Source: Planktothrix serta PCC 8927 (lineage in GTDB: Bacteria; Cyanobacteriota; Cyanobacteriia; Cyanobacteriales; Microcoleaceae). From it: a stretch of DNA of 59,038 nucleotides. The first letter of the stretch is position 1. Every line of letters starts with the position of its first letter. The translations under genes were made by a program, and so were the position numbers. The notes under the pieces were generated by a model. That model saw nothing but the letters and a program-made list of their open reading frames with translations, did not search any database and was not told where the DNA came from. The DNA is taken from contig NZ_LR734832.1 in the NCBI RefSeq assembly GCF_900010725.2, forward strand, positions 217,984 to 277,021. Direction: 5' to 3'. This document shows, piece after piece, positions 1 to 59,038 of this stretch.

Positions 1-135
1 GAACCTGTGCGTCATAAAATTTTAGACTTAGTAGGGGATTTGAGTTTATTGGGTTTTATCCCCCAAGCTCATTACTTAGCATACAAAGCCGGACACCATC
101 TCCATGTTCAACTGGTTCAGGAAATATCAAAGTAA
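1..135 (+). CDS. lpxC: LpxC C-terminal end (partial)
   Basis: The window opens inside this gene; frame 1 encodes the last 44 residues and stops at 133-135. The visible peptide (beginning [14 protein letters not shown]) matches the conserved C-terminal part of UDP-3-O-acyl-N-acetylglucosamine deacetylase, the committed zinc-dependent step of lipid A synthesis in the cytoplasm. The RHK-x-LDL-x-GDL segment is characteristic of the family. fabZ and lpxA follow on the same strand, the usual cyanobacterial order, which supports the call. The zinc-binding residues lie outside the window. The stop codon falls inside the first, degenerate unit of the 30-base repeat that follows. Confidence 0.85.
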
Positions 136-282
136 TAAGCCCGACCGGGCTTCCATCCCCCCAGTAGTAAGCCCTTCAGGGCTTCCATCCCCAGTAGTAA
201 GCCCTTCAGGGCTTCCATCCCCAGTAGTAAGCCCTTCAGGGCTTCCATCCCCAGTAGTAAGCCCTTCAGGGCTTCCATCCCC
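131..282 (+). repeat. 30-base tandem repeat with hairpin core
   Basis: Four perfect 30-base copies (163-192, 193-222, 223-252, 253-282) follow one degenerate copy (131-160). Each contains the inverted repeat GCCC-TTCA-GGGC; in the first copy the core is GCCCGACCGGGC, so the stem is kept while the loop changes. The block lies between lpxC and fabZ. Because 30 is a multiple of three it creates an open frame of decapeptide repeats (104-349), which overlaps lpxC out of frame and is unlikely to be a gene. Confidence 0.9.
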
Positions 283-335
283 TCTGTACAAACAGGATAT
301 TGATCACGCTCTAACCCCTATTGTGACGATTGTTG

Positions 336-833
336 ATGTCTACCACTGACGCTAAATTAAATTCATCGGATTCGGACGACGCCCCTGTGTTGAACGCTCA
401 AACAGTATTGATGATTGAAGAGATTCAAACTTTATTACCCCACCGCTATCCCTTTGCGTTGGTGGATCGAATTATTGAATATATCCCCGGTCAAAAAGCC
501 GTTGGCCTTAAAAATGTCAGTATTAACGAGCCCCATTTTCAAGGTCACTTCCCTGGACGTCCAATTATGCCAGGGGTGTTAATTGTCGAAGCGATGGCGC
601 AGGTCGGAGGAGTCGTTTTAACGCAACTTCCCGATTTAAAAGGCAGTCTATTTTTATTTGCAGGAATTGATAAATGTCGTTTTCGGCGTCCGGTTGTTCC
701 GGGAGATCAATTAATTATGACCACTGTATTATTAACCGTGAAACAACGCCGTTTTGGTAAAATGCAAGCTCGCGCTGAAGTCGATGGTAAACTGGCCTGT
801 GAAGGAGAACTAATGTTCTCTCTTGTGGACTAA
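336..833 (+). CDS. fabZ: 3-hydroxyacyl-[acyl-carrier-protein] dehydratase FabZ
   Basis: FabZ removes water from 3-hydroxyacyl-ACP in fatty acid elongation, in the cytoplasm. The protein (about 165 residues) has the family motifs [12 protein letters not shown] and [19 protein letters not shown], which carry the catalytic His and Glu of the hot-dog fold. The frame is open from 330 (ATG TTG ATG); I prefer the ATG at 336 (MSTTDAKLN), but 330 cannot be excluded. A hydrophilic extension of about 25 residues precedes the core, common in cyanobacterial FabZ. It lies between lpxC and lpxA and is probably cotranscribed with them, with the 30-base repeat in the leader. Confidence 0.95.
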
Positions 834-874
834 ATTCTTGTACCTTGTTAGGTTTTAAACCCATTTTAATTTCT

Positions 875-1690
875 ATGACGACCTTAATCCACCCCACTGC
901 TGTCATTCATCCTGGTGCAGAACTCCATCCAACGGTTCAAGTTGGTGCTTATGCTGTGATTGGGGAATATGTTAAGGTCGGTTCTGACACGGTGATTAGT
1001 TCCCATGTTGTGATTAATGGACGCACAGAAATCGGCGATCGCAATCAAATTTTCCCCGGTGCGGTGATTGGTTCAGAACCCCAAGATCTTAAATATGATG
1101 GGTCTTTGAGTTTAGTTAAAATTGGTAATGATAACCTGATTCGGGAATATGTCACCATTAATCGCGCTACAAATGCCGGGGAAGCTACGATTATTGGGAA
1201 TCAAAATTTATTGATGGCCTATGCTCATGTTGCCCATAATTGTGTGATTGAAGATCAGGTTGTAATTGCTAATTCTGTGGCGTTAGCGGGTCATGTTTAT
1301 ATTGAATCAAAAGCGCGATTAAGTGGGGTTTTAGGAGTTCATCAATTTGTGCATATTGGACAATTAGCCATGATTGGAGGAATGACCCGGATTGATCGAG
1401 ATGTACCTCCATTTATGTTAGTTGAAGGCAATCCTTCACGGGTGCGATCGCTTAATTTAGTCGGGTTAAAACGCGCCGGATTTACATCAGAAGATTTTGG
1501 TTTATTGAAAAAAGCCTTTCGACTATTATATCGGTCTGATTATTCTTTTACTCAGGGATTAGAACAGTTAAATTTATTACCAGATCATCCCTCTATTGAA
1601 CATTTACGTCAGTTTATTCGCTGCTCTCAAACAGAACCTGGACGTCGGGGAGTTACGCCGGGAGGAAAACGCAAAACCACTGAAGATTAA
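875..1690 (+). CDS. lpxA: UDP-N-acetylglucosamine acyltransferase LpxA
   Basis: First enzyme of lipid A synthesis: transfers a 3-hydroxyacyl chain from ACP to UDP-GlcNAc. The N-terminal two thirds is a left-handed beta-helix of hexapeptide repeats (IHPTAVIHPGAELHPTVQVG onward), and the catalytic His is in AHVAHNCVIED. The C-terminal helical part includes GLKRAGF. The frame is open back to a TTG at 845, but the ATG at 875 (MTTLIHPTAV) gives the normal family N-terminus. fabZ ends 41 bases upstream. The next gene is not lpxB, which often follows lpxA in cyanobacteria; a DUF29 gene takes that place. Confidence 0.95.
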   Translation: MTTLIHPTAVIHPGAELHPTVQVGAYAVIGEYVKVGSDTVISSHVVINGRTEIGDRNQIFPGAVIGSEPQDLKYDGSLSLVKIGNDNLIREYVTINRATNAGEATIIGNQNLLMAYAHVAHNCVIEDQVVIANSVALAGHVYIESKARLSGVLGVHQFVHIGQLAMIGGMTRIDRDVPPFMLVEGNPSRVRSLNLVGLKRAGFTSEDFGLLKKAFRLLYRSDYSFTQGLEQLNLLPDHPSIEHLRQFIRCSQTEPGRRGVTPGGKRKTTED

Positions 1691-1712
1691 TTAATGAGGA
1701 GGTGAGTAATTG

Positions 1713-2156
1713 ATGATGATAGATTTAAAATATCTCTATGAAATTGATGATGTTCAATGGTTAGAAGAAACTGTTAAATTGATTAAAAATCAACAATTTG
1801 AAGATTTAGATTTAGACAATTTAATTGAGGAATTAGAGGACTTGGGAAGAGAGAAAAAAAACGCGGTAGCCAGTCTTTTAGAACAGATTATCCGTCATTT
1901 ATTATTACTGCAATATTGGACAAGTGAAGCTGAATATAATACAGTTCACTGGAAAGAAGAAATTTATACCTTTAGAGTTCAGTTGAGACGAAAAATTACA
2001 ACCAATCTTCGTAATTATTTAGAATTAGAATTGGATTCTATCTATCAAGATGCGTTAGGATTTGTGAAGATTAAAACTCAAAATTCCGTCTATTTTCCCC
2101 CAGAAAGTCCCTACACCCTTGACCAATTATTGAATATTGAATGGTTTCCCGTTTAA
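1713..2156 (+). CDS. DUF29 domain protein
   Basis: A small acidic protein of about 147 residues that matches the DUF29 family, which is expanded in cyanobacteria and has no established function. Visible hallmarks are the N-terminal LYEIDDVQWLEETV, the acidic FEDLDLDNLIEELEDLGR helix and the following helix with HLLLLQYW. A good ribosome-binding site (GAGGAGGT, 1696-1703) precedes a run TTG-ATG-ATG (1710-1718); I place the start at 1713. It lies 22 bases after lpxA and may be read through from that operon. Its stop codon touches the displaced NTPase 3' end on the other strand (2153-2213). Confidence 0.8.
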   Translation: MMIDLKYLYEIDDVQWLEETVKLIKNQQFEDLDLDNLIEELEDLGREKKNAVASLLEQIIRHLLLLQYWTSEAEYNTVHWKEEIYTFRVQLRRKITTNLRNYLELELDSIYQDALGFVKIKTQNSVYFPPESPYTLDQLLNIEWFPV

Positions 2157-2213
2157 ATTTTATTAGCAAAATGTTCCTGTAATAAACGGTTAATAAAACG
2201 ATAGCGATCGCCT
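2153..2213 (-). pseudogene. Displaced copy of the NACHT NTPase 3' end
   Basis: These 61 bases match 3074-3134, the 3' end of the NTPase gene, at 59 positions and in the same orientation. On the minus strand they encode GDRYRFINRLLQEHFANKI followed by a stop, identical in protein to the end of the intact gene; both base changes are silent. No gene body is attached. The copy lies on the far side of the xisHI pair, so the pair is bracketed by direct repeats. Confidence 0.85.
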
Positions 2214-2230
2214 TTTTAATTTCCTCGAAA

Positions 2231-2563
2231 CTACCCCACCGTCAATTCGGTAAACTGACGCATATAAGGCGACCTGTATCCTAGCACAATATCAGATTTA
2301 GGGACTCCGGCTTCAATTAATTGGTTGGCTATCCCTTCCTCAGTTCCATCTCGTTGAATCCAAATTTTTCCCCCCTTAATTTCAATATAAATAACACATC
2401 CAAAAACTCGTCTTTCTCCACGCCATCCCAGATGAAACATCAGGTAGCGATCGCGTTCGAGATCGAAAGCGATTTGAGTCTCTACTTCCTGATCATCATC
2501 AGCCGAGTCAGAATGTTTTTCAAAAATCGATTTAATAAGTTTTCTATATCTCTCTATTTCCAT
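2231..2563 (-). CDS. xisI: XisI family protein
   Basis: A 110-residue protein matching XisI, named as a controlling factor for fdxN-element excision in heterocystous cyanobacteria but found widely in strains without that element. Recognisable segments are the N-terminal MEIERYRKLIKSI, the WIQRDGTEEGIANQLIEAGVPKSDIVLGY block and the C-terminal YMRQFTELTVG. It overlaps the end of xisH by 10 bases (2554-2563), so the two are translationally coupled. No recombinase gene is nearby; in this setting the pair looks more like a self-contained accessory cassette than an excision regulator. Confidence 0.85.
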   Translation of the reverse strand: MEIERYRKLIKSIFEKHSDSADDDQEVETQIAFDLERDRYLMFHLGWRGERRVFGCVIYIEIKGGKIWIQRDGTEEGIANQLIEAGVPKSDIVLGYRSPYMRQFTELTVG

Positions 2564-2970
2564 ATTACAATCTCCTTTTTAATGGGATTAAATACAATCA
2601 AGTTTAATTGCATTCTGGTCACTGACATTTGAGCTAAACGCCGAGTAAAAAACTCTTCATAAATATCTTCTGGAACTGCTAGATAAAGAATTCTATTTGG
2701 CTCTTGTTCTTCCAGGACAACTTTATAGTTCCAAGCTTGACCAATCGCTTCATGAAAATCATTAATCAATGAAAGACCTAAAAAACTTTTAATTTCTACT
2801 GCTATTTTCTGTCCATACCTTTCTGCTCCTAATAAGTTATTCTCAGCACCTAAATCTAAGTACAGCTTGTCTTCATCTACTTTGAGATACAGAGGATCAT
2901 GAGTAATCGTCCACCTTTCTTTTTCCAGTGCTAAACGGACAACAGCATGAAAGATATCTTTTGCAGGCAT
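2554..2970 (-). CDS. xisH: XisH family PD-(D/E)xK nuclease-like protein
   Basis: A 138-residue XisH protein, usual partner of XisI. The sequence shows a PD-(D/E)xK-like core: Asp39 in YLDLGAEN, then Glu59 and Lys61 in AVEIKSF, followed by FHEAIGQAWNYK. The fold is therefore that of an endonuclease, although no activity can be proved from sequence. It is the first gene of the pair, with the NTPase gene ending about 100 bases upstream on the same strand. Both genes lie between the direct repeats 2153-2213 and 3074-3134. Confidence 0.85.
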   Translation of the reverse strand: MPAKDIFHAVVRLALEKERWTITHDPLYLKVDEDKLYLDLGAENNLLGAERYGQKIAVEIKSFLGLSLINDFHEAIGQAWNYKVVLEEQEPNRILYLAVPEDIYEEFFTRRLAQMSVTRMQLNLIVFNPIKKEIVIWK

Positions 2971-3073
2971 AGTTTTATATGATGGTATCTCCTCAGTTCT
3001 TAATGGATATCTTTATTTATAGCAAATTTCCTGAATGATGTCCTCACCTCTTTAACTAATTTGGCTTTCCAGA

Positions 3074-4468
3074 TTAAATTTTATTAGCAAAATGCTCCTG
3101 TAACAAACGGTTAATAAAACGATAGCGATCGCCTGTTTTTTGTAAAAATAATTTACGAGTAGCATCATTTAAAAATCGTTGATAATTCCAAGGAATATTC
3201 CCGTCTTTATAGAGAACCCATCGGATCACAAACTGCTCTATTTTTTCTTTTAAAGCCGATTTTTCTAATAAAATTGCTAATAATAATCCCAGTCCCATTC
3301 CCGTAATTAAAATAGGAGTTTCTCTCAGGATTATTCCGGCTAAAATGATCAGCAAAATAATTCCCCAAACTAAGCCTAAAATTAACTTTATTGTTAGTTT
3401 ATAACGCTGTTTTTGGGTATCATTATTTAACCAATGAATCGGTATTTTTTTAATTGAAAACTCCGTTAATTCATCGGTTTTGAGTCGAGTTGCTAACCAC
3501 CCTAACCACCGTCTAAAACTTTCGATTTTAGGTGCTTTTCCCTGGGGATATTCTGATGGATGAATATCTTGATTGAGTTGACGACGAATATAAGCATTAA
3601 ATAAATATTGACGTTGTTCCTCAAAAGAATTGAGGTGTTTCCAAGACATGATTAAAATTTCTTCATAAGCTAAAGTCATCATCGTTAAATATAACGGGAC
3701 TTTCGCTAATTTTAATAAGGGTTCATCGGTTTCAATATTTTGCCAAAGTTCTCGACTACGAGAATTAATCAGATAATCTTGAATTTGTTGGGAGGTTAAA
3801 GGACGTAAGAAGATAGCACCATTGAGATCTAAGCGTTCGGGAAGTTTTTGATAACTAATAACATTTGCACAGATGACTAAATGTAAAGGGGAAATATCTC
3901 CATTCAAGAGTTGATTAATCTGTTGAACACATTGAACTTGTTTGTTTAACGGGAGTTCATCTAATCCATCCAGTAACGGTAAAATTTGAAGTTGTTGTAT
4001 CCAATCTTGACTCACAGAAACAGCTATTCCATATTTAATCTGAAGCTGTTCTATAATCCAATCTATGATTCCTTGATTTTGATTTTTCCAAGTTAATAAA
4101 TTTAATAAAACCGGAAGGGGTTCTTCAGCATCAGTTCTCGCACGACCGACTAATACTTTAGCTAATCCGACTAAGGTTGTGGTTTTTCCTGAACCGGGAG
4201 AACCTAAAATTAATAATCTCCCATTTAAGCGATCAAAAACCTGAATAATTCCCGTATCAGCCGTTAAACGAACACTAGGATGATGACTGACTTTTAACTC
4301 CACATCCCAAGTTCGTCGCATTTTTAACGGGGGTGTTTCCTGAGCTAAATAAGTCAATACGGCTCGATGTAACGACTGTAAGCGATACTGCTTGACTTCA
4401 TTTTGAATCTGAAGCAGTAATTTTTGACGATTTTGCAATTGAGTCCTGGAAGAAGTCAATTTTGACAT
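3074..4468 (-). CDS. NACHT-type NTPase with membrane segments
   Basis: A STAND/NACHT-like P-loop NTPase of about 464 residues. It has Walker A LGSPGSGKTTTL, Walker B LPLLDGLDELP, a helical region, then two hydrophobic segments (around LGLVWGIILLIILAGIIL and ILITGMGLGLLLAILL), and ends with the conserved YRFINRLLQEHFA found at the C-terminus of many cyanobacterial NACHT proteins. No sensor repeats (WD40, TPR) are present. The frame is open to 4495, but the second Met (4468, MSKLTSSRTQL) is the more natural start. NACHT NTPases are signalling switches, several of them antiviral; the role here is unknown. The last 61 bases are duplicated beyond xisHI. Confidence 0.75.
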   Translation of the reverse strand: MSKLTSSRTQLQNRQKLLLQIQNEVKQYRLQSLHRAVLTYLAQETPPLKMRRTWDVELKVSHHPSVRLTADTGIIQVFDRLNGRLLILGSPGSGKTTTLVGLAKVLVGRARTDAEEPLPVLLNLLTWKNQNQGIIDWIIEQLQIKYGIAVSVSQDWIQQLQILPLLDGLDELPLNKQVQCVQQINQLLNGDISPLHLVICANVISYQKLPERLDLNGAIFLRPLTSQQIQDYLINSRSRELWQNIETDEPLLKLAKVPLYLTMMTLAYEEILIMSWKHLNSFEEQRQYLFNAYIRRQLNQDIHPSEYPQGKAPKIESFRRWLGWLATRLKTDELTEFSIKKIPIHWLNNDTQKQRYKLTIKLILGLVWGIILLIILAGIILRETPILITGMGLGLLLAILLEKSALKEKIEQFVIRWVLYKDGNIPWNYQRFLNDATRKLFLQKTGDRYRFINRLLQEHFANKI

Positions 4469-4503
4469 TGAAGATTTAGAATATATAAAAAACAAAAAAA
4501 CAC

Positions 4504-4614
4504 TATAGCGCTACGCGAAAGGGAACAGGGAACAGGGAACAGGGAACAGGGAACAGTAAGAAGTGAAAGGGTTTCAAGATTTAGAAATGTCCTAACTGTA
4601 ATGCGTAGCGCTAT
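4504..4614. repeat. Small inverted-repeat element with heptamer array
   Basis: A 13-base perfect inverted repeat (TATAGCGCTACGC at 4504-4516, its complement at 4602-4614) bounds about 110 bases. Inside are five exact copies of GGGAACA (4521-4555), a short tandem heptamer array of the type common in cyanobacteria. The whole resembles a non-coding, non-autonomous repeat; no open frame is present. It lies upstream of the NTPase gene. Confidence 0.6.
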
Positions 4615-4726
4615 AACCTACCCGTTCTCAGAAAATATAATCAGTATATACCTATAAAATAAAGTTGTTAAATTTTAGGGGGATATCCTGAAAAATAATA
4701 TTGTTAACTGCTTAAAAATTGATTAC

Positions 4727-4750
4727 TAGCCGTGCCAAAATGCACGGCTA
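4727..4750 (-). terminator. Hairpin downstream of por
   Basis: A 9-base perfect stem (TAGCCGTGC / GCACGGCTA) with a 6-base loop lies 22 bases past the por stop. The following T-tract on the minus strand is weak, so this is a probable but not certain intrinsic terminator. Confidence 0.5.
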
Positions 4751-4771
4751 ATCATCAATTAAACTTAGGTT

Positions 4772-5737
<966 letters not shown>

Positions 5738-5874
5738 TTAACTCAATTGACTGTCGTTGACTCTTTCTAGGATCTCATGTTTTACCACACTCAGTCACTA
5801 TCTAATTCCCACTATATTCAGTTGAGTTGGAGAAGGGCGATCGCTAAAATCAAGACGATATCCAGTAATTGGTT

Positions 5875-7029
5875 TTATTTGTGGTCGGGTAATGCTAAAC
5901 AATCCATTATTCCCCAACACACATAAACGGGAGTATTGCTATCAGGTAAACTCTCCCCAGTTTTGGGTTGACGAACCATAACATTTTCCCCAGATAATAA
6001 TTTCACTACATATTGAATATGGGTTCCCAAATACATCGCATTTAATAAACGACCTTCAAAACAATTCACAGCACCGCCAACGGGATAAAAACTTAATGTT
6101 ACTTTCTCAGGACGCACACTCACAACCGCCGATGCACCTGTTCTTAAATCCTGTTGGGGGAGTTGAATACCAGGGATTTCAATCTGTTGAATTTCAATAC
6201 TTAATCCGGTTTCCGTGACAATATATAAACGGTTAGCATCGGCGCTTTCAACCGTTCCCCGAAATAGATTGGTATCGCCAATAAAATCCGCCACAAATGG
6301 CGTTTGAGGATATTCATAAATCTCGTTAGGACTGCCAATTTGTTCAATTCTGCCATCGTGCATAACTGCAATCCGATCTGACAGACTCATGGCTTCCTCT
6401 TGGTCGTGGGTCACCATGATAAAGGTTAAACCCAAATTGCGATGGAGGTTGGTGAGTTCCATCTGCATTTGTTTCCGCAGTTTTAAATCCAAAGCTCCTA
6501 ACGGTTCATCTAATAATAATACGGCGGGGCGATTGACTAATGCCCTGGCTAAGGCGACCCGTTGCTGTTGACCCCCTGACATTTGAGAGGGGTAACGATT
6601 TGCAAAGGATTCCATTTTGACTAAACTTAACGCTTCCCGGACTTTTTCTTCAATTTCCGACTTGCTTTTGCGTTTGAGCCGCAGTCCAAAGGCAATATTT
6701 TCCCAAACCGTCAAATGGTTAAACAGAGCATAACTTTGAAATACCGTATTCACCGGACGCAGATAGGGGGGAGTTTGGGTAACGGACTGGCCCCGAATCA
6801 AGACTTCTCCCGCCGAAGGCATTTCAAACCCAGCAATCAATCGCAGCGTTGTAGTTTTGCCACAACCGGAGGGCCCCAAAATACTAAAAAATTCTCCTCG
6901 GCAAATATCAAGATCGACACCCCGAACGGCCGTTTCTCCATTAAAGACTTTGAACACTTTCCGAAGTTCAACATCGAGCTTGGTTTCAGCCCCAATAGCA
7001 CCTTGATTCTGCGTAGCCGCTTGCAGCAT
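5875..7029 (-). CDS. potA: Polyamine-type ABC transporter ATP-binding protein PotA
   Basis: ATPase subunit of an importer of the spermidine/putrescine class. The 384-residue protein has Walker A GPSGCGKTT, Q-loop region, signature SGGQQQRVALARAL, Walker B LLLDEPLGALD, the switch His in MVTHDQEEA, and a C-terminal TOBE-like domain of about 130 residues. PotA is a good fit, but related ATPases for ferric iron, sulfate or sugars look similar. No permease or binding-protein genes are adjacent; it is an orphan in this window. It is transcribed divergently from the squalene/phytoene synthase-family gene. Confidence 0.8.
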   Translation of the reverse strand: MLQAATQNQGAIGAETKLDVELRKVFKVFNGETAVRGVDLDICRGEFFSILGPSGCGKTTTLRLIAGFEMPSAGEVLIRGQSVTQTPPYLRPVNTVFQSYALFNHLTVWENIAFGLRLKRKSKSEIEEKVREALSLVKMESFANRYPSQMSGGQQQRVALARALVNRPAVLLLDEPLGALDLKLRKQMQMELTNLHRNLGLTFIMVTHDQEEAMSLSDRIAVMHDGRIEQIGSPNEIYEYPQTPFVADFIGDTNLFRGTVESADANRLYIVTETGLSIEIQQIEIPGIQLPQQDLRTGASAVVSVRPEKVTLSFYPVGGAVNCFEGRLLNAMYLGTHIQYVVKLLSGENVMVRQPKTGESLPDSNTPVYVCWGIMDCLALPDHK

Positions 7030-7196
7030 AGTGTCACGTTTTTGCGGAGATTTACCCTCACTACAGCTTATCTGATCAAGACTGGACTGACAAGATGCAC
7101 AGCCTAGAGAATTCCAGATTGCTAGTAGAGTGTTACACAGATTCCAGTGTACAATATCGAGCGCGAAAGTACAGCGATTAACGCGCTAACTTGTGT

Positions 7197-8015
7197 ATGA
7201 ATTGGCCAAAAGATCCCTTGTCCGTCCTGCAAGATACGAGTCGAACGTTTTATATCCCGATTAGTCGTTTACCTCCCTTACTCCAAGAAGCGGTGGCTTC
7301 TGCGTATTTGTGTATGCGGGCGATTGATGAAGTTGAAGATCACCCCGACTTGGATAACGCTACAAAAGCCCGTTTGCTGCATCGGATGAGCCAAAATTTT
7401 CAAGCGGCGGTGTGTCGAGAAACCATTGCGGATGAATGGTTTGCGGAATTTTCCCACACCGGAACTTTAGAAGAAGTCACCTTACGGGTGGGAGAATGGG
7501 CCAAATTAGCCCCGGAACGGATTGGCCCCCGAATTTGGGATGCAACGGCGGCGATGGCTGACCGCATGGCGTTTTGGGCCGAACGCAATTGGCGGATTGA
7601 AACCGAAGCCGAGTTAGATCAATATACCTTTGGTGTGGCGGGTGCTGTGGGGCTGTTGTTGTCGGATTTGTGGGCTTGGTATGATGGGACTCAAACCAAC
7701 CGAGTTCACGCCATTGGTTTTGGTCGTGGGTTACAAGCGGTTAATATTCTGCGAAATTATCGGGATGATGGTAGCCGAGGGGTGGATTTCTTTCCCGAAG
7801 GTTGGACATCGGAACAAATGCACAGTTATGCTAAACGCAATTTAGCTTTAGCGGATGCCTACGCCGAGGCGTTACCCTCTGGCCCAGCGTTGGATTTTTG
7901 TCGCATTCCCCTAGCTTTGGCCCATGCGACTTTGGATGTGTTAGCAGACGGTCAAGACAAGCTGACTCGCAGTGCGGTTGTGCAGTTAATTGAACAGGTT
8001 TGTGGCGGAAAATAG
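7197..8015 (+). CDS. Squalene/phytoene synthase family protein
   Basis: A trans-prenyltransferase of about 272 residues that would condense two prenyl diphosphates head to head. Both aspartate-rich motifs are visible: D44xxxD48 in AIDEVED and NYRDDGSRGVDFFP. The protein is shorter than typical cyanobacterial CrtB phytoene synthase and is not beside a phytoene desaturase gene, so it may make squalene or a related product, or be a divergent paralogue; the substrate cannot be decided. The start is the ATG at 7197 (MNWPKDPL); the frame extends two codons to a TTG. Confidence 0.75.
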   Translation: MNWPKDPLSVLQDTSRTFYIPISRLPPLLQEAVASAYLCMRAIDEVEDHPDLDNATKARLLHRMSQNFQAAVCRETIADEWFAEFSHTGTLEEVTLRVGEWAKLAPERIGPRIWDATAAMADRMAFWAERNWRIETEAELDQYTFGVAGAVGLLLSDLWAWYDGTQTNRVHAIGFGRGLQAVNILRNYRDDGSRGVDFFPEGWTSEQMHSYAKRNLALADAYAEALPSGPALDFCRIPLALAHATLDVLADGQDKLTRSAVVQLIEQVCGGK

Positions 8016-8123
8016 GTGTCTGTTGACGGTTGGCCGTTGGCTGTGTACAGACGTGCCCTGGCGCGTCTCTACTGACTCCTGTTATAAAATCAAAGATCAA
8101 TTGAATTTTATTAATGGGAAAAA

Positions 8124-9533
8124 ATGGCTGAATTTTTGGGAACTGGAGGAACAATTGTAGCGATCGCCACTGCTATTGTACCCCAACAGGGAAGTGTGGG
8201 AATTGTGCGGATGTCGGGAACAGAATCTCAATCGATTGCTAAACAGTTATTTTATTTTCCAGGACGGCAAACTTGGGAAAGTCACCGAATTTTATATGGG
8301 TATATTCGCCATCCCCAAACCCAAAAAACCATTGATGAAGTGTTGTTATTATTAATGTTATCTCCCCGTTCCTATACCCGTGAAGATGTGGTAGAATTTC
8401 ACTGTCATGGGGGGATAATTGCCGTTCAACAAGTCTTACAATTATGTATTGAATTAGGGGCAAGATTAGCGCAACCGGGAGAATTTACCCTGCGGGCTTT
8501 TTTAAATGGCAGATTAGATTTAACCCAAGCGGAAAGTGTGGCGGAATTAGTCGGATCTCAATCGATTGCGGCGGCACAAACGGCTTTAGCTGGATTACAA
8601 GGAAAATTAGCAAATCCCATTCGACAATTACGAGCAACCTGTTTAGATATTTTAGCAGAAATTGAAGCCAGAGTAGATTTTGAGGAAGATTTACCGCCGT
8701 TAAATGAGTCTGAAATTATCGCCAAAATTCATCAAGTTTTAGAACAATTATCGCAATTTTTAGCAACGGCTGACACAGGAGAATTATTAAGAACGGGGTT
8801 AAAAGTAGCAATTGTTGGTCGTCCGAATGTGGGAAAATCGAGTTTATTAAATGCTTGGAGTCGGAGCGATCGCGCCATTGTCACCAACTTACCCGGCACG
8901 ACTCGTGATGTGGTAGAATCTCAATTAGTTGTGGGAGGAATCCCGATTCAAGTATTAGATACCGCCGGAATTCGTCACTCTGAAGATCAAGTCGAAAAAA
9001 TAGGAATCGAGCGATCGCGGCAAGCTGCCCAATCTGCTGATTTAGTCTTATTAACCTTAGATGCTATTGTGGGTTTAACTGAAGCAGATTTAGAGATTTA
9101 TCAACAGGTAAAACATCGTCATTTTATTGTTATTATTAATAAAATAGATCAAGTTAATCCAGATCAATTAGAGGCTGTAAAACTAACCGTTATTCAACAG
9201 TTAAATATAGAAAATATTGCTATTGTTCAAATGGCTGCTGCTTTAAATCAAGGAATTCCAGAGTTAGAAACAGCTATATTAAATTCAGTGCAGAGAGGAA
9301 ATATTCAAGCTGCTAATTTAGAGTTTGCGATTAATCAACGTCAAGCAGCCGCGTTAACCCGTGCTAAAGTTTGTTTAGAACAAGTGGAAACTACGATTAA
9401 TGATCAACTTCCCTTTGATTTTTGGACAATTGATCTCCGAGGTGCAATTCAGGCGTTAGGGGAAGTCACGGGAGAGGAAGTCACAGAATCGGTTTTAGAT
9501 CGGATTTTTAGTCGTTTTTGTATTGGGAAATAG
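8124..9533 (+). CDS. mnmE: tRNA modification GTPase MnmE
   Basis: MnmE with MnmG installs the carboxymethylaminomethyl group at wobble uridine 34 of tRNAs. The 469-residue protein is full length: N-terminal folate-binding domain (starting near [20 protein letters not shown], with [12 protein letters not shown]), G domain with G1 [10 protein letters not shown]2/G3 GTTRDVVE and DTAGIR, G4 NKID, and the C-terminal CIGK containing the conserved Cys. It is transcribed alone; the convergent HTH gene ends 2 bases after it. Confidence 0.97.
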
Positions 9534-9535
9534 TC

Positions 9536-9892
9536 TTAATTTGACAGAAATAAACTAGGTTCGACATGAAACAAATTACCTAATGCGATCGCTTGATTTA
9601 AAGTAATATTCTGTTGTTGATTCAAAATTATTTCCAGATTATTTCTTGAGCCAAATATTAAAATTAAATCCTCCTCCAAAACCCCTTGAGCTTCCATTAA
9701 ATGAAGTAACCGCGACTGTGGAGTTGAAGCATTCAACCCATAATGTTTTTCTTCAAAATCTTCAATTAATTTAACTAAAAGTTCTAGCAATATCTCCTGT
9801 TCAGGAGTTAGACTAGGACAAGCTAACAAGTCTTCTACAATCGTTAAAAATTGGTCATTTTCTGCTTCTGTATTAATCAAATTAGGTAGCAT
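9536..9892 (-). CDS. HigA-like HTH protein at the end of the McrBC operon
   Basis: A 118-residue protein whose C-terminal half is an HTH domain of the HigA/COG5499 antitoxin type (around residues 60-115: SRLLHLMEAQGVLEEDLILIFGSRNNLEIILN then ALGNLFHVEPSLFL). The N-terminal half is the acidic helical region typical of that family (LTPEQEILLELLVKLIEDFE). No HigB toxin is present. The start is 8 bases after the mcrC stop, so it is probably the third gene of the mcrB-mcrC operon, where it could regulate the operon or act as an antitoxin-like partner. The function is inferred from fold only. Confidence 0.7.
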   Translation of the reverse strand: MLPNLINTEAENDQFLTIVEDLLACPSLTPEQEILLELLVKLIEDFEEKHYGLNASTPQSRLLHLMEAQGVLEEDLILIFGSRNNLEIILNQQQNITLNQAIALGNLFHVEPSLFLSN

Positions 9893-9900
9893 TTTATGAA

Positions 9901-11094
9901 TTATTGAATTATGTTATTGAACAATGCTTTTAGAAACCTTTGACCAGACTGTTCTAAATCATCTTCTAAAGAAAAAGTGAGACTCTGTAAACGGATTGAA
10001 CTATTAGGAACTAGACAATTTAGCGGTTGATTTAAAGGTTTTGGATAAACTAAAATAGCATTTTGACTCTTTTTTAAAGTAGCATAGGCGATCGCTTGAT
10101 AAATGTCTGAGTTGGATGGTTTGGAATCAGGAATTTTATATTTAGTATCAAGAATAAAGATAACTTGCTTTGTATTTTTATCATAAATAACTAAATCAAT
10201 CTGAGATTCTATAATTTTACAAAAATCAACAATTTCTTGAGCTTTAATTTCAAAATTACCGGGAAGATGAAACTTTAACCAAGCATAAACAAATCTTTCA
10301 TAGAGTATATCAGTTCTAACTAAAAAAGGAAACATCTGATAATTTCCGATTTGATGCGCTACCCCACAATGATCTAAGAAAAATCGACATAAACTGTGTA
10401 AAGTCTGATAATCTTGATTTAAGCGATTATAAGATCTATTAATACAATTATCCCCCTTAAACGGTCGTTGAGTCGCTAAACCTTGTAAGGTATGATAGGC
10501 TTTTCTAACGGTTGTTGATAGCTGCTCTGAACATAACCCACTGCGACCAATAATATATAATGTCCATAACAAGATTTGATTCTCTTCAATATCAGCCGTA
10601 TACTGATTATATTGGCAATTGAGTTTAACTTTCCCAGGATGTTTAAACTGATATTGAAAATCAACCTTTCCCCGAACATAAGGTAAAAGTTCAGTATTTT
10701 TAACATAAGCTCGATAAAATCCTTTTCGACTTTGTTCTAATATTTTTTGTGTTAAAATATCAGCTAATCGATTATAAAATTCAGGAATAGTTTCACAATG
10801 AACTGATCCGTCTAGGAGTTGAAAACTTTTTAAATTATAGGTATATTCCAACATCCTAAATAAATTAGCAATAGGAACTTTGGGTTTTAGCAAAATCTGA
10901 ATATCAGGGGTTAAGGGAATAAAACCCACATAACTTTTAGCGGTAAGTTTATATTGTTTCTGGGTTTTCGGGGATGGATACTCAATCTCAATATATTTAG
11001 AATAATTATGATAGATGAGATCTGCGATCGCTTCTTCTAATTCCTCTGGTTTAAAGAATTTAGATTGATGTTCTATCAGTTCAATTATTTTCAT
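9901..11094 (-). CDS. mcrC: McrC-like restriction endonuclease subunit
   Basis: Nuclease partner of the McrB GTPase in type IV restriction of modified DNA. The 397-residue protein has the McrC layout: an N-terminal region with IEYPSPKTQKQYKLTAKSYVGF, a central helical part, and a C-terminal PD-(D/E)xK nuclease core with IDLVIYD and the metal-binding FILDTKYKIPD, then DIYQAIAYA. It overlaps the end of mcrB by 14 bases, so the two are translationally coupled. The target modification cannot be predicted because McrB specificity domains vary. Confidence 0.88.
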   Translation of the reverse strand: MKIIELIEHQSKFFKPEELEEAIADLIYHNYSKYIEIEYPSPKTQKQYKLTAKSYVGFIPLTPDIQILLKPKVPIANLFRMLEYTYNLKSFQLLDGSVHCETIPEFYNRLADILTQKILEQSRKGFYRAYVKNTELLPYVRGKVDFQYQFKHPGKVKLNCQYNQYTADIEENQILLWTLYIIGRSGLCSEQLSTTVRKAYHTLQGLATQRPFKGDNCINRSYNRLNQDYQTLHSLCRFFLDHCGVAHQIGNYQMFPFLVRTDILYERFVYAWLKFHLPGNFEIKAQEIVDFCKIIESQIDLVIYDKNTKQVIFILDTKYKIPDSKPSNSDIYQAIAYATLKKSQNAILVYPKPLNQPLNCLVPNSSIRLQSLTFSLEDDLEQSGQRFLKALFNNIIQ

Positions 11095-12652
11095 CAGTAT
11101 TTAAACCCAGTTTAAGTTTAACTTTATCCCAACGAAATTCCTCTATTTTATCCATCGCATTATAAAAATATTCTTCTAAATAGGGTTCGATTTCCATTTC
11201 CCAGATATCTTGAATATTATCCTCAATATTAGGTATCATAAAGAAAGATATCCCGATTTCATAATTCGGATCATTAATCATTGTGTTAATATCTTGAAGA
11301 ACTTGAATGAGTTGATCTATCGAAAAGTTGATTTCATCGTCTTCATGATAACGTTTTAAAATATTATAATTTGGAGCAATTTTAATAAAAGCAAAACGAC
11401 GACGCAACGCATGATCCACTAACGCAATAGAACGATCTGCGGTGTTCATGGTTCCAATAATTCTAACATTTTCAGGAATCTTAAAGGGTTCCTGACTACC
11501 CGCTAAATTGATTTCTTGATCTCGATATTCTAATAAATACATTAATTCTCCAAACACATTTGATAAATTTGCCCGATTAATTTCATCAATAATCAAAACA
11601 CAAGTATCTTTATAAGATTCAGCTTTTTTACAAAATTCTAAAAATCGACCAGGGACGAGATCATAAGTTAATTGTCCGTTTGTACTCCGAGGACGTATCC
11701 CTTGAATAAAATCTTCATAACTATAAGATGGATGAAATTGAATGATTTCTGAAAAACCATCTCTACCTCTAGTGAAATGTTTAGCTAATTTTTTAGCAAT
11801 AAAGGTTTTTCCTGTTCCGGGTGGCCCTTGTAAAATAATTTGTCCTTTGCGGTTAATATTATTTACCCATCTCTGAAGTTCAGTTTGATCTATTCCTATT
11901 CTATTAGAGCAGTTTTCTAAGCTATAAAAAAAATAATCATCTCGATAACTCAAGTATTTATTAATAGCAGGTATTGGATCATCTAAACCAGCTAAAATTA
12001 ATAAAGGTAAAAACTCAAGAAATATGCGAATAAATTGTGCAATTATCCTATTATTTGATGATTCTAAAATTTCTGTTTTGCCAATTTTATGAAAAATTTT
12101 GATTCCTTTATTGTTAAAACTAGATTTATCCGTAAGATTGTCCAAAAAATCGCTAAGATATAAAGAGTAATTTACCAATTTTTTTAGGTTATTTTGAGTA
12201 GAAGATAAATTCTTTTTTGAAATAAAACTTTCTGGATAATTTAGATTAAATAGACGTTCTTGATCATCAGGATACCATAATGTTATAGCGTTATTGATTA
12301 ACCGATCTTTATCATAAGCTTGATTATTAATAGTGAAAGTAATATTAATTCCCGCAGGATTGAGTGTAATTTTAATATGAGCATGATTATTAATATCAAA
12401 ATCTTCTAAATCAGAATTTTCAGGAGTTGATGCAGTTAATTTACAAGTATAACTTGCAACATTAAAATCATATAAATATGATAAATTTAATATTCTGTTT
12501 AACCGTAAGTTAGATATAAAAGTTTTAAAAATATTTTCGAGGTAATATTTAGCATATTTAGTGGCTCTATCATCATCTTCATTCTCTAATAATCCCACAC
12601 ATTCAAAAGTTTTAGCACAAAATAAATTATTTTCTTGAGAATTTCCAATCAT
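11081..12652 (-). CDS. mcrB: McrB-like AAA+ GTPase
   Basis: Motor subunit of a McrBC-type system, which translocates on DNA and activates McrC. In 523 residues: an N-terminal region of about 250 residues without a recognisable family (expected to recognise the target), then the AAA+ domain with Walker A GPPGTGKTF (276-284), Walker B LIIDEINRAN (353-362) and the McrB signature MNTADRSIA (402-410), followed by the arginine-finger region HALRRRF. The N-terminal domain does not resemble the methylcytosine-binding domain of E. coli McrB as far as I can judge, so the modification recognised is open. Confidence 0.88.
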   Translation of the reverse strand: MIGNSQENNLFCAKTFECVGLLENEDDDRATKYAKYYLENIFKTFISNLRLNRILNLSYLYDFNVASYTCKLTASTPENSDLEDFDINNHAHIKITLNPAGINITFTINNQAYDKDRLINNAITLWYPDDQERLFNLNYPESFISKKNLSSTQNNLKKLVNYSLYLSDFLDNLTDKSSFNNKGIKIFHKIGKTEILESSNNRIIAQFIRIFLEFLPLLILAGLDDPIPAINKYLSYRDDYFFYSLENCSNRIGIDQTELQRWVNNINRKGQIILQGPPGTGKTFIAKKLAKHFTRGRDGFSEIIQFHPSYSYEDFIQGIRPRSTNGQLTYDLVPGRFLEFCKKAESYKDTCVLIIDEINRANLSNVFGELMYLLEYRDQEINLAGSQEPFKIPENVRIIGTMNTADRSIALVDHALRRRFAFIKIAPNYNILKRYHEDDEINFSIDQLIQVLQDINTMINDPNYEIGISFFMIPNIEDNIQDIWEMEIEPYLEEYFYNAMDKIEEFRWDKVKLKLGLNTDENN

Positions 12653-12755
12653 TTTTTATTGACATTTAAAATTATTCTATTCTGAATGATTCACTAGATT
12701 GTCAATCATTCATGCTATTATAGTATAGCATCAAACAGTAATTCATGCTATAGCT

Positions 12756-12890
12756 TTAAACAATCATGCTAAAAGCCTTGAAATCAATTTCAGGCTAAAA
12801 GCTCAAACCCGTTAAAACGGGTTAAGGAAGATCGGAGTTTAGTCATCTTTAGATGACTTCAGCTTTTAGCCCGAAATGCGCGTTCAGGGT
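12756..12890. repeat. Intergenic hairpin-rich repeat
   Basis: Upstream of mcrB the sequence contains related GCTAAAAGC / GCTTTTAGC blocks in opposite orientation (about 12768 and 12861) enclosing two hairpins: AACCCGTTAAAACGGGTT (about 12807) and AGTCATCTTTAGATGACT (about 12841). No open frame is present. The arrangement resembles dispersed palindromic elements of cyanobacterial genomes; the exact family is not known to me. Confidence 0.5.
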
Positions 12891-12904
12891 ATAGCTTTAT
12901 TATA

Positions 12905-13546
12905 TTAACCCTGAAATTGCGATAACAACCAAGCACTAACTTTACCATGATTGGTTTGACGACTACGACGAAATGCTTCCTCTAATATCCCCATTTGTAA
13001 CCCAGGTAAAACGTGAGATTTTTTAATTCTATAACTACCTTGATTTTTAACCTCAAATGCAATAACTTTAACCGCTTGTACATCAATAATCCAATATTCT
13101 TGTACCCCCAAAGATTCATAAAGTAACCTTTTTTCGCCCTTATCATCTGCTAAAGAAGAATAGGCAACTTCTATGACTAAATCAGGCGACAGAAACTGAT
13201 CTAAATCAATAATTGGGGTTTCCCAAGGAATGATTTCTGCATTGTCAGCAATATAAAAAGAAGCATCGGGTTGGGCTTCGTTAAACCCTGTTTTACGGTA
13301 GGTGCAGTTATCATGAGCATCTAAATCAATATTCCGCAATGCAGCAAATAGATAAAGGGCGGCGATAATGGTGGCGTGATCACGAGAATGGGGGTTTCCT
13401 AGGGGCGACATTTCTAACCTCATGCGTCCATTAAAATAGTAACCTCTGGCGTTAGCATAGGCGGGATTATCTAATGCAGCGAGGTATTCTTCCCAGGTTG
13501 CTGTTACCCAGGTATCGGTCAGGAGTTGGGTTTGAATAGGACTCAT
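12905..13546 (-). CDS. Uma2 family (DUF820) nuclease-like protein, copy A1
   Basis: A 213-residue Uma2 protein with a predicted PD-(D/E)xK fold: QPDASFYI, DLVIEVAYSS and EYWIIDVQAVK carry the conserved acidic and hydrophobic positions. Uma2 proteins are extremely abundant in cyanobacteria and their role is not established. The frame runs up to 13633, but homology with copy A2 begins at the Met at 13546 (MSPIQTQLLTD), and the longer form would read through repeat sequence. A near-identical paralogue lies at 14204-14845 with a DUF433 gene between, in opposite orientation. Confidence 0.8.
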   Translation of the reverse strand: MSPIQTQLLTDTWVTATWEEYLAALDNPAYANARGYYFNGRMRLEMSPLGNPHSRDHATIIAALYLFAALRNIDLDAHDNCTYRKTGFNEAQPDASFYIADNAEIIPWETPIIDLDQFLSPDLVIEVAYSSLADDKGEKRLLYESLGVQEYWIIDVQAVKVIAFEVKNQGSYRIKKSHVLPGLQMGILEEAFRRSRQTNHGKVSAWLLSQFQG

Positions 13547-13719
13547 AAGGGTATTATTGATCAGCGATCGCTTTGATTTTAACAAAATTGTAACTAAGTT
13601 TTTTGGTTTAAGCGATCGCTTCCCTACAATCATTTTTTAAATAAATTGTTATAATGATGATTACCCCCCACTTGCAAGCTAAAATAGGTTATCCCAAACA
13701 ACTATAAACTTTAATAAAA

Positions 13720-14067
13720 ATGATACAATCATTGATTCAATTGCACGATTATTTTCATGTTCTTGCTTCTGATGATATCCGAATTAAAGGAACACGCATC
13801 AGCATTGAACAGATTTTGTATGAATATCTGTATAATCATCAGTCCCCTGAAGAAATTCAAAAGCATTTTACAACAGTTACATTAGAACAAATTTATGCCA
13901 CTATTCTTTATTATTTTAGAAATCAAGAACAGGTTTCTGATTATTTAGAAAATTGGTTAACAGCTACGAATCAAGCTGAAGCAGAACATGATCAAAATCC
14001 CCCTACTGTTGTCAAAAGATTGTTGAAGTTAAAAGCTGAACAGGAAGTATATAGCAATCCCAAATGA
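13720..14067 (+). CDS. DUF433 domain protein (VapB45-like)
   Basis: A 115-residue protein whose first 75 residues match the DUF433 winged-HTH family (DDIRIKGTRISIEQILYEYL then SPEEIQKHFTTVTLEQIYATILYYF), many members of which are antitoxins to DUF5615 PIN-like toxins. No such toxin is adjacent here, so this may be an orphan. The C-terminal 40 residues are a charged tail. It sits between two copies of the Uma2 A gene, transcribed against both. Confidence 0.75.
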   Translation: MIQSLIQLHDYFHVLASDDIRIKGTRISIEQILYEYLYNHQSPEEIQKHFTTVTLEQIYATILYYFRNQEQVSDYLENWLTATNQAEAEHDQNPPTVVKRLLKLKAEQEVYSNPK

Positions 14068-14083
14068 TTTGTGATAAAAACTT

Positions 14084-14144
14084 GTAGGGGTGGCGTCCCT
14101 CCCAACCCAGGCACCAAGAGGGTTGGGAGGGACGCCACCCCTAC
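14084..14144. repeat. Perfect 25-base inverted repeat (hairpin element)
   Basis: Arms 14084-14108 and 14120-14144 are perfectly complementary over 25 bases (starting GTAGGGGTGGCGTCCCTCCC) with an 11-base loop. There is no T-tract, so it is more likely a mobile palindromic repeat than a simple terminator. It lies between the DUF433 gene and Uma2 copy A2, whose 3' ends converge on it. Confidence 0.9.
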
Positions 14145-14203
14145 GATAAAATATTACAACCTATTTAGGACTGCTATAGCTGTTTGTCTCAAACTTTATT
14201 ATA

Positions 14204-14845
14204 TTAACCCTGAAATTGCGATAACAACCAAGCACTAACTTTACCATGATTGGTTTGACGACTGCGACGAAATGCTTCCTCTAATATCCCCATTTCTAAC
14301 CCCGGTAAAACTTGAGATTGTTCAATTCTATAACTTCCTAGATTTTCAACTTTAAACGCCATTATTTTAACGGCTTGTACATCAATAATCCAATATTCCT
14401 GTACCCCTAAAGATTCATAAAGTAACCGTTTTTCCCCTTGATCATCTGCTAAAGAAGAATAGGCAACCTCTATGACTAAATCTGGGGGCGGAAACTGATC
14501 TAAATCAATAATTGTCGTTTCCCAAGGAATGATTTCTGCATTCACTCCAATATAAAAAGAAGCATCGGGTTGTGCTTCGTTAAAACCTGTTTTACGGTAG
14601 GTGCAGTTATCATGACCATCTAAATCAATTCCTCGCAGACTGGCAAATAAACCGATAGCCAAACAAATAATAAAGTGATCACGAGAATGGGGGTTTCCAA
14701 GGGGTGACATTTCTAACCTCATGCGTCCATTAAAATAGTAACCTCTGGCGTTAGAATAGGCGGGATTATCTAATGCAGCGAGGTATTCTTCCCAGGTTGC
14801 TGTTACCCAGGTATCGGTCAGGAGTAAAGTTTGAATAGGACTCAT
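14204..14845 (-). CDS. Uma2 family (DUF820) nuclease-like protein, copy A2
   Basis: A 213-residue paralogue of 12905-13546, identical over long stretches in protein and DNA. The duplication includes about 10 bases past the stop codons and about 40 bases upstream of the starts, including a HIP1 octamer. Differences cluster in the middle (FIICLAIGLFASLRGIDLDG against TIIAALYLFAALRNIDLDA). The PD-(D/E)xK-like residues in QPDASFYI and DLVIEVAYSS are kept in both, so both copies look intact. Confidence 0.8.
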   Translation of the reverse strand: MSPIQTLLLTDTWVTATWEEYLAALDNPAYSNARGYYFNGRMRLEMSPLGNPHSRDHFIICLAIGLFASLRGIDLDGHDNCTYRKTGFNEAQPDASFYIGVNAEIIPWETTIIDLDQFPPPDLVIEVAYSSLADDQGEKRLLYESLGVQEYWIIDVQAVKIMAFKVENLGSYRIEQSQVLPGLEMGILEEAFRRSRQTNHGKVSAWLLSQFQG

Positions 14846-14886
14846 AAGGATATTATTGATCAGCGATCGCTTTTATTTTAACAAAT

Positions 14887-17130
14887 TTAAACAGAACTGA
14901 CTGAGCGCTCCTGCATAAATTTCTCCACTTCTTCTAAGGAAGTTTGTAATAATAAAACATCCCCCTCTTTTAACTTCAAGGATTTATTGACAGATTTATA
15001 AAGGTTTCCTTGTCTTCTAATAGCAATAATTCCGGTTGAATTATCCGTTAATTCTTCAGGAGTTAACAATAAACCAACTAAAGGAGATGTTTCTTCCAAC
15101 GGAACCCAACGAATGGTTTCTCGACTTAACCAAGACGCTTGACCCATTAAAGTTTTAAACAGATCAATTTCATCCTTTGAACCTACAGCTAATACCCGAT
15201 CATTGACCTGAAATTGAGTGTCCGCCGTCGGATAATTTAACTTTTCGTTTTCCCGTTCAATTTCCATAATTGTTACCCCGGTTAGATGACGAATATTCGC
15301 CTTTGCTAAGGTTAATCCCACTAAAGGAGAATCGGGGTGAATTCCGACCCAATTGGTGTTTAAATTCTCCCTTACTTCTTGTAACGCTCTTAATTCTAAA
15401 TTCGTGACTTTTTCGGGTAGAACACTGCGATAACGTCCGGTACGAATTGAGCGAATGACTGATTGAATAATATCGGTATTTTTTCCTAATACAGCTAACA
15501 CATTTGCCCCTATTTCTAAGGCGGCTTCAAATTCCGGTTGTACCACTTCCCACGCCCCTAATTGCGCTAAAATTTCTACTTCTGTATTTTCATGGGCACG
15601 AACTACAATTTTTAAATCCGGGGCGAGGGATAATGCTCTTTGTAATAATATTCGGGTACTAGCAGGATCAGGAAGGGCGATCGCTAAGGCTAAAGCGCGT
15701 TCTAAATGAACTTTTTCTAAGACTAATTCTGAATCTGCATCGCCAAAAATATAAGGAATTTGTTGCAATCTTAATTTTTGAATTGCTGCTTCGCTATTTT
15801 CAATGACTAATACCGTTTGTCCCTGATTTCTTAACATATTCACTAACACTTGTCCGACCCGTCCATACCCGGCTACAACCACATGATTTTGTAAGGTTTC
15901 GGGAAGGGCGATCGCTTTAACATCTCGAAATTTCTTTAAATAATTACCAATTCCGGGTAAAGTGGCGATTTTATCCGCTAACTGAGGCGCAGCTTTTAAT
16001 AATACCGGAGTTAAGACTAATGTAATTGCCGTTGTTCCAATAATTAACAAATATTTTTTCTCTCCTAAAATCCCTAAATCTAAGCCTTCTTGAGCTAAAA
16101 CAAAGGAAAATTCCCCAATTTGATTTAATCCTAAACTCGCAATAATAGCGGTTTTAAAGGAATAGCCAAACCCTAAAATAATCGGGGCTACAATTAATGC
16201 TTTTCCTAACATTACCGTTAATACTAAAGCAATAATTAGAGCAAAATTATTAAAAATAACCAAGGGTTCAATTAACATTCCAATGGAAACAAAAAATAAA
16301 CTCGCAAAGGTATCCCTTAAGGGTAAAATTTTCGCTAACGCTTGATCAGAATAGTCAATTTCAGCAATCATTAACCCGGCAATAAACGCCCCCATTTCAA
16401 TTGATAATCCCAAAGCATCTGTGAGTAATGCCACGCCCAAACAGAAAGCAATTACCGCCAATAAAAACAACTCTGAACTTTCCGTTGCTGCAATGGTTTT
16501 CATTAACGGAGGCACTAACCAAATTCCGGCAAAAATAGCAAAGGCAATAAAAATAACGCCTTTCAAACCTGCTTGTAATAGTGCTATTCCTAACGCTGAT
16601 CCTGATTCACTTAACGCTGGAAGAATGGCTAACATTAACCCTAATGCCAAATCTTGAGCAATTAAAATTGCTAACATGACTTGACCATGAGTTGTATTCG
16701 TTTCTCCTCTTTCTGTTAAGGTTTTCAGAACAACTGCGGTAGAAGATAAGGATAATAAAAACCCTAAAAATATTCCTTCTATCGGTGTTTTTGCCCATCC
16801 TAATGTTAAGGAAATTAGAGCAATTACACCCGTTGTTAAACCAATTTGTAGTAAACTTCCTTTGAGGGCAATATCTTTAACTCGTTTCAGTTCAGCAATA
16901 GAAAATTCTACGCCTAGAGCAAATAGCAAAAAAGCCACCCCCACCTGTGCTAAAGACTGAATTTGAGGGACATCTTTAATTAACTTTAAACCAAAGGGCC
17001 CAATAATTAAACCGCTTAATAAGTAACCGAGTAGCACAGGTTGGCGCAAACGATTTGCTAAAAACCCCCCCACTGTAGCTGACCCTAAAGCGGTGACTAA
17101 ATCTAATATAAATTTGGGTTCAGTTGCCAT
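14887..17130 (-). CDS. Kef-type cation:proton antiporter with two TrkA domains
   Basis: A monovalent-cation/proton antiporter of the CPA2 family, about 747 residues. About 12 membrane segments cover residues 1-390 (with LRQPVLLGYLLSGLIIGPFG and LSSTAVVLK), followed by a TrkA-N/RCK nucleotide-binding domain (HVVVAGYGRVGQVL) and two TrkA-C regions near the end. Such proteins exchange K+ or Na+ for H+ and are gated by nucleotide or redox state. The start is the ATG at 17130 (MATEPKFILD); the frame upstream runs into heptamer repeat DNA and should not be included. Confidence 0.88.
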   Translation of the reverse strand: MATEPKFILDLVTALGSATVGGFLANRLRQPVLLGYLLSGLIIGPFGLKLIKDVPQIQSLAQVGVAFLLFALGVEFSIAELKRVKDIALKGSLLQIGLTTGVIALISLTLGWAKTPIEGIFLGFLLSLSSTAVVLKTLTERGETNTTHGQVMLAILIAQDLALGLMLAILPALSESGSALGIALLQAGLKGVIFIAFAIFAGIWLVPPLMKTIAATESSELFLLAVIAFCLGVALLTDALGLSIEMGAFIAGLMIAEIDYSDQALAKILPLRDTFASLFFVSIGMLIEPLVIFNNFALIIALVLTVMLGKALIVAPIILGFGYSFKTAIIASLGLNQIGEFSFVLAQEGLDLGILGEKKYLLIIGTTAITLVLTPVLLKAAPQLADKIATLPGIGNYLKKFRDVKAIALPETLQNHVVVAGYGRVGQVLVNMLRNQGQTVLVIENSEAAIQKLRLQQIPYIFGDADSELVLEKVHLERALALAIALPDPASTRILLQRALSLAPDLKIVVRAHENTEVEILAQLGAWEVVQPEFEAALEIGANVLAVLGKNTDIIQSVIRSIRTGRYRSVLPEKVTNLELRALQEVRENLNTNWVGIHPDSPLVGLTLAKANIRHLTGVTIMEIERENEKLNYPTADTQFQVNDRVLAVGSKDEIDLFKTLMGQASWLSRETIRWVPLEETSPLVGLLLTPEELTDNSTGIIAIRRQGNLYKSVNKSLKLKEGDVLLLQTSLEEVEKFMQERSVSSV

Positions 17131-17170
17131 AATGAGTAAACAGGGAAAAGAGAACAGGGAAAAGAGAACA

Positions 17171-17240
17171 GTCAACAGTCAACAGTCAACAGTCAACAGT
17201 CAACAGTCAACAGTCAACAGTCAACAGTCAACAGTCAACT
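17171..17240. repeat. Heptamer tandem repeat (GTCAACA)n
   Basis: About ten copies of GTCAACA in a row, preceded by imperfect GGGAAAAGAGAACA units (about 17141-17170). This is a short tandemly repeated repetitive (STRR) sequence of the kind described in cyanobacteria. It lies between the PP2C phosphatase stop and the antiporter start. Confidence 0.92.
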
Positions 17241-17242
17241 TT

Positions 17243-19477
17243 TCACGGATTACTGTTTACTGATAATGTACACTGTCCTTTTTGTTTACCAACGGGGGTA
17301 AAGTTAGGAATCATACGGCTATTAACATCCTCTTCCCGCAACCAACCCACATCTCCCGTTTCTAGGGGTGGGATGTTCGTAAGATCCAAAGGTTCTGACG
17401 GGTTGGAAGGTAAAGCTGTTGAATCAGGCTCAGGGGACTCCCCATTCGCCGCTTGTTCATCTGGGGGAGTCGGGGTGGGAGTCGAGCAAATTTTGACTTC
17501 AACCCAGTTTCCCGCTTTAGGAGTAGACTGTTTTTCCTGAATCTGAAATACCGTTCCCAGTGGGACAGTTCCCTTGATGGGGATTTTCCCAAATTCTTTG
17601 AAGAGAATAATCGGTGTTGAATTGACCGAAGGGGTTCCCAGTTGAATTAAGGATTGTAACTTTAAGGTACTGGTGGGGGAAGGGATTGGCGTTGGCGTTG
17701 GCGTTGACGTGGGAGAAGGGGAAGGGCTATTGGTGGATGTGGCTATTGGTTGTGCTTCCGGCTTTTTGTTAAACAAACCTAACCCATAGAGCAAAGCTCC
17801 TGAAATTCCTAATAAAACAGCAATTCCCAAGGATAAAAACCAAATCTTCTTAACGGCGGGTTTGACAGGTCGAGGGCGAGCAATTTCCGTTTCCATTGAT
17901 GAATCTTCAGCATCATTTGTATCTGAAGAATCATCTCCTAACTCATCTTTCAATGGGATTATGGGAGCAACAGAGACTTCTTTTGGAGTATCGGCATCCT
18001 CCTTGGGAGTAACTTCAATATACAATAAAGCAATCGTGACATTATCATGACCATTCTGAGTATTAGCAATCTCAATTAGACGATCACGAACCGTTGCTAA
18101 ATCCACTTCTCGATGCAGTACGGGTAAAATTTCCGTTTCCCAATATTGTTCAACCCGATCGCGATCGCTTAACCCATCAGAACATAATAAAAATACACAA
18201 TCTTCATCCAGGGGAAAACGCTGTACCGTCGGATGCAGCGTTACCGATGAAGTAATCCCTAACGCTTGAATTAACGCCCCAGAAGCGCCCTGTTGTAACG
18301 CATCTCGATAGAGAGCGCAACCTAAACGCACCTGTCGAGAAGCGACATCATCATCCACCGTCACTTGATGACAACCACTGGAACTAATCCAATAGGCGCG
18401 ACTATCTCCTAAATGAGTTAAATAAATTTCATGAACATGAGCCAACGCCATCACCAGCGTTGTTCCCATGCGTTCCCGACCTTGACGATTTTCATCATCA
18501 TTGCGTTGACAAATCACATCATTAGCGATGCAAGTTGCCCGTTTTAATTTGGGGACTAAAGATAAAGGGTCCCAATTGGCTTGATGCAGGGGCATTTGTT
18601 CCACCTGCTGACGTAAAACCTCAATCGCCATCGAAGATGCCACTTCTCCGCCTTCCTGTCCGCCAATGCCATCACAGACAACAGCCAGCGCGGGTTCTGT
18701 TAGGGGAACTCGTATCGGTGGTGTTCCATTGGGATAACAAGCATCTTCATTATGGGAACGAGTCGGGCCAGCATCCGTACCCGTGGCAATCTCAATCCGA
18801 CGACTATAAACTCGCCCACAAATGGAGAGGGCTTGATCCAATTGTTGGATCAGTTGGGTTGAGGTGCGTAACTCTCCGGCGGTCATTTGATGAGTCAGTT
18901 GTCGGAGGAATTTTTGAATTCGAGGGTGTGCGGTCGGAACCCACTGCTGCCAAAAATAACCCAACTGCGCCAGAGAAATATTGTGTCCATCTAAGTTGAG
19001 TTGCAACAAGCGCACAAACGGCCCCTGAACCCGCAACAAATCCGCATCAAGCAAACTCGAAGCGACAGCTTGACGGCTAAAGGGTTGCCAAAGTTGAGCC
19101 ATTTGCCAAAGCCAATTGAGTTGACGCATCGCACTCGCATCAGACCACAAGGCTGTTAACGTGGGCATCAAGGTTTCGCCATGCGGCGCAATTGGCCCTT
19201 TTTCTAACAGGATAATGGATTTATTCTTCGCCCCTTTAACCGGGGAGACAACTCCATACACCTGCGGAATATGCAACCGATAAGAAAATAATTTGAGATA
19301 GGGGGCAATTTGATCAGAAATCTCGCTTGGTATTTCCGGCAGCAGTTCGGGTCGAGTATCAACCACAATTTTGCTGCTTTTGAGCAGGTAGCGATCTGCG
19401 ATCAGCGTTCCCGAAGGCAAAGCTTCGATCCCTTCACCTACAGCCCACAGATAGTGTTTTGCCACAGCATTTTGCAT
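17243..19477 (-). CDS. PP2C-type serine/threonine phosphatase, membrane-anchored
   Basis: A 744-residue protein with a PP2C/PPM domain at about residues 228-480: the metal-binding motifs GPTRSHNEDA, VCDGIGGQEGG, TTLVMAL, LCSDGLSDRD and DNVTIALL are all present, so it should dephosphorylate Ser/Thr-phosphate with Mn or Mg. The N-terminal 220 residues look like a degenerate kinase-like or regulatory region. After the catalytic domain come a charged linker, one membrane segment (WFLSLGIAVLLGISGALLYG), a Pro/Thr/Ser-rich stretch and a C-terminal extracytoplasmic domain of about 120 residues. It probably senses at the membrane and signals in the cytoplasm. Confidence 0.85.
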   Translation of the reverse strand: MQNAVAKHYLWAVGEGIEALPSGTLIADRYLLKSSKIVVDTRPELLPEIPSEISDQIAPYLKLFSYRLHIPQVYGVVSPVKGAKNKSIILLEKGPIAPHGETLMPTLTALWSDASAMRQLNWLWQMAQLWQPFSRQAVASSLLDADLLRVQGPFVRLLQLNLDGHNISLAQLGYFWQQWVPTAHPRIQKFLRQLTHQMTAGELRTSTQLIQQLDQALSICGRVYSRRIEIATGTDAGPTRSHNEDACYPNGTPPIRVPLTEPALAVVCDGIGGQEGGEVASSMAIEVLRQQVEQMPLHQANWDPLSLVPKLKRATCIANDVICQRNDDENRQGRERMGTTLVMALAHVHEIYLTHLGDSRAYWISSSGCHQVTVDDDVASRQVRLGCALYRDALQQGASGALIQALGITSSVTLHPTVQRFPLDEDCVFLLCSDGLSDRDRVEQYWETEILPVLHREVDLATVRDRLIEIANTQNGHDNVTIALLYIEVTPKEDADTPKEVSVAPIIPLKDELGDDSSDTNDAEDSSMETEIARPRPVKPAVKKIWFLSLGIAVLLGISGALLYGLGLFNKKPEAQPIATSTNSPSPSPTSTPTPTPIPSPTSTLKLQSLIQLGTPSVNSTPIILFKEFGKIPIKGTVPLGTVFQIQEKQSTPKAGNWVEVKICSTPTPTPPDEQAANGESPEPDSTALPSNPSEPLDLTNIPPLETGDVGWLREEDVNSRMIPNFTPVGKQKGQCTLSVNSNP

Positions 19478-19522
19478 TTGGGTTCCTCACGCCTCTGTTG
19501 CCACTCAACGGTAATCATTTAA

Positions 19523-19930
19523 AATTAGGAGGGTCTACCTCGATGAGGTTGGCTTTTGATCAACACGCTCTTAAGCGGGTCTTGATTCTGAATCATCATC
19601 TTTCTAAGCTACAACACCGATTGAGTTTCCTGTTATAGATTATTATCCAACAGATTCAGGGTTCCTCTATACCCCATCGGCACGAGGTGACAACAGAGAA
19701 TTACAACAGATGTCCAATAGATGCCCCATTCTAAGAATTATCACTCACTCTAAAAAATTAGCACCGATTGGCAATCAACATCATGTAATCTGAACTATTG
19801 TAGCGTTTGAGCATCACCATCGGGTTGACTGTTTATCGAGAATTTGGGTCTAAAACCCCGTGCTTTGAGCATCGGCTTTGGATTAAGATAGAGAGGGTTG
19901 AAATCCCCAAGGTGGGCGGTTGTTTTGAGT
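19523..19930. other. Non-coding stretch upstream of the PP2C gene
   Basis: No credible gene is present on either strand. The stretch lies between the PP2C start and a hairpin element at 19957-20010, and must carry the PP2C promoter on the minus strand. Several short stem-forming segments are visible, but none matches an RNA family I recognise. Confidence 0.4.
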
Positions 19931-19956
19931 ATTGCTCGAAAGAGATCCGGTGCTTA

Positions 19957-20010
19957 AAGGTCAGTCGCTGAATTAAGAATCTCCGCGCGTAAACGCGCCG
20001 AGAGTGTCAA
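19957..20010 (+). mobile_element. Possible solo right end of an IS200/IS605-type element
   Basis: The segment beginning AAGGTCAGTCGCTGAATTAA, followed by a 9-base stem with one mismatch (19981-19989 / 19994-20002) and AGTGTCAA, resembles the subterminal hairpin and 3' end that follow tnpB genes in many cyanobacterial IS605-family elements. No tnpA or tnpB is present. It ends 37 bases before the start of the next gene. The call is from memory of such ends and is tentative. Confidence 0.35.
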
Positions 20011-20047
20011 ATTAAGTGTTCCTCTGTCCGGTAAGGATGCTCACCTC

Positions 20048-20347
20048 ATGAGTAATTCTCCACCTAATCCGTCCGATGACCCTGAATTGTTACCTTATTT
20101 GGAGATTAATGAACGGCTGACTCAACTCAAACAGTCTCACGGTCACTACTACCAAATGATTAATTTAGAGGTTTGGGCATTAATTGAAACGATGGATCAG
20201 TTTTTTCCGGGTTCTTGGAATCGGTTTATGACGAACCGCCAACTTTCAATGAAACAATTTTTACAACGTCAGCGATCGAAAAAACAACCTCCTACACCCA
20301 CTCCTAAACCAGATGTTTCGATATTTGATCCCGATCATCCGGTTTAG
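20048..20347 (+). CDS. Conserved hypothetical protein, 99 residues
   Basis: A small soluble protein not assigned to a named family. It has an N-terminal Pro/Asp-rich stretch, a helical core (YLEINERLTQLKQSHGHYYQ then LEVWALIETMDQFFPGSWNRFMTNRQ) and a basic, proline-rich tail. The aromatic-rich core and clean start suggest a real gene. It is followed by a hairpin (20381-20399) shared with convergent ndhM. Confidence 0.6.
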   Translation: MSNSPPNPSDDPELLPYLEINERLTQLKQSHGHYYQMINLEVWALIETMDQFFPGSWNRFMTNRQLSMKQFLQRQRSKKQPPTPTPKPDVSIFDPDHPV

Positions 20348-20380
20348 TATTGACTGTTGGTGAACAAGGACACCCGACTT

Positions 20381-20399
20381 AACAGGCAAGATGCCTGTT
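20381..20399. terminator. Hairpin between convergent genes
   Basis: An 8-base stem AACAGGCA / TGCCTGTT with a 3-base loop lies between the 99-residue gene and ndhM, 7 bases past the ndhM stop. No strong T-tract is present on either side, so its role as a bidirectional terminator is an inference. Confidence 0.45.
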
Positions 20400-20406
20400 C
20401 CACGGC

Positions 20407-20739
20407 TTAACTACTGACTCTCGGTAATCCCATGCTATAGTTCACAGCCCGACAGTTAAGGTTATAGCTAATTTCACCTGCTTGGATCAGCGATCGCACC
20501 AAATGCTCTAAATCTGATCCAATCCGACGTAAATTATATTCGGTGAGGTCTTCGCCATTAAAGACTTCGACTAATTCGTCAAATTTACGATAGATTTGTT
20601 GCAAAGCTTGATCATTCCAGTTAAATTCATTGTCGGGATCAATATCCAAGGTGAGGACTTGTTCGCTGTCCACTAACTCTTCATTCTGAATTTCCGCCGT
20701 ATAAATATGGATATGGCGAGTGGTCGATTTCAACAGCAT
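20407..20739 (-). CDS. ndhM: NAD(P)H-quinone oxidoreductase subunit M
   Basis: NdhM is a small cyanobacterial/chloroplast-specific subunit of the thylakoid NDH-1 complex, on the cytoplasmic side of the peripheral arm. The 110-residue protein matches the family across its length: MLLKSTTRHIHIYTAEI, LDIDPDNEFNWNDQALQQIY, RKFDELVEVFNG and the C-terminal SYNLNCRAVNYSMGLP. The length is normal. It is transcribed alone, divergently from the inositol-monophosphatase pseudogene. Confidence 0.93.
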   Translation of the reverse strand: MLLKSTTRHIHIYTAEIQNEELVDSEQVLTLDIDPDNEFNWNDQALQQIYRKFDELVEVFNGEDLTEYNLRRIGSDLEHLVRSLIQAGEISYNLNCRAVNYSMGLPRVSS

Positions 20740-20803
20740 AAGCGGTTTAACTGAATAGTTTTTATCTGGATTGTTTTTTATTTTGACATTACTCTAGGAA
20801 ATA

Positions 20804-21194
20804 ATGACTAATTTTTGGGATCAAATTTTTAACTTGGCATCAACAACCGCTAACGACGTTGGACAACAGTTAATCCTCGATTTTGGCACTGTCCAAGCCT
20901 CGGAAAAAGCCGATGGCAGTTTAGTCACTCGTTTTGACCAATGGGCCGATCAAGAAATTCGCACGCGCATCGCCACAACTTTTCCTGAGCATGGGGTGAT
21001 CAGTGAAGAAGCGGAACACATTTTTCCTCATACAGACTGGTGCTGGGTGATTGATCCTTTAAACCAAACCTTTCACGGGTTATGGAACTCAATCCTATCC
21101 TACATTAGTTGTCAGTCAAGCTGAATTATTATCAGTATTTCAACCCTTTATTAATGATTTTATCAATAATATTAGTGCCTACTTTTGGAACTAA
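20804..21194 (+). pseudogene. Inositol monophosphatase family gene, two internal deletions
   Basis: The first 85 codons match the intact gene at 25755-26549, up to WVIDPL. A 105-base (35-codon) segment is then missing between two copies of TCCTTTA, removing DGTTNFARG of the metal-binding site. After a short match (NQTFHG), a further 332 bases are missing, which shifts the frame; translation stops at 21122-21124. The original C-terminal frame is still recognisable afterwards (SVFQPFIN) and runs to a stop at 21192-21194. The product would lack catalytic residues. It is a decayed duplicate, not a functional short gene. Confidence 0.9.
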
Positions 21195-21431
21195 ATGAAC
21201 GTCAGCTTCCGATATATATCTTTGGATAGATTATTTACCCCTAATTTTGTAGCAATATCGGGGGTATGAATTGTATAGAAACATCTTAAAAACAAGTATA
21301 GCAATCCGTTTATGATTTGTTTAAATCGAGGAATGCGATCGCTTAGAGCGAGTATGAAACGGCGAGGTTTTGGTTCTGTAATTGCCTTAAGTTTACTTTT
21401 ATCCCGAACCTTCTAAACCCAATCAACAATC

Positions 21432-22748
21432 ATGAAAACTTATTTGAGCCTAGTTTGGGATTCACTGCGTTCTAGCTTTTGGTTTGTACCTACAGTAATG
21501 GTAAGTCTGGTAATTACGTTAGCTTTCACAACAATTACATTAGATGAATTAGAGGTAATTGTGATTGATCGATTTAGTTGGACTTACACTCGTGGGCCAG
21601 AGGGAGCTAGAGCAATTCTGTCTACCATAGCTAGTTCTATGATGACTGTCGCGGTTACAACTTTCTCAATTACAATTGTCGCATTACAGCTGGCTTCATC
21701 TCAATTTGGCCCCCGTTTGTTGCGTAACTTTATGCGGGATATCGGCAATCAAGTGGTTCTGGGTACGTTTATTTCTACGTTTATTTATTGCTTATTAATC
21801 TTACGAACCATTAGAACCCAAGAAGATAGTGAATTTGTACCCCATTTATCAGTTACCTGTAGTGTTTTATTAGCCCTTGCTAGTATTGCTGTTCTGATTT
21901 ATTTTATTGATCATGTTGCTAATTCGATTCAAGCCGAAAACGTGATTACTGACGTTACTCAAGACTTAAATTCTGCGATTGAACGGTTATTTCCTGAAAA
22001 AATAGGGGAAGGTGAATCCGTCCATCATCCCCCCGTTACCCAAAGCATATTAGATGATTTTCATGCCCATTCTTGCTCAATTAAATCCTTAAAAAGTGGT
22101 TATATTCAAGCCATTAATCAACATCGTTTAATTCAGCTTGCAAAAGATAACGATCTTCTGATCTCGATCAAGTTTCACCCTGGGGAATTTATCGTACAAA
22201 ATAGCGATTTACTCTGGGTTTTCCCTGACTACAGAATGACACCAGAACTTGCTAAAAACATTCATAAAACTATTGTTTTTGGCTATCAACGCACTCAACA
22301 ACAGGATATCAAATTTTGTATCAATCAATTAGTAGAAATTGCGCTCAGAGCGTTATCTCCGGGGATTAATGATCCATTTACAGCCATTCGTTGTATTGAT
22401 CAATTAAGTGCAGCCTTGTGTCATTTAGCTCAGAAAAAGATTCCCTCACCTTATCGTTACGATGATGATAATAAATTACGAGTTATTGCGAGTCCCGTTA
22501 CCTTTTCAGAAGCAGTCGATTCAGTTTTTAACCCAATTCGCCAGTATAGTCAATCGATGGTAGGAGTGACCATTCGGTTATTACAAGCGATTGCTATTAT
22601 TGCCAGTCATGTTCAAAACCAAAGTCAAAAAGACCTACTATTACACCATGCTGAAATGATTAAACAAGGAAGTCGGGAAGCTTTATCTGAAGAAAGCGAT
22701 CGCCAGGATATCCAAAAGTATTATTTTAATATTTTAGAGAAGTTATAG
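21432..22748 (+). CDS. DUF2254 membrane protein
   Basis: A 438-residue membrane protein of the DUF2254 family, function not established. Four hydrophobic segments lie in the first 165 residues (for example FWFVPTVMVSLVITLAFTTI and MMTVAVTTFSITIVALQLAS), followed by a long soluble C-terminal part. Family hallmarks include SSQFGPRLLRNFMRD and the cytoplasmic ALRALSPGINDPFTAIRCID. The start at 21432 is preceded by about 240 bases without a gene, so it is probably transcribed alone. Confidence 0.85.
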   Translation: MKTYLSLVWDSLRSSFWFVPTVMVSLVITLAFTTITLDELEVIVIDRFSWTYTRGPEGARAILSTIASSMMTVAVTTFSITIVALQLASSQFGPRLLRNFMRDIGNQVVLGTFISTFIYCLLILRTIRTQEDSEFVPHLSVTCSVLLALASIAVLIYFIDHVANSIQAENVITDVTQDLNSAIERLFPEKIGEGESVHHPPVTQSILDDFHAHSCSIKSLKSGYIQAINQHRLIQLAKDNDLLISIKFHPGEFIVQNSDLLWVFPDYRMTPELAKNIHKTIVFGYQRTQQQDIKFCINQLVEIALRALSPGINDPFTAIRCIDQLSAALCHLAQKKIPSPYRYDDDNKLRVIASPVTFSEAVDSVFNPIRQYSQSMVGVTIRLLQAIAIIASHVQNQSQKDLLLHHAEMIKQGSREALSEESDRQDIQKYYFNILEKL

Positions 22749-22839
22749 TCAGTCTAAATCTATTGTACAACTGCTGTGACATCTAATTAATTGATTGTAG
22801 GGGCAAGGATAAGGATACCTCGCCCTTAACTTGAAAGCT

Positions 22840-24216
22840 TCAAGCACCGATAATTCCTGTTAACTGTAACAGATAAATAATGGCAAATCCCGCAAAAAAT
22901 AGACCTGCGATTATAGTAGCACCCAAGCTTAATTTTGAGGGACGTAATTCTTGAGGTAATTTGCGATGATTGAGGTATAATGTTAATCCAGTTACAATCG
23001 GAATGTGAGCCGCTTCAATCCCTCCCGCTAACTGAAGTAATCCGATAGGTTTTCCAAAAATTAAATAAATGGCGATGGGTAAAATGGCAAGCAATACAAT
23101 AATGTAGGTTTTGCGTAAAAATCTTTCGTTTGTCCAGCGCTCGGATTGTACATTAAACCCGCTTAAAAGAATATTCGTTCCATCCGCAAACATTCTGCCA
23201 AAACCATCTTGAACGGAAACAGTTGTGCTACAAAATGTTATAAAAACGATCACCACCATAAACCAAAATCCAAAAGAACCCCACAAATCACCGAGTAAAT
23301 TCCCTAAGACTTCAGCAACTTGATTTTCTTGAGGAACTAACCCTTGGGGATAAAGTAATTCTCCTCCTAAAATCAGGAATGATAAAGCGGCTAATAATGC
23401 CCCAACCACTGCTAAAGTATTCGATAACGTCATTAATCGATTCCAACCTTGCAGGTGTTTCATTTCTTCCGGGGTAATTTGTTTGGGATTCACCTCTTGT
23501 TTGAGTCCGGCGGCTCCATATCCTCTGGCTTCTACCCAATAGGAATACCACATTAATCCGGCGGCTCCCGCTAACATAAACCCCAACCAAGGAAGAATTT
23601 CTTCATACTGTACATTGTTGGGAATTTGGGGGACTAAACCCGCCGATAATTTTCTTAAATTGGGAAACACAAAAATAGCAGCCGCAACAACAGCAATCGT
23701 GCGGGTTATTCCCACATAAGAGGAAATTTTTTCGACGTTTTCATACTGTCCTAAAAACACAATAGCCGCCGTTACCGCAATAATAATCGGTGTCCAAAGT
23801 TGAACACTTCCTCCGGTTACGAGAATTAACGCTGTTGCTGCTGCTCCGGTTAATCCGGCTACGGTTGCAATCGCAACCACCACTTGCGGCACTAAAATGA
23901 TCCAAATTGCCCAATTTTTAGGGCCAGGAAGGGTTTTAAATCCTTCCAAAATGGTTGCGCCTGTACAAACCGAAAAACGTCCGACTTCTCGATTAATAAA
24001 CCATTTGAGAACCACCGCCGCCAACAAAGCCCATAACAGCGTATAGCCATAAAGTGCCGCAATTCGAGGTGTAAATAATAATTCTCCCGACCCGGCGGCT
24101 GAAAGCATCCACAAAAAACTCGGCCCTAACCACTTTAAAGATTCCCAACCTTGGGGTGCTTGGGGAACTTGTTGGTTGTTTTGTTGGTTTTGGGGTTTGG
24201 CGGTTTGTGTTGACAT
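22840..24216 (-). CDS. Nramp-like transporter with non-canonical metal site
   Basis: A 458-residue protein with about 11 membrane segments that resembles the Nramp divalent-metal transporter superfamily (GPSFLWMLSAAGSGELLFTP; VVQVVVAIATVAGLTGAA-like second region; C-terminal LQLAGGIEAAHIPIVTGLTLYLNHR). At the position of the canonical DPGN motif of helix 1 it has GSGE, and I see no MPH motif in helix 6 (AAGLMWYSYWVEARG). It may therefore transport something other than Mn or Fe. A Gln/Pro-rich cytoplasmic tail of about 25 residues precedes the core. It lies 35 bases after the DUF389 gene on the same strand, probably one operon. Confidence 0.7.
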   Translation of the reverse strand: MSTQTAKPQNQQNNQQVPQAPQGWESLKWLGPSFLWMLSAAGSGELLFTPRIAALYGYTLLWALLAAVVLKWFINREVGRFSVCTGATILEGFKTLPGPKNWAIWIILVPQVVVAIATVAGLTGAAATALILVTGGSVQLWTPIIIAVTAAIVFLGQYENVEKISSYVGITRTIAVVAAAIFVFPNLRKLSAGLVPQIPNNVQYEEILPWLGFMLAGAAGLMWYSYWVEARGYGAAGLKQEVNPKQITPEEMKHLQGWNRLMTLSNTLAVVGALLAALSFLILGGELLYPQGLVPQENQVAEVLGNLLGDLWGSFGFWFMVVIVFITFCSTTVSVQDGFGRMFADGTNILLSGFNVQSERWTNERFLRKTYIIVLLAILPIAIYLIFGKPIGLLQLAGGIEAAHIPIVTGLTLYLNHRKLPQELRPSKLSLGATIIAGLFFAGFAIIYLLQLTGIIGA

Positions 24217-24251
24217 AATTCAATCATTTTTAGTGCTTTCAGTTCTCAGCC

Positions 24252-25538
24252 TTATTGACTATTCTCTGGAGAGTTCAGTACGCTGACATCAATCAAAGGG
24301 GTGACATTAAACCCTTGTTGAACTAAACGATTTTGAATGCTTTGGGTGAGGCGTTGACGAATTTCTTGATCCGATGCGGTGACACCCGATTGACGTTGCA
24401 CATAAACGACCCCCAGTAAGGTGTTTTGATTGTTAATACTCGGACGAGTAAAACGTACATTGGCTTCAATTAATTCTGCGAGTTGACTCTCACTCACCGC
24501 TTTTTGAATTTGGGCTGTTGCCCGTTGAGAACGGCTAGACCGTTGCAATGCGGGAGAACTCGATAATTGCCAAGTTAATAAACTAATGAGCCCTACAAGG
24601 GTAACGATCAAGGAAGTGGGAAATAACCATTTTTGACCCCGTTGGTAACGCACCCCGTCAGAAGATAAACCATAGATTCTGAAAATAATTGAGGCGGATA
24701 AATTAATTCCAACCAGTTGCAGCAGCAGCAAAAATATTCCGTTAATACTCATATCCCATCGACCAATAGCCCCTGCCATTCCGACTAATCCGGCCGGAGG
24801 TGCTAAGGATGCAGCGACTAACATTCCGGTTGCCGCACCGGAGACTAAACTACTTCTTTCCGATTGCATTAAATTGACTGCACCTGCGATTCCAGCCGCA
24901 ATAGGAATCAGCACACTCACGGTGGAAATCTGGCTATTTTCGACCATTAAGCTGGTCGGAATTTGTTGCTGAAAAATCAAACTCAGGAAAGCCGCGACTA
25001 AAATTGTCACCAGTAAGGCAACAAAATAACGCAATAAAGACCGCTTGAGTAATATTTTGTCTCCTTTAGCCGTTGCGATCGCCACATTCATCGCTGGCCC
25101 TGCGAAGGGGGCGATTAACATAGCAGCCGTGAGCAGATAAATCCTATTGGTATATAAACCAATCCACACCACCACACCCGCCGTTGCTGCATAGCCTAAA
25201 AAGCCCCGCCAGGAGCCAATACTTTGTAAACCTCCAATAAAGACCTCAATGGGACTACGTTCCTGTACGTCGGTGACTTGTTGGGCCGTTTCGGAAGCAG
25301 GAGGTTTCAGGGCTATCACCCCATGGGGAAACATCGTGATGTGTAAGTTGTCGATTGCTTCTAACTGGTCGAGTAGTTTTCCTACTTTTTGATTAGAAAC
25401 ATGAATGATCACAACATCAATGGGTTGCTCATCGCTATAAGCTTCAAATTGAACTAAATTTGTACCTTTGCTATCTTGAGCAATATCGAGAACAGTTTTA
25501 CCCCACCCACGGGGAACTTGTACAAGTAATTGGCGCAT
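24252..25538 (-). CDS. DUF389 membrane protein
   Basis: A 428-residue protein of the DUF389 family. An N-terminal soluble region of about 100 residues (MRQLLVQVPRGWGKTVLDIA) precedes the membrane domain with the hallmark LLTAAMLIAPFAGPAMNVAIATAKGD region and several later segments; a C-terminal soluble domain of about 100 residues follows (ending in TPLIDVSVLNSPENSQ). The function is not established. It is the first gene of a probable two-gene operon with the Nramp-like transporter, which suggests a joint role in ion handling. Confidence 0.82.
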   Translation of the reverse strand: MRQLLVQVPRGWGKTVLDIAQDSKGTNLVQFEAYSDEQPIDVVIIHVSNQKVGKLLDQLEAIDNLHITMFPHGVIALKPPASETAQQVTDVQERSPIEVFIGGLQSIGSWRGFLGYAATAGVVVWIGLYTNRIYLLTAAMLIAPFAGPAMNVAIATAKGDKILLKRSLLRYFVALLVTILVAAFLSLIFQQQIPTSLMVENSQISTVSVLIPIAAGIAGAVNLMQSERSSLVSGAATGMLVAASLAPPAGLVGMAGAIGRWDMSINGIFLLLLQLVGINLSASIIFRIYGLSSDGVRYQRGQKWLFPTSLIVTLVGLISLLTWQLSSSPALQRSSRSQRATAQIQKAVSESQLAELIEANVRFTRPSINNQNTLLGVVYVQRQSGVTASDQEIRQRLTQSIQNRLVQQGFNVTPLIDVSVLNSPENSQ

Positions 25539-25754
25539 ATTGTCTAATGATCCTTTGTCTTGATCTCATCAATCTCAAAGGAATTAGTTCTCTAGCTAGA
25601 GGAAGATTTAATGGCTTTCGCGTTAACTCAAGGTTATTGTAAACGAGTTGTGAGTAGGAACTCATGCACAGGATATCAAGATCCCAATAAGATTGAGAAT
25701 CCCACGACTTTAATGTAGTGAAATGGTAAAAGTATCAAATTAGTTTAGGAAATC

Positions 25755-26549
25755 ATGAGTAATTTTTGGAATCAAATTTTGAATTTTGCCACAACAACGG
25801 CTAAGGATGTTGGACAACAGTTAATCCTCGATTTCGGCACAGTCCAAGCCTCGGAAAAAGCCGATGGTAGTTTAGTCACCCGGTCTGACCAATGGGCCGA
25901 TCAAGAAATTCGTGCTCGCATTGCGACAACATTTCCTGATCATGGGATGATCACTGAAGAAGCGGAACATATTTTTCCGAATACGGACTGGTGTTGGGTG
26001 ATTGATCCTTTAGATGGGACAACTAATTTCGCCAGAGGTATTCCCATTTGGGGGATTTCTTTAGGATTACTTTATCAAGGAACTCCCGTATTTGGTTTGA
26101 TTCATTTACCTCCTTTAAACCAAACCTTTCACGGGTTTTGGTTCGGCTCATCGGGGTTAACTGGCTCAGAAGGAGCTTTTTTAAATAATCAACCTATTCA
26201 CGCCAGTTCTGATGCGTTAAGTTCTAATCACTTTTTTAACCTCTGTTCTCGAAGTATTGCGATCGCTCCCCAAATTCCTTGTAAAATTCGGATGTTAGGC
26301 ATGGCGGCTTATAATTTCCTCACCGTCGCCGTCGGGGCAACATTAGGAGGCGTTGAAGCCACTCCTAAAATATGGGATATCGCCGGAAGTTGGGTAATTG
26401 TTAAAGCGGCGGGCGCGGTTTGGTGTCCCCTCTCTGCTGAACCTTTCCCCTTAGAAATAGGTCGAGATTATGCAACTCAATCCTATCCTACATTAGTCGT
26501 GAGTCAACCCGAATTAGTATCAGTATTTCAACCCTTTATTAAAACATAA
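25755..26549 (+). CDS. Inositol monophosphatase family protein
   Basis: A Mg-dependent phosphatase of 264 residues in the inositol-monophosphatase superfamily. Metal-binding residues are visible in TEEAEHIF (Glu68-69), DPLDGTTNFARG (84-95) and WDIAGSWVIVKAAGA. The substrate could be inositol phosphate, histidinol phosphate or another sugar phosphate; sequence alone does not decide. It is the intact parent or sister of the decayed copy at 20804-21194. No operon partner is evident. Confidence 0.85.
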   Translation: MSNFWNQILNFATTTAKDVGQQLILDFGTVQASEKADGSLVTRSDQWADQEIRARIATTFPDHGMITEEAEHIFPNTDWCWVIDPLDGTTNFARGIPIWGISLGLLYQGTPVFGLIHLPPLNQTFHGFWFGSSGLTGSEGAFLNNQPIHASSDALSSNHFFNLCSRSIAIAPQIPCKIRMLGMAAYNFLTVAVGATLGGVEATPKIWDIAGSWVIVKAAGAVWCPLSAEPFPLEIGRDYATQSYPTLVVSQPELVSVFQPFIKT

Positions 26550-26551
26550 AA

Positions 26552-26581
26552 GTAGGGTGCGTAAGCGATCGCGCACGCACC
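26552..26581. repeat. GTAGGGTGCGT hairpin repeat, copy 1
   Basis: A hairpin with arms GGTGCGT and ACGCACC just after the inositol-monophosphatase stop. Related copies occur at 29844-29872 and 30111-30140. Here the loop contains a HIP1 octamer. It is a dispersed palindromic repeat that could also act as a terminator. Confidence 0.75.
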
Positions 26582-26585
26582 TTAT

Positions 26586-26668
26586 AGAAACCGGATTTCT
26601 CAGGTTTAGTAAAATTTACACCTTCACCCCATTAGCTTAATTTTCAAATAATCGTCTTCTATTTTCGT
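26586..26668 (-). pseudogene. Displaced copy of the ArsA-like gene 3' end
   Basis: This segment matches 28207-28282, which holds the last 18 codons of the ArsA-like gene and about 20 bases beyond. The coding part is recognisable (EDDYLKIK) but carries a 4-base deletion that shifts the frame, and the downstream part has a 10-base insertion. No gene body is attached. It lies on the far side of the Panacea pair, mirroring the arrangement at 2153-3134. Confidence 0.8.
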
Positions 26669-26739
26669 TATCCCTAAAAATCTATCAACTGAGACTTTTT
26701 TCCTGGCAATTGGCAGAGTCAAGAAAAGATTTTTATTCC

Positions 26740-27159
26740 TTAACCTCCGTGATCGTACACTTTAAAAGATCTATCTAGCCATATAATCCGAAAAATTGCT
26801 TCATCCCGATAACCAACCATTGGTTTTAAACCACTAAATCGGAATGCGATCAGCTTGACATCTTCTGTAATATGTTTGGGAATAGAAACACCAAAACTGT
26901 TACGATCAATGATTTCATACCCAAGTCCATGACGAGGTGCACGACGAAGTTCCCTCCAAGATAACTGACTGAGTTTGTACAATGTAGATACCAAAGCTGC
27001 TTTTTCATCTTGATCACAACTATCTAAGCCGTGTGTTTTATCAAGATATCGAAAACAGAAAACAGGAGGTTCTAAATCGTAATTTTGGGTACTTGGCAAA
27101 GGTGGAGGTGGAGCAATGCGTTTTCCTTTTTTAGGGTCTTTACCCTTCATCTTTGCCAT
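26740..27159 (-). CDS. Putative toxin partnered with a Panacea antitoxin
   Basis: A 139-residue protein that I do not recognise by name. A basic, proline-rich start (KDPKKGKRIAPPPPLP) leads into a compact alpha/beta region with FCFRYLDKTHGLDSCDQDEKAAL, a basic YKLSQLSWRELRRAPRHGLG segment and an aromatic strand FRIIWLDRSFKVYDHGG (segments quoted separately). The start lies 2 bases after the stop of the Panacea-domain gene, the order expected for an antitoxin-toxin operon. The WRELRRAPRHGLG segment is reminiscent of small RNase-type toxins, but that is an inference. Confidence 0.55.
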   Translation of the reverse strand: MAKMKGKDPKKGKRIAPPPPLPSTQNYDLEPPVFCFRYLDKTHGLDSCDQDEKAALVSTLYKLSQLSWRELRRAPRHGLGYEIIDRNSFGVSIPKHITEDVKLIAFRFSGLKPMVGYRDEAIFRIIWLDRSFKVYDHGG

Positions 27160-27161
27160 GA

Positions 27162-27899
27162 CTACTTCAGCAGTTGAGTCTCAAAATATGCCTTCATCAA
27201 ATCAAGGGATATCTCTGCATTAAGATCAGTTTCTTTATAGGGGGGTTCTTGATGAGTAAAACGCTTAAGTATTGGAGCCGTGTATTGTCCATAGACTTCA
27301 TAAACTTCATCTAATAATTCTTGTGTTTCTTGACTATATTGATCTATATTAAAATCGTCAGGTTGTGGAAGAGGATTTGATCCATATTGCTTGTATATTC
27401 GGTAAACATCAGGCACAACAGGCCCATATTGCCAAGCTTCTATTTTTTCAGTAAATAGGCGTTTCCCAAATAGAGCTAAATGAAAACCTTGAGCATAGTA
27501 AAGCAATTTCTGAAGTCTTAGATTAGTCATTAAATCTTCTTCTTCAGGAGAAGCCAGGGTAATCAAGTATTTAGCTATATCTAAAGCATTAGACCCTTCA
27601 GTTTCAGACAATCCTTTTCTAGCATCTAGTTCAGGATCTTCGTCAACAATCACGTTAGAAGGAGATGGGCGATTAGAGGGTTTATAAGTTTCGGTTAACA
27701 ATGAGCGATTAGAGGGTTTATAAGTTTCGGTTAACGATGGGAGATTAGATGGTTTGTAAGGTTCGGCTGACCATGAGCGATTAGATAGTTTGTAAGGTTC
27801 GGTTAATGATAGCGGATTAGATTGTCTGTGAGGTTTAACAATCGGTTCGGTTAACTCTGGTTTTTCTTCCTCTAGGTGTTCTGGAAATTCAGAAATCAT
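27162..27899 (-). CDS. Panacea (DUF4065) domain antitoxin with repeat extension
   Basis: A 245-residue protein whose C-terminal part (about residues 105-240) matches the Panacea/DUF4065 domain: DIAKYLITLA, LTNLRLQKLLYYAQGFHLAL-like core (NLRLQKLLYYAQGFHLALFG), WQYGPVVPDVYRIYKQYG and a helical end. Panacea domains act as antitoxins to many unrelated toxins. The N-terminal 80 residues are unusual: about four and a half copies of a 12-residue unit (consensus TETYKPSNRSLL), seen in DNA as a 36-base repeat at about 27666-27830. It is the upstream gene of a pair with 26740-27159. Confidence 0.75.
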   Translation of the reverse strand: MISEFPEHLEEEKPELTEPIVKPHRQSNPLSLTEPYKLSNRSWSAEPYKPSNLPSLTETYKPSNRSLLTETYKPSNRPSPSNVIVDEDPELDARKGLSETEGSNALDIAKYLITLASPEEEDLMTNLRLQKLLYYAQGFHLALFGKRLFTEKIEAWQYGPVVPDVYRIYKQYGSNPLPQPDDFNIDQYSQETQELLDEVYEVYGQYTAPILKRFTHQEPPYKETDLNAEISLDLMKAYFETQLLK

Positions 27900-28226
27900 A
27901 AGCTAGTTCTAATATTTAATTTGTTAAAATTGTAGTTTAATCTTAGGATACCATGTTTTTTATTATAACTCATTCTGATCATTAATGAAGTCATCTTGAC
28001 GACCGCAACACGTCGCGCTAATTCCTGTAAAAACACCTCATTCGCTTAAATTTACAAAACTTTATTTCTAATTGAATAATGTTTTTGGCAAAGGTAAGTA
28101 GGTGGTCATAAATAAACGTTAAACCTGAAAACGTGAATTCTTTCTACAGAGAGACTTATAGCGTTTTACATTTTACGCTTAATTACGCCTACCTACTTAT
28201 TGTCTAAGAAACCGGGTTTCTAAAAT
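27900..28226. other. Non-coding stretch containing a MITE-like element
   Basis: No gene is present. It contains the promoter side of the Panacea pair (about 27900-28090), a MITE-like inverted-repeat element at 28095-28199 and the hairpin AGAAACCGGGTTTCT (28207-28221), which is also present beside the displaced 3' end at 26586. Confidence 0.6.
28095..28199. mobile_element. MITE-like inverted-repeat element, 105 bases
   Basis: The ends are imperfect inverted repeats: TAAGTAGGTGGTCATAA at the left, and at the right the complement of TAAGTAGGTAGGCGTAAT. The interior is AT-rich and non-coding, with GCGTTTTACATTTTACGC. The size, ends and lack of coding capacity fit a non-autonomous transposable element. 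No transposase is in the window. Confidence 0.65.
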
Positions 28227-29414
28227 TTACACCTTCACCCCATTAGCAAACTTAATTTTCAAATAATCATCTTCCATTTTTGCCCCGGAAGGTTGCAACA
28301 TCGCTAAAGCTTGGGGTAACACTAAATTGCGGCGATGATTACCAATTCTAATATTGAGTTCATCTCCGGTTTTATTGAGTTGAATTTGTTCTTTTGGAAT
28401 TCCAGGTAAATACAATTCCAACGTATATTCATTTTTATCTTCCACCACCCGAACTGTATTTTCCTTATAGTAAACTTGACTAGGATCTTCATCTCCATAT
28501 AACGTTTCTTTCAACCGTTCTAAAGCTTCAAGCCCACATAATTCCTCAGAAAATAACGGTACTTCCTTAACAGGTAAGGGCGAGAAATTATCATGAATTT
28601 CTTGACGATATTGTTGTTGACTTTCTTTCCATTTTTTGAAAAAAGGATCAGTCACTTCTTCAGGAATAATCCGATTTGCAATCACTAAATCCGTAGAAAC
28701 ATTATACAAACTTAAATAAGCATGGGCGCGTAAAGATTCCTTAATTACCATTTTTTCAGGGTTCGTAACTAAACGCACCGAGGTTTGCGTATTATCCGTT
28801 AACACTTTTTCTAAGGCTTCAATTTTTTCATAAAAGTCATAGGGCGCGTCCATCACTTCTTTATCGGGTAAAGAAAACCCCGTCAAAGGTTTAAAAATCG
28901 GTTCAAACAAAGGACGCAAGGCTACCGACATCCCTTGTAACGGTTTATAAAATTTTCTCATATACCAACCGCCCACTTCCGGTAAACTTAATAGTCTCAA
29001 CGCGGTTCCCGTTGGGGCAGAATCAATAATTAAAACATCAAAATCTCCCTCATCATAATGGCGCTTCATCCGCACCAAACCAAAAATTTCGTCCATTCCC
29101 GGTAAAATCGCCAATTCTTCCGCCTGGACTCCATCAAGTCCTCGCGCCTGTAACACCTGACTAATATAGCGTTTCACCGCTCCCCAGTTGCCTTCGAGTT
29201 CCATCAGGGCGTCCAATTCCGCACCCCAAAGGTTAGGGCGGACGAGACGGGGTTCGTGTCCCAAGGGCATATCAAAGCTGTCGGCGAGGGAGTGAGCGGG
29301 GTCGGTACTCAAGACTAGGGTTTTATGCCCCAACTCCGCACAGCGTAGCCCTGTTGCAGCCGCAACGGAGGTTTTACCCACGCCACCTTTACCCGTCATT
29401 AAAATTACGCGCAT
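28227..29414 (-). CDS. ArsA/Get3-family ATPase with C-terminal HSP20-like domain
   Basis: A 395-residue ATPase of the ArsA/Get3 (TRC40) class. It has the deviant Walker [10 protein letters not shown] at the N-terminus, the switch I region [13 protein letters not shown] and [12 protein letters not shown]. The last 80 residues form a small beta-rich domain like alpha-crystallin/HSP20 ([17 protein letters not shown] then [15 protein letters not shown]), a combination known in cyanobacterial ArsA-like proteins. No arsenic genes are adjacent, and the ArsA-type cysteines are not evident, so a role in protein targeting or stress is as likely as arsenite export. Its 3' end is duplicated at 26586-26668. 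Confidence 0.85.
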
Positions 29415-29452
29415 ACGGTTTTAAACTTAAAATTAGTTTACATTCTTTAACT

Positions 29453-29839
29453 TTAGCGGGTTTTCATCAAGAATAACTGTTTCACCACGTCCAAGCGGGA
29501 ACAGTCCCAATAGTCGATATGGCTTTCAATCAAGTTATGGGCGTTTAATTTGAGTTCACTCCGTCCAGGGATAGAAATTCTGGGTTTCCAGGGGAGGGGT
29601 GTTGTCCAACTCAGTGTCCAACGGGTTTCAATTAAATTATCAATTTGAGTAATATTATGTAAATCCAGTTGAATCTCTAAAAACCAAGTTTTCATAAATC
29701 CAATCATTTTTTGATAGCGTTTTAACCCGTTAAATTGATTCATCGGGTCTTTAAAATAAACGTTATCAGCATAAATATCATAGCTTTGATTATCAGGAAA
29801 TTGTTGATAATCTTGTTTAATAATCTCAATAATATTCAT
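29453..29839 (-). CDS. DUF2358 domain protein
   Basis: A 128-residue protein of the SnoaL-like DUF2358 family found in cyanobacteria and plastids: an N-terminal helix (MNIIEIIKQDYQQFPDNQSY), DIYADNVYFKDPMNQFNGL and a C-terminal beta-rich half. The function is not established. The frame is open to 29932, but the upstream part translates a palindromic repeat (29844-29872), so the ATG at 29839 is chosen. It lies 38 bases before the ArsA-like gene on the same strand and may form an operon with it. Confidence 0.8.
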   Translation of the reverse strand: MNIIEIIKQDYQQFPDNQSYDIYADNVYFKDPMNQFNGLKRYQKMIGFMKTWFLEIQLDLHNITQIDNLIETRWTLSWTTPLPWKPRISIPGRSELKLNAHNLIESHIDYWDCSRLDVVKQLFLMKTR

Positions 29840-29843
29840 AATC

Positions 29844-29872
29844 GTAGGGTGTGTAAGCGCAGCGCACGCACC
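29844..29872. repeat. GTAGGGTGCGT hairpin repeat, copy 2
   Basis: Variant copy (GTAGGGTGTGTAAGCGCAGC, then CGCACGCACC) immediately upstream of the DUF2358 start, in its leader. Compare 26552-26581 and 30111-30140. Confidence 0.75.
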
Positions 29873-30014
29873 ATTTATACAGTTTCCTATCAAACGGCGG
29901 ACGCTGACTCTAATATAGGTTTGTGCGATCAAAAATCACTATATTTTATTATAACCCAAAACCGATTAATTTATGCCAATTCCTCGTTTCTAGGTTCTAC
30001 CTAGAAATACTAAA

Positions 30015-30140
30015 ACGGTGGCTCTGCCACTCGTCAATAATAGAGGCGGAGCCTCAATCATAGCATTCCCAGGCTGGAGCCTGGGAACGAGGGAATAAAT
30101 TGAAATAACCGTAGGGTGCGTAAGCGCAAGCGCACGCACC
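30015..30140. repeat. Cluster of palindromic repeats
   Basis: Three hairpin elements lie side by side: GGTGGCTCTGCCAC (about 30016), a 10-base stem TTCCCAGGCT / AGCCTGGGAA with a 2-base spacer (30066-30087), and the third GTAGGGTGCGT hairpin (30111-30140). They separate the DUF2358 gene from the 3' end of the STAND gene. All are non-coding. Confidence 0.75.
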
Positions 30141-30154
30141 ATCTATATTCGCAA

Positions 30155-31537
30155 TTAATAGTGCTTTTGCCTGGTTTTCACATATTGCGCCACCACCGGA
30201 TTTAAAGTAAAAAAAGTTATTTTTTCCCGCTCTTGTGTCTCCAATAAAAATCGCATACACAGAGATTTTATCACATTAATTAAGTCGGAATTAGATAATT
30301 TTATTTTGTTTAATATTTCTGATAGGAGAACCCCTTCTGTTTCTTGGGCAAGCTGAGTAATTACCGCAATTTCTTCCTCTGTTAATCTTCCCAATAGTTG
30401 CTCTAAACGCGATTGTAATGATTCATCTAAAACGGGCATATCATATTGTAAAAAATCAGCGACTTTACAGCTAAATAATTCTCGAATCAGGGCAGCAGTT
30501 ATATTTAACCAGAGGGGGTTGCCTTGATAGATATTAATTAGGGTTTCCCAGGTTTCGGATTCTAATAATTGATATGAGCTTAAAATCTCTTTCGCGCCTA
30601 GACCTAAACTCCCTAAAACTAAAGAATGAATAGGGGAATTTGATTTTTCTAATTCGGCAATTTCCCTGAGTTTTTCTGAACTAACTAATAGAAAACAACT
30701 ATTATGATTAACTTCGGTGATTTGTTTAAAAAATAACTGATAATCTTCATAACCTGATTTATAGTGTCCAGCAAGTTGATTACTGCTAAAAAGTGCCTGC
30801 ACGTCATCGAGAATAATTAGACATCGGTATTTTCGCAGATAATCGAGAGTTTGGGAAATTTGGGTTTCGATATTTTGGGGTATTTCTGATAATTCGGAGA
30901 AAATTTTTAGGATTTTGGAAAGATATTGTTCTAAGGTTGGAGAAAAGCGCAGACTTCGATAGATAATGTAATCAAATTGGGTTTTGATTGGGTCAATTAG
31001 GCAAAGGGCAAGGGTGGTTTTGCCAATACCACTGATTCCTAGAAGTGCGATTAAGCGTGTACGATCTTGTGTTATCCAATTTTCGAGAGTGGAGAGTTCA
31101 GAAGTGCGATCGAAAAAGCTGAATATTTCGGGTGCGTCGCCTAAGTCTATGTAGGGTTGTTTAGGAGTTTGTTGGTAGTTTTGGGGAGATGTGGGCGATT
31201 GCTCTTCAGATGTAAAAATGTTAATATTATTGAATGTTGAATTATTTTGACAAACTCCTGAAACGATAAATTTATTATTGTTTTTTAAATTTTTAAATAT
31301 AGAGCTAAAATTAGATTTGGTAACTTTTTGACCTAATGCTGATGACAGAAGATGCCATAATTCATGTCCGACGTTTTTGACATGACTTTCACTAAAACCA
31401 TTATTCTTAGCAATTTCTAGGTAAGTTTGACCTTGGACAGTGCCTTTTAATACAGTTTTTTGCAAACGATCTAAATGTTTTCCGGTTTTTGAAAATACTA
31501 TATCCTCTGCCAGTTCTAAGATTTCCGCAATATCCAT
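30155..31537 (-). CDS. STAND (NB-ARC-like) NTPase with N-terminal HTH
   Basis: A 460-residue signal-transduction ATPase. Residues 1-80 form an HTH-like domain of the type at the start of many cyanobacterial STAND proteins (ILELAEDIVFSKTGKHLDRL then GQTYLEIAKNNGFSESHVKN). A linker follows, then the NTPase domain with Walker A LLGISGIGKTT, Walker B CLIILDDVQ and a winged-helix region (RLTEEEIAVITQLAQE). No C-terminal sensor repeats are present, so it is shorter than WD40/TPR relatives. The frame is open to 31627; the Met at 31537 (MDIAEILELAE) fits the family. It is divergent from the HTH-dynamin gene and may form an accessory unit with it. Confidence 0.75.
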   Translation of the reverse strand: MDIAEILELAEDIVFSKTGKHLDRLQKTVLKGTVQGQTYLEIAKNNGFSESHVKNVGHELWHLLSSALGQKVTKSNFSSIFKNLKNNNKFIVSGVCQNNSTFNNINIFTSEEQSPTSPQNYQQTPKQPYIDLGDAPEIFSFFDRTSELSTLENWITQDRTRLIALLGISGIGKTTLALCLIDPIKTQFDYIIYRSLRFSPTLEQYLSKILKIFSELSEIPQNIETQISQTLDYLRKYRCLIILDDVQALFSSNQLAGHYKSGYEDYQLFFKQITEVNHNSCFLLVSSEKLREIAELEKSNSPIHSLVLGSLGLGAKEILSSYQLLESETWETLINIYQGNPLWLNITAALIRELFSCKVADFLQYDMPVLDESLQSRLEQLLGRLTEEEIAVITQLAQETEGVLLSEILNKIKLSNSDLINVIKSLCMRFLLETQEREKITFFTLNPVVAQYVKTRQKHY

Positions 31538-31760
31538 ACACCTAATAAATACTAGATTTAAACATATTATACCATACTTTTCATACTTTCGTACTTTGAC
31601 TGGGTGACGAAATTCCGTACTTTTCATACGGCAAAGTAGCGATCACTTGCTTTAGGATAGGAGTGTTTACTGCTATACGGGCGCTATGGTCATGCCTCAA
31701 GCAAACCAAATGAACATTAAAAGATTAAATTTGAAATAGTCAAGGATAAAAAGGGAGTTT

Positions 31761-31820
31761 GTGGACAGATGTTGAGGTTATTATTGCAATAGGGAAATAT
31801 CCTTAATGAGAATATTATGA
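31761..31820 (+). repeat. Left flank repeat of the HTH-dynamin gene
   Basis: These 60 bases match 37954-38013 at 51 positions (both begin GTGGACAGATGTTGA). The segment carries the leader and the start codon of the HTH-dynamin gene, whose ATGA (31817-31820) is the last matching block. See the empty-site entry at 37954-38041. Confidence 0.8.
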
Positions 31821-34066
31821 ATATTAATTTCCGACAATATCGTGAACAACAGGGTATGAGCCAAGAAGAAGTTGCTAGTCGGCTCAGAATTTCTGTTGAT
31901 AATGTTAGGCTGGGCGAGAAGTTTCCGGCAAAAGTTTCAATGGGGCTGGCCATGAAATGGTTACAAGTTTTAGGGGTTGATCTCGCAACCGCGATGTCAG
32001 AAGAAACGCCACCACTCCAAGGAATTGAACCTGGTTTTCCTTATGCTGAACTTTATCGGAGGCTAAATTTACTCAATCAATACATCAATGAAACTCCACC
32101 TTTGGATGAATTTGAATTTCCAACGAATCCGAAGCTACCTCTACCTGATGATGTTTTAACACAAATTCAGGACTATTATCAAAAACCTAATGTTGTTTTA
32201 ACAGGAGGATTTGACACAGGAAAATCCCATCTAGCAAATAGTATTTTAGGCAGTAAAAATTTGCCTGAAAGCTATCAGCCTGCTACAAAACTGATTACAA
32301 TAATTCGTCATCTTGGGAATCGTCCCCATTGGTTTAATTCCGATGTTTGGATTATTGATGAGGATTTTTGGCTAGATAAATATGGTAAACATACAATTGA
32401 TTTAAAACTCTTAGACAATCGCAAACATTGTGAAAAGCATCGTTTGTATTCTGGCTCCTTCGATATTCTCGAAAAATATGGTGTGCACAAATATGATAAT
32501 AATAAAACCGAGATCGCAGGTCATACAGCGATCGTTTATCTTGACTCGCCATTACTAAAAGCTTGCAACTTGATCGATCTCCCAGGTTATTCTGATCAAC
32601 CTGATGAAATTTCAAAAGATGTTGACAAAGCTAATAGCGCAACTCAAATTGCAGATATCTTGATCTATACTTCGCTTGCAAAAGGTCACATTAATGGTCA
32701 AGATATGCCCCGACTTACAAATTTACTGCGTTTATTACCTACTCCAGAAAATGAATCTCAAAATTTTCCGACTCTAGGTAATCTGTTTATTGTGGCGACA
32801 CACGCCGATCCAAGTATTTCTAATACTGATCTTCCTAATATTCTAAATAATGCCTCCGCCAGACTTTATAATCACCTCAATGAAACCGCAATACAGAAGC
32901 GCAGGGAGGCAACAAATCGGGAGATTACCCTGGATGATGTGCGAAAGCAATTTTTTACCTTCTGGACAGAAAGACCTGATCGCTGTCAACGTTTATTTGA
33001 TGAGTTAACTAAACTACTTGCTGAGTATTATCCTGAATCAATCCAGTGTCAAGTTGATCGAGAAATTAATGCCATCAAAAATGATAATCAAAAACAATGT
33101 GCTGAACAAATTGAGCAATATCAGCAAACTCTTGCCAATATAGAAGAGTCTCGAAACGTCCTTAAAGAAGCCGAGGCTAATGAACCTGCCCGTCAAAAAG
33201 ATATGCAGCAAAAGCGCAATTATGTTAGAAAACGCATCAAGGAGTTAGGAGAAGATACCGAAAAATCATTTCAGAAGTATGCAGAATCAATAATCAATGT
33301 AAATTCTATTGAGCAAACTATCCGCAAGAAATATAACAACAAGAAGGAAGCGCAAGAATATGTTGCTGGTTATCTGGTAGATCTGTTACAAAGTAATTTG
33401 GAAACTTTGATCAGCACCAATTCAGAAAAATTAAAAGCTGAAATAGATGATTATTTAGAAGGATACCCAGAGCTTAAACTTACCACAAAAGATGGGATAA
33501 AAGTCTCTATTCCCTTCGATACAAAAGGAGCTTTTTTAGGTGGAATAGCCGGATTAGGTGCTTATGGTGCTTTAGCAGCTTGGGCAGCAGGTCTTGGCAA
33601 CCTTGGTGGCTATATTTTGGTAGCAAAATTAGTCAGTCTTTTGTCAGCACTTGGTATTAGTATTGGTGGCGGAACCGCAGCAGTAATTTCCTTTATTGCT
33701 GTCATCGGTGGCCCGATCGTTCTAGGAATCGCTTTAGCTGCTGGACTGGCTTCCTTAATATTTGGCTTATTTGGAGAAGCTTGGCAAAGTCGTTTAGCAA
33801 AACAAATTGTTAAATACTTTGAAGAACAGGATATTTGTGGAAAGTTACTAACAGGAAACAAACAGTATTGGCAAGATACAGCTACAGCTTTTGAAAAAGG
33901 TGCTGAAGCAGTAGAAACTGCCTGGAAAGACTATCTTGAGAATCAGCGCGAACTCGTTTCTCCTGAAACTCAGTCAAGAGAGCGTATTGAGGAAATTATT
34001 AAAAAACTGGAGGTACTGAGAGATTTTTTCGCCGACATTCCCTGGACAATACAGGGAGAATGTTAG
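31817..34066 (+). CDS. XRE-type HTH fused to dynamin-like GTPase
   Basis: A 749-residue protein with an N-terminal XRE-like HTH (residues 4-58, FRQYREQQGMSQEEVASRLR), then a dynamin-superfamily GTPase: G1 GGFDTGKS (130-137), a candidate G2 Thr near 157, G3 DLPG (254-257) and G4 THAD (328-331). A helical, coiled-coil-prone stretch spans about 410-510, and a glycine/alanine-rich hydrophobic hairpin spans about 575-660, as in bacterial dynamin-like proteins that insert into membranes. A DNA-binding domain fused to a membrane-remodelling GTPase is unusual. The neighbouring STAND and toxin-antitoxin genes suggest a defence role, which is an inference. Confidence 0.75.
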   Translation: MNINFRQYREQQGMSQEEVASRLRISVDNVRLGEKFPAKVSMGLAMKWLQVLGVDLATAMSEETPPLQGIEPGFPYAELYRRLNLLNQYINETPPLDEFEFPTNPKLPLPDDVLTQIQDYYQKPNVVLTGGFDTGKSHLANSILGSKNLPESYQPATKLITIIRHLGNRPHWFNSDVWIIDEDFWLDKYGKHTIDLKLLDNRKHCEKHRLYSGSFDILEKYGVHKYDNNKTEIAGHTAIVYLDSPLLKACNLIDLPGYSDQPDEISKDVDKANSATQIADILIYTSLAKGHINGQDMPRLTNLLRLLPTPENESQNFPTLGNLFIVATHADPSISNTDLPNILNNASARLYNHLNETAIQKRREATNREITLDDVRKQFFTFWTERPDRCQRLFDELTKLLAEYYPESIQCQVDREINAIKNDNQKQCAEQIEQYQQTLANIEESRNVLKEAEANEPARQKDMQQKRNYVRKRIKELGEDTEKSFQKYAESIINVNSIEQTIRKKYNNKKEAQEYVAGYLVDLLQSNLETLISTNSEKLKAEIDDYLEGYPELKLTTKDGIKVSIPFDTKGAFLGGIAGLGAYGALAAWAAGLGNLGGYILVAKLVSLLSALGISIGGGTAAVISFIAVIGGPIVLGIALAAGLASLIFGLFGEAWQSRLAKQIVKYFEEQDICGKLLTGNKQYWQDTATAFEKGAEAVETAWKDYLENQRELVSPETQSRERIEEIIKKLEVLRDFFADIPWTIQGEC

Positions 34067-34120
34067 TTAAAAATACAAGGCGTTCTCGTCACAAAAAACA
34101 ACCAAAATAACAATTGATGA

Positions 34121-34165
34121 GGTATTAGATATTAGCGATCGCACATTTCTATCTTCTCCAAAATG
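34121..34165 (+). repeat. Right flank repeat of the HTH-dynamin gene
   Basis: Positions 34121-34148 match 38014-38041 with few differences, and 34135-34165 is identical to 35975-36005. Both contain a HIP1 octamer. The block starts directly after an ATGA at 34117-34120. Confidence 0.7.
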
Positions 34166-34261
34166 CAATCGCACTCTTATTTTCCCAAAATCGCACCTTA
34201 CCTTTTTTCACGCTTTTGGGCATCGCACCTTGCTATCCAGCGAGCAGAGCTATAATAACAA

Positions 34262-34297
34262 AAACCATCTGAAGTGCGATCTCGCTTCAGATGGTTT
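34262..34297 (-). terminator. Terminator hairpin after the aspartyl protease gene
   Basis: A 13-base perfect stem (AAACCATCTGAAG and its complement) with a 10-base loop lies 18 bases past the protease stop, with five T on the minus strand at the end of the stem. It is a good intrinsic terminator candidate. Confidence 0.7.
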
Positions 34298-34314
34298 ATC
34301 GACATCGACGCTTA

Positions 34315-34704
34315 TTAGAAGCGGATAATCTCGATCGTGCATCGCGATCTCTGAAAACAAACATCAAATTCTCGAAAGAAGTTCGTTTGCCCAAGAATTA
34401 AGGGCATCTGAGAGGATTGTGCCCAGGCAAATGCTAGACGAACTGGTTCCAGATTCCCAATTTGAACATACACAAATACACCCCGCGCCTCAACCCTTGC
34501 AAGATTTCCAGTCAATGGCAAGCGGACAGTTTGTTCCTCCCAAATTGCACCCAATTGCAGCCCTATGTCATAAGGTAATAGGTTGACCGCAGACCCAGTA
34601 TCTAGCAGTGCATTCGCGGAGACAGAAAAGCCTGCATGACTCAGAGTGATGGGAATCGTGGGTAATGCTTCATCGTCAGAAAAGGGAAACTCGATTGTAC
34701 TAGG
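34315..34704 (-). CDS. Retroviral-type aspartyl protease-like protein
   Basis: A 129-residue protein with the active-site signature ALLDTGSAVNLLP near residue 34 and a second strand-rich half ending LILGQTNFFREFDVCF, as in single-domain retropepsin-like proteins of bacteria. Such enzymes act as homodimers. The start is set at the ATG at 34704 (MPSTIEFPF), which overlaps the previous gene by 5 bases; a longer frame to 34728 would overlap more. It is probably the second gene of a pair with 34700-34918. Substrate and role are unknown. Confidence 0.75.
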   Translation of the reverse strand, partial: PSTIEFPFSDDEALPTIPITLSHAGFSVSANALLDTGSAVNLLPYDIGLQLGAIWEEQTVRLPLTGNLARVEARGVFVYVQIGNLEPVRLAFAWAQSSQMPLILGQTNFFREFDVCFQRSRCTIEIIRF

Positions 34705-34918
34705 CATGAGTAGATGCCTCTTGGTCATCCCGAATCATCTGCATCAGAATGTTTGCAGCTTCCGTTGCGTCGTAGGGCGACCAAACCGGATACTCTGATG
34801 CAGAAAAAATAACTTGTAGTTCAGCCTTTGGGATTTGCACAGCTAGGAGTTTGAAGAGAGATAATTTGTCTGACTGGCTCAGATTGTTCACCAAAGGAAT
34901 TAACTCAGCGAGAGACAT
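34700..34918 (-). CDS. Small partner protein of the aspartyl protease
   Basis: A 72-residue protein of two helical segments (LAELIPLVNNLSQSDKLSLF) and a YPVWSPYDATEAANILMQM end. The first half resembles the N-termini of small cyanobacterial antitoxin-like proteins. The overlap with the protease start implies translational coupling. The family name is not known to me; it may be an antitoxin-like or regulatory partner. Confidence 0.6.
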   Translation of the reverse strand: MSLAELIPLVNNLSQSDKLSLFKLLAVQIPKAELQVIFSASEYPVWSPYDATEAANILMQMIRDDQEASTHA

Positions 34919-35239
34919 GGTTTAAACTCCCAGACTTATGGTAATACATTTATCATAAGCGATTGAGCCTCTAGTGCAGCTTGGCAGAAATAACCCACCA
35001 CTTGAAAAAAGGCAAAAAGCTGAATATACCAGGTTTCTTCCCTTCTGCCTTCTGCTGTCTGCCTTCTGCCTTATTGCACTAGGAGAGTAGCGATGTACAA
35101 AGACCCAATTTTGGAACAGATCCACAAGTACAGAGAAGAAGGCGATCGCACCAAGCGTCTTTTTTCCCGCTTCTGGGCGATCGCCTTTATCTTCCCCAAA
35201 AATGCGATCGCCTTTCTTTCCCCTTCTAAAAATACTTCC
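34919..35239. other. Non-coding stretch with heptamer repeats and HIP1 sites
   Basis: No credible gene. It contains a short array based on CTTCTGC (about 35042-35072) and a cluster of three GCGATCGC octamers between 35140 and 35215 in related surroundings. A 67-codon open frame at 34922-35125 mostly translates the heptamer array and is not accepted. Confidence 0.6.
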
Positions 35240-35683
35240 TCAAATTCTCAAATTCTCCAACACTAAAACCGTTAACTCCGGTAAAGAAGGCAACCGGGCA
35301 TCATTTGTCAAAAAAAATGAAGCACCCTCACAGATAGCTGTAGCCATTTGAATAGCATCGGGCGATCGCAAATTATAAGTTGCTCTCAGTTGTGCTGCTT
35401 TTTCAGCAATATCTGGAGTTAATTCAACCACAGTTAAACTTTCTTGATTGAGCAATATTTCACGATATTTTTGAGCCAAAATAGTGTTTTTCTGTCGCAG
35501 GGGATGAACTAGCACTTCTACGAGTGTTAGTGTTGATGTCACCAGCCTAAAATCACCGAGATCGAACGATTTAAAGAAAAGTCTCATCATCTCTAAATAG
35601 TTTGGATTTTTCTCCATAAAGTAAATCAAAGGCGCGGTGTCTAATCCCACAACTTTTCCTTGTAACTGAGCTATCCATTCCAT
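35240..35683 (-). CDS. PIN-domain toxin (VapC-like)
   Basis: A 147-residue PIN-domain RNase. The conserved acidic residues are in VVGLDTAPLIYF (Asp), LTLVEVLVHP (Glu), SPDAIQMATAI (Asp) and FLTNDARL (Asp). It should cleave RNA, commonly tRNA or rRNA in VapC toxins. The start overlaps the antitoxin gene by 13 bases. It is part of a row of toxin-antitoxin genes on the minus strand from 35240 to 37786. Confidence 0.85.
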   Translation of the reverse strand: MEWIAQLQGKVVGLDTAPLIYFMEKNPNYLEMMRLFFKSFDLGDFRLVTSTLTLVEVLVHPLRQKNTILAQKYREILLNQESLTVVELTPDIAEKAAQLRATYNLRSPDAIQMATAICEGASFFLTNDARLPSLPELTVLVLENLRI

Positions 35684-35886
35684 GAATTTCGTTCGTGATT
35701 CACATATTCTTGAGCATCAATTCCATGCCAAATTTCCTCACCCAATCCTTCTAATTCTAAAATACTCCGTTTAGGTTTAGGCTGAAATCGGTGACGAACA
35801 TATACTAATAATTCAGAGATAAGTCGCAGTTGCTCATCTGGTGAAAGTCTCAGAACCTGAGTCAATACCGCACTGTAAGTAGACAT
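35671..35886 (-). CDS. Antitoxin of the PIN module at 35240
   Basis: A 71-residue protein with an N-terminal helical part (MSTYSAVLTQVLRLSPDEQL) and an acidic C-terminus (IWHGIDAQEYVNHERNSW), the usual layout of cyanobacterial antitoxins that partner PIN toxins. The start of the PIN gene lies inside its 3' end. The N-terminus and leader are near-identical to those of 36783-37013, so the two operons share regulatory DNA. Confidence 0.7.
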   Translation of the reverse strand: MSTYSAVLTQVLRLSPDEQLRLISELLVYVRHRFQPKPKRSILELEGLGEEIWHGIDAQEYVNHERNSWNG

Positions 35887-35950
35887 TATGCTTGATGTTG
35901 AGATTTTTGGGTTGATTGTTATTATAGCAATTTAGGATAGAGGGAAAAGC
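35887..35950 (-). promoter_or_regulatory. Shared TA promoter block, copy 1
   Basis: Upstream of the antitoxin at 35886 a perfect minus-strand TATAAT (35921-35926) sits 35 bases before the start codon. The block is near-identical to 37014-37078 and related to 37832-37875. The -35 region is not clear. Confidence 0.6.
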
Positions 35951-36040
35951 GATCGCCCTTAATTTTCCGATCGGGCGATCGCACATTTCTATCTTCTCCA
36001 AAATGTGATCGCCCTTTCCAACACCAAATTAATTAACTCC

Positions 36041-36400
36041 CTATGCAAGCGGTTTTCTAAACCGATATCCATCAGCTTCTACAACCACAAATGCCCCTTT
36101 TAGTTCTACTTCAGAATAATTTTCTATAACTCTTGCGAGTTCGTTATGAACTCCATTCACCGTTTTAGGTAAAACTCGAAGGTAAATCACACCTGTTGCG
36201 ATCGCCCTCACAAAAACAAGATTTCCGTAATCTCTGTCTCGCGTAACCAGGATGCGATTTTCTGCTTGCGCTACTCTGAGTATTTCTTCATCACTTGCTT
36301 GCGCTAGACCCATTTGAGCGACAACAATTACATCATGTCCTGCATCAATCAAAAATTTTGTGGTGACAGCGTATACATCTTGGTCTATCAGAAACTTCAT
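36041..36400 (-). CDS. DUF5615 PIN-like toxin (VapC45-like)
   Basis: A 119-residue protein of the DUF5615 PIN-like family: MKFLIDQDVYAVTTKFL, GHDVIVVAQMGLAQASDEEI and RILVTRDRDYGNLVF carry the conserved Asp residues. These proteins pair with DUF433 antitoxins as VapBC45-type systems. The partner gene ends 3 bases upstream. A C-terminal extension (VVVEADGYRFRKPL) is normal for the family. Confidence 0.85.
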   Translation of the reverse strand: MKFLIDQDVYAVTTKFLIDAGHDVIVVAQMGLAQASDEEILRVAQAENRILVTRDRDYGNLVFVRAIATGVIYLRVLPKTVNGVHNELARVIENYSEVELKGAFVVVEADGYRFRKPLA

Positions 36401-36403
36401 AAT

Positions 36404-36628
36404 TTAAGCTAATGCCAAATGCACATCTTCAGCCGCCACCAGTGCGATCGCATACTGTAGACACGCTCTAATATCCTCTACTTGCAAATCGGGATAGTAG
36501 TCTCGGATAATTTCTGCAAAAGAAAGTCCTTCATTTAGCAATTCGAGAACACTCTGAATAGTGATGCGGGTACCTGCTATGCAAGGCTTACCGAAGTGGA
36601 TTTGAGGGTTGACCGATATCCTGTCCAT
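36404..36628 (-). CDS. DUF433 antitoxin (VapB45-like)
   Basis: A 74-residue DUF433 protein with NPQIHFGKPCIAGTRITIQS, FAEIIRDYYPDLQVEDI and a C-terminal helix, the complete family length. It is the antitoxin of the adjacent DUF5615 toxin gene (3-base gap). The DUF433 gene at 13720 is a distant, partnerless relative. Confidence 0.88.
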   Translation of the reverse strand: MDRISVNPQIHFGKPCIAGTRITIQSVLELLNEGLSFAEIIRDYYPDLQVEDIRACLQYAIALVAAEDVHLALA

Positions 36629-36667
36629 GTTGACTACAGAGTTATATGTCTTTTTTATTTTAACTCA

Positions 36668-36790
36668 TTAGATTGGCGATCGCAACTTGTCTTTTTCAAC
36701 TTCAATTTCATCAAATATAGACTGAACTTCTGACCCATCATTAAAGTAGTAAATCAAGATGTTGGTATCGAGAAGATATTTATTAATCAT
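36668..36790 (-). pseudogene. Truncated PIN-domain toxin
   Basis: A 40-codon frame starting with the ATG at 36790 encodes MINKYLLDTNILIYYFNDGS and then EVQSIFDEIE, the first strand, the first catalytic Asp and helix of a PIN domain, and stops at 36668 within a HIP1-containing sequence. A complete PIN toxin needs about 130 residues with three more acidic positions, so this is a 3'-truncated toxin. It overlaps the antitoxin gene 36783-37013 by 8 bases, as an intact module would. Confidence 0.8.
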
Positions 36791-37013
36791 CCCATTCTTC
36801 TCGAATTTGCAACTGGAATTCCAAAGCATCGACACGATACGGCAAAAAACCGCGCCATCTCTTTAAATTTTTTCCGGGTAATCTTTCACGGCTACCCTGA
36901 GTTTGGGTTGTTACCCGATCGCGCATCAATGCTAACAATACTTCTAAAAGTTGTTGTTGCTCGTCAGGAGTGAGATTTTGAGCCTGACTCAGTACCTCGC
37001 TATAAGTAGACAT
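36783..37013 (-). CDS. Antitoxin with truncated partner
   Basis: A 76-residue antitoxin-like protein (MSTYSEVLSQAQNLTPDEQQ, then a basic middle and an acidic EFQLQIREEWDD end), paralogous at its N-terminus to 35671-35886. Its toxin (36668-36790) is cut off after 40 codons, so this is an orphan antitoxin. It may still bind the shared promoter block or neutralise related toxins, which is an inference. Confidence 0.7.
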   Translation of the reverse strand: MSTYSEVLSQAQNLTPDEQQQLLEVLLALMRDRVTTQTQGSRERLPGKNLKRWRGFLPYRVDALEFQLQIREEWDD

Positions 37014-37078
37014 TATGCTTGATGTTGAGATTTTTGGGTTGATTGTTATTATAGCAATTTAGGATAGAGGGAAATGCG
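37014..37078 (-). promoter_or_regulatory. Shared TA promoter block, copy 2
   Basis: Near-identical to 35887-35950, with the minus-strand TATAAT at 37048-37053, again 35 bases before the antitoxin start codon. Confidence 0.6.
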
Positions 37079-37160
37079 ATCGCACTTCATTTTCAAAAAT
37101 GCGATCGCCCTTCTCTTCAATACACTTTACTGAAAAGGAAAAGCAATCAGGTTAAGTTAC

Positions 37161-37547
37161 TTACCAATTAACATTGACTGGATATTGGGCAACAATTGGA
37201 TCGCCGCTAACTAAGGCAGCATTTTCTACATTCGCTTGTGCAACCAACAAACGATCAAAAGGATCTTTATGAATAAGTGGCAAACTATCCAATGCTAAAA
37301 CATGATCCAGGTTCACAGGTAGCACTTCTATTTGATTAATTTTTTGCTGACTTTCAATAATTTCTAGTAAAGCTCGATTTAGTGTTAGTTTACCTACCTG
37401 TAACTTAATTTGTATCTCCCAAATACTGACCACACTAAGTAACAAAATACTTGATCTGTCTTGCAACAGTGCCAAAGCTGTTTGTGATAGTTTATTGGGC
37501 TGACTATCCCACCAAATAAAAGTATGAGTATCAAATAATAATTTCAT
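37161..37547 (-). CDS. PIN-domain toxin, second module
   Basis: A 128-residue PIN protein with the acidic positions in LLFDTHTFIWW (Asp), SVVSIWEIQIK (Glu), HKDPFDRLLVAQA (Asp) and VSGDPIV (Asp). It belongs to the PIN subfamily with a DTHxFxWW start, usually paired with Phd/YefM antitoxins. The start is the ATG at 37547 (MKLLFDTHTF), overlapping the antitoxin stop by 4 bases; a longer frame begins at 37562. Confidence 0.88.
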   Translation of the reverse strand: MKLLFDTHTFIWWDSQPNKLSQTALALLQDRSSILLLSVVSIWEIQIKLQVGKLTLNRALLEIIESQQKINQIEVLPVNLDHVLALDSLPLIHKDPFDRLLVAQANVENAALVSGDPIVAQYPVNVNW

Positions 37548-37786
37548 CCACCTGTTGTCCAAAATTCTTCGGGTAATGGTGCATCAAAATCATTACTTGT
37601 CCATATTTCTCCCTGGTGTAGTCCGGCTATTCGAGGTACATTTTGTTGAGAAATAGGAACTAGACGAGCCAACGGGTTATTACCATCTGTCAGTAAAATC
37701 TCTGTCCCTTCATCAACCAGGTGTAATAATTCTTGTACACTCATTTGTGCTACACTGATATCTACTATTTTTTGAACTGTGGTCAT
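37544..37786 (-). CDS. Phd/YefM-like antitoxin
   Basis: An 80-residue antitoxin with the N-terminal VDISVAQMSVQELLHLVDEG and EILLTDGNNPLARLVPI strand of the Phd/YefM family, followed by a toxin-binding tail (IWTSNDFDAPLPEEFW). It overlaps the toxin gene by 4 bases (ATGA). The third copy of the shared upstream block lies about 50-90 bases before its start. Confidence 0.87.
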   Translation of the reverse strand: MTTVQKIVDISVAQMSVQELLHLVDEGTEILLTDGNNPLARLVPISQQNVPRIAGLHQGEIWTSNDFDAPLPEEFWTTGG

Positions 37787-37831
37787 ATTAAGTTACCCTA
37801 TTATTACTATTATAGCCCTTTCTAAATAGAT

Positions 37832-37875
37832 TCTTGATTAAGATTTTTGGGCTGACTGTTATTATAGCAATTTAG
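37832..37875 (-). promoter_or_regulatory. Shared TA promoter block, copy 3
   Basis: A diverged copy of the block at 35887 and 37014 (AGATTTTTGGGCTGACTGTT onward), with the minus-strand TATAAT at 37861-37866, here 75 bases before the antitoxin start. Confidence 0.5.
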
Positions 37876-37953
37876 GATGGAGAGAAGCAAAGACTGCGAT
37901 TGAGTTAGGGTTAGTTGGGGTTGTTGGGTGACTTGTACCGATTGAGGACTGTT

Positions 37954-38041
37954 GTGGACAGATGTTGATGTTATTATTTTAATAGGTAAATGTCCTAGAT
38001 CAGAATATTATCAGGTGTTGGATATTAGCGATCGCACATTC
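37954..38041 (+). repeat. Apparent empty site of the HTH-dynamin gene
   Basis: The first 60 bases match 31761-31820 (51 of 60), directly followed by bases matching 34121-34148. The 2.3 kb between 31820 and 34121, which hold the HTH-dynamin gene, are absent. The filled locus has ATGA at both borders (31817-31820 and 34117-34120); here the junction reads ATCA. The right part overlaps the last codons of the histidine kinase gene on the other strand. Confidence 0.75.
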
Positions 38042-40538
38042 TTAATTGACTTTGTTTTAATAATTTGGCGATCGCTTCTACTAATTTATCCGGTTCAACA
38101 GGTTTAGATAAGTGCATTTGAAATCCAGCAGCCAGGGCTTTTTTGTGATTTGTTTCTCCGGCATAAGCAGTTAAGGCGATCGCGGGAATTTTTCCTCCTT
38201 TTTCTAAAGGTTTGCTTCTAATTTCACTCATCAACATATAACCATTCACCTCTGGCATTCCAATATCACAAATGATCACATCGGGTAAGGATTCATTTAA
38301 TAATAATAAAGTCTCTTGAGCCGAAGCCGCTAACTGCACACAAGCCCCCGCTTCTTCTAACGAAAATGCCACTAACTCCCGCATATCTGCTTCATCATCA
38401 ATCGCTAGAATTTTAATCCCCGTTAAATCAATCACATCTATGATCAATTCCCCATCAAAATCCGTCTCCTCCCCATCCATCATTAAAGGTAATCTCACCG
38501 TAAACGTCGCTCCCTGTCCTTCCCCTAGACTTTCAGCCCAAACCATTCCCCCATGTAACTCTGTTAAATACCGAACAATCGCTAACCCCAGTCCCAACCC
38601 CCCAAACTGCCGAGTGGTGGTACTATCGGCTTGCCGAAAATACTCAAAAACATGGGGTAGAAAATCCAATGGAATTCCTTGACCCGTATCCTGAACCCTG
38701 ACTTGACCCTGGTTATTCACCGTTTCTAAATAGATGTCCACCCGGCCCCCTGGCTCGGTGAATTTGACCGCATTGGAAACCAGATTCCAAATAATTTGTT
38801 GTAAACGGCCTAAATCCCCTAAAACTGGGCGGACATTGGGTTCTAGGTGTGTATAAAGCCCAATTTCTTTGGCATCTGCGGCTAATTGTACCGTCTCCAA
38901 GGCTGCATGAATCGCATTTTCCAAATGCACCGGAAACGTGCTTAACGCCAACTTTCCGCGCAAAATCCGAGAAACATCTAACAAATCCTCAATTAGTTGC
39001 GCCTGTAACTTAGCATTGCGTTCAATAATTTCTAACGCCCGATGGGTTGTTTCCTCATTCATCTTACCCGCCCGCAATAAACTTGCCCATCCTAAAATCG
39101 GATTTAAAGGCGATCGCAACTCATGGGACAAAACCGCCAAAAACTCATCCTTAATCCGATTTGCTGCCTCTGCTTCTTCCCGTGCGGTTCGTTCCCGTTT
39201 TAGCAGTTCTTCCCGTTCAATTTCAGTTTGTTTGAGTTCGGTCAAATCTAAGACAAAGCAAAGACAAGTCAGGGGATTTTCTTCTAATAAAGTTGCCCCT
39301 AGTAAAATTGGAATCCGACTTCCCGACGAGTGAATATATTCCTTTTCAAAGGGTGTACATTTTCCGGTATTGCGGAGATCTTCTATTCCTTGTTCATCAA
39401 GATCAAGATATTCAGCCGGAGTTAAATTCAGCCAACTAATTTCACCCGCAATCAATTGTTCACGGGTATAACCGACCATCTGTAAAAACATATCATTGGC
39501 TTCCACAATTTTGTCTAAAGTGCAAACAATCACCCCAATAATATTGGCATCAACTAAACGGTTAAACTTGGCTTCACTCAATCTTAGAGCATCTTCTAAG
39601 CGTTTCGCTTCTGTAATATCCTGAAAAATAGCAACAACCGCCACAATCTCGCCGTGTTGATCTCGAATAGGGGCAGAATTGACGGAAATCAAGACTTCGC
39701 TCCCATCAGTCCGTTCTAACCGGATTTCCTCGGCGGTAACAATTTCTCCGGTGGAAAGCGATCGCATTAAGGGCCATTCCTCCGGTGCGTAGCGTTGACC
39801 ATTGGCACGAAAACCCTCGAAATCTACGATTTGATCATATTCTTCAAGTTTCGATTCTGTCTCGTAGGAATAGCCAATAATTTGACTTACCTGTTTATTT
39901 GCTAACACCAGTTGACCGGATTTTCCATCGGCTAGTAATACCCCCGCAGGCATTTGTTGCAATACGGCTTCAAGTCGGGAGCGTTCGGTTTCTAATTGTT
40001 GTAAAAGGTCTTTTCGTTCTGTATCTTCCTGAGAAGGTATATTAACAAGTTCTAAAGTCGTTTCCGTCACCGTTGTAAAAATACCGCCAATACTTCCGGT
40101 TTCTGTCCAAATTGGACTATAGATAAAGGAGAAATAACGGGTTTTAACATCCCCATTCCGTTCAATTTGTAGCGGTTGGTTGAGGATTTGGGTGGTTTCT
40201 CCCGTTGTTAATACGGTCTGAAGACAGGGGTTAATACAGTTGCACAATTCTCCCTCCATTTCAGACGCAGGTTGTCCTAAACTCCGTTTCGGCTCAACAA
40301 TCCCCAATAATAGACGGTAAGCATCGTTATACAGTTGAACCCAATTCTCACCCCAAAACACAATCATGGGCAAGGGAGATGTCAGGCTAATATTTAAAGC
40401 GGTGCGTAAACTCTGCGGCCAAGTCGAGATACTGCCCAGAGAGGTTACGTTCCAATCAATAGCAGATAATAGCTTACCGATTTCACCACCTTTCGCCAAG
40501 ATATCTTCAAATTGAGATATCTTTCCCCCTTGATTCAC
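38025..40538 (-). CDS. PAS-containing hybrid histidine kinase
   Basis: An 837-residue soluble sensor kinase. In order: an N-terminal PAS-like domain (WPQSLRTALNISLTSPLPMI), two further PAS domains (LEAVLQQMPAGVLLADG; FNRLVDANIIGVIVCTLD), a coiled linker, the HisKA box AVLSHELRSPLNPILGW with the phospho-accepting His, HATPase motifs NLVSNAVKF, DTGQGIP and GLGLGLAIV, and a C-terminal receiver domain (LAIDDEADMRE, VIICDIGMPEVNG). There are no membrane segments. No response regulator gene is adjacent, so it probably acts through a remote partner. The last residues (MCDR) come from the repeat at 38014-38041, so the natural C-terminus may have been altered. Confidence 0.88.
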   Translation of the reverse strand: MNQGGKISQFEDILAKGGEIGKLLSAIDWNVTSLGSISTWPQSLRTALNISLTSPLPMIVFWGENWVQLYNDAYRLLLGIVEPKRSLGQPASEMEGELCNCINPCLQTVLTTGETTQILNQPLQIERNGDVKTRYFSFIYSPIWTETGSIGGIFTTVTETTLELVNIPSQEDTERKDLLQQLETERSRLEAVLQQMPAGVLLADGKSGQLVLANKQVSQIIGYSYETESKLEEYDQIVDFEGFRANGQRYAPEEWPLMRSLSTGEIVTAEEIRLERTDGSEVLISVNSAPIRDQHGEIVAVVAIFQDITEAKRLEDALRLSEAKFNRLVDANIIGVIVCTLDKIVEANDMFLQMVGYTREQLIAGEISWLNLTPAEYLDLDEQGIEDLRNTGKCTPFEKEYIHSSGSRIPILLGATLLEENPLTCLCFVLDLTELKQTEIEREELLKRERTAREEAEAANRIKDEFLAVLSHELRSPLNPILGWASLLRAGKMNEETTHRALEIIERNAKLQAQLIEDLLDVSRILRGKLALSTFPVHLENAIHAALETVQLAADAKEIGLYTHLEPNVRPVLGDLGRLQQIIWNLVSNAVKFTEPGGRVDIYLETVNNQGQVRVQDTGQGIPLDFLPHVFEYFRQADSTTTRQFGGLGLGLAIVRYLTELHGGMVWAESLGEGQGATFTVRLPLMMDGEETDFDGELIIDVIDLTGIKILAIDDEADMRELVAFSLEEAGACVQLAASAQETLLLLNESLPDVIICDIGMPEVNGYMLMSEIRSKPLEKGGKIPAIALTAYAGETNHKKALAAGFQMHLSKPVEPDKLVEAIAKLLKQSQLRMCDR

Positions 40539-40832
40539 GATTGTTACTCCTGTAGTTTTGGGTTTCCGGTGTTGGGTGTTAGGTTTGGGGTTTTGATTAT
40601 AAGTTGTAGTCGTAGGGGCGGGTTGATTAAGGATGGGGTTGGTTCAGCAGAAACTCATAGAACTTCCCTGTATCAGTTAATAGTTGAATAATTAATATAT
40701 CACAATTCTCCTATTATATCATTAACTTTTTTTGTAGCGCGGTTTACAATCAAACCGTAATTGAGTTTAAAACATTACCTTTTATTTTTGTTTTCGGAGA
40801 TCGGTAGAAGGGGGATAAACCGTCATTTGACC

Positions 40833-41360
40833 TTAAGATTTCTTGCGTTTACCTTTGGATTTTCGAGGAATACCTCGGAGAAAATTACCGAAATCCGTAC
40901 TTTTTCCATTATGATCATAATTATCTTCCCCAAAGGTTTTTCTTAACCTATCTTTATACCTTTGATATTCTTGGGGAACAGAACCCTCTAGTTTTAAAAA
41001 TGCCTTCGGCGTAAAAGTAAAATTGAAATTTTCGCCAGTTTTTTGTAGAAAAGTATTAAAGTGATTATAGGTATTAATAACCTGTTCCGTTGCTCGTGAT
41101 AAATCACCACTGCGTTTTAATTCTACAAAACAGATAATTCTTTCTTGATTTTTAGCATAAAATACCAAAGAATCGCAAATAGCCATATTAGGTTGATTTA
41201 ATCCTAATATGTTTCTTAATTGACAGCTAGAATTATCGATTGAAAAAAAGAGAACAGTTTCTCCATTTTCTGGTTTTAAACTAACTGAAACACCTTCATC
41301 CTCACATGAAGTTTTCCCAGGTAAAAAGCACTCAGATAATAGTAGGATATTAAAACACAT
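40833..41360 (-). CDS. Putative PD-(D/E)xK nuclease partner of an AAA ATPase
   Basis: A 175-residue protein not in a family I can name. The centre shows a nuclease-like core: AICDSLVFYA (Asp), then ICFVELKRSGDLSRATEQV (Glu-x-Lys) and a helix with QVINTYNHF, the pattern of PD-(D/E)xK folds. The C-terminus is strongly basic (GIPRKSKGKRKKS), fitting nucleic-acid binding. It lies 42 bases after the AAA ATPase gene on the same strand. The two together look like an ATPase-effector defence module; this is an inference. Confidence 0.6.
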   Translation of the reverse strand: MCFNILLLSECFLPGKTSCEDEGVSVSLKPENGETVLFFSIDNSSCQLRNILGLNQPNMAICDSLVFYAKNQERIICFVELKRSGDLSRATEQVINTYNHFNTFLQKTGENFNFTFTPKAFLKLEGSVPQEYQRYKDRLRKTFGEDNYDHNGKSTDFGNFLRGIPRKSKGKRKKS

Positions 41361-41402
41361 ATTCTAGTCAAGTCTGGTAAATTTTTTTAAAAACTAATAA
41401 AT

Positions 41403-42800
41403 TTAGGAAAAGATATGGGAAATATCATCAGAAACATTACTAAATGTTTCCCAATCAATAAATCCTTCCTCATTCAAAATATTTTTTGCTGTTCTATCTT
41501 TAAATAAATAAACACCTACTTTCTCCTGAGAAATAAATGCTTCTATATTTCCTAAATAAAACCTCTCTTTAATCGCTTCTTGGTCATCCCGTTTTGCTGC
41601 TCTCATTAAATTGGATAAATGATCAACAATATAAGGACTGTGGGTTGTAATTAAAACATTTAAACCTGCTTGAACAAGCATGGCTAAAAATTCAATCATT
41701 TCCACCTGCGCTGAGGGATGTAAATTCATTTCCGGCTCGTCAATAATCAACCATTCATCCGGTTCAACTAAATAACGAAGACACAGAACAAGTGGGGCCA
41801 GTTCTTTGACCATAGATGAAACAATGGGCATTTCTAACTTCATCTCATTAGAAGTTTGAAACAGGAGTTCTCGACGAAGTTCTGAAGGTTCAAAATCAAC
41901 CTTACCTTTTAAAATATCTTGTTCTAATAACTTAGCTAAATTGATATATTTTTGGATTTTTGGTTTATCCTTAATTTCTTTTTCACGTTCTGTAAAATTT
42001 TTTTGAGAAGCTGTAAGCATAGTGAATATAAAACGCTGAACTGCATTAATGGGAGTCTCATTCTTCAGATCATTGGTAATTTCATTAGCATCTGCAACCG
42101 TAAAAACTTTTTCTTTCTGGATTTTATTAAATAAAGGAAGCGTGATAAACGTTGTTCTTTCAGTGGGAAAAGGATAGGTATATCCATAGAAAGAACGATG
42201 AATAGTTTGAAAAACAACCTCATAAATAAACTCTCTAATTACTTTCTCAGGTAACTTTTGCAAAATGTCAGATTCGTTTCCTGAATAAAAGTAAACCCGA
42301 TTATTGTTGCTTTCTTTAACTGCATTAAGTAAACCTTTTTTACTTCTTTTGCTCGCGGAAATTTTGCTTTCTATAGCAGCATTACCAATTTTCGCAAAAT
42401 AGTGATTAGCAGATTTACCTAATTCTATTTTGACATCAAGGTTATCAAAACTAATTCGTTGACTACACATGAATTCATTCATCAACGATGCAGCTAAATC
42501 AGCTACTCCATTAATATATTTTTCCAGATACTCTTGAGAAAAATTCACTAAATCAAGTTGAGCATTTCCTTCCTCTATTAATTGTTTAACTGCTGTTTCT
42601 AAGGGAGGATAATTAACTTCATTTTTTAGATCTAACTGTGTTTCTAAATATTCCTTATACGCTTCAACGCCAAAAATAGCAGCTAAAAGATAAGCTGTCC
42701 AGGTTTTACCTGTATTGTTTTCACCGATAAAAACAGTTAAAGGCTTTAGGTTAATTTCAGCTTGCTCAATGATACCTAGATTTTTGATTTTAATTTTCAT
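41403..42800 (-). CDS. AAA15/OLD-like ABC-type ATPase
   Basis: A 465-residue SMC/OLD-type ATPase: N-terminal KIKNLGIIEQAEINLKPLTV and Walker A VFIGENNTGKTW, a long helical insert (about 70-320), and the C-terminal Walker B LIIDEPEMNLHPSAQ and switch ITTHSPYIVDHLSN. The signature region is LELAP-like (VKELAPLVLCLRYL). There is no TOPRIM domain at the C-terminus, so it is not a full OLD protein. Such ATPases are sensor subunits in several antiviral systems (for example Septu and PARIS); the downstream nuclease-like protein would be the effector. Confidence 0.78.
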   Translation of the reverse strand: MKIKIKNLGIIEQAEINLKPLTVFIGENNTGKTWTAYLLAAIFGVEAYKEYLETQLDLKNEVNYPPLETAVKQLIEEGNAQLDLVNFSQEYLEKYINGVADLAASLMNEFMCSQRISFDNLDVKIELGKSANHYFAKIGNAAIESKISASKRSKKGLLNAVKESNNNRVYFYSGNESDILQKLPEKVIREFIYEVVFQTIHRSFYGYTYPFPTERTTFITLPLFNKIQKEKVFTVADANEITNDLKNETPINAVQRFIFTMLTASQKNFTEREKEIKDKPKIQKYINLAKLLEQDILKGKVDFEPSELRRELLFQTSNEMKLEMPIVSSMVKELAPLVLCLRYLVEPDEWLIIDEPEMNLHPSAQVEMIEFLAMLVQAGLNVLITTHSPYIVDHLSNLMRAAKRDDQEAIKERFYLGNIEAFISQEKVGVYLFKDRTAKNILNEEGFIDWETFSNVSDDISHIFS

Positions 42801-42938
42801 AATAATTAATTAAACATTATTAATATTGTATCATGCCAAAGTACAAATGTTTCGTTAATAAGACTTAGACTTCAGGGGATGATCTGCTTATTTAGATAGA
42901 ATCCCCCTCGTAGAATTAGGGGGAGGATGTCAGCACCT

Positions 42939-44666
42939 TTAATATTTCCGTTCCTGGGGTTCAAATAGGGTAATTTTGACCGGACGATAAGCTAAATCAA
43001 TACCCGCAGGAGAATAATAAGCTAAGGTATGTTTGAGGAACATTTCATCATTGCGTTGAGGATAATCTTCCCGACTGTGAGCACCTCGACTTTCTTGACG
43101 GTTTAAGGCTGAAGTTAAAATCAGATTTCCCACAATCATTAGACTTTTTAATTCTAACGCTTCAATTAATTCGGTATTCCAACATTTGCCTTTATCATCT
43201 AAATAAATCCGTTGATAACGATTTTGCAAGGCTTCAATTTGACTTAACCCTTCTCGCATAACGCTATCATTTCTAAACACACCACAATGAATCGTCATCG
43301 CATCTTGAAAGTCTTGACGGAGTTGGCTAATTCGACAGTCTCCTGATTGCTCTAATAATGATTGTAATTGTTCTTGAGCTTCTGTCAAATAACGTTGTTC
43401 ATCAATTGTTGGTAATTTGCGATTTTGCACAAATTGAGCGATCGCAGCCCCCGTTCTTTTGCCATAAACCACACATTCTAATAAGGAATTACTGCCTAAA
43501 CGATTTGCCCCATGCACCGAGACACAAGCCGCTTCTCCGGCTGCAAATAATCCATCCACTAAACTATCAGCACCGCTTAAAACTTGCCCATTAATATTAG
43601 TGGGAATTCCCCCCATTGAATAATGAACGGTTGGACGTACAGGCATCGGTTCTACGACCGCATCAATGCCTAATAAACGGTGCGCTTCTTCCCAACAAAA
43701 AGGAATGCGACTCATAATTTTTTCCCGTCCTAAATGTCGCAAATCCAAATAAATATAAGGCCCCCCTGCACTCCCATCCGGGTTAATTCCTCGTCCGGCG
43801 CGAATTTCTAAAGTAATAGCGCGAGACGTAATATCTCTCGGTGCTAATTCCATCCGACTTGGGGCGTAGGTTGCCATAAATCGTTCCCCATTACTATTAA
43901 TTAAATAAGCTCCTTCCCCCCGCACGGCTTCAGAAATTAACACCCCCGCCGGATATAACCCCGTGGGATGAAACTGTACAAACTCCATATCTTCTAGGGG
44001 AACTCCCGCCATCGCCGACATCGCCAACCCGTCCCCCGTTGAAGCGTAGTCATTGGACGTGGTATTAAACGCCCGACCATAGCCCCCCGTTGCGAACATC
44101 ACCGCCTTAGCGCGAACAACGGTTAACTGTCCGTCATTGATACGGAACATGACCACACCCTTCGCCTGTCCCTCTTCTAAGATTAAGCGCATCACATACC
44201 ATTCATCATAGATATGAACGCCATAGCGTCTGAGGTTATTGACCAGTTCGTGTAAAATCGCATGGCCGGTTTTATCGGCGGCGTAACAGGTGCGGTTATG
44301 AGAATGTCCTCCGAAGGCGCGTTGAGCAATACGGCCATCGGGAAGGCGGGAAAATAAGACTCCCAAATGTTCTAAATCGATAATCACATCTGGGGCTTCT
44401 TGGGCTAAAATTTCAACGGCATCTTGATCAGCTAAATAGTCTGAACCCTTGACGGTATCGAAAGCATGGGCTTTCCAACTATCGCTTTCATCGATATTTT
44501 TTAATGTAGCGGCGATACCCCCCTGGGCGGCGACGGAATGGGAACGAATGGGGTGAGTTTTAGCAACAACGGCTATATTTAAACTGGGGTTAGTGCGGGC
44601 AATTTCTACCGCCGCCCGACATCCGGCTAACCCGCCCCCAACAATAATCACATCATGTTCTAGCAT
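42939..44666 (-). CDS. sdhA: Succinate dehydrogenase/fumarate reductase flavoprotein
   Basis: FAD subunit that oxidises succinate to fumarate and feeds electrons to the quinone pool. The 575-residue protein has the dinucleotide-binding VIIVGGGLAGCRAA, the covalent-flavin region HSVAAQGGIAA, the substrate-site residues around HPTGLYPAG, and the active-site Arg/His regions SRGAHSREDYPQRND and MGGIPTN. The length is normal. The iron-sulfur subunit gene is not adjacent, as is common in cyanobacteria. The CCG protein at 52338 is a candidate membrane-side partner. Confidence 0.9.
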   Translation of the reverse strand: MLEHDVIIVGGGLAGCRAAVEIARTNPSLNIAVVAKTHPIRSHSVAAQGGIAATLKNIDESDSWKAHAFDTVKGSDYLADQDAVEILAQEAPDVIIDLEHLGVLFSRLPDGRIAQRAFGGHSHNRTCYAADKTGHAILHELVNNLRRYGVHIYDEWYVMRLILEEGQAKGVVMFRINDGQLTVVRAKAVMFATGGYGRAFNTTSNDYASTGDGLAMSAMAGVPLEDMEFVQFHPTGLYPAGVLISEAVRGEGAYLINSNGERFMATYAPSRMELAPRDITSRAITLEIRAGRGINPDGSAGGPYIYLDLRHLGREKIMSRIPFCWEEAHRLLGIDAVVEPMPVRPTVHYSMGGIPTNINGQVLSGADSLVDGLFAAGEAACVSVHGANRLGSNSLLECVVYGKRTGAAIAQFVQNRKLPTIDEQRYLTEAQEQLQSLLEQSGDCRISQLRQDFQDAMTIHCGVFRNDSVMREGLSQIEALQNRYQRIYLDDKGKCWNTELIEALELKSLMIVGNLILTSALNRQESRGAHSREDYPQRNDEMFLKHTLAYYSPAGIDLAYRPVKITLFEPQERKY

Positions 44667-44670
44667 TTTA

Positions 44671-44815
44671 ATCAGTTATCAGTTGTCAGTTATCAGTTAT
44701 CAGTTATCAGTTATCAATTATTAGTTATAGGTCTGTAAGGGCGCGGGAACCCCGCCCCTACGGGTATAACTCTTACACTGATAACTGATTACTGATAACT
44801 GATTACTGTATGAGT
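44671..44815. repeat. Heptamer repeats around a GC-rich hairpin
   Basis: Runs based on ATCAGTT (44671-44721) and, in inverted sense, on GATAACT/GATTACT (about 44779-44808) flank a GC-rich segment (AAGGGCGCGGGAACCCCGCCC, split for length at 44737). The region separates sdhA from the small membrane protein gene and is non-coding. Confidence 0.75.
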
Positions 44816-44825
44816 TGAATTTATT

Positions 44826-45137
44826 CTAACTCGCCACTTGCGCCGTTTGGGAACTGGGAAATTCAGCCCGGCTGGGTTCGTCTTCAATAGATGGGTCTAC
44901 GGATAGAATTTCGATATGGTTAAATAAAGTGGTGACAAATGCGAAGAGTAAGAAAGGTAAAGACAGCACAACGATTAAGCCAACGGTTGCTAAGGCATAA
45001 ATTTGGCGGGTTGTACTCCACAGTGCTAATGAAGTTGCTAAGGCGATAAAGATCACAATTAGCCAGATGATAATTTGGCTGTAGATGTCGCCATAAGTTA
45101 GTGTGCATCGGATACGATACTTTTTCAGATCTTGCAT
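44826..45137 (-). CDS. Small membrane protein, 103 residues
   Basis: A conserved-looking protein with two membrane segments (IIIWLIVIFIALATSLALW and ALATVGLIVVLSLPFLLFAF), a short basic N-terminus and an acidic, Ser-rich C-terminal tail. The name is not known to me. It is followed by a repeat region and sdhA, and an operon relation with sdhA is not supported. Confidence 0.6.
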   Translation of the reverse strand: MQDLKKYRIRCTLTYGDIYSQIIIWLIVIFIALATSLALWSTTRQIYALATVGLIVVLSLPFLLFAFVTTLFNHIEILSVDPSIEDEPSRAEFPSSQTAQVAS

Positions 45138-45283
45138 TGGCTTTCTCTCGTAATATTACTGTGAACTTCTAGGTTAAGCGATTGATTCAATTTTGGAAAA
45201 TTTCTCAACATTTTAATAAGACTTGTAATTTAACTTTACGTTGGGTCATACATCAGGAGTCAGGACTCGGTAGCCTTCAATTT

Positions 45284-45328
45284 ATTGTTGGGCTTCAGAG
45301 ATCTCTTTAGGGGCTAAAGCCCAACAAT
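45284..45328 (-). terminator. Hairpin after the ThrE-like exporter gene
   Basis: 12-base perfect arms (ATTGTTGGGCTT / AAGCCCAACAAT) enclose a 21-base loop, 4 bases past the exporter stop on the minus strand. No long T-tract; it may be a palindromic repeat rather than a terminator. Confidence 0.5.
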
Positions 45329-45331
45329 GTT

Positions 45332-46585
45332 CTAATCTTCTGACCTAAAAAATAATAGGTTCGGTAATGCCAACCCAACGGGAATTCCTAATGTCATTAA
45401 CAAGGCAGTTCCTGCCATGATAATAGTATTAGCAATTAAAGAAATATCGGTATTCATGCCTAATTCCATCATTAAAATTAAACCACTTCCGGCTCGAAAC
45501 ATAAAAATTCCAGGGATCATTCCGACAACAGCCCCAAATGCGATCGCAGCCGAAGGCACTTTAAAGCGTCGAGAAAAATAAACTGTCATTAATCCCACAA
45601 CCATTGAAGCCAAAAGATTTCCCCAAATAATTCCTAATCCGATATTAATTGAAAAAATCCGCATCCCATAACCGACCATTCCACAAAAAATACAAATCCA
45701 AAGAATTCCTTTAGGGACATTAAATAAAATCGCAAATCCGGCAGCCACAAATCCGGCAAATAAAATATTTTCAGGTTGTAATAGAGGCGGCTTCATCGGA
45801 TTAACAGCAACAGAAATATCCATTAAGCTGCCTGATAATAATAAACCAAATAAAATAGAAATCAACATCACTAAACTAAAATTTAATCGAGCAATTCCGG
45901 TAATTTGATGGTTATAAACCATATCTAAAACTGCATTAATTAAATGAACCCCTGGGACTAACATCATGGAGGGAACTAATAAACAGGGTTCTGGCGTTGT
46001 TGTCCAACCCAGTTTAATTCCAATTGCACTGATACAACCTCCTAAAAAAGCTGCGAAAAAGGTAATAATAAACCCATTAAAATTGCGTTTTGCTAATTCC
46101 TGCCTTAAGATTAATCCCAGGGCTGTTGCTAAACTCACAATCAAAAAGGTAGACCAATCTCCATTAAAAATTTTAGCTAAACTTCCCCCCGCAATTCCTA
46201 ACATTAAAACTAAAAACCATTGGGGATCATGATGAGGAGCATGGTGATTAATTAGTTCTAACTCATCTGTAACTTGTTCTAAGGTTTTATGTCCTTGTTG
46301 AAGATCATCGACTAACCGCATTACTTGAGTTATTACCATCATATTAATTTTCATCGCCGGAATTGGGATACTAATCCGCGAATAGAATTGATTATGGATT
46401 TTTGTTGTTAATGTGATGGCTTCATAGGATACTAATAATCGGGCTTCAATTCCTAAACTATCCGCCAATTGACGAGTTACCCGATGAACTCGTTCTGTTG
46501 CGGCACTATTTTGTAGAAGAAGTCTGGCTGTGAGTAAAACCAGGTGAAACTTTTGATCAATCTCTCGCAGGACTGTTTGTGTCAT
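45332..46585 (-). CDS. Threonine/serine exporter (ThrE) family membrane protein
   Basis: A 417-residue membrane protein of the ThrE class. The N-terminal soluble part has the family signature SAATERVHRVTRQLADSLG (residues about 27-45) and MKINMMVITQVMRLVDDL. About ten hydrophobic segments follow, in two halves: the DUF1212-like first (VPSMMLVPGVHLINAVLDM) and the DUF3815-like second (AAIAFGAVVGMIPGIFMFRAG). It is probably an amino-acid or small-molecule exporter; the substrate is unproved. It starts divergently from the pentapeptide gene 62 bases away. Confidence 0.85.
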   Translation of the reverse strand: MTQTVLREIDQKFHLVLLTARLLLQNSAATERVHRVTRQLADSLGIEARLLVSYEAITLTTKIHNQFYSRISIPIPAMKINMMVITQVMRLVDDLQQGHKTLEQVTDELELINHHAPHHDPQWFLVLMLGIAGGSLAKIFNGDWSTFLIVSLATALGLILRQELAKRNFNGFIITFFAAFLGGCISAIGIKLGWTTTPEPCLLVPSMMLVPGVHLINAVLDMVYNHQITGIARLNFSLVMLISILFGLLLSGSLMDISVAVNPMKPPLLQPENILFAGFVAAGFAILFNVPKGILWICIFCGMVGYGMRIFSINIGLGIIWGNLLASMVVGLMTVYFSRRFKVPSAAIAFGAVVGMIPGIFMFRAGSGLILMMELGMNTDISLIANTIIMAGTALLMTLGIPVGLALPNLLFFRSED

Positions 46586-46647
46586 CTGGGTTTTTCCTTA
46601 AACGGACATCTAATGTTATTAATAGTATTGGATTTAGGCTTAATTTT

Positions 46648-47190
46648 ATGAATGGTTGGGAATTACTACAACGAAAAGCAACAGGGGAATGGAATTTTAA
46701 AGAGGTCGATTTAAGGGGTGCAGATTTGCAAAATTTTGATCTGAGTAAATTAGTCTTTATTGGGGCTGATTTAAGTGGGGCGAATCTTAGTCACGCTAAT
46801 TTAAGTCGAGCTTGTTTACGCGGTGCGAACTTAATGGGGGCTAATTTGAGTTATGCCATTTTAAAACAAGCCAGTTTATATGAGACACAAATGATGGGAG
46901 CAAATCTCTCCCATGTCGATCTCAATGGTGCAAATTTAACCCAAGCCAATTTAAGTTATACGAATCTTTATCAAGCCAATTTAAGTGATGTAACCCTCTA
47001 CCAGGGTAATTTAGAAAATGCTTGGTTAGTGGGGGCTGATTTACGAGATGCAGATTTAGAAAAAGCGAACTTCAAAGCCGCTAATTTAACTGATTCTAAC
47101 TTAACTGATTCCATTGGATTTAATGATCATGATGCAATTATTTGTAATACGATTATGCCCAATGGTGAAGTGATGTTATCCTTATTCTAA
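46648..47190 (+). CDS. Pentapeptide-repeat protein
   Basis: A 180-residue protein made largely of A(D/N)Lxx pentapeptides (for example GADLSGANLSHANLS and GANLTQANLSYTNLY), which form a right-handed quadrilateral beta-helix. A short N-terminal helix (MNGWELLQRKATGEW) and a non-repeat end flank the helix. Such proteins are very common in cyanobacteria, with mostly unknown roles. The ATG at 46648 is preferred over 46579, which would overlap the divergent exporter gene. Its 3' end overlaps the S4-protein gene by 9 bases, convergently. Confidence 0.85.
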   Translation: MNGWELLQRKATGEWNFKEVDLRGADLQNFDLSKLVFIGADLSGANLSHANLSRACLRGANLMGANLSYAILKQASLYETQMMGANLSHVDLNGANLTQANLSYTNLYQANLSDVTLYQGNLENAWLVGADLRDADLEKANFKAANLTDSNLTDSIGFNDHDAIICNTIMPNGEVMLSLF

Positions 47191-47376
47191 ATTAACGTTC
47201 AAAGTTTTCCCCCCAATTAACACTTGATCCCCTGTAACTAATTTACGTCCCCGTCGAGTTTCAATCTCACCATTGACTTGAACATCACCCGATTGAATCA
47301 TGATTTTAGCTTGTCCTCCGGTGGAAACCTCGCCCATAAATTTAAGAAATTGATCGAGTTTAATCGTTTCAGACAT
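47182..47376 (-). CDS. S4-type RNA-binding protein (YbcJ-like)
   Basis: A 64-residue single-domain S4 protein: IKLDQFLKFMGEVSTGGQAK, SGDVQVNGEIETRRGRKL and GDQVLIGG are the family hallmarks. It would bind structured RNA, possibly ribosomal. Full length for this family. It overlaps the pentapeptide gene tail to tail by 9 bases. Confidence 0.88.
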   Translation of the reverse strand: MSETIKLDQFLKFMGEVSTGGQAKIMIQSGDVQVNGEIETRRGRKLVTGDQVLIGGKTLNVNLE

Positions 47377-47471
47377 GATTTTATAGGATCTACGAAAATT
47401 ATCAGTTGCTCAATCTATTTTAATATTAAAGAGGATTTTGAGCAAGGCACTCCGAAGATAGCCAACGCCAC

Positions 47472-48158
47472 CTACTCCGATGCCAATTCTTGCACAAAAT
47501 CTTGATGGGCTTGACTTGCTAATCCCTGCTGAACAACCTCTAAAACTTTGGCTAAATTTCCCGCTAATAAAGCAGCTTTATCTAGCCATAATCCAGGGAA
47601 AACTTGCGAATAAATTATCCCATTGCTATCAGGTTCAAGTTTAATATATTCTCCGTTTTTCAATCTAAACCAATCAAATTCACTATCATAAATTCGCCAA
47701 ACTAAATATTCTTGTACTTGATTTCGACGATAAACTTTTAGTTTTTGATGTAAATCTATTGAGGCAGTAGAAGCAGCAATTTCTACTATTAATTCTGGCG
47801 AACCTTCGACATAATCATCTTCACTAATCCTAGATTGTCCCCCTTCTTCTATTCTTAATAACGCATCGGGTTGTGGTTGGTTATCGACATCAAGGCGCAC
47901 GGTGGCATTATCCAGGGTCTCTACTCCTGATGTGGCGGCTTCGTAAGCAATTAACCAACCTATAATTTGAGAATGAGGTTTGCTGTGTTTTTTTGCTCTG
48001 ACTGGAGATGCCATATAAACAATTCCTTCAATTAATTCTGCCTTTTTTACTTCAGGCATTGCTTGATAGCGACGTTCAAATTCTACACGGGTTAGTTGGT
48101 CGCCGTTTTCTAATGGTGGCAGAATTGCAGGAGGAGAAAAGGTAGTAGAAGTAATCAT
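47472..48158 (-). CDS. Uma2 family protein, copy B1
   Basis: A 228-residue Uma2 (DUF820) protein with a PD-(D/E)xK-like core: QPDALLRIEEGG, SPELIVEIAAS and EYLVWRIYD. It differs from the A copies at 12905 and 14204 (another subfamily with QLTRVEFERRYQAMPEVKKAELIEG-like N-terminus, split at ERRY). Its neighbour at 48294-48977 is a close paralogue on the same strand, 135 bases away. The function is unestablished. Confidence 0.8.
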   Translation of the reverse strand: MITSTTFSPPAILPPLENGDQLTRVEFERRYQAMPEVKKAELIEGIVYMASPVRAKKHSKPHSQIIGWLIAYEAATSGVETLDNATVRLDVDNQPQPDALLRIEEGGQSRISEDDYVEGSPELIVEIAASTASIDLHQKLKVYRRNQVQEYLVWRIYDSEFDWFRLKNGEYIKLEPDSNGIIYSQVFPGLWLDKAALLAGNLAKVLEVVQQGLASQAHQDFVQELASE

Positions 48159-48293
48159 AGTTTTTTGGGGGAATCAATTGCTGATCATCCTAACAAATTA
48201 CTGGTATTATGCGATCGCATTCCCTGAAAATGAGGTAACGAAATATCAAAAGGGAAAGTGTGATCGGTTTTTGGTATACTCAGCGATCATAAT

Positions 48294-48977
48294 CTAATCC
48301 TGAGCTAATTGCTGTACAAAATCTTGATGGGTTTGACTTGCCAAACCCTGCTGCAATACTTCTAAAACTTTCGCTAAATTTCCCGCTAATAAAGCCGCTT
48401 TATCTAGCCACAATCCAGGGAAAACTTGCGAATAAATTATGCCATTGCTATCAGGTTCCAGTTTAATATATTCTCCTTCATTTAATCTAAACCAATCAAA
48501 TTCACTATCTAAAACTCGCCAAACTAAATATTCTTGTACTTGATTTCGACGATAAACTTTCAGTTTTTGGTTAACATCAATTGACACAGTGCTGGCAGCA
48601 ATTTCTACGATTAATTCTGGCGCACCTTCGACATAATCATCTTCACTAATCGTTGATTGTCCACCTACCTTAATTCTCAAGAGTGCATCGGGTTGAGGTT
48701 CATTATCAGCATCAAGACGCACTGTAGAATTATCCCCAAATTCTACACCAGGAGTAGCAGCTTCATAAGTACCCACCCATGTCATCATATAACCATGAGG
48801 TTTCCCATGACTTTTAAATCTTAAAGGCGATGCCATATAAACTACTCCTTCAATTAATTCCGCTTTTTTTATCTGCGGCATAGCAGAATAACGACGCTCA
48901 AATTCAGCACGGGTTAGTTGATCTCCGTTTTCTAAGGGAGGAATAGTTAATTTAGGAGAAATTGTGGCTGATATCAT
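48294..48977 (-). CDS. Uma2 family protein, copy B2
   Basis: A 227-residue paralogue of copy B1, near-identical in the C-terminal half (QVQEYLVWRV, GIIYSQVFPGLWLDKAALLA) and more diverged in the middle. The PD-(D/E)xK-like residues are retained. The pair is a tandem duplication. A 28-base fragment of this gene (48612-48639) reappears at 49082-49109. Confidence 0.8.
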   Translation of the reverse strand: MISATISPKLTIPPLENGDQLTRAEFERRYSAMPQIKKAELIEGVVYMASPLRFKSHGKPHGYMMTWVGTYEAATPGVEFGDNSTVRLDADNEPQPDALLRIKVGGQSTISEDDYVEGAPELIVEIAASTVSIDVNQKLKVYRRNQVQEYLVWRVLDSEFDWFRLNEGEYIKLEPDSNGIIYSQVFPGLWLDKAALLAGNLAKVLEVLQQGLASQTHQDFVQQLAQD

Positions 48978-49081
48978 TTTTAGTTTTTCTCCCGAAGTTA
49001 GGCAATAATTATATTTGTAAATGATAGCAAATCTAAGTTCAGTTTTCTGCTAAAAGTAGAAACTCTTATGACAAGAACCTA

Positions 49082-49109
49082 TAATTCTGGCGCACCTTCG
49101 ACATAATCA
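49082..49109 (-). pseudogene. 28-base fragment of a Uma2 gene
   Basis: Identical to 48612-48639 inside Uma2 copy B2 and lacking any flanking coding sequence. It is a remnant of a further Uma2 copy or of the duplication process. Confidence 0.7.
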
Positions 49110-49144
49110 CCTGTAGACCTCACCCAGATGGTAATACAAGCCAG

Positions 49145-49169
49145 TTTCCAGAGCGATAAGTTCTGGAAA
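49145..49169 (-). terminator. Hairpin downstream of glmS
   Basis: An 8-base stem TTTCCAGA / TCTGGAAA with a 9-base loop, about 80 bases past the glmS stop. No clear T-tract; a weak terminator candidate. Confidence 0.35.
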
Positions 49170-49247
49170 ACCTGGCAAGTAAGGTTGATGTCTGGAGTGT
49201 ACAACTTTATTGTGTTTTTACAAATTTTTCCCCTAAAATATACAGTT

Positions 49248-51164
49248 TTATTCCACCGTAACTGACTTCGCTAAATTCCGAGGCTGATCTACATCTAACC
49301 CCCGTCTAGCTGCAATATAATAAGCTAACAATTGCAAAGGAATTACTGTCAGAATCGGAGATAAAATTTCATCCACAATCGGAACTGCTAGAATATCATT
49401 AAAGGTTTCCTTGGCTTCCGGTTCTTCTTTCGGCATTACCCCAATTAAACGTGCATCTCGCGCCTTGGCTTCTTGAGCATTAGAAATGACTTTTTCATAG
49501 ACACTTCCTGGCATGGCGATCGCTACTACAGGGACTTTTTCATCTAATAAAGCAATAGGGCCGTGTTTCATTTCTCCGGCGGGATATCCCTCGGCATGAA
49601 TATAACTAATTTCCTTTAATTTTAACGCCCCTTCTAAAGCAATGGGAAAATTAATTCCTCGCCCTAAAAAGATGAAATCTTGCGTTTCATTAAAATCATG
49701 GGCTAACTCCTCAATATATTTTTCTTGATCCTGTAACAACTGTTCCATTTGAGTCGGAAGTTGTCGCAAATCTTTGATAATTTCCAACAAACGAGATTCG
49801 GGTAAGGTTTGACGATGCCAAGCAATATCTAAGGCTAATAAATAAAAGGCAATTAATTGAGCTACAAAGGTTTTTGTAGCAGCAACCCCAATTTCAATTC
49901 CCGCCCTAGTATCAATAATATGGGGAACTAATTGGGCTAAAGAACTTTCGGGACGGTTCGTTATTCCTAATAGTTTAGGTGCGTATTTAGCCGGAGCATT
50001 AACCCGGCGTTGCTGTTCCATTGCTAAGGAGGCTAAGGTATCGGCTGTTTCTCCTGACTGTGTAACCCCAATTGTTATCGTATTAGGTCGGAGGGGAGTC
50101 GGTGCATAACGAGCCTCAGAAGCATATTGTACAATTGTAGGAATACCCGCTAATTGTTCTAACAAATATTTCCCCACTAAACTCGCGTGCCAACTGGTTC
50201 CACAGGCTAATATTTCAATTTGTTCTAAATCTTGATACCAGCTTGAAGGAACACTTAAATGAATCGGAGAAGGTCGATTTTGAACTGGAGTTTTTTCCGT
50301 TATTTTTTCCGGTTCTAGTTCCCATTCGGCATCTAAATAAGCTTGCAAACAATCCCGAACCACTCCCGGTTGTTCATGGATTTCTTTTAGCATAAAGTGT
50401 TTAAAAATGTGCTTCTCAACTAAAGAAGGACTCCAATTGAGAATCCGAGGAACTTTATGTAAACGTTCTCCGGCAAAGGTATAAACTTCCACACCCAAAT
50501 GGGTTAAACGGGCAATTTCGCCATTTTCTAAACTTAAAACTGCTTGGGTATAAGGAACTAATGCCGGAGTATCCGACGCACAGAAAAATTCCCCTTGACC
50601 TAAACCAATGGATAAAGGAGCCTGTTGACGAGCAACAATTAATTCATTGGGATAATCTGCACATAAAACCGCAATAGCAAACGCCCCTTCTAAACGATTA
50701 ATCGTTTTACGAACAGCCTCTAAAAAAGAGGGCTTTTCAGAAGTCGGAGTTGCTAAAAAATCAGCAATCAGATGCGGAATAACTTCCGTATCCGTATCCG
50801 ATTTAAACTCATAGCCTTTGGCTTTTAATTCTTCTCGTAATTCTCGATAATTTTCGACAATTCCATTCTGAACAACCGCCACTCGCCCTTTATTATCCAG
50901 GTGCGGATGGGCATTGCGTTCTTCCGGTTTACCATGAGTTGCCCAACGTGTGTGACCAATCCCAATACTCGAAGGCATCTCAATAGAGGTTAATTTTTCT
51001 CGCAAGTTGTAGAGTTTTCCCTTAGCCCGAACAGAATGAATATTTCCTTCCCAAATTGTTGCTAAACCCGCAGAATCATAACCCCGATATTCCAGTTTTT
51101 CTAATCCTGAAATTAGAATATCACTGGCAACTTGAGTCCCAATATAACCCACAATTCCACACAT
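49248..51164 (-). CDS. glmS: Glutamine-fructose-6-phosphate aminotransferase
   Basis: GlmS makes glucosamine 6-phosphate from fructose 6-phosphate and glutamine, supplying peptidoglycan and the lipid A precursor UDP-GlcNAc used by LpxA. The 638-residue protein starts MCGIVGYIG with the nucleophile Cys2 (Ntn glutaminase), has GHTRWATHGKPEERNAHP in the glutaminase domain, and two SIS sugar isomerase domains (ACGTSWHAS, VTQSGETADT, GRGINFPIALEGALKLKEIS as separate segments), ending with the conserved LAKSVTVE. No glmS ribozyme is apparent in the leader. Confidence 0.97.
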   Translation of the reverse strand: MCGIVGYIGTQVASDILISGLEKLEYRGYDSAGLATIWEGNIHSVRAKGKLYNLREKLTSIEMPSSIGIGHTRWATHGKPEERNAHPHLDNKGRVAVVQNGIVENYRELREELKAKGYEFKSDTDTEVIPHLIADFLATPTSEKPSFLEAVRKTINRLEGAFAIAVLCADYPNELIVARQQAPLSIGLGQGEFFCASDTPALVPYTQAVLSLENGEIARLTHLGVEVYTFAGERLHKVPRILNWSPSLVEKHIFKHFMLKEIHEQPGVVRDCLQAYLDAEWELEPEKITEKTPVQNRPSPIHLSVPSSWYQDLEQIEILACGTSWHASLVGKYLLEQLAGIPTIVQYASEARYAPTPLRPNTITIGVTQSGETADTLASLAMEQQRRVNAPAKYAPKLLGITNRPESSLAQLVPHIIDTRAGIEIGVAATKTFVAQLIAFYLLALDIAWHRQTLPESRLLEIIKDLRQLPTQMEQLLQDQEKYIEELAHDFNETQDFIFLGRGINFPIALEGALKLKEISYIHAEGYPAGEMKHGPIALLDEKVPVVAIAMPGSVYEKVISNAQEAKARDARLIGVMPKEEPEAKETFNDILAVPIVDEILSPILTVIPLQLLAYYIAARRGLDVDQPRNLAKSVTVE

Positions 51165-51275
51165 AAATCCACAACTCCTACTTCAATCGCTTTTATCCCG
51201 AATTTTAATCCGAGTTTCCCTTATCTTACAGTTGAGGCTTCCTTGATTCCGTTATCGGCTATAGGTTAACAGCCA

Positions 51276-51303
51276 GTAGAGACGTTGCATGCAACGTCTC
51301 TAC
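51276..51303. repeat. Perfect 28-base palindrome
   Basis: A perfect palindrome starting GTAGAGACGTTGCA and centred at 51289/51290, between the glmS start and psaC terminator. It has the look of a dispersed cyanobacterial repeat. A single copy occurs in this window. Confidence 0.85.
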
Positions 51304-51322
51304 ACCGCCAACCCATAAAAAA

Positions 51323-51344
51323 AGAGGGCGGAATTTCCCCCTCT
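51323..51344 (-). terminator. psaC: psaC terminator
   Basis: On the minus strand a stem AGAGGG...CCCTCT with G-C-rich core is followed by a run of T (51322 down to 51317), about 80 bases past the psaC stop. A good intrinsic terminator. Confidence 0.8.
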
Positions 51345-51424
51345 GTAAAAATTGAACCAACTGTATCCTGTCTAGTAAAAGCAATAAGTTGGTATTGATC
51401 AGAACACCCGCTTTGGGGCAGAGT

Positions 51425-52337
<913 letters not shown>

Positions 52338-53234
52338 TCAACTAATTTTATCCAAAACAGACTTCGTAGAAACAACATGGTGGTCTAAACCGAGTTGTTT
52401 GGGGTCAATACCGAGGGCGAGGGCCACTAATTGGGGAAGATGGAGCACAGGTAAACCCAAGGGACGACCGATGACTTTTTCCACTTCTGGCTGACGAGAA
52501 TCTAAATTGAGATGGCACAGAGGGCAAGGTGTTACCAGACAATCTGCACCGTTGTCAATAGCCTCTTGAATCTGTTTTCCCGCCATTTGAAAGGAGGATT
52601 CTGTGGCGTAACTCGATAGGGGCCAACCGCAACATTGGGTTCTACCTCGATAATACACCGGAGTTGCCCCAACAGCCCGAAACAGATTTTCCATCGATTC
52701 CGGTTGATGGGGATCATCATAGGGGAGATGGGTTTGAGCGCGTAAGAGATAACAGCCATAAAATGCAGCACACTTCAAGCCTGATAGTGTGCGACTGACT
52801 CGGCGTTCGATTTCAGCTAAACCATAATCCACAACTAAGGCCCAGAGAAGGTGTTTAACTTCTGTTGTCCCTTGATAGGGTGAACATCCCTGTTGGCCGA
52901 GTAATCCATTCACTTTTTCAAGATAAGCCGGATCAGTTTCCTGAAATTCTTTTAAGCGTTCATCAACGTGACCAATAACCCCCTGACAGGTGCTGCAATG
53001 GGTCAGTAAGGGTAAATTTAATTCTTCTGCTAAAGCAATATTACGGGCATTGACGGTATCCTCTAACAGTCGAGAATCTTCTTTGAAGGTTCCCGAACCG
53101 CAGCAGGATGCTTTTTTAAGTTCAATTAGTTCAATGCCTAAAGTTTCGGTGAGGACTTGCGTGGACTGATACAGTTCTCGACAAGCTCCTTGGGCAACAC
53201 AGCCCGGAAAATAGGCATATCTCAAGGATGGCAT
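52338..53234 (-). CDS. HdrB-like CCG-domain iron-sulfur protein
   Basis: A 298-residue protein with two CCG (cysteine-rich) domains: PGCVAQGACREL, ASCCGSGTF and HCSTCQG in the first; FYGCYLLR, QCCGWPLS and CPLCHLNLD in the second. These bind an unusual iron-sulfur centre in heterodisulfide reductase subunit B and in SdhE of type-E succinate:quinone reductase. In a cyanobacterium a role with SdhA in succinate oxidation is more likely than methanogen-type chemistry. The start is the Met at 53234 (MPSLRYAYFPG), preceded by GGAGAAGG; the longer frame to 53294 lacks family support. Confidence 0.82.
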   Translation of the reverse strand: MPSLRYAYFPGCVAQGACRELYQSTQVLTETLGIELIELKKASCCGSGTFKEDSRLLEDTVNARNIALAEELNLPLLTHCSTCQGVIGHVDERLKEFQETDPAYLEKVNGLLGQQGCSPYQGTTEVKHLLWALVVDYGLAEIERRVSRTLSGLKCAAFYGCYLLRAQTHLPYDDPHQPESMENLFRAVGATPVYYRGRTQCCGWPLSSYATESSFQMAGKQIQEAIDNGADCLVTPCPLCHLNLDSRQPEVEKVIGRPLGLPVLHLPQLVALALGIDPKQLGLDHHVVSTKSVLDKIS

Positions 53235-53320
53235 AGAAATTACCTTCTCCACTAACGACAGGGGGATTTGCGATCGCCCGTTATTTTCCATCATCTCTCG
53301 GACTCAGGTTGATTAGGGAA

Positions 53321-53348
53321 ATTAAGAATTAAGAATTAAGAATTAAGG
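53321..53348. repeat. Heptamer tandem repeat (ATTAAGA)4
   Basis: Three exact copies and one variant of ATTAAGA, a short STRR-type array between the divergent CCG-protein and aldo/keto reductase genes. Confidence 0.85.
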
Positions 53349-53475
53349 ATGGGGGTTTCGGGTGTTTCAAGGATAGAGCGTTACAAAATAGCAATAAAAC
53401 GATTAAGAGACTAAAGAAGCGTTTAAAATAGAAAGTATAACAAAAGTTTCCAGTTTTTATTTAACCTAGAACCCT

Positions 53476-54588
53476 ATGAAAATTTTAGGTAAAGCGACTT
53501 TGGCGGGAACCCAAAGATATCGAGAACGGCATCAGCAAGATTGTGTAGCTGCTCATTTTCGAGAAGCTAATGATTGGGTTGTTAGTTCAATCGGGATTGG
53601 GACTTATTTGGGAGCAGCAGACTCTCGAACTGATGATCACGTTACTGATGCGATTATCGAGTCAGTTAAAAATGGAATTAACCTGATTGATACGGCGATT
53701 AATTATCGTTCTATGCACGCTGAATGGAGTGTCAGCGATGCTTTATTGACTTTAATGCGGGATGAAGTGATCTCCAGAGATGAATTCATTCTGTGTACAA
53801 AAGGAGGTTTTATTCCTGACCCAGAACGAATTAGTTGGTTTTATTCTCGATATATTGAGAATAGTCGGTTTTCAATTGAGCCAGGGGATTTAGTGGCGGA
53901 ATGTCATTGTTTACACCCGGAATATATTGGGGATCAACTGGAGCGAAGTTTAGATAATTTAGGGGTAGAAACGATTGATATCTATTATCTGCATAATCCC
54001 GAAATGCAACTGTCTGAAGTTTCTCCAGAAATTTTTTACTCTCGTCTCAAGCTGGCGTTTGAAGGATTAGAAAAAGCCGTTAGTCAAGGAAAAATTAGTA
54101 GCTATGGGTTAGCCACTTGGGATGGCTTTCGAGTCCAACCCAACCACCCCAACCATCTTGATTTAGCTAAAATTAAAGCGATCGCAACTCAAGTGGCCCC
54201 CAATGGAACAGATCATTTCAAATTTATTCAGTTACCCTTCAACGCGACGAGGGTAGAGGCGTTGGTTAAGCCCACTCAACAAATTAAGCGAACCGGGCTC
54301 CCTGTCCTAGAAGCAGCCCATCGTTTGGGTTTATCGGTAATTTCCAGTGCCTCCATTGGTCAAACTCAGGCTATTGGTCACATCCCAGAAGCCATGCAAG
54401 AGATTATTCATCAGACCCCGTTAACGCCGACCCTGCAAGCCCTTCAGTTTACCCGTTCTTGTCCGAGATTACTGACCGCTTTAGTGGGAATGAAAACAAT
54501 CGATCATGTCAGAGAAAATTTGGCCTTAACTCGGATTAAACCCCTAGCTCCCAAATTCTACAAAACTTTGGCTACGGCCAGTGTCTAA
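53476..54588 (+). CDS. Aldo/keto reductase family protein
   Basis: A 370-residue NAD(P)H-dependent oxidoreductase. The catalytic positions of the family are visible: Asp and Tyr in NLIDTAINYRS, Lys in LCTKGG and His in YYLHNPEMQ. The barrel continues to ALVGMKTIDHVRENL near the C-terminus. It is longer than typical members by about 40 residues at the N-terminus (MKILGKATLAGTQRY). The substrate is unknown. It lies 99 bases upstream of kaiA on the same strand. Confidence 0.88.
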   Translation: MKILGKATLAGTQRYRERHQQDCVAAHFREANDWVVSSIGIGTYLGAADSRTDDHVTDAIIESVKNGINLIDTAINYRSMHAEWSVSDALLTLMRDEVISRDEFILCTKGGFIPDPERISWFYSRYIENSRFSIEPGDLVAECHCLHPEYIGDQLERSLDNLGVETIDIYYLHNPEMQLSEVSPEIFYSRLKLAFEGLEKAVSQGKISSYGLATWDGFRVQPNHPNHLDLAKIKAIATQVAPNGTDHFKFIQLPFNATRVEALVKPTQQIKRTGLPVLEAAHRLGLSVISSASIGQTQAIGHIPEAMQEIIHQTPLTPTLQALQFTRSCPRLLTALVGMKTIDHVRENLALTRIKPLAPKFYKTLATASV

Positions 54589-54687
54589 ATCCCTTCTAGC
54601 TCAGGTTAGCAGAATTTTTCTGGGGAATAGTTAAAAAATAGTTACGATTCGTGATTAAATATTAAGTAGGATTAAACAATCTTAGTA

Positions 54688-55650
54688 ATGGAGAGATTGG
54701 CTCTGACTGATTTGTTCGGTGAAAACTTAGCCCCAGCCTCCCCGACGGTTTGGCGTCCACAGCTATCAATCGGCGTTTTTGTGCCGACTGTGGGACTGGC
54801 GAATATCGTTATGTCCCATTTGCAAAATGATAGCTATATGGTGGTGCAGATTCAGTCTGTTGAAGCCTTTCTCAAATTTATGGTTCAAGAAAGACACCAA
54901 CTGGATTGTATTATTCTTGAGGATAATCAAGATTTGTCCGCCCTGAGTCAATACCTTCTTGATCAGTCTATTTCTGTTCCGGCGGTCATTGTTACAGCAC
55001 AACCCCAACCTGTAGACACATTCATTCAAACCGATGATTCTGCGGACGTGGCCAAACCTGGGGAAGCGTCTTCACTGTATTTTTACCAATGTACTGAGGT
55101 GCAAATCGGAGATAATCAACTGAATCAGATTCCCGGTTATATTGATAAAGCCATCAGTCAGTTTATTACCCATGCCATTACAACTCGCCTCACTGAACAG
55201 TCTGCAAGTGGCAATGCTCCCACAGAGCTAACAAATTTTATCATTCGTCAACAACGTCGCCTGGTGAGTAAACTCCATGAGCGATTAGGATACCTGGGTG
55301 TGTACTATAAAAGAAGCCCCCAGAACTTTATTCGCAATATGACTCCTGCGGAACGACAGGAATTTATCGATCAGCTAAAAACGAAATATCGTCAGATTGT
55401 TCTGAGTTATTTTTCAGCCGATCAAAGTCTCAATAATAAAATTGATGAATATGTAAATTTAGCCTTTTTTGCTGATATTCCCGTTACCCGAATTGTAGAA
55501 ATTCACATGGAGTTAATGGATAATTTTTCTAAACAGCTTAAATTAGAACGCAGAAGCGAAGATGTTTTGTTAGATTACCGATTAACCTTAATTGATACCA
55601 TCGCCCATTTGTGTGAAATGTATCGCCGATCCATTCCTAGAGATTCATAA
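54688..55650 (+). CDS. kaiA: Circadian clock protein KaiA
   Basis: KaiA stimulates KaiC autophosphorylation by binding its C-terminal tail. The 320-residue protein is full length: an N-terminal pseudo-receiver domain (about 25-165, IGVFVPTVGLANIVMSHLQ and LDCIILEDN), a linker, and the C-terminal four-helix dimer domain with LGYLGVYYKRSPQNFI, NKIDEYVNLAFFADIPVTRI and EIHMELMDNFSKQL. It is the first gene of kaiA-kaiB-kaiC. KaiA is absent from some cyanobacteria, so its presence implies a complete oscillator. Confidence 0.96.
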   Translation: MERLALTDLFGENLAPASPTVWRPQLSIGVFVPTVGLANIVMSHLQNDSYMVVQIQSVEAFLKFMVQERHQLDCIILEDNQDLSALSQYLLDQSISVPAVIVTAQPQPVDTFIQTDDSADVAKPGEASSLYFYQCTEVQIGDNQLNQIPGYIDKAISQFITHAITTRLTEQSASGNAPTELTNFIIRQQRRLVSKLHERLGYLGVYYKRSPQNFIRNMTPAERQEFIDQLKTKYRQIVLSYFSADQSLNNKIDEYVNLAFFADIPVTRIVEIHMELMDNFSKQLKLERRSEDVLLDYRLTLIDTIAHLCEMYRRSIPRDS

Positions 55651-55737
55651 AGTCTTCCCTATTGAAACAGCACCAATTTGATAAAGTTATAAAATTGGTT
55701 CTTCCTGCTCCTACCCACATTGGTCAAATAAAAATCT

Positions 55738-56040
55738 ATGAGTCCTCTTCAAAAAACCTATGTCCTTAAACTCTATGTCGCTGGAAATACTCCTAACTCT
55801 GTCCGAGCTTTAAAAACCCTTAAAGACATCTTAGAACAGGAGTTTCAAGGCGTTTATGCTTTAAAAGTGATTGATGTTCTCAAAAATCCGCAACTAGCCG
55901 AGGAAGACAAAATTTTAGCCACTCCTACCCTATCTAAAATTTTACCCCCCCCCGTGCGGAAAATTATTGGTGATCTTTCTGATCGAGAAAAAGTTTTAAT
56001 TGGACTGGATCTTCTCTATGAAGAACTGATGGATGATTGA
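55738..56040 (+). CDS. kaiB: Circadian clock protein KaiB
   Basis: KaiB binds phosphorylated KaiC and captures KaiA, closing the daily cycle. The 100-residue protein matches throughout: [60 protein letters not shown], with an acidic C-terminus (LLYEELMDD) as in other cyanobacterial KaiB. It lies 87 bases after kaiA and 262 bases before kaiC. Confidence 0.97.
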
Positions 56041-56302
56041 GGTTCTCCTGCGTTTGGGGTGATCATAGACCCTGAGCGGAAGTAATTTTGAGATAAATAT
56101 GGACTGGAAATAGATTCTAGGGACTGAGGACGGAGTAAAATAGATTACTTATGTTGATCAATCCTGATCGGTTTAACTGAAGTGCTGGGGTTTCCCGGCT
56201 AAGAATCATGACTTGATTCCCTATTGTTCCAGATTTTGTGGTAAATGTAGCAAGGGTCTCACAGGTTTATCGATCAGAGGCACATCCTTTAACATCAAAA
56301 TT

Positions 56303-57868
56303 ATGAGTGAAACTTCTCAGGAAACCAAAAACAATGGACGCAAACTGATAGGGGTGCAGAAAATCCGCACCATGATTGAAGGCTTTGATGATATAAGTCA
56401 TGGGGGAATGCCTATCGCCAGAACCACCCTAGTCAGTGGGACTTCAGGAACAGGGAAAACCTTGTTTGCGGTTCAGTTTCTCTACAATGGAATCACCTAT
56501 TTTGATGAGCCTGGGATCTTTGTCACCTTTGAAGAATCACCTACAGATATTATTAAAAACGCTTCTAGTTTTGGATGGGATCTCCAACAATTCATTGATG
56601 ATGGCAAGTTATTTATCTTAGATGCTTCTCCCGACCCAGAGGGACAAGATATTGTCGGAAATTTTGACCTATCTGCCTTAATTGAGCGGATTCAATACGC
56701 CATTCGTAAATATAAAGCCAGACGGGTCTCGATTGACTCGGTAACGGCCGTTTTTCAACAATATGATGCGGCCGGAGTGGTGAGACGAGAGATTTTTCGT
56801 CTGGTGGCGCGACTCAAACAGGTGGGAGCCACAACGATTATGACCACCGAACGGGAGGCAGAATATGGCCCGGTGGCTCGGTTTGGGGTGGAAGAATTTG
56901 TCTCCGATAACGTCGTAATTTTACGAAATGTTTTAGAGGGAGAACGGCGGCGGCGCACGGCGGAAATTTTGAAATTACGGGGTACTACCCACATGAAAGG
57001 GGAATATCCATTTACGATTACCAATAATGGCATTGGCATCTTTCCCTTGGGTGCAATGCGACTTACTCAACGCTCGTCTAACGCACGGGTTTCTTCGGGA
57101 AATAAAACCCTGGATCAAATGTGTGGGGGTGGGTTCTTCAAAGATTCGATTATTTTGGCGACCGGAGCAACGGGAACAGGTAAAACCTTATTGGTTAGTA
57201 TTTTTCTTCAGAATGCCTGTGCTAATGGTCAACGGGCGATGTTATTTGCCTATGAAGAATCTCGCGCTCAGTTATTTAGAAATGCGAGTTCTTGGGGGAT
57301 TGATTTTGAAGAAATGGAAAGCAAAGGATTACTGAAAATTTTATGTAGTTATCCTGAATCTGCTGGGTTAGAAGATCATATGCAAATTATTAAATCAGAA
57401 ATTTCTGAATTTAAACCCGCTCGAATTGCAATTGATTCGTTATCTGCTTTAGCACGCGGAGTGAGTAATAACGCCTTCCGTCAATTTGTAATTGGGGTAA
57501 CGGGTTATGCCAAACAGGAGGAAATTACAGGATTTTTCACGAATACAACGGATCAATTTATGGGTTCTCATTCGATTACAGATTCCCATATTTCAACGAT
57601 TACTGATACGATTTTGATGCTGCAATATGTGGAAATTCGCGGGGAAATGTCGCGGGCATTGAACGTATTTAAAATGCGAGGTTCCTGGCATGATAAAGGG
57701 ATTCGAGAATATACGATTAGTGACCACGGCCCTCTAATTACAGATTCTTTCCGCGATTATGAACGAATTATTAGTGGTTCTCCCACCCGTATTGGTGTGA
57801 ATGAAAAGAGTGAATTATCTCGAATTATTCAAGGAGTTCAAGGAAAGATTGATGCGGATGAACAATAA
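56303..57868 (+). CDS. kaiC: Circadian clock kinase/ATPase KaiC
   Basis: KaiC is the hexameric core of the oscillator, a double RecA-like ATPase that phosphorylates itself. The 521-residue protein has CI with Walker A GTSGTGKT and catalytic Glu in VTFEESP, and CII with GATGTGKT and AYEESRAQ. The Ser-Thr phosphorylation pair is in SHISTITDT. The C-terminal KaiA-binding tail ends GKIDADEQ. The frame is open to 56213, but the ATG at 56303 (MSETSQETKN) gives the normal length. The 262-base kaiB-kaiC gap could hold a second promoter. Confidence 0.97.
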   Translation: MSETSQETKNNGRKLIGVQKIRTMIEGFDDISHGGMPIARTTLVSGTSGTGKTLFAVQFLYNGITYFDEPGIFVTFEESPTDIIKNASSFGWDLQQFIDDGKLFILDASPDPEGQDIVGNFDLSALIERIQYAIRKYKARRVSIDSVTAVFQQYDAAGVVRREIFRLVARLKQVGATTIMTTEREAEYGPVARFGVEEFVSDNVVILRNVLEGERRRRTAEILKLRGTTHMKGEYPFTITNNGIGIFPLGAMRLTQRSSNARVSSGNKTLDQMCGGGFFKDSIILATGATGTGKTLLVSIFLQNACANGQRAMLFAYEESRAQLFRNASSWGIDFEEMESKGLLKILCSYPESAGLEDHMQIIKSEISEFKPARIAIDSLSALARGVSNNAFRQFVIGVTGYAKQEEITGFFTNTTDQFMGSHSITDSHISTITDTILMLQYVEIRGEMSRALNVFKMRGSWHDKGIREYTISDHGPLITDSFRDYERIISGSPTRIGVNEKSELSRIIQGVQGKIDADEQ

Positions 57869-57912
57869 GCTGGTGATTGAGTAGAAGTCAGTGCCAAAAT
57901 AAATTCCCCGCA

Positions 57913-58015
57913 GTTAACCATAAGATTGTTACTTGAAGGGAAAACCTTGATTTTCCCTGGGCTAAAAGGGCGTAACTTGCTCCCAATACCCCGAACTGAC
58001 AATCTTATGGTTAAC
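57913..58015. mobile_element. MITE-like element with 17-base perfect inverted ends
   Basis: GTTAACCATAAGATTGT at 57913-57929 and its exact complement at 57999-58015 bound 103 bases with no coding potential. Inside is a second hairpin GGGAAAA / TTTTCCC (57938-57957). It lies between the convergent kaiC and RTX genes, so it may also serve as a bidirectional terminator, but the long perfect ends favour a miniature mobile element. No clear target duplication is seen. Confidence 0.7.
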
Positions 58016-58029
58016 AACAACAAATCCCG

Positions 58030-59038
58030 TTAGGAATTATGCTCAAAAAAGTCCGCCGCAGTAATTAAAGAGCTATTCACCCCCAAGAGTTTAGCAACTT
58101 GTTGTTGAGTGCTCGCTACCGTCAGAATCGTATTGCCATTCTCAGAAGTAATTTGTAACTGAGCAAAAGTCAATCCTCCGGTGAAAACAATTCGATCTAA
58201 ACCATCTTGGAAATCGGTAATGGTTTCGGTATCAAATTGAGTAGCAATATAGAAATCATCATTACCCCCGCCTCCGGTCAGGGTATCAAGACCCTCTGCA
58301 CCGACCAACAAATCATCTCCCTCACCGCCGAGGAGTTGGTCTTCTCCGGTACCACCATCGAGGAGATCATCTCCTAAATCACCCCAGATCAAATCATTGC
58401 CTTCATTGCCATCTAAGATATCAGTGTCTTGACCCCCATAGATCGTATCATTGCCAGTCTCTCCAGAAATGATGTCAATGCCAGTGTCACCGAAAATCAG
58501 ATCATCTCCTTCATTGCCTTCAAGAAAATCAGTGCCTTCTTGTCCGAATAACTGATCATTTCCTTCATTGCCTTTGAGCAGGTCAGTCCCTTCACCCCCG
58601 AAGAGTTGATCATCTCCTTCATTGCCTTCGAGAACATCATTGCCTTGACCGCCGAGAACAGTATCATTGCCCCCGCCACTTTGCAGTAGGTCATCTCCTA
58701 AATCACCCCTGATCAGATCATTGCCATCACCACTGAGGACGGTATCATTGCCTTGACCGCCATATACTGTGTTATTCCCGGAGCCGAGATCAATAAAATC
58801 ATCTCCTTTAAAAGCTGAAACTTGATCATCACCCGCACCGGAGGAGACCAGATCCTGATTGTCTGTAGCGGGTAAATTTTCCGCATTCTCCGTGCCATTA
58901 ATCGGGTTGGAACTTGTTGGGGGGACAAAGGCAGCGATGGGGATTCCAATGCCAGGGATTAACTGGCTGGGATCAAACACAAACACCGACGTGGGTGCGG
59001 GGGTAGGCTGGGGTGAAACGTTTACAGGTAAGGATTCC
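58030..59038 (-). CDS. RTX calcium-binding repeat protein (5' partial)
   Basis: The frame is open to the window edge without a stop, so the true start lies beyond 59038; the GTG at 58986 is not taken as the start. The visible 335 residues begin with a Pro-rich linker (VNVSPQPTPAPTS), then about 18 glycine-rich nonapeptides (GGxGxDxLx; for example GGQGNDTVLSGDGNDLI) that bind Ca2+, and end in a beta-rich domain (TITDFQDGLDRIVFTGG). Such repeats occur in secreted or surface proteins exported by type I systems. The function depends on the missing N-terminal part. Confidence 0.85.
   Translation of the reverse strand, partial: ESLPVNVSPQPTPAPTSVFVFDPSQLIPGIGIPIAAFVPPTSSNPINGTENAENLPATDNQDLVSSGAGDDQVSAFKGDDFIDLGSGNNTVYGGQGNDTVLSGDGNDLIRGDLGDDLLQSGGGNDTVLGGQGNDVLEGNEGDDQLFGGEGTDLLKGNEGNDQLFGQEGTDFLEGNEGDDLIFGDTGIDIISGETGNDTIYGGQDTDILDGNEGNDLIWGDLGDDLLDGGTGEDQLLGGEGDDLLVGAEGLDTLTGGGGNDDFYIATQFDTETITDFQDGLDRIVFTGGLTFAQLQITSENGNTILTVASTQQQVAKLLGVNSSLITAADFFEHNS

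Follow-up and report, generated by a model that had tools for sequence, protein, structure and literature searches.

How do toxin-antitoxin pairs and other small defence pairs enter a bacterial chromosome and spread when they carry no mobility gene? A locus in Planktothrix serta PCC 8927 bears on this question. In the 59,038-nt stretch analysed here (the window), a Panacea antitoxin and its putative toxin lie between two copies of the 3' end of an unrelated ATPase gene, and the first-pass annotation had read them as a two-gene cassette captured at a gene 3' end. Genomes are given by number, G000 being that of the window.

The arsA-like gene and its displaced 3' end

The host gene (28227..29414, minus strand) encodes a 395-aa ArsA-type ATPase (PF02374, E 4e-112) with a C-terminal HSP20-like domain (PF17886, E 4e-22). 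Near-full-length matches with 78-100% identity were found in 53 of 59 genomes, its own included; matches are partial in G012 and G044 and only distant in G005, G016, G022 and G050. The attached 3' end (28207..28282, minus strand) comprises the last ~54 coding nucleotides, the stop codon and the palindromic, terminator-like AGAAACCCGGTTTCT. The displaced copy (26586..26668, minus strand) carries a 4-nt frameshift deletion and a 10-nt insertion; the first-pass annotation had reported both, and the duplication proved real. Self-BLAST of the 59-kb window aligned 28221-28280 with 26610-26665 on the same strand (90% identity, 60 columns, a 4-nt gap, E 1.9e-15). The full alignment placed the 10-nt insertion 3' of ATTTT, and beyond it the palindrome AGAAA(C/T)CCGGTTTCT is common to both copies. 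Chance similarity was ruled out by the E value of 2e-15 and by the same edge in G003. The displaced copy is out of frame because the 4-nt deletion falls in the coding part. Frameshifted and with one synonymous and one non-synonymous change, it shows by itself no sign of coding constraint.

An imperfect inverted repeat of 105 bp (28095..28199; 36-nt arms, 75%), probably MITE-like, is also present in G003, and its left part is also found behind arsA in G001 and G009. The convergent neighbour is an inositol-monophosphatase-family gene (IMP; 25755..26549, plus strand, PF00459), which forms the right border of the arsA slot in relatives. A REP-like palindrome with a HIP1-like core, an interspersed repeat, lies between the displaced arsA end and the IMP stop (26546..26581).

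The two genes between the arsA tails are those named in the first-pass annotation. The Panacea (SocA-like) antitoxin (27162..27899, minus strand, 245 aa) covers the whole PF13274 profile (E 1.2e-22) and is 84% identical to its G003 counterpart; its N-terminal part consists of 36-bp tandem repeats (27664-27843). The putative toxin (26740..27159, minus strand, 139 aa) starts 2 nt past the antitoxin stop and weakly matches the C-terminal part of PADLOC NsnC (E 6e-8). A Pfam search of this protein gave no match, and a search for solved relatives gave none up to E 1; within the order, 56 of 388 genomes have a match. In the regions read, a Panacea-like ORF, recognised by DNA similarity, lies directly before the toxin homologue in G003, G042, G128, G131, G167, G179, G213 and G323, and the PF13274 domain is also found in the G179 and G167 relatives. 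The Panacea domain and the adjacent partner gene kept elsewhere suggest that the window pair belongs to PanAT, with a putative toxin-antitoxin function. The idea that the cassette takes the arsA 3' end along when it moves elsewhere was rejected; G000 and G003 apart, the 28 toxin loci resemble the cassette only in the two ORFs (at most relative positions 632-1489), with one 28-nt match in L097 as the sole exception.

The arsA slot in relatives

Among eight relatives with a full arsA gene, two have empty slots (G007, G008), one has the same pair (G003), three have Septu-type inserts and two are rearranged. In G003 the displaced end lies at +1385..+1433 (80% identity) and has the same upstream edge. 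Filled slots next to IMP are found in G000, G002, G003, G004 and G006; all five contain a REP-like palindrome, which is absent from the empty slots. The relatives' insert is a Septu system with a PtuA ATPase and a PtuB HNH protein: PADLOC recognised PtuA (2.8e-163) and PtuB (3.4e-66) in G006, G004 has both ORFs, and G002 has the ATPase without a second ORF of at least 90 aa. The first-pass annotation had proposed a comparison with strains without the Panacea pair. This comparison supplied empty slots, but the Septu-type inserts sit without a displaced arsA copy in three of the five filled slots next to IMP.

Between G000 and G003, dS is 0.073 for the Panacea gene and 0.058 for the toxin gene, and 0.468 for arsA and 0.384 for IMP. 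Values of 0.06-0.07 in the cassette against 0.38-0.47 in its flanks show that the cassette is far younger than the flanks. This indicates recent transfer of the cassette between species.

Recurrence at other host genes

The window contains a second case. A NACHT-like NTPase gene (3074..4495, minus strand; PF05729 just under the cut-off) is followed by XisH (2554..2970, minus strand, PF08814) and XisI (2231..2563, minus strand, PF08869), which are annotated as fdxN-element excision controlling factors. The attached NACHT 3' end (3066..3138, minus strand) has its displaced copy at 2145..2217 (minus strand; 93%, E 4e-24 in the window self-BLAST); the exact shared block starts at AGGCGATCGC, and the BLAST block starts 5 nt earlier in an A-run. 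The earlier claim that xisHI has the same geometry as the Panacea pair was borne out. The NACHT slot is empty in three of nine genomes compared (G004, G008, G009), has 75 extra nt in G007 and is filled without a displaced copy in G006. The displaced tail of G000 adjoins the same flank as in the empty sites (86-87%). In the initial 660 nt of the insert, G003 and G001 differ by 3 mismatches, against 68-97% identity in flank windows; this identity tract is bounded by the host stop on one side and the displaced tail on the other.

At an ABC1/UbiB-type kinase gene (AarF), the insert is a PIN pair, and the slot is empty in four of ten genomes (G001, G007, G008, G009). Relatives with empty sites confirm that at the AarF and NACHT genes the displaced copy is the old gene end beside the old flank, and insertion at these slots is additive. 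At arsA this applies only partly, because the REP lies in between. A MoxR-type ATPase gene is followed by ParE-type pairs that differ between G000 and G007, a histidine-kinase gene by several small genes, HicA among them, with two displaced tails, and a peroxiredoxin gene by a glycosyltransferase. A phosphoketolase gene (xfp) in another family of the order has the same tail-bracketed geometry. Cassettes can be stacked: in G179, xfp is followed by BrnT/CopG, a tail, the Panacea pair with PDDEXK_2 (a 'nuclease family transposase'), another tail and a BrnT relic. Bracketing also occurs at a 5' end: upstream of dnaG, a PIN pair is flanked by a copy of this gene's 5' end.

A 2.06-Mb sample of three Planktothrix genomes, from which rows with over four copies had been excluded before counting, showed 3'-tail bracketing at 6 of 1622 ORFs, two of them in the window. 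This set was reduced from nine ORFs by dropping C49_58 and G1b_49, in which most of a small ORF is repeated, and an IMP copy. The 5' set was reduced from six ORFs to three by dropping C49_38, G1b_53 (the mate of G1b_49) and the IMP pair. Four of the six 3' inserts have toxin-antitoxin-type genes (labels checked by Pfam), one is xisHI and one is the glycosyltransferase. The tail copies lie 0.6-2.7 kb apart. Six cases at 3' ends against three at 5' ends is not a significant difference (p 0.25). Gene interiors gave 0 of 851 ORFs of at least 800 nt (p 0.08; without the window, 4/1568, p 0.18), which is no more than suggestive of a genome-wide surplus of 3'-tail copies relative to gene interiors. 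Flanking repeats accompany 7 of 30 toxin loci; among 66 loci from three families of host genes, two have them (p 0.004). When the window and G003 are left out, the toxin loci give 5 of 28 (p 0.02). The xisHI brackets of two further loci were set aside as 3'-end cases, L150 being possibly a gene start and L155 an intergenic repeat.

Two cases in one window had led the first-pass annotation to propose a common mode by which two-gene cassettes are captured at gene 3' ends. A recurrent mode at several host genes stands, with empty sites at AarF and NACHT. However, 3' ends are not exclusive, as dnaG illustrates, and insertion need not leave a copy, as in the Septu-filled arsA slots and the NACHT slot of G006. 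Copies also occur without a cassette: arsA tails are tandemly repeated in G014 (1), G029 (3) and G038 (1). The first-pass annotation had suggested a genome-wide self-comparison; the survey of the 2.06-Mb sample found such duplications, but their excess was not significant.

A model for cassette entry

On balance, homology-anchored additive recombination probably fills variable slots behind conserved genes with small toxin-antitoxin or defence-type cassettes. DNA of a relative would bring the 3' part of the host gene together with the cassette and would pair with the recipient's copy of that gene. The far end of the incoming piece would be joined within the gene tail of the recipient, where the two match over a short length; in three of nine cases this point is at or close to HIP1 (GCGATCG). 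The incoming tail would complete the host gene, the cassette would come next, and the recipient's old tail and old flank would be shifted downstream, followed by decay. Repeated events would stack cassettes behind one gene, and a displaced tail could be used as the right-hand homology arm in later transfers. The left junction would be homologous and the right junction driven by microhomology; transformation is the likely delivery route, and the gene pairs presumably act as toxin and antitoxin. The host reading frame is intact in the loci read, and the identity tract begins at the host stop, not within the gene; pure one-sided homology would predict such tracts only if flanks were exchanged later. 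A donor carrying the predicted right-hand junction was not seen, and the ORF list shows no recombinase or transposase in the window's two cassettes.

Comparison of attached and displaced tails

Four displaced tails are intact (frame and stop kept, at least 19 codons). In this set, chosen afterwards as the intact copies, 16 of 16 codon differences from the attached tails are synonymous (AarF G000 6, AarF G006 3, NACHT G000 2, MoxR G007 5), against an expected share of ~0.24-0.29 for a neutral copy. Such allele-like differences point to divergence in different cells, and we argue that well-kept displaced ends are probably alleles of another strain, not simple in-place duplicates. When all eight measured displaced copies are pooled, synonymous changes make up 22 of 42 codon differences; the other four copies (AarF G002 2/8, NACHT G003 1/3, NACHT G001 0/6, arsA G003 3/9) look decayed or mixed.

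These comparisons bear on the possibility of a long target-site duplication, in which 30-200 nt of the target are copied during some kind of insertion or break repair and the displaced copy decays, sometimes being overwritten by exchange with empty alleles. Many copies are indeed 50-80 nt long (64, 71, 73, 60, 53, 70, 68), several, such as AarF G002, look neutral, and the 5' end of dnaG is duplicated as well. We nevertheless regard this process as unlikely, given the synonymous differences of the intact copies, copy lengths that vary from 30 to 204 nt (79-96% identity), and the displaced arsA tail of G003, which by eye is closer to the genus consensus than the attached tail. Loss of cassettes by deletion between the repeats was rejected as the source of empty slots; it cannot yield synonymous-only tail differences. 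Such deletion may add to slot variability.

Junction edges and HIP1

The HIP1 edge motif was scored as GCGATCG; the HIP1 site is also given as GCGATCGC. The motif lies exactly at the 3' junction in AarF and xfp and within 5 nt of it in NACHT, and is absent at six of nine edges. HIP1 within 5 nt at three of nine edges has a chance probability of 3e-5 at the measured density, in a test devised after the cases had been seen and with the Planktothrix density applied also to xfp of other genera. Two genera share the same edge in xfp, and five species share one in AarF. Edges can also differ at one gene, as in xfp copy 3, in NACHT of G003 and G001 and in MoxR of G000 and G007; there is no constant core site of a site-specific integrative element.

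Precise mobility of the cassettes, by a trans-acting recombinase that works between gene ends, takes HIP1 or the tail of the gene as its core site and possibly acts via circles, would explain the cassette-sized identity tract bounded by two tails, the two or three host genes with a HIP1 edge and the edges shared in xfp and AarF. Hints of HIP1-linked recombination in passages of PMC4390886, the XisH/XisI annotation and the PDDEXK_2 protein of the G179 stack point the same way. It is unlikely in view of the differing edges at xfp, NACHT and MoxR, the six edges without HIP1 and the absence of a recombinase from the window's cassettes.

In phage and element integration of the icd type, incoming DNA restores the tail of a gene at its 3' end and displaces the old one. 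Cassettes reduced from larger elements once integrated site-specifically in this way would have the attL/attR geometry with an element-borne gene tail. This origin is very improbable: the small size recurs, no integrase was seen among the ORFs of the Panacea, xisHI, PIN and MoxR cassettes, and the edges vary, even at the same gene. Chance or simple tandem tail duplication followed by unrelated insertion between the copies could draw on the arsA tails repeated without a cassette and on the non-significant excess over gene interiors, but is scarcely credible beside the recurrence at several host genes and the empty sites at two of them.

Besides homology-anchored recombination as set out above, a more speculative picture can be drawn, which we hold to be doubtful. 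In Planktothrix and its relatives, conserved gene tails might be docking sites that can be used again and again, with cutting or joining at any HIP1 present. Toxin-antitoxin and defence cassettes would enter behind the gene, the tail would be renewed each time and older cassettes would be pushed into stacks, an integron-like accumulation without an integron and with HIP1 as recombination edge.

Relation to known systems

The cassettes do not match insertion sequences with target-site duplication: no transposase ORF is found in those of the window, and instead of a short, identical target duplication the copies have the lengths and identities given above. The window pair resembles PanAT (Panacea, DUF4065) in that a Panacea-domain protein lies beside a partner ORF, as described in PMC8832971, but the partner family in the window has no Pfam match and the pair is putative. 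In E. coli, S. aureus and S. pyogenes, 10-18% of variable segments are repeat-flanked (PMC2884548); in the relevant section of that paper the repeats are mostly <30 bp and interpreted as deletion sites, and gene-tail displacement does not appear.

In T6SS effector-immunity arrays, according to passages of PMC5361080, a module likewise enters at the 3' side of a gene and pushes the old 3' region downstream; arrays arise as this recurs. Rhs orphans show the same likeness in displaced tails, through works cited in those passages (PMC5361080). In T6SS, Rhs and CDI systems, however, the gene tail is the changing toxin part, whereas here it is conserved and unrelated to the cassette. CDI orphans have displaced tails like those of T6SS and Rhs.

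In the titles and abstract openings among the open PMC matches listed, neither toxin-antitoxin cassettes bracketed by displaced host-gene tails nor HIP1 at the edges of such cassettes was described. Our results suggest that, in this bloom-forming type of cyanobacterium, small gene pairs pass from strain to strain through insertion at the ends of genes. A displaced gene tail is a legible trace of such an event, which helps to date and polarise it (old flank versus new) and to tell the origin of alleles; a genome-wide count of the process is therefore feasible. If upheld in a fresh sample, the HIP1 edges would tie a long-puzzling cyanobacterial octamer to natural insertion junctions. In homology-facilitated illegitimate recombination (HFIR) during transformation or conjugation, as described in parts of PMC5361080 and PMC3240628, one side is likewise anchored by homology and the other joined at little homology, and the event is additive, with the recipient sequence kept. 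For the cassettes described here the process is read from genomes alone, and in some cases the short match lies at or near HIP1.

The arsA slot in Planktothrix

The assembly of Planktothrix serta PCC 8927 (G000) comprises 6.27 Mb in 155 contigs. Self-comparison of the window revealed a second copy of the 3' end of arsA, which encodes an ArsA ATPase ending in an HSP20-like domain. The first-pass annotation had described this pair (28207-28282, attached tail; 26586-26668, displaced tail) with a 10-base insertion and a 4-base deletion, and a similar bracket around xisHI; self-comparison recovered both, the latter behind a NACHT-like NTPase gene, and alignment confirmed the insertion and deletion. 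arsA is followed by a 105-bp imperfect inverted repeat, the Panacea antitoxin gene, a 139-aa ORF (the putative toxin) and the displaced tail. A REP-like repeat that contains a HIP1-like core separates this tail from a convergent inositol-monophosphatase-family gene (IMP). The inverted repeat (28095-28199) starts with TAAGTAGGTAGGCGTAATTAAGC and lies behind arsA in G000 and G003, and G001 and G009 have only its first arm, there before other genes. The N-terminal part of the antitoxin consists of 36-bp repeats (27664-27843; units (T/A)E(P/T)YKxSNR-like), whose number differs between G000 and G003. IMP has an internally deleted second copy 4.7 kb off on the same strand (20788-21154, matching 25739-26542; 274 nt at 88% and 75 nt at 92%), and the pair brackets three genes. 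A HIP1-edged 41-nt repeat (34135-34175 and 35975-36015, 93%), both copies of which begin at GCGATCGCACAT, is surrounded by several other short repeats at 34-38 kb.

Full arsA is present in eight of nine Planktothrix relatives (G001-G009); G005, which is 73% complete, has distant matches only. One G009 locus (L153) matches plasmid AP017995.1 of P. agardhii NIES-204 at 100% identity. In G007 and G008, arsA is followed by a palindrome and IMP, and the slot is empty. In G003, the slot contains the Panacea pair and a displaced tail with the same starting base as in G000. In G002, G004 and G006 it contains a PtuA-type ATPase, followed by an intact HNH ORF in the latter two, and the G006 proteins match PtuA (2.8e-163) and PtuB (3.4e-66) in PADLOC. 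The displaced arsA tail is absent from all three PtuA-type slots. Different genomes thus carry alternative inserts at one and the same slot. G001 and G009 have no IMP within 8 kb of arsA, but other genes instead. Between G000 and G003, dS is 0.073 for Panacea and 0.058 for the toxin, far below 0.468 for arsA and 0.384 for IMP. Thus, the cassette has moved horizontally. The first ~30 nt of the G000 displaced tail match the G003 displaced tail, the remainder equals the arsA tail of G000 itself, and 4 nt are missing between these parts; by its sequence it looks like a chimera of the two.

A partial second arsA (residues 147-193 and 228-395, 90-94%) was found in G001 (C1:143777-144405, L057), distant from the gene. 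Cassette-free repeats of the HSP20-like tail follow arsA in G029 (three copies), G014 (one) and G038 (one, in another family), at L020 2847-3580, L019 1176-1340 and L028 2770-2898.

Survey of gene ends

The survey took in 2.059 Mb (1.259 Mb of G000, 0.4 Mb each of G001 and G003); each of its 1622 ORFs of 80 aa or more was examined for a short low-copy repeat of the last coding bases 0.2-6 kb downstream. Nine ORFs had matches; three were not cassette cases and six were, two of the latter from the window that prompted the question. These six are arsA with Panacea, NACHT with xisHI, the ABC1/UbiB kinase gene AarF (PF03109) with a PIN pair (PIN at 5e-4, below the Pfam cut-off), a MoxR-type ATPase gene followed by a ParE toxin gene plus a small ORF, a G001 histidine kinase gene behind which two displaced tails lie between small genes (HicA and a nucleotidyltransferase are among these), and, in G003, a peroxiredoxin gene with a glycosyltransferase. 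Applied to 5' ends, this test returned six ORFs, of which three are comparable; one of these is a PIN-type pair before dnaG. The difference, 6 versus 3, is not significant (p 0.25), and an exclusive role of 3' ends was not borne out. At L119 (G000:C57:320167-323296), two pieces of dnaG, its 5' end and an internal fragment, are displaced upstream of the gene, and the pair between them resembles by eye that behind AarF.

Gene interiors gave 0/851 versus 6/1622 for 3' ends (p 0.08), or 4/1568 without the window (p 0.18). A genome-wide excess is suggested in this sample of three genomes but not proven. Direct repeats flank 7/30 toxin-homologue loci versus 2/66 arsA, AarF and NACHT loci (p 0.004), and 5/28 when the window and G003 are removed (p 0.02). 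With xisH loci added to the toxin homologues, the counts are 10/57 (p 0.007) and, without window and G003 loci, 7/54 (p 0.04).

Displaced tails at AarF and NACHT

The AarF slot is empty in G001, G007, G008 and G009, and the NACHT slot in G004, G008 and G009, with 75 extra nt in G007. At both G000 loci the displaced tail is followed by the empty-site flank (86-87% identical). AarF displaced tails of G000, G002, G004, G005 and G006 share a HIP1 start and are decayed to varying degree; no empty-site flank was recovered downstream of those in G002, G004 and G005, and G003 AarF has no displaced tail. The NACHT slot of G003 and G001 holds a second, unrelated insert, likewise with a displaced tail, and that of G006 a third, without one. 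G002 NACHT has neither displaced tail nor empty-site flank within 8 kb. CRISPR-like repeats (CTTTCAACTAATAGAATCCCGTTCGCGGGACTGAAA) occur within the NACHT-slot inserts of G006 (L258), G003 (L259) and G001 (L261).

Four displaced tails keep frame and stop, and all 16 of their codon differences from the attached tail are synonymous (six in AarF of G000, three in AarF of G006, two in NACHT of G000, five over 60 residues in MoxR of G007). The remaining four show decay or a mixed picture, and one of them carries two stops. Across all eight measured, 22/42 differences are synonymous; the count before the full MoxR reading, 21/41, gave p 0.0008 against 0.27. Therefore, intact displaced and attached tails diverged while both were coding, in different cells, and recombination later joined them.

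HIP1 at edges and stacked cassettes

At AarF and the phosphoketolase gene (xfp), the shared block starts exactly at GCGATCG (HIP1); at NACHT it starts at AGGCGATCGC, or 5 nt earlier in an A-run by BLAST. GCGATCG within 5 nt at 3/9 edges has a chance of 3e-5, and exactly at 2/9 of 1.6e-5, with density taken from the last 20-120 coding bases in Planktothrix and the test devised after the cases were seen. The other six edges (arsA, MoxR of G000 and of G007, histidine kinase, peroxiredoxin, second NACHT insert) are without HIP1. According to PMC4390886, there had been hints before that HIP1 takes part in recombination, both site-specific and illegitimate, and a repeat module has been seen to sit within HIP1.

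Outside Planktothrix, in Phormidium sp. LEGE 05292 (G167) and G179, a Panacea pair lies behind xfp. In both, the displaced tail starts 21 nt upstream of the stop codon's end, its edge being GCGATCG in G167 and GCGAGCG in G179, versus GCGATCG in the gene itself. G179 has a stack: first a BrnT/CopG pair and a tail, then the Panacea pair, accompanied by a PDDEXK_2 gene, and finally another tail and a BrnT relic. If every insertion enters behind the gene, the cassette nearest to it is the newest.

Comparison with known recombination

The NACHT inserts of G003 and G001 are nearly identical from host stop to displaced tail (3 mismatches in the first 660 nt). This can mean later flank exchange with empty alleles, which is unable to enter the cassette, or more precise movement. 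The first-pass annotation was right in kind in linking the two window cases; a reading as duplication by insertion was not borne out. The data fit homology-anchored additive recombination, a model proposed for T6SS arrays (PMC5361080). The displaced tail would provide the cassette with a second homology arm, the recipient needing only the host gene, and this may aid cassette spread. The scar is of a recombination kind known elsewhere; its setting is unusual and repeated.
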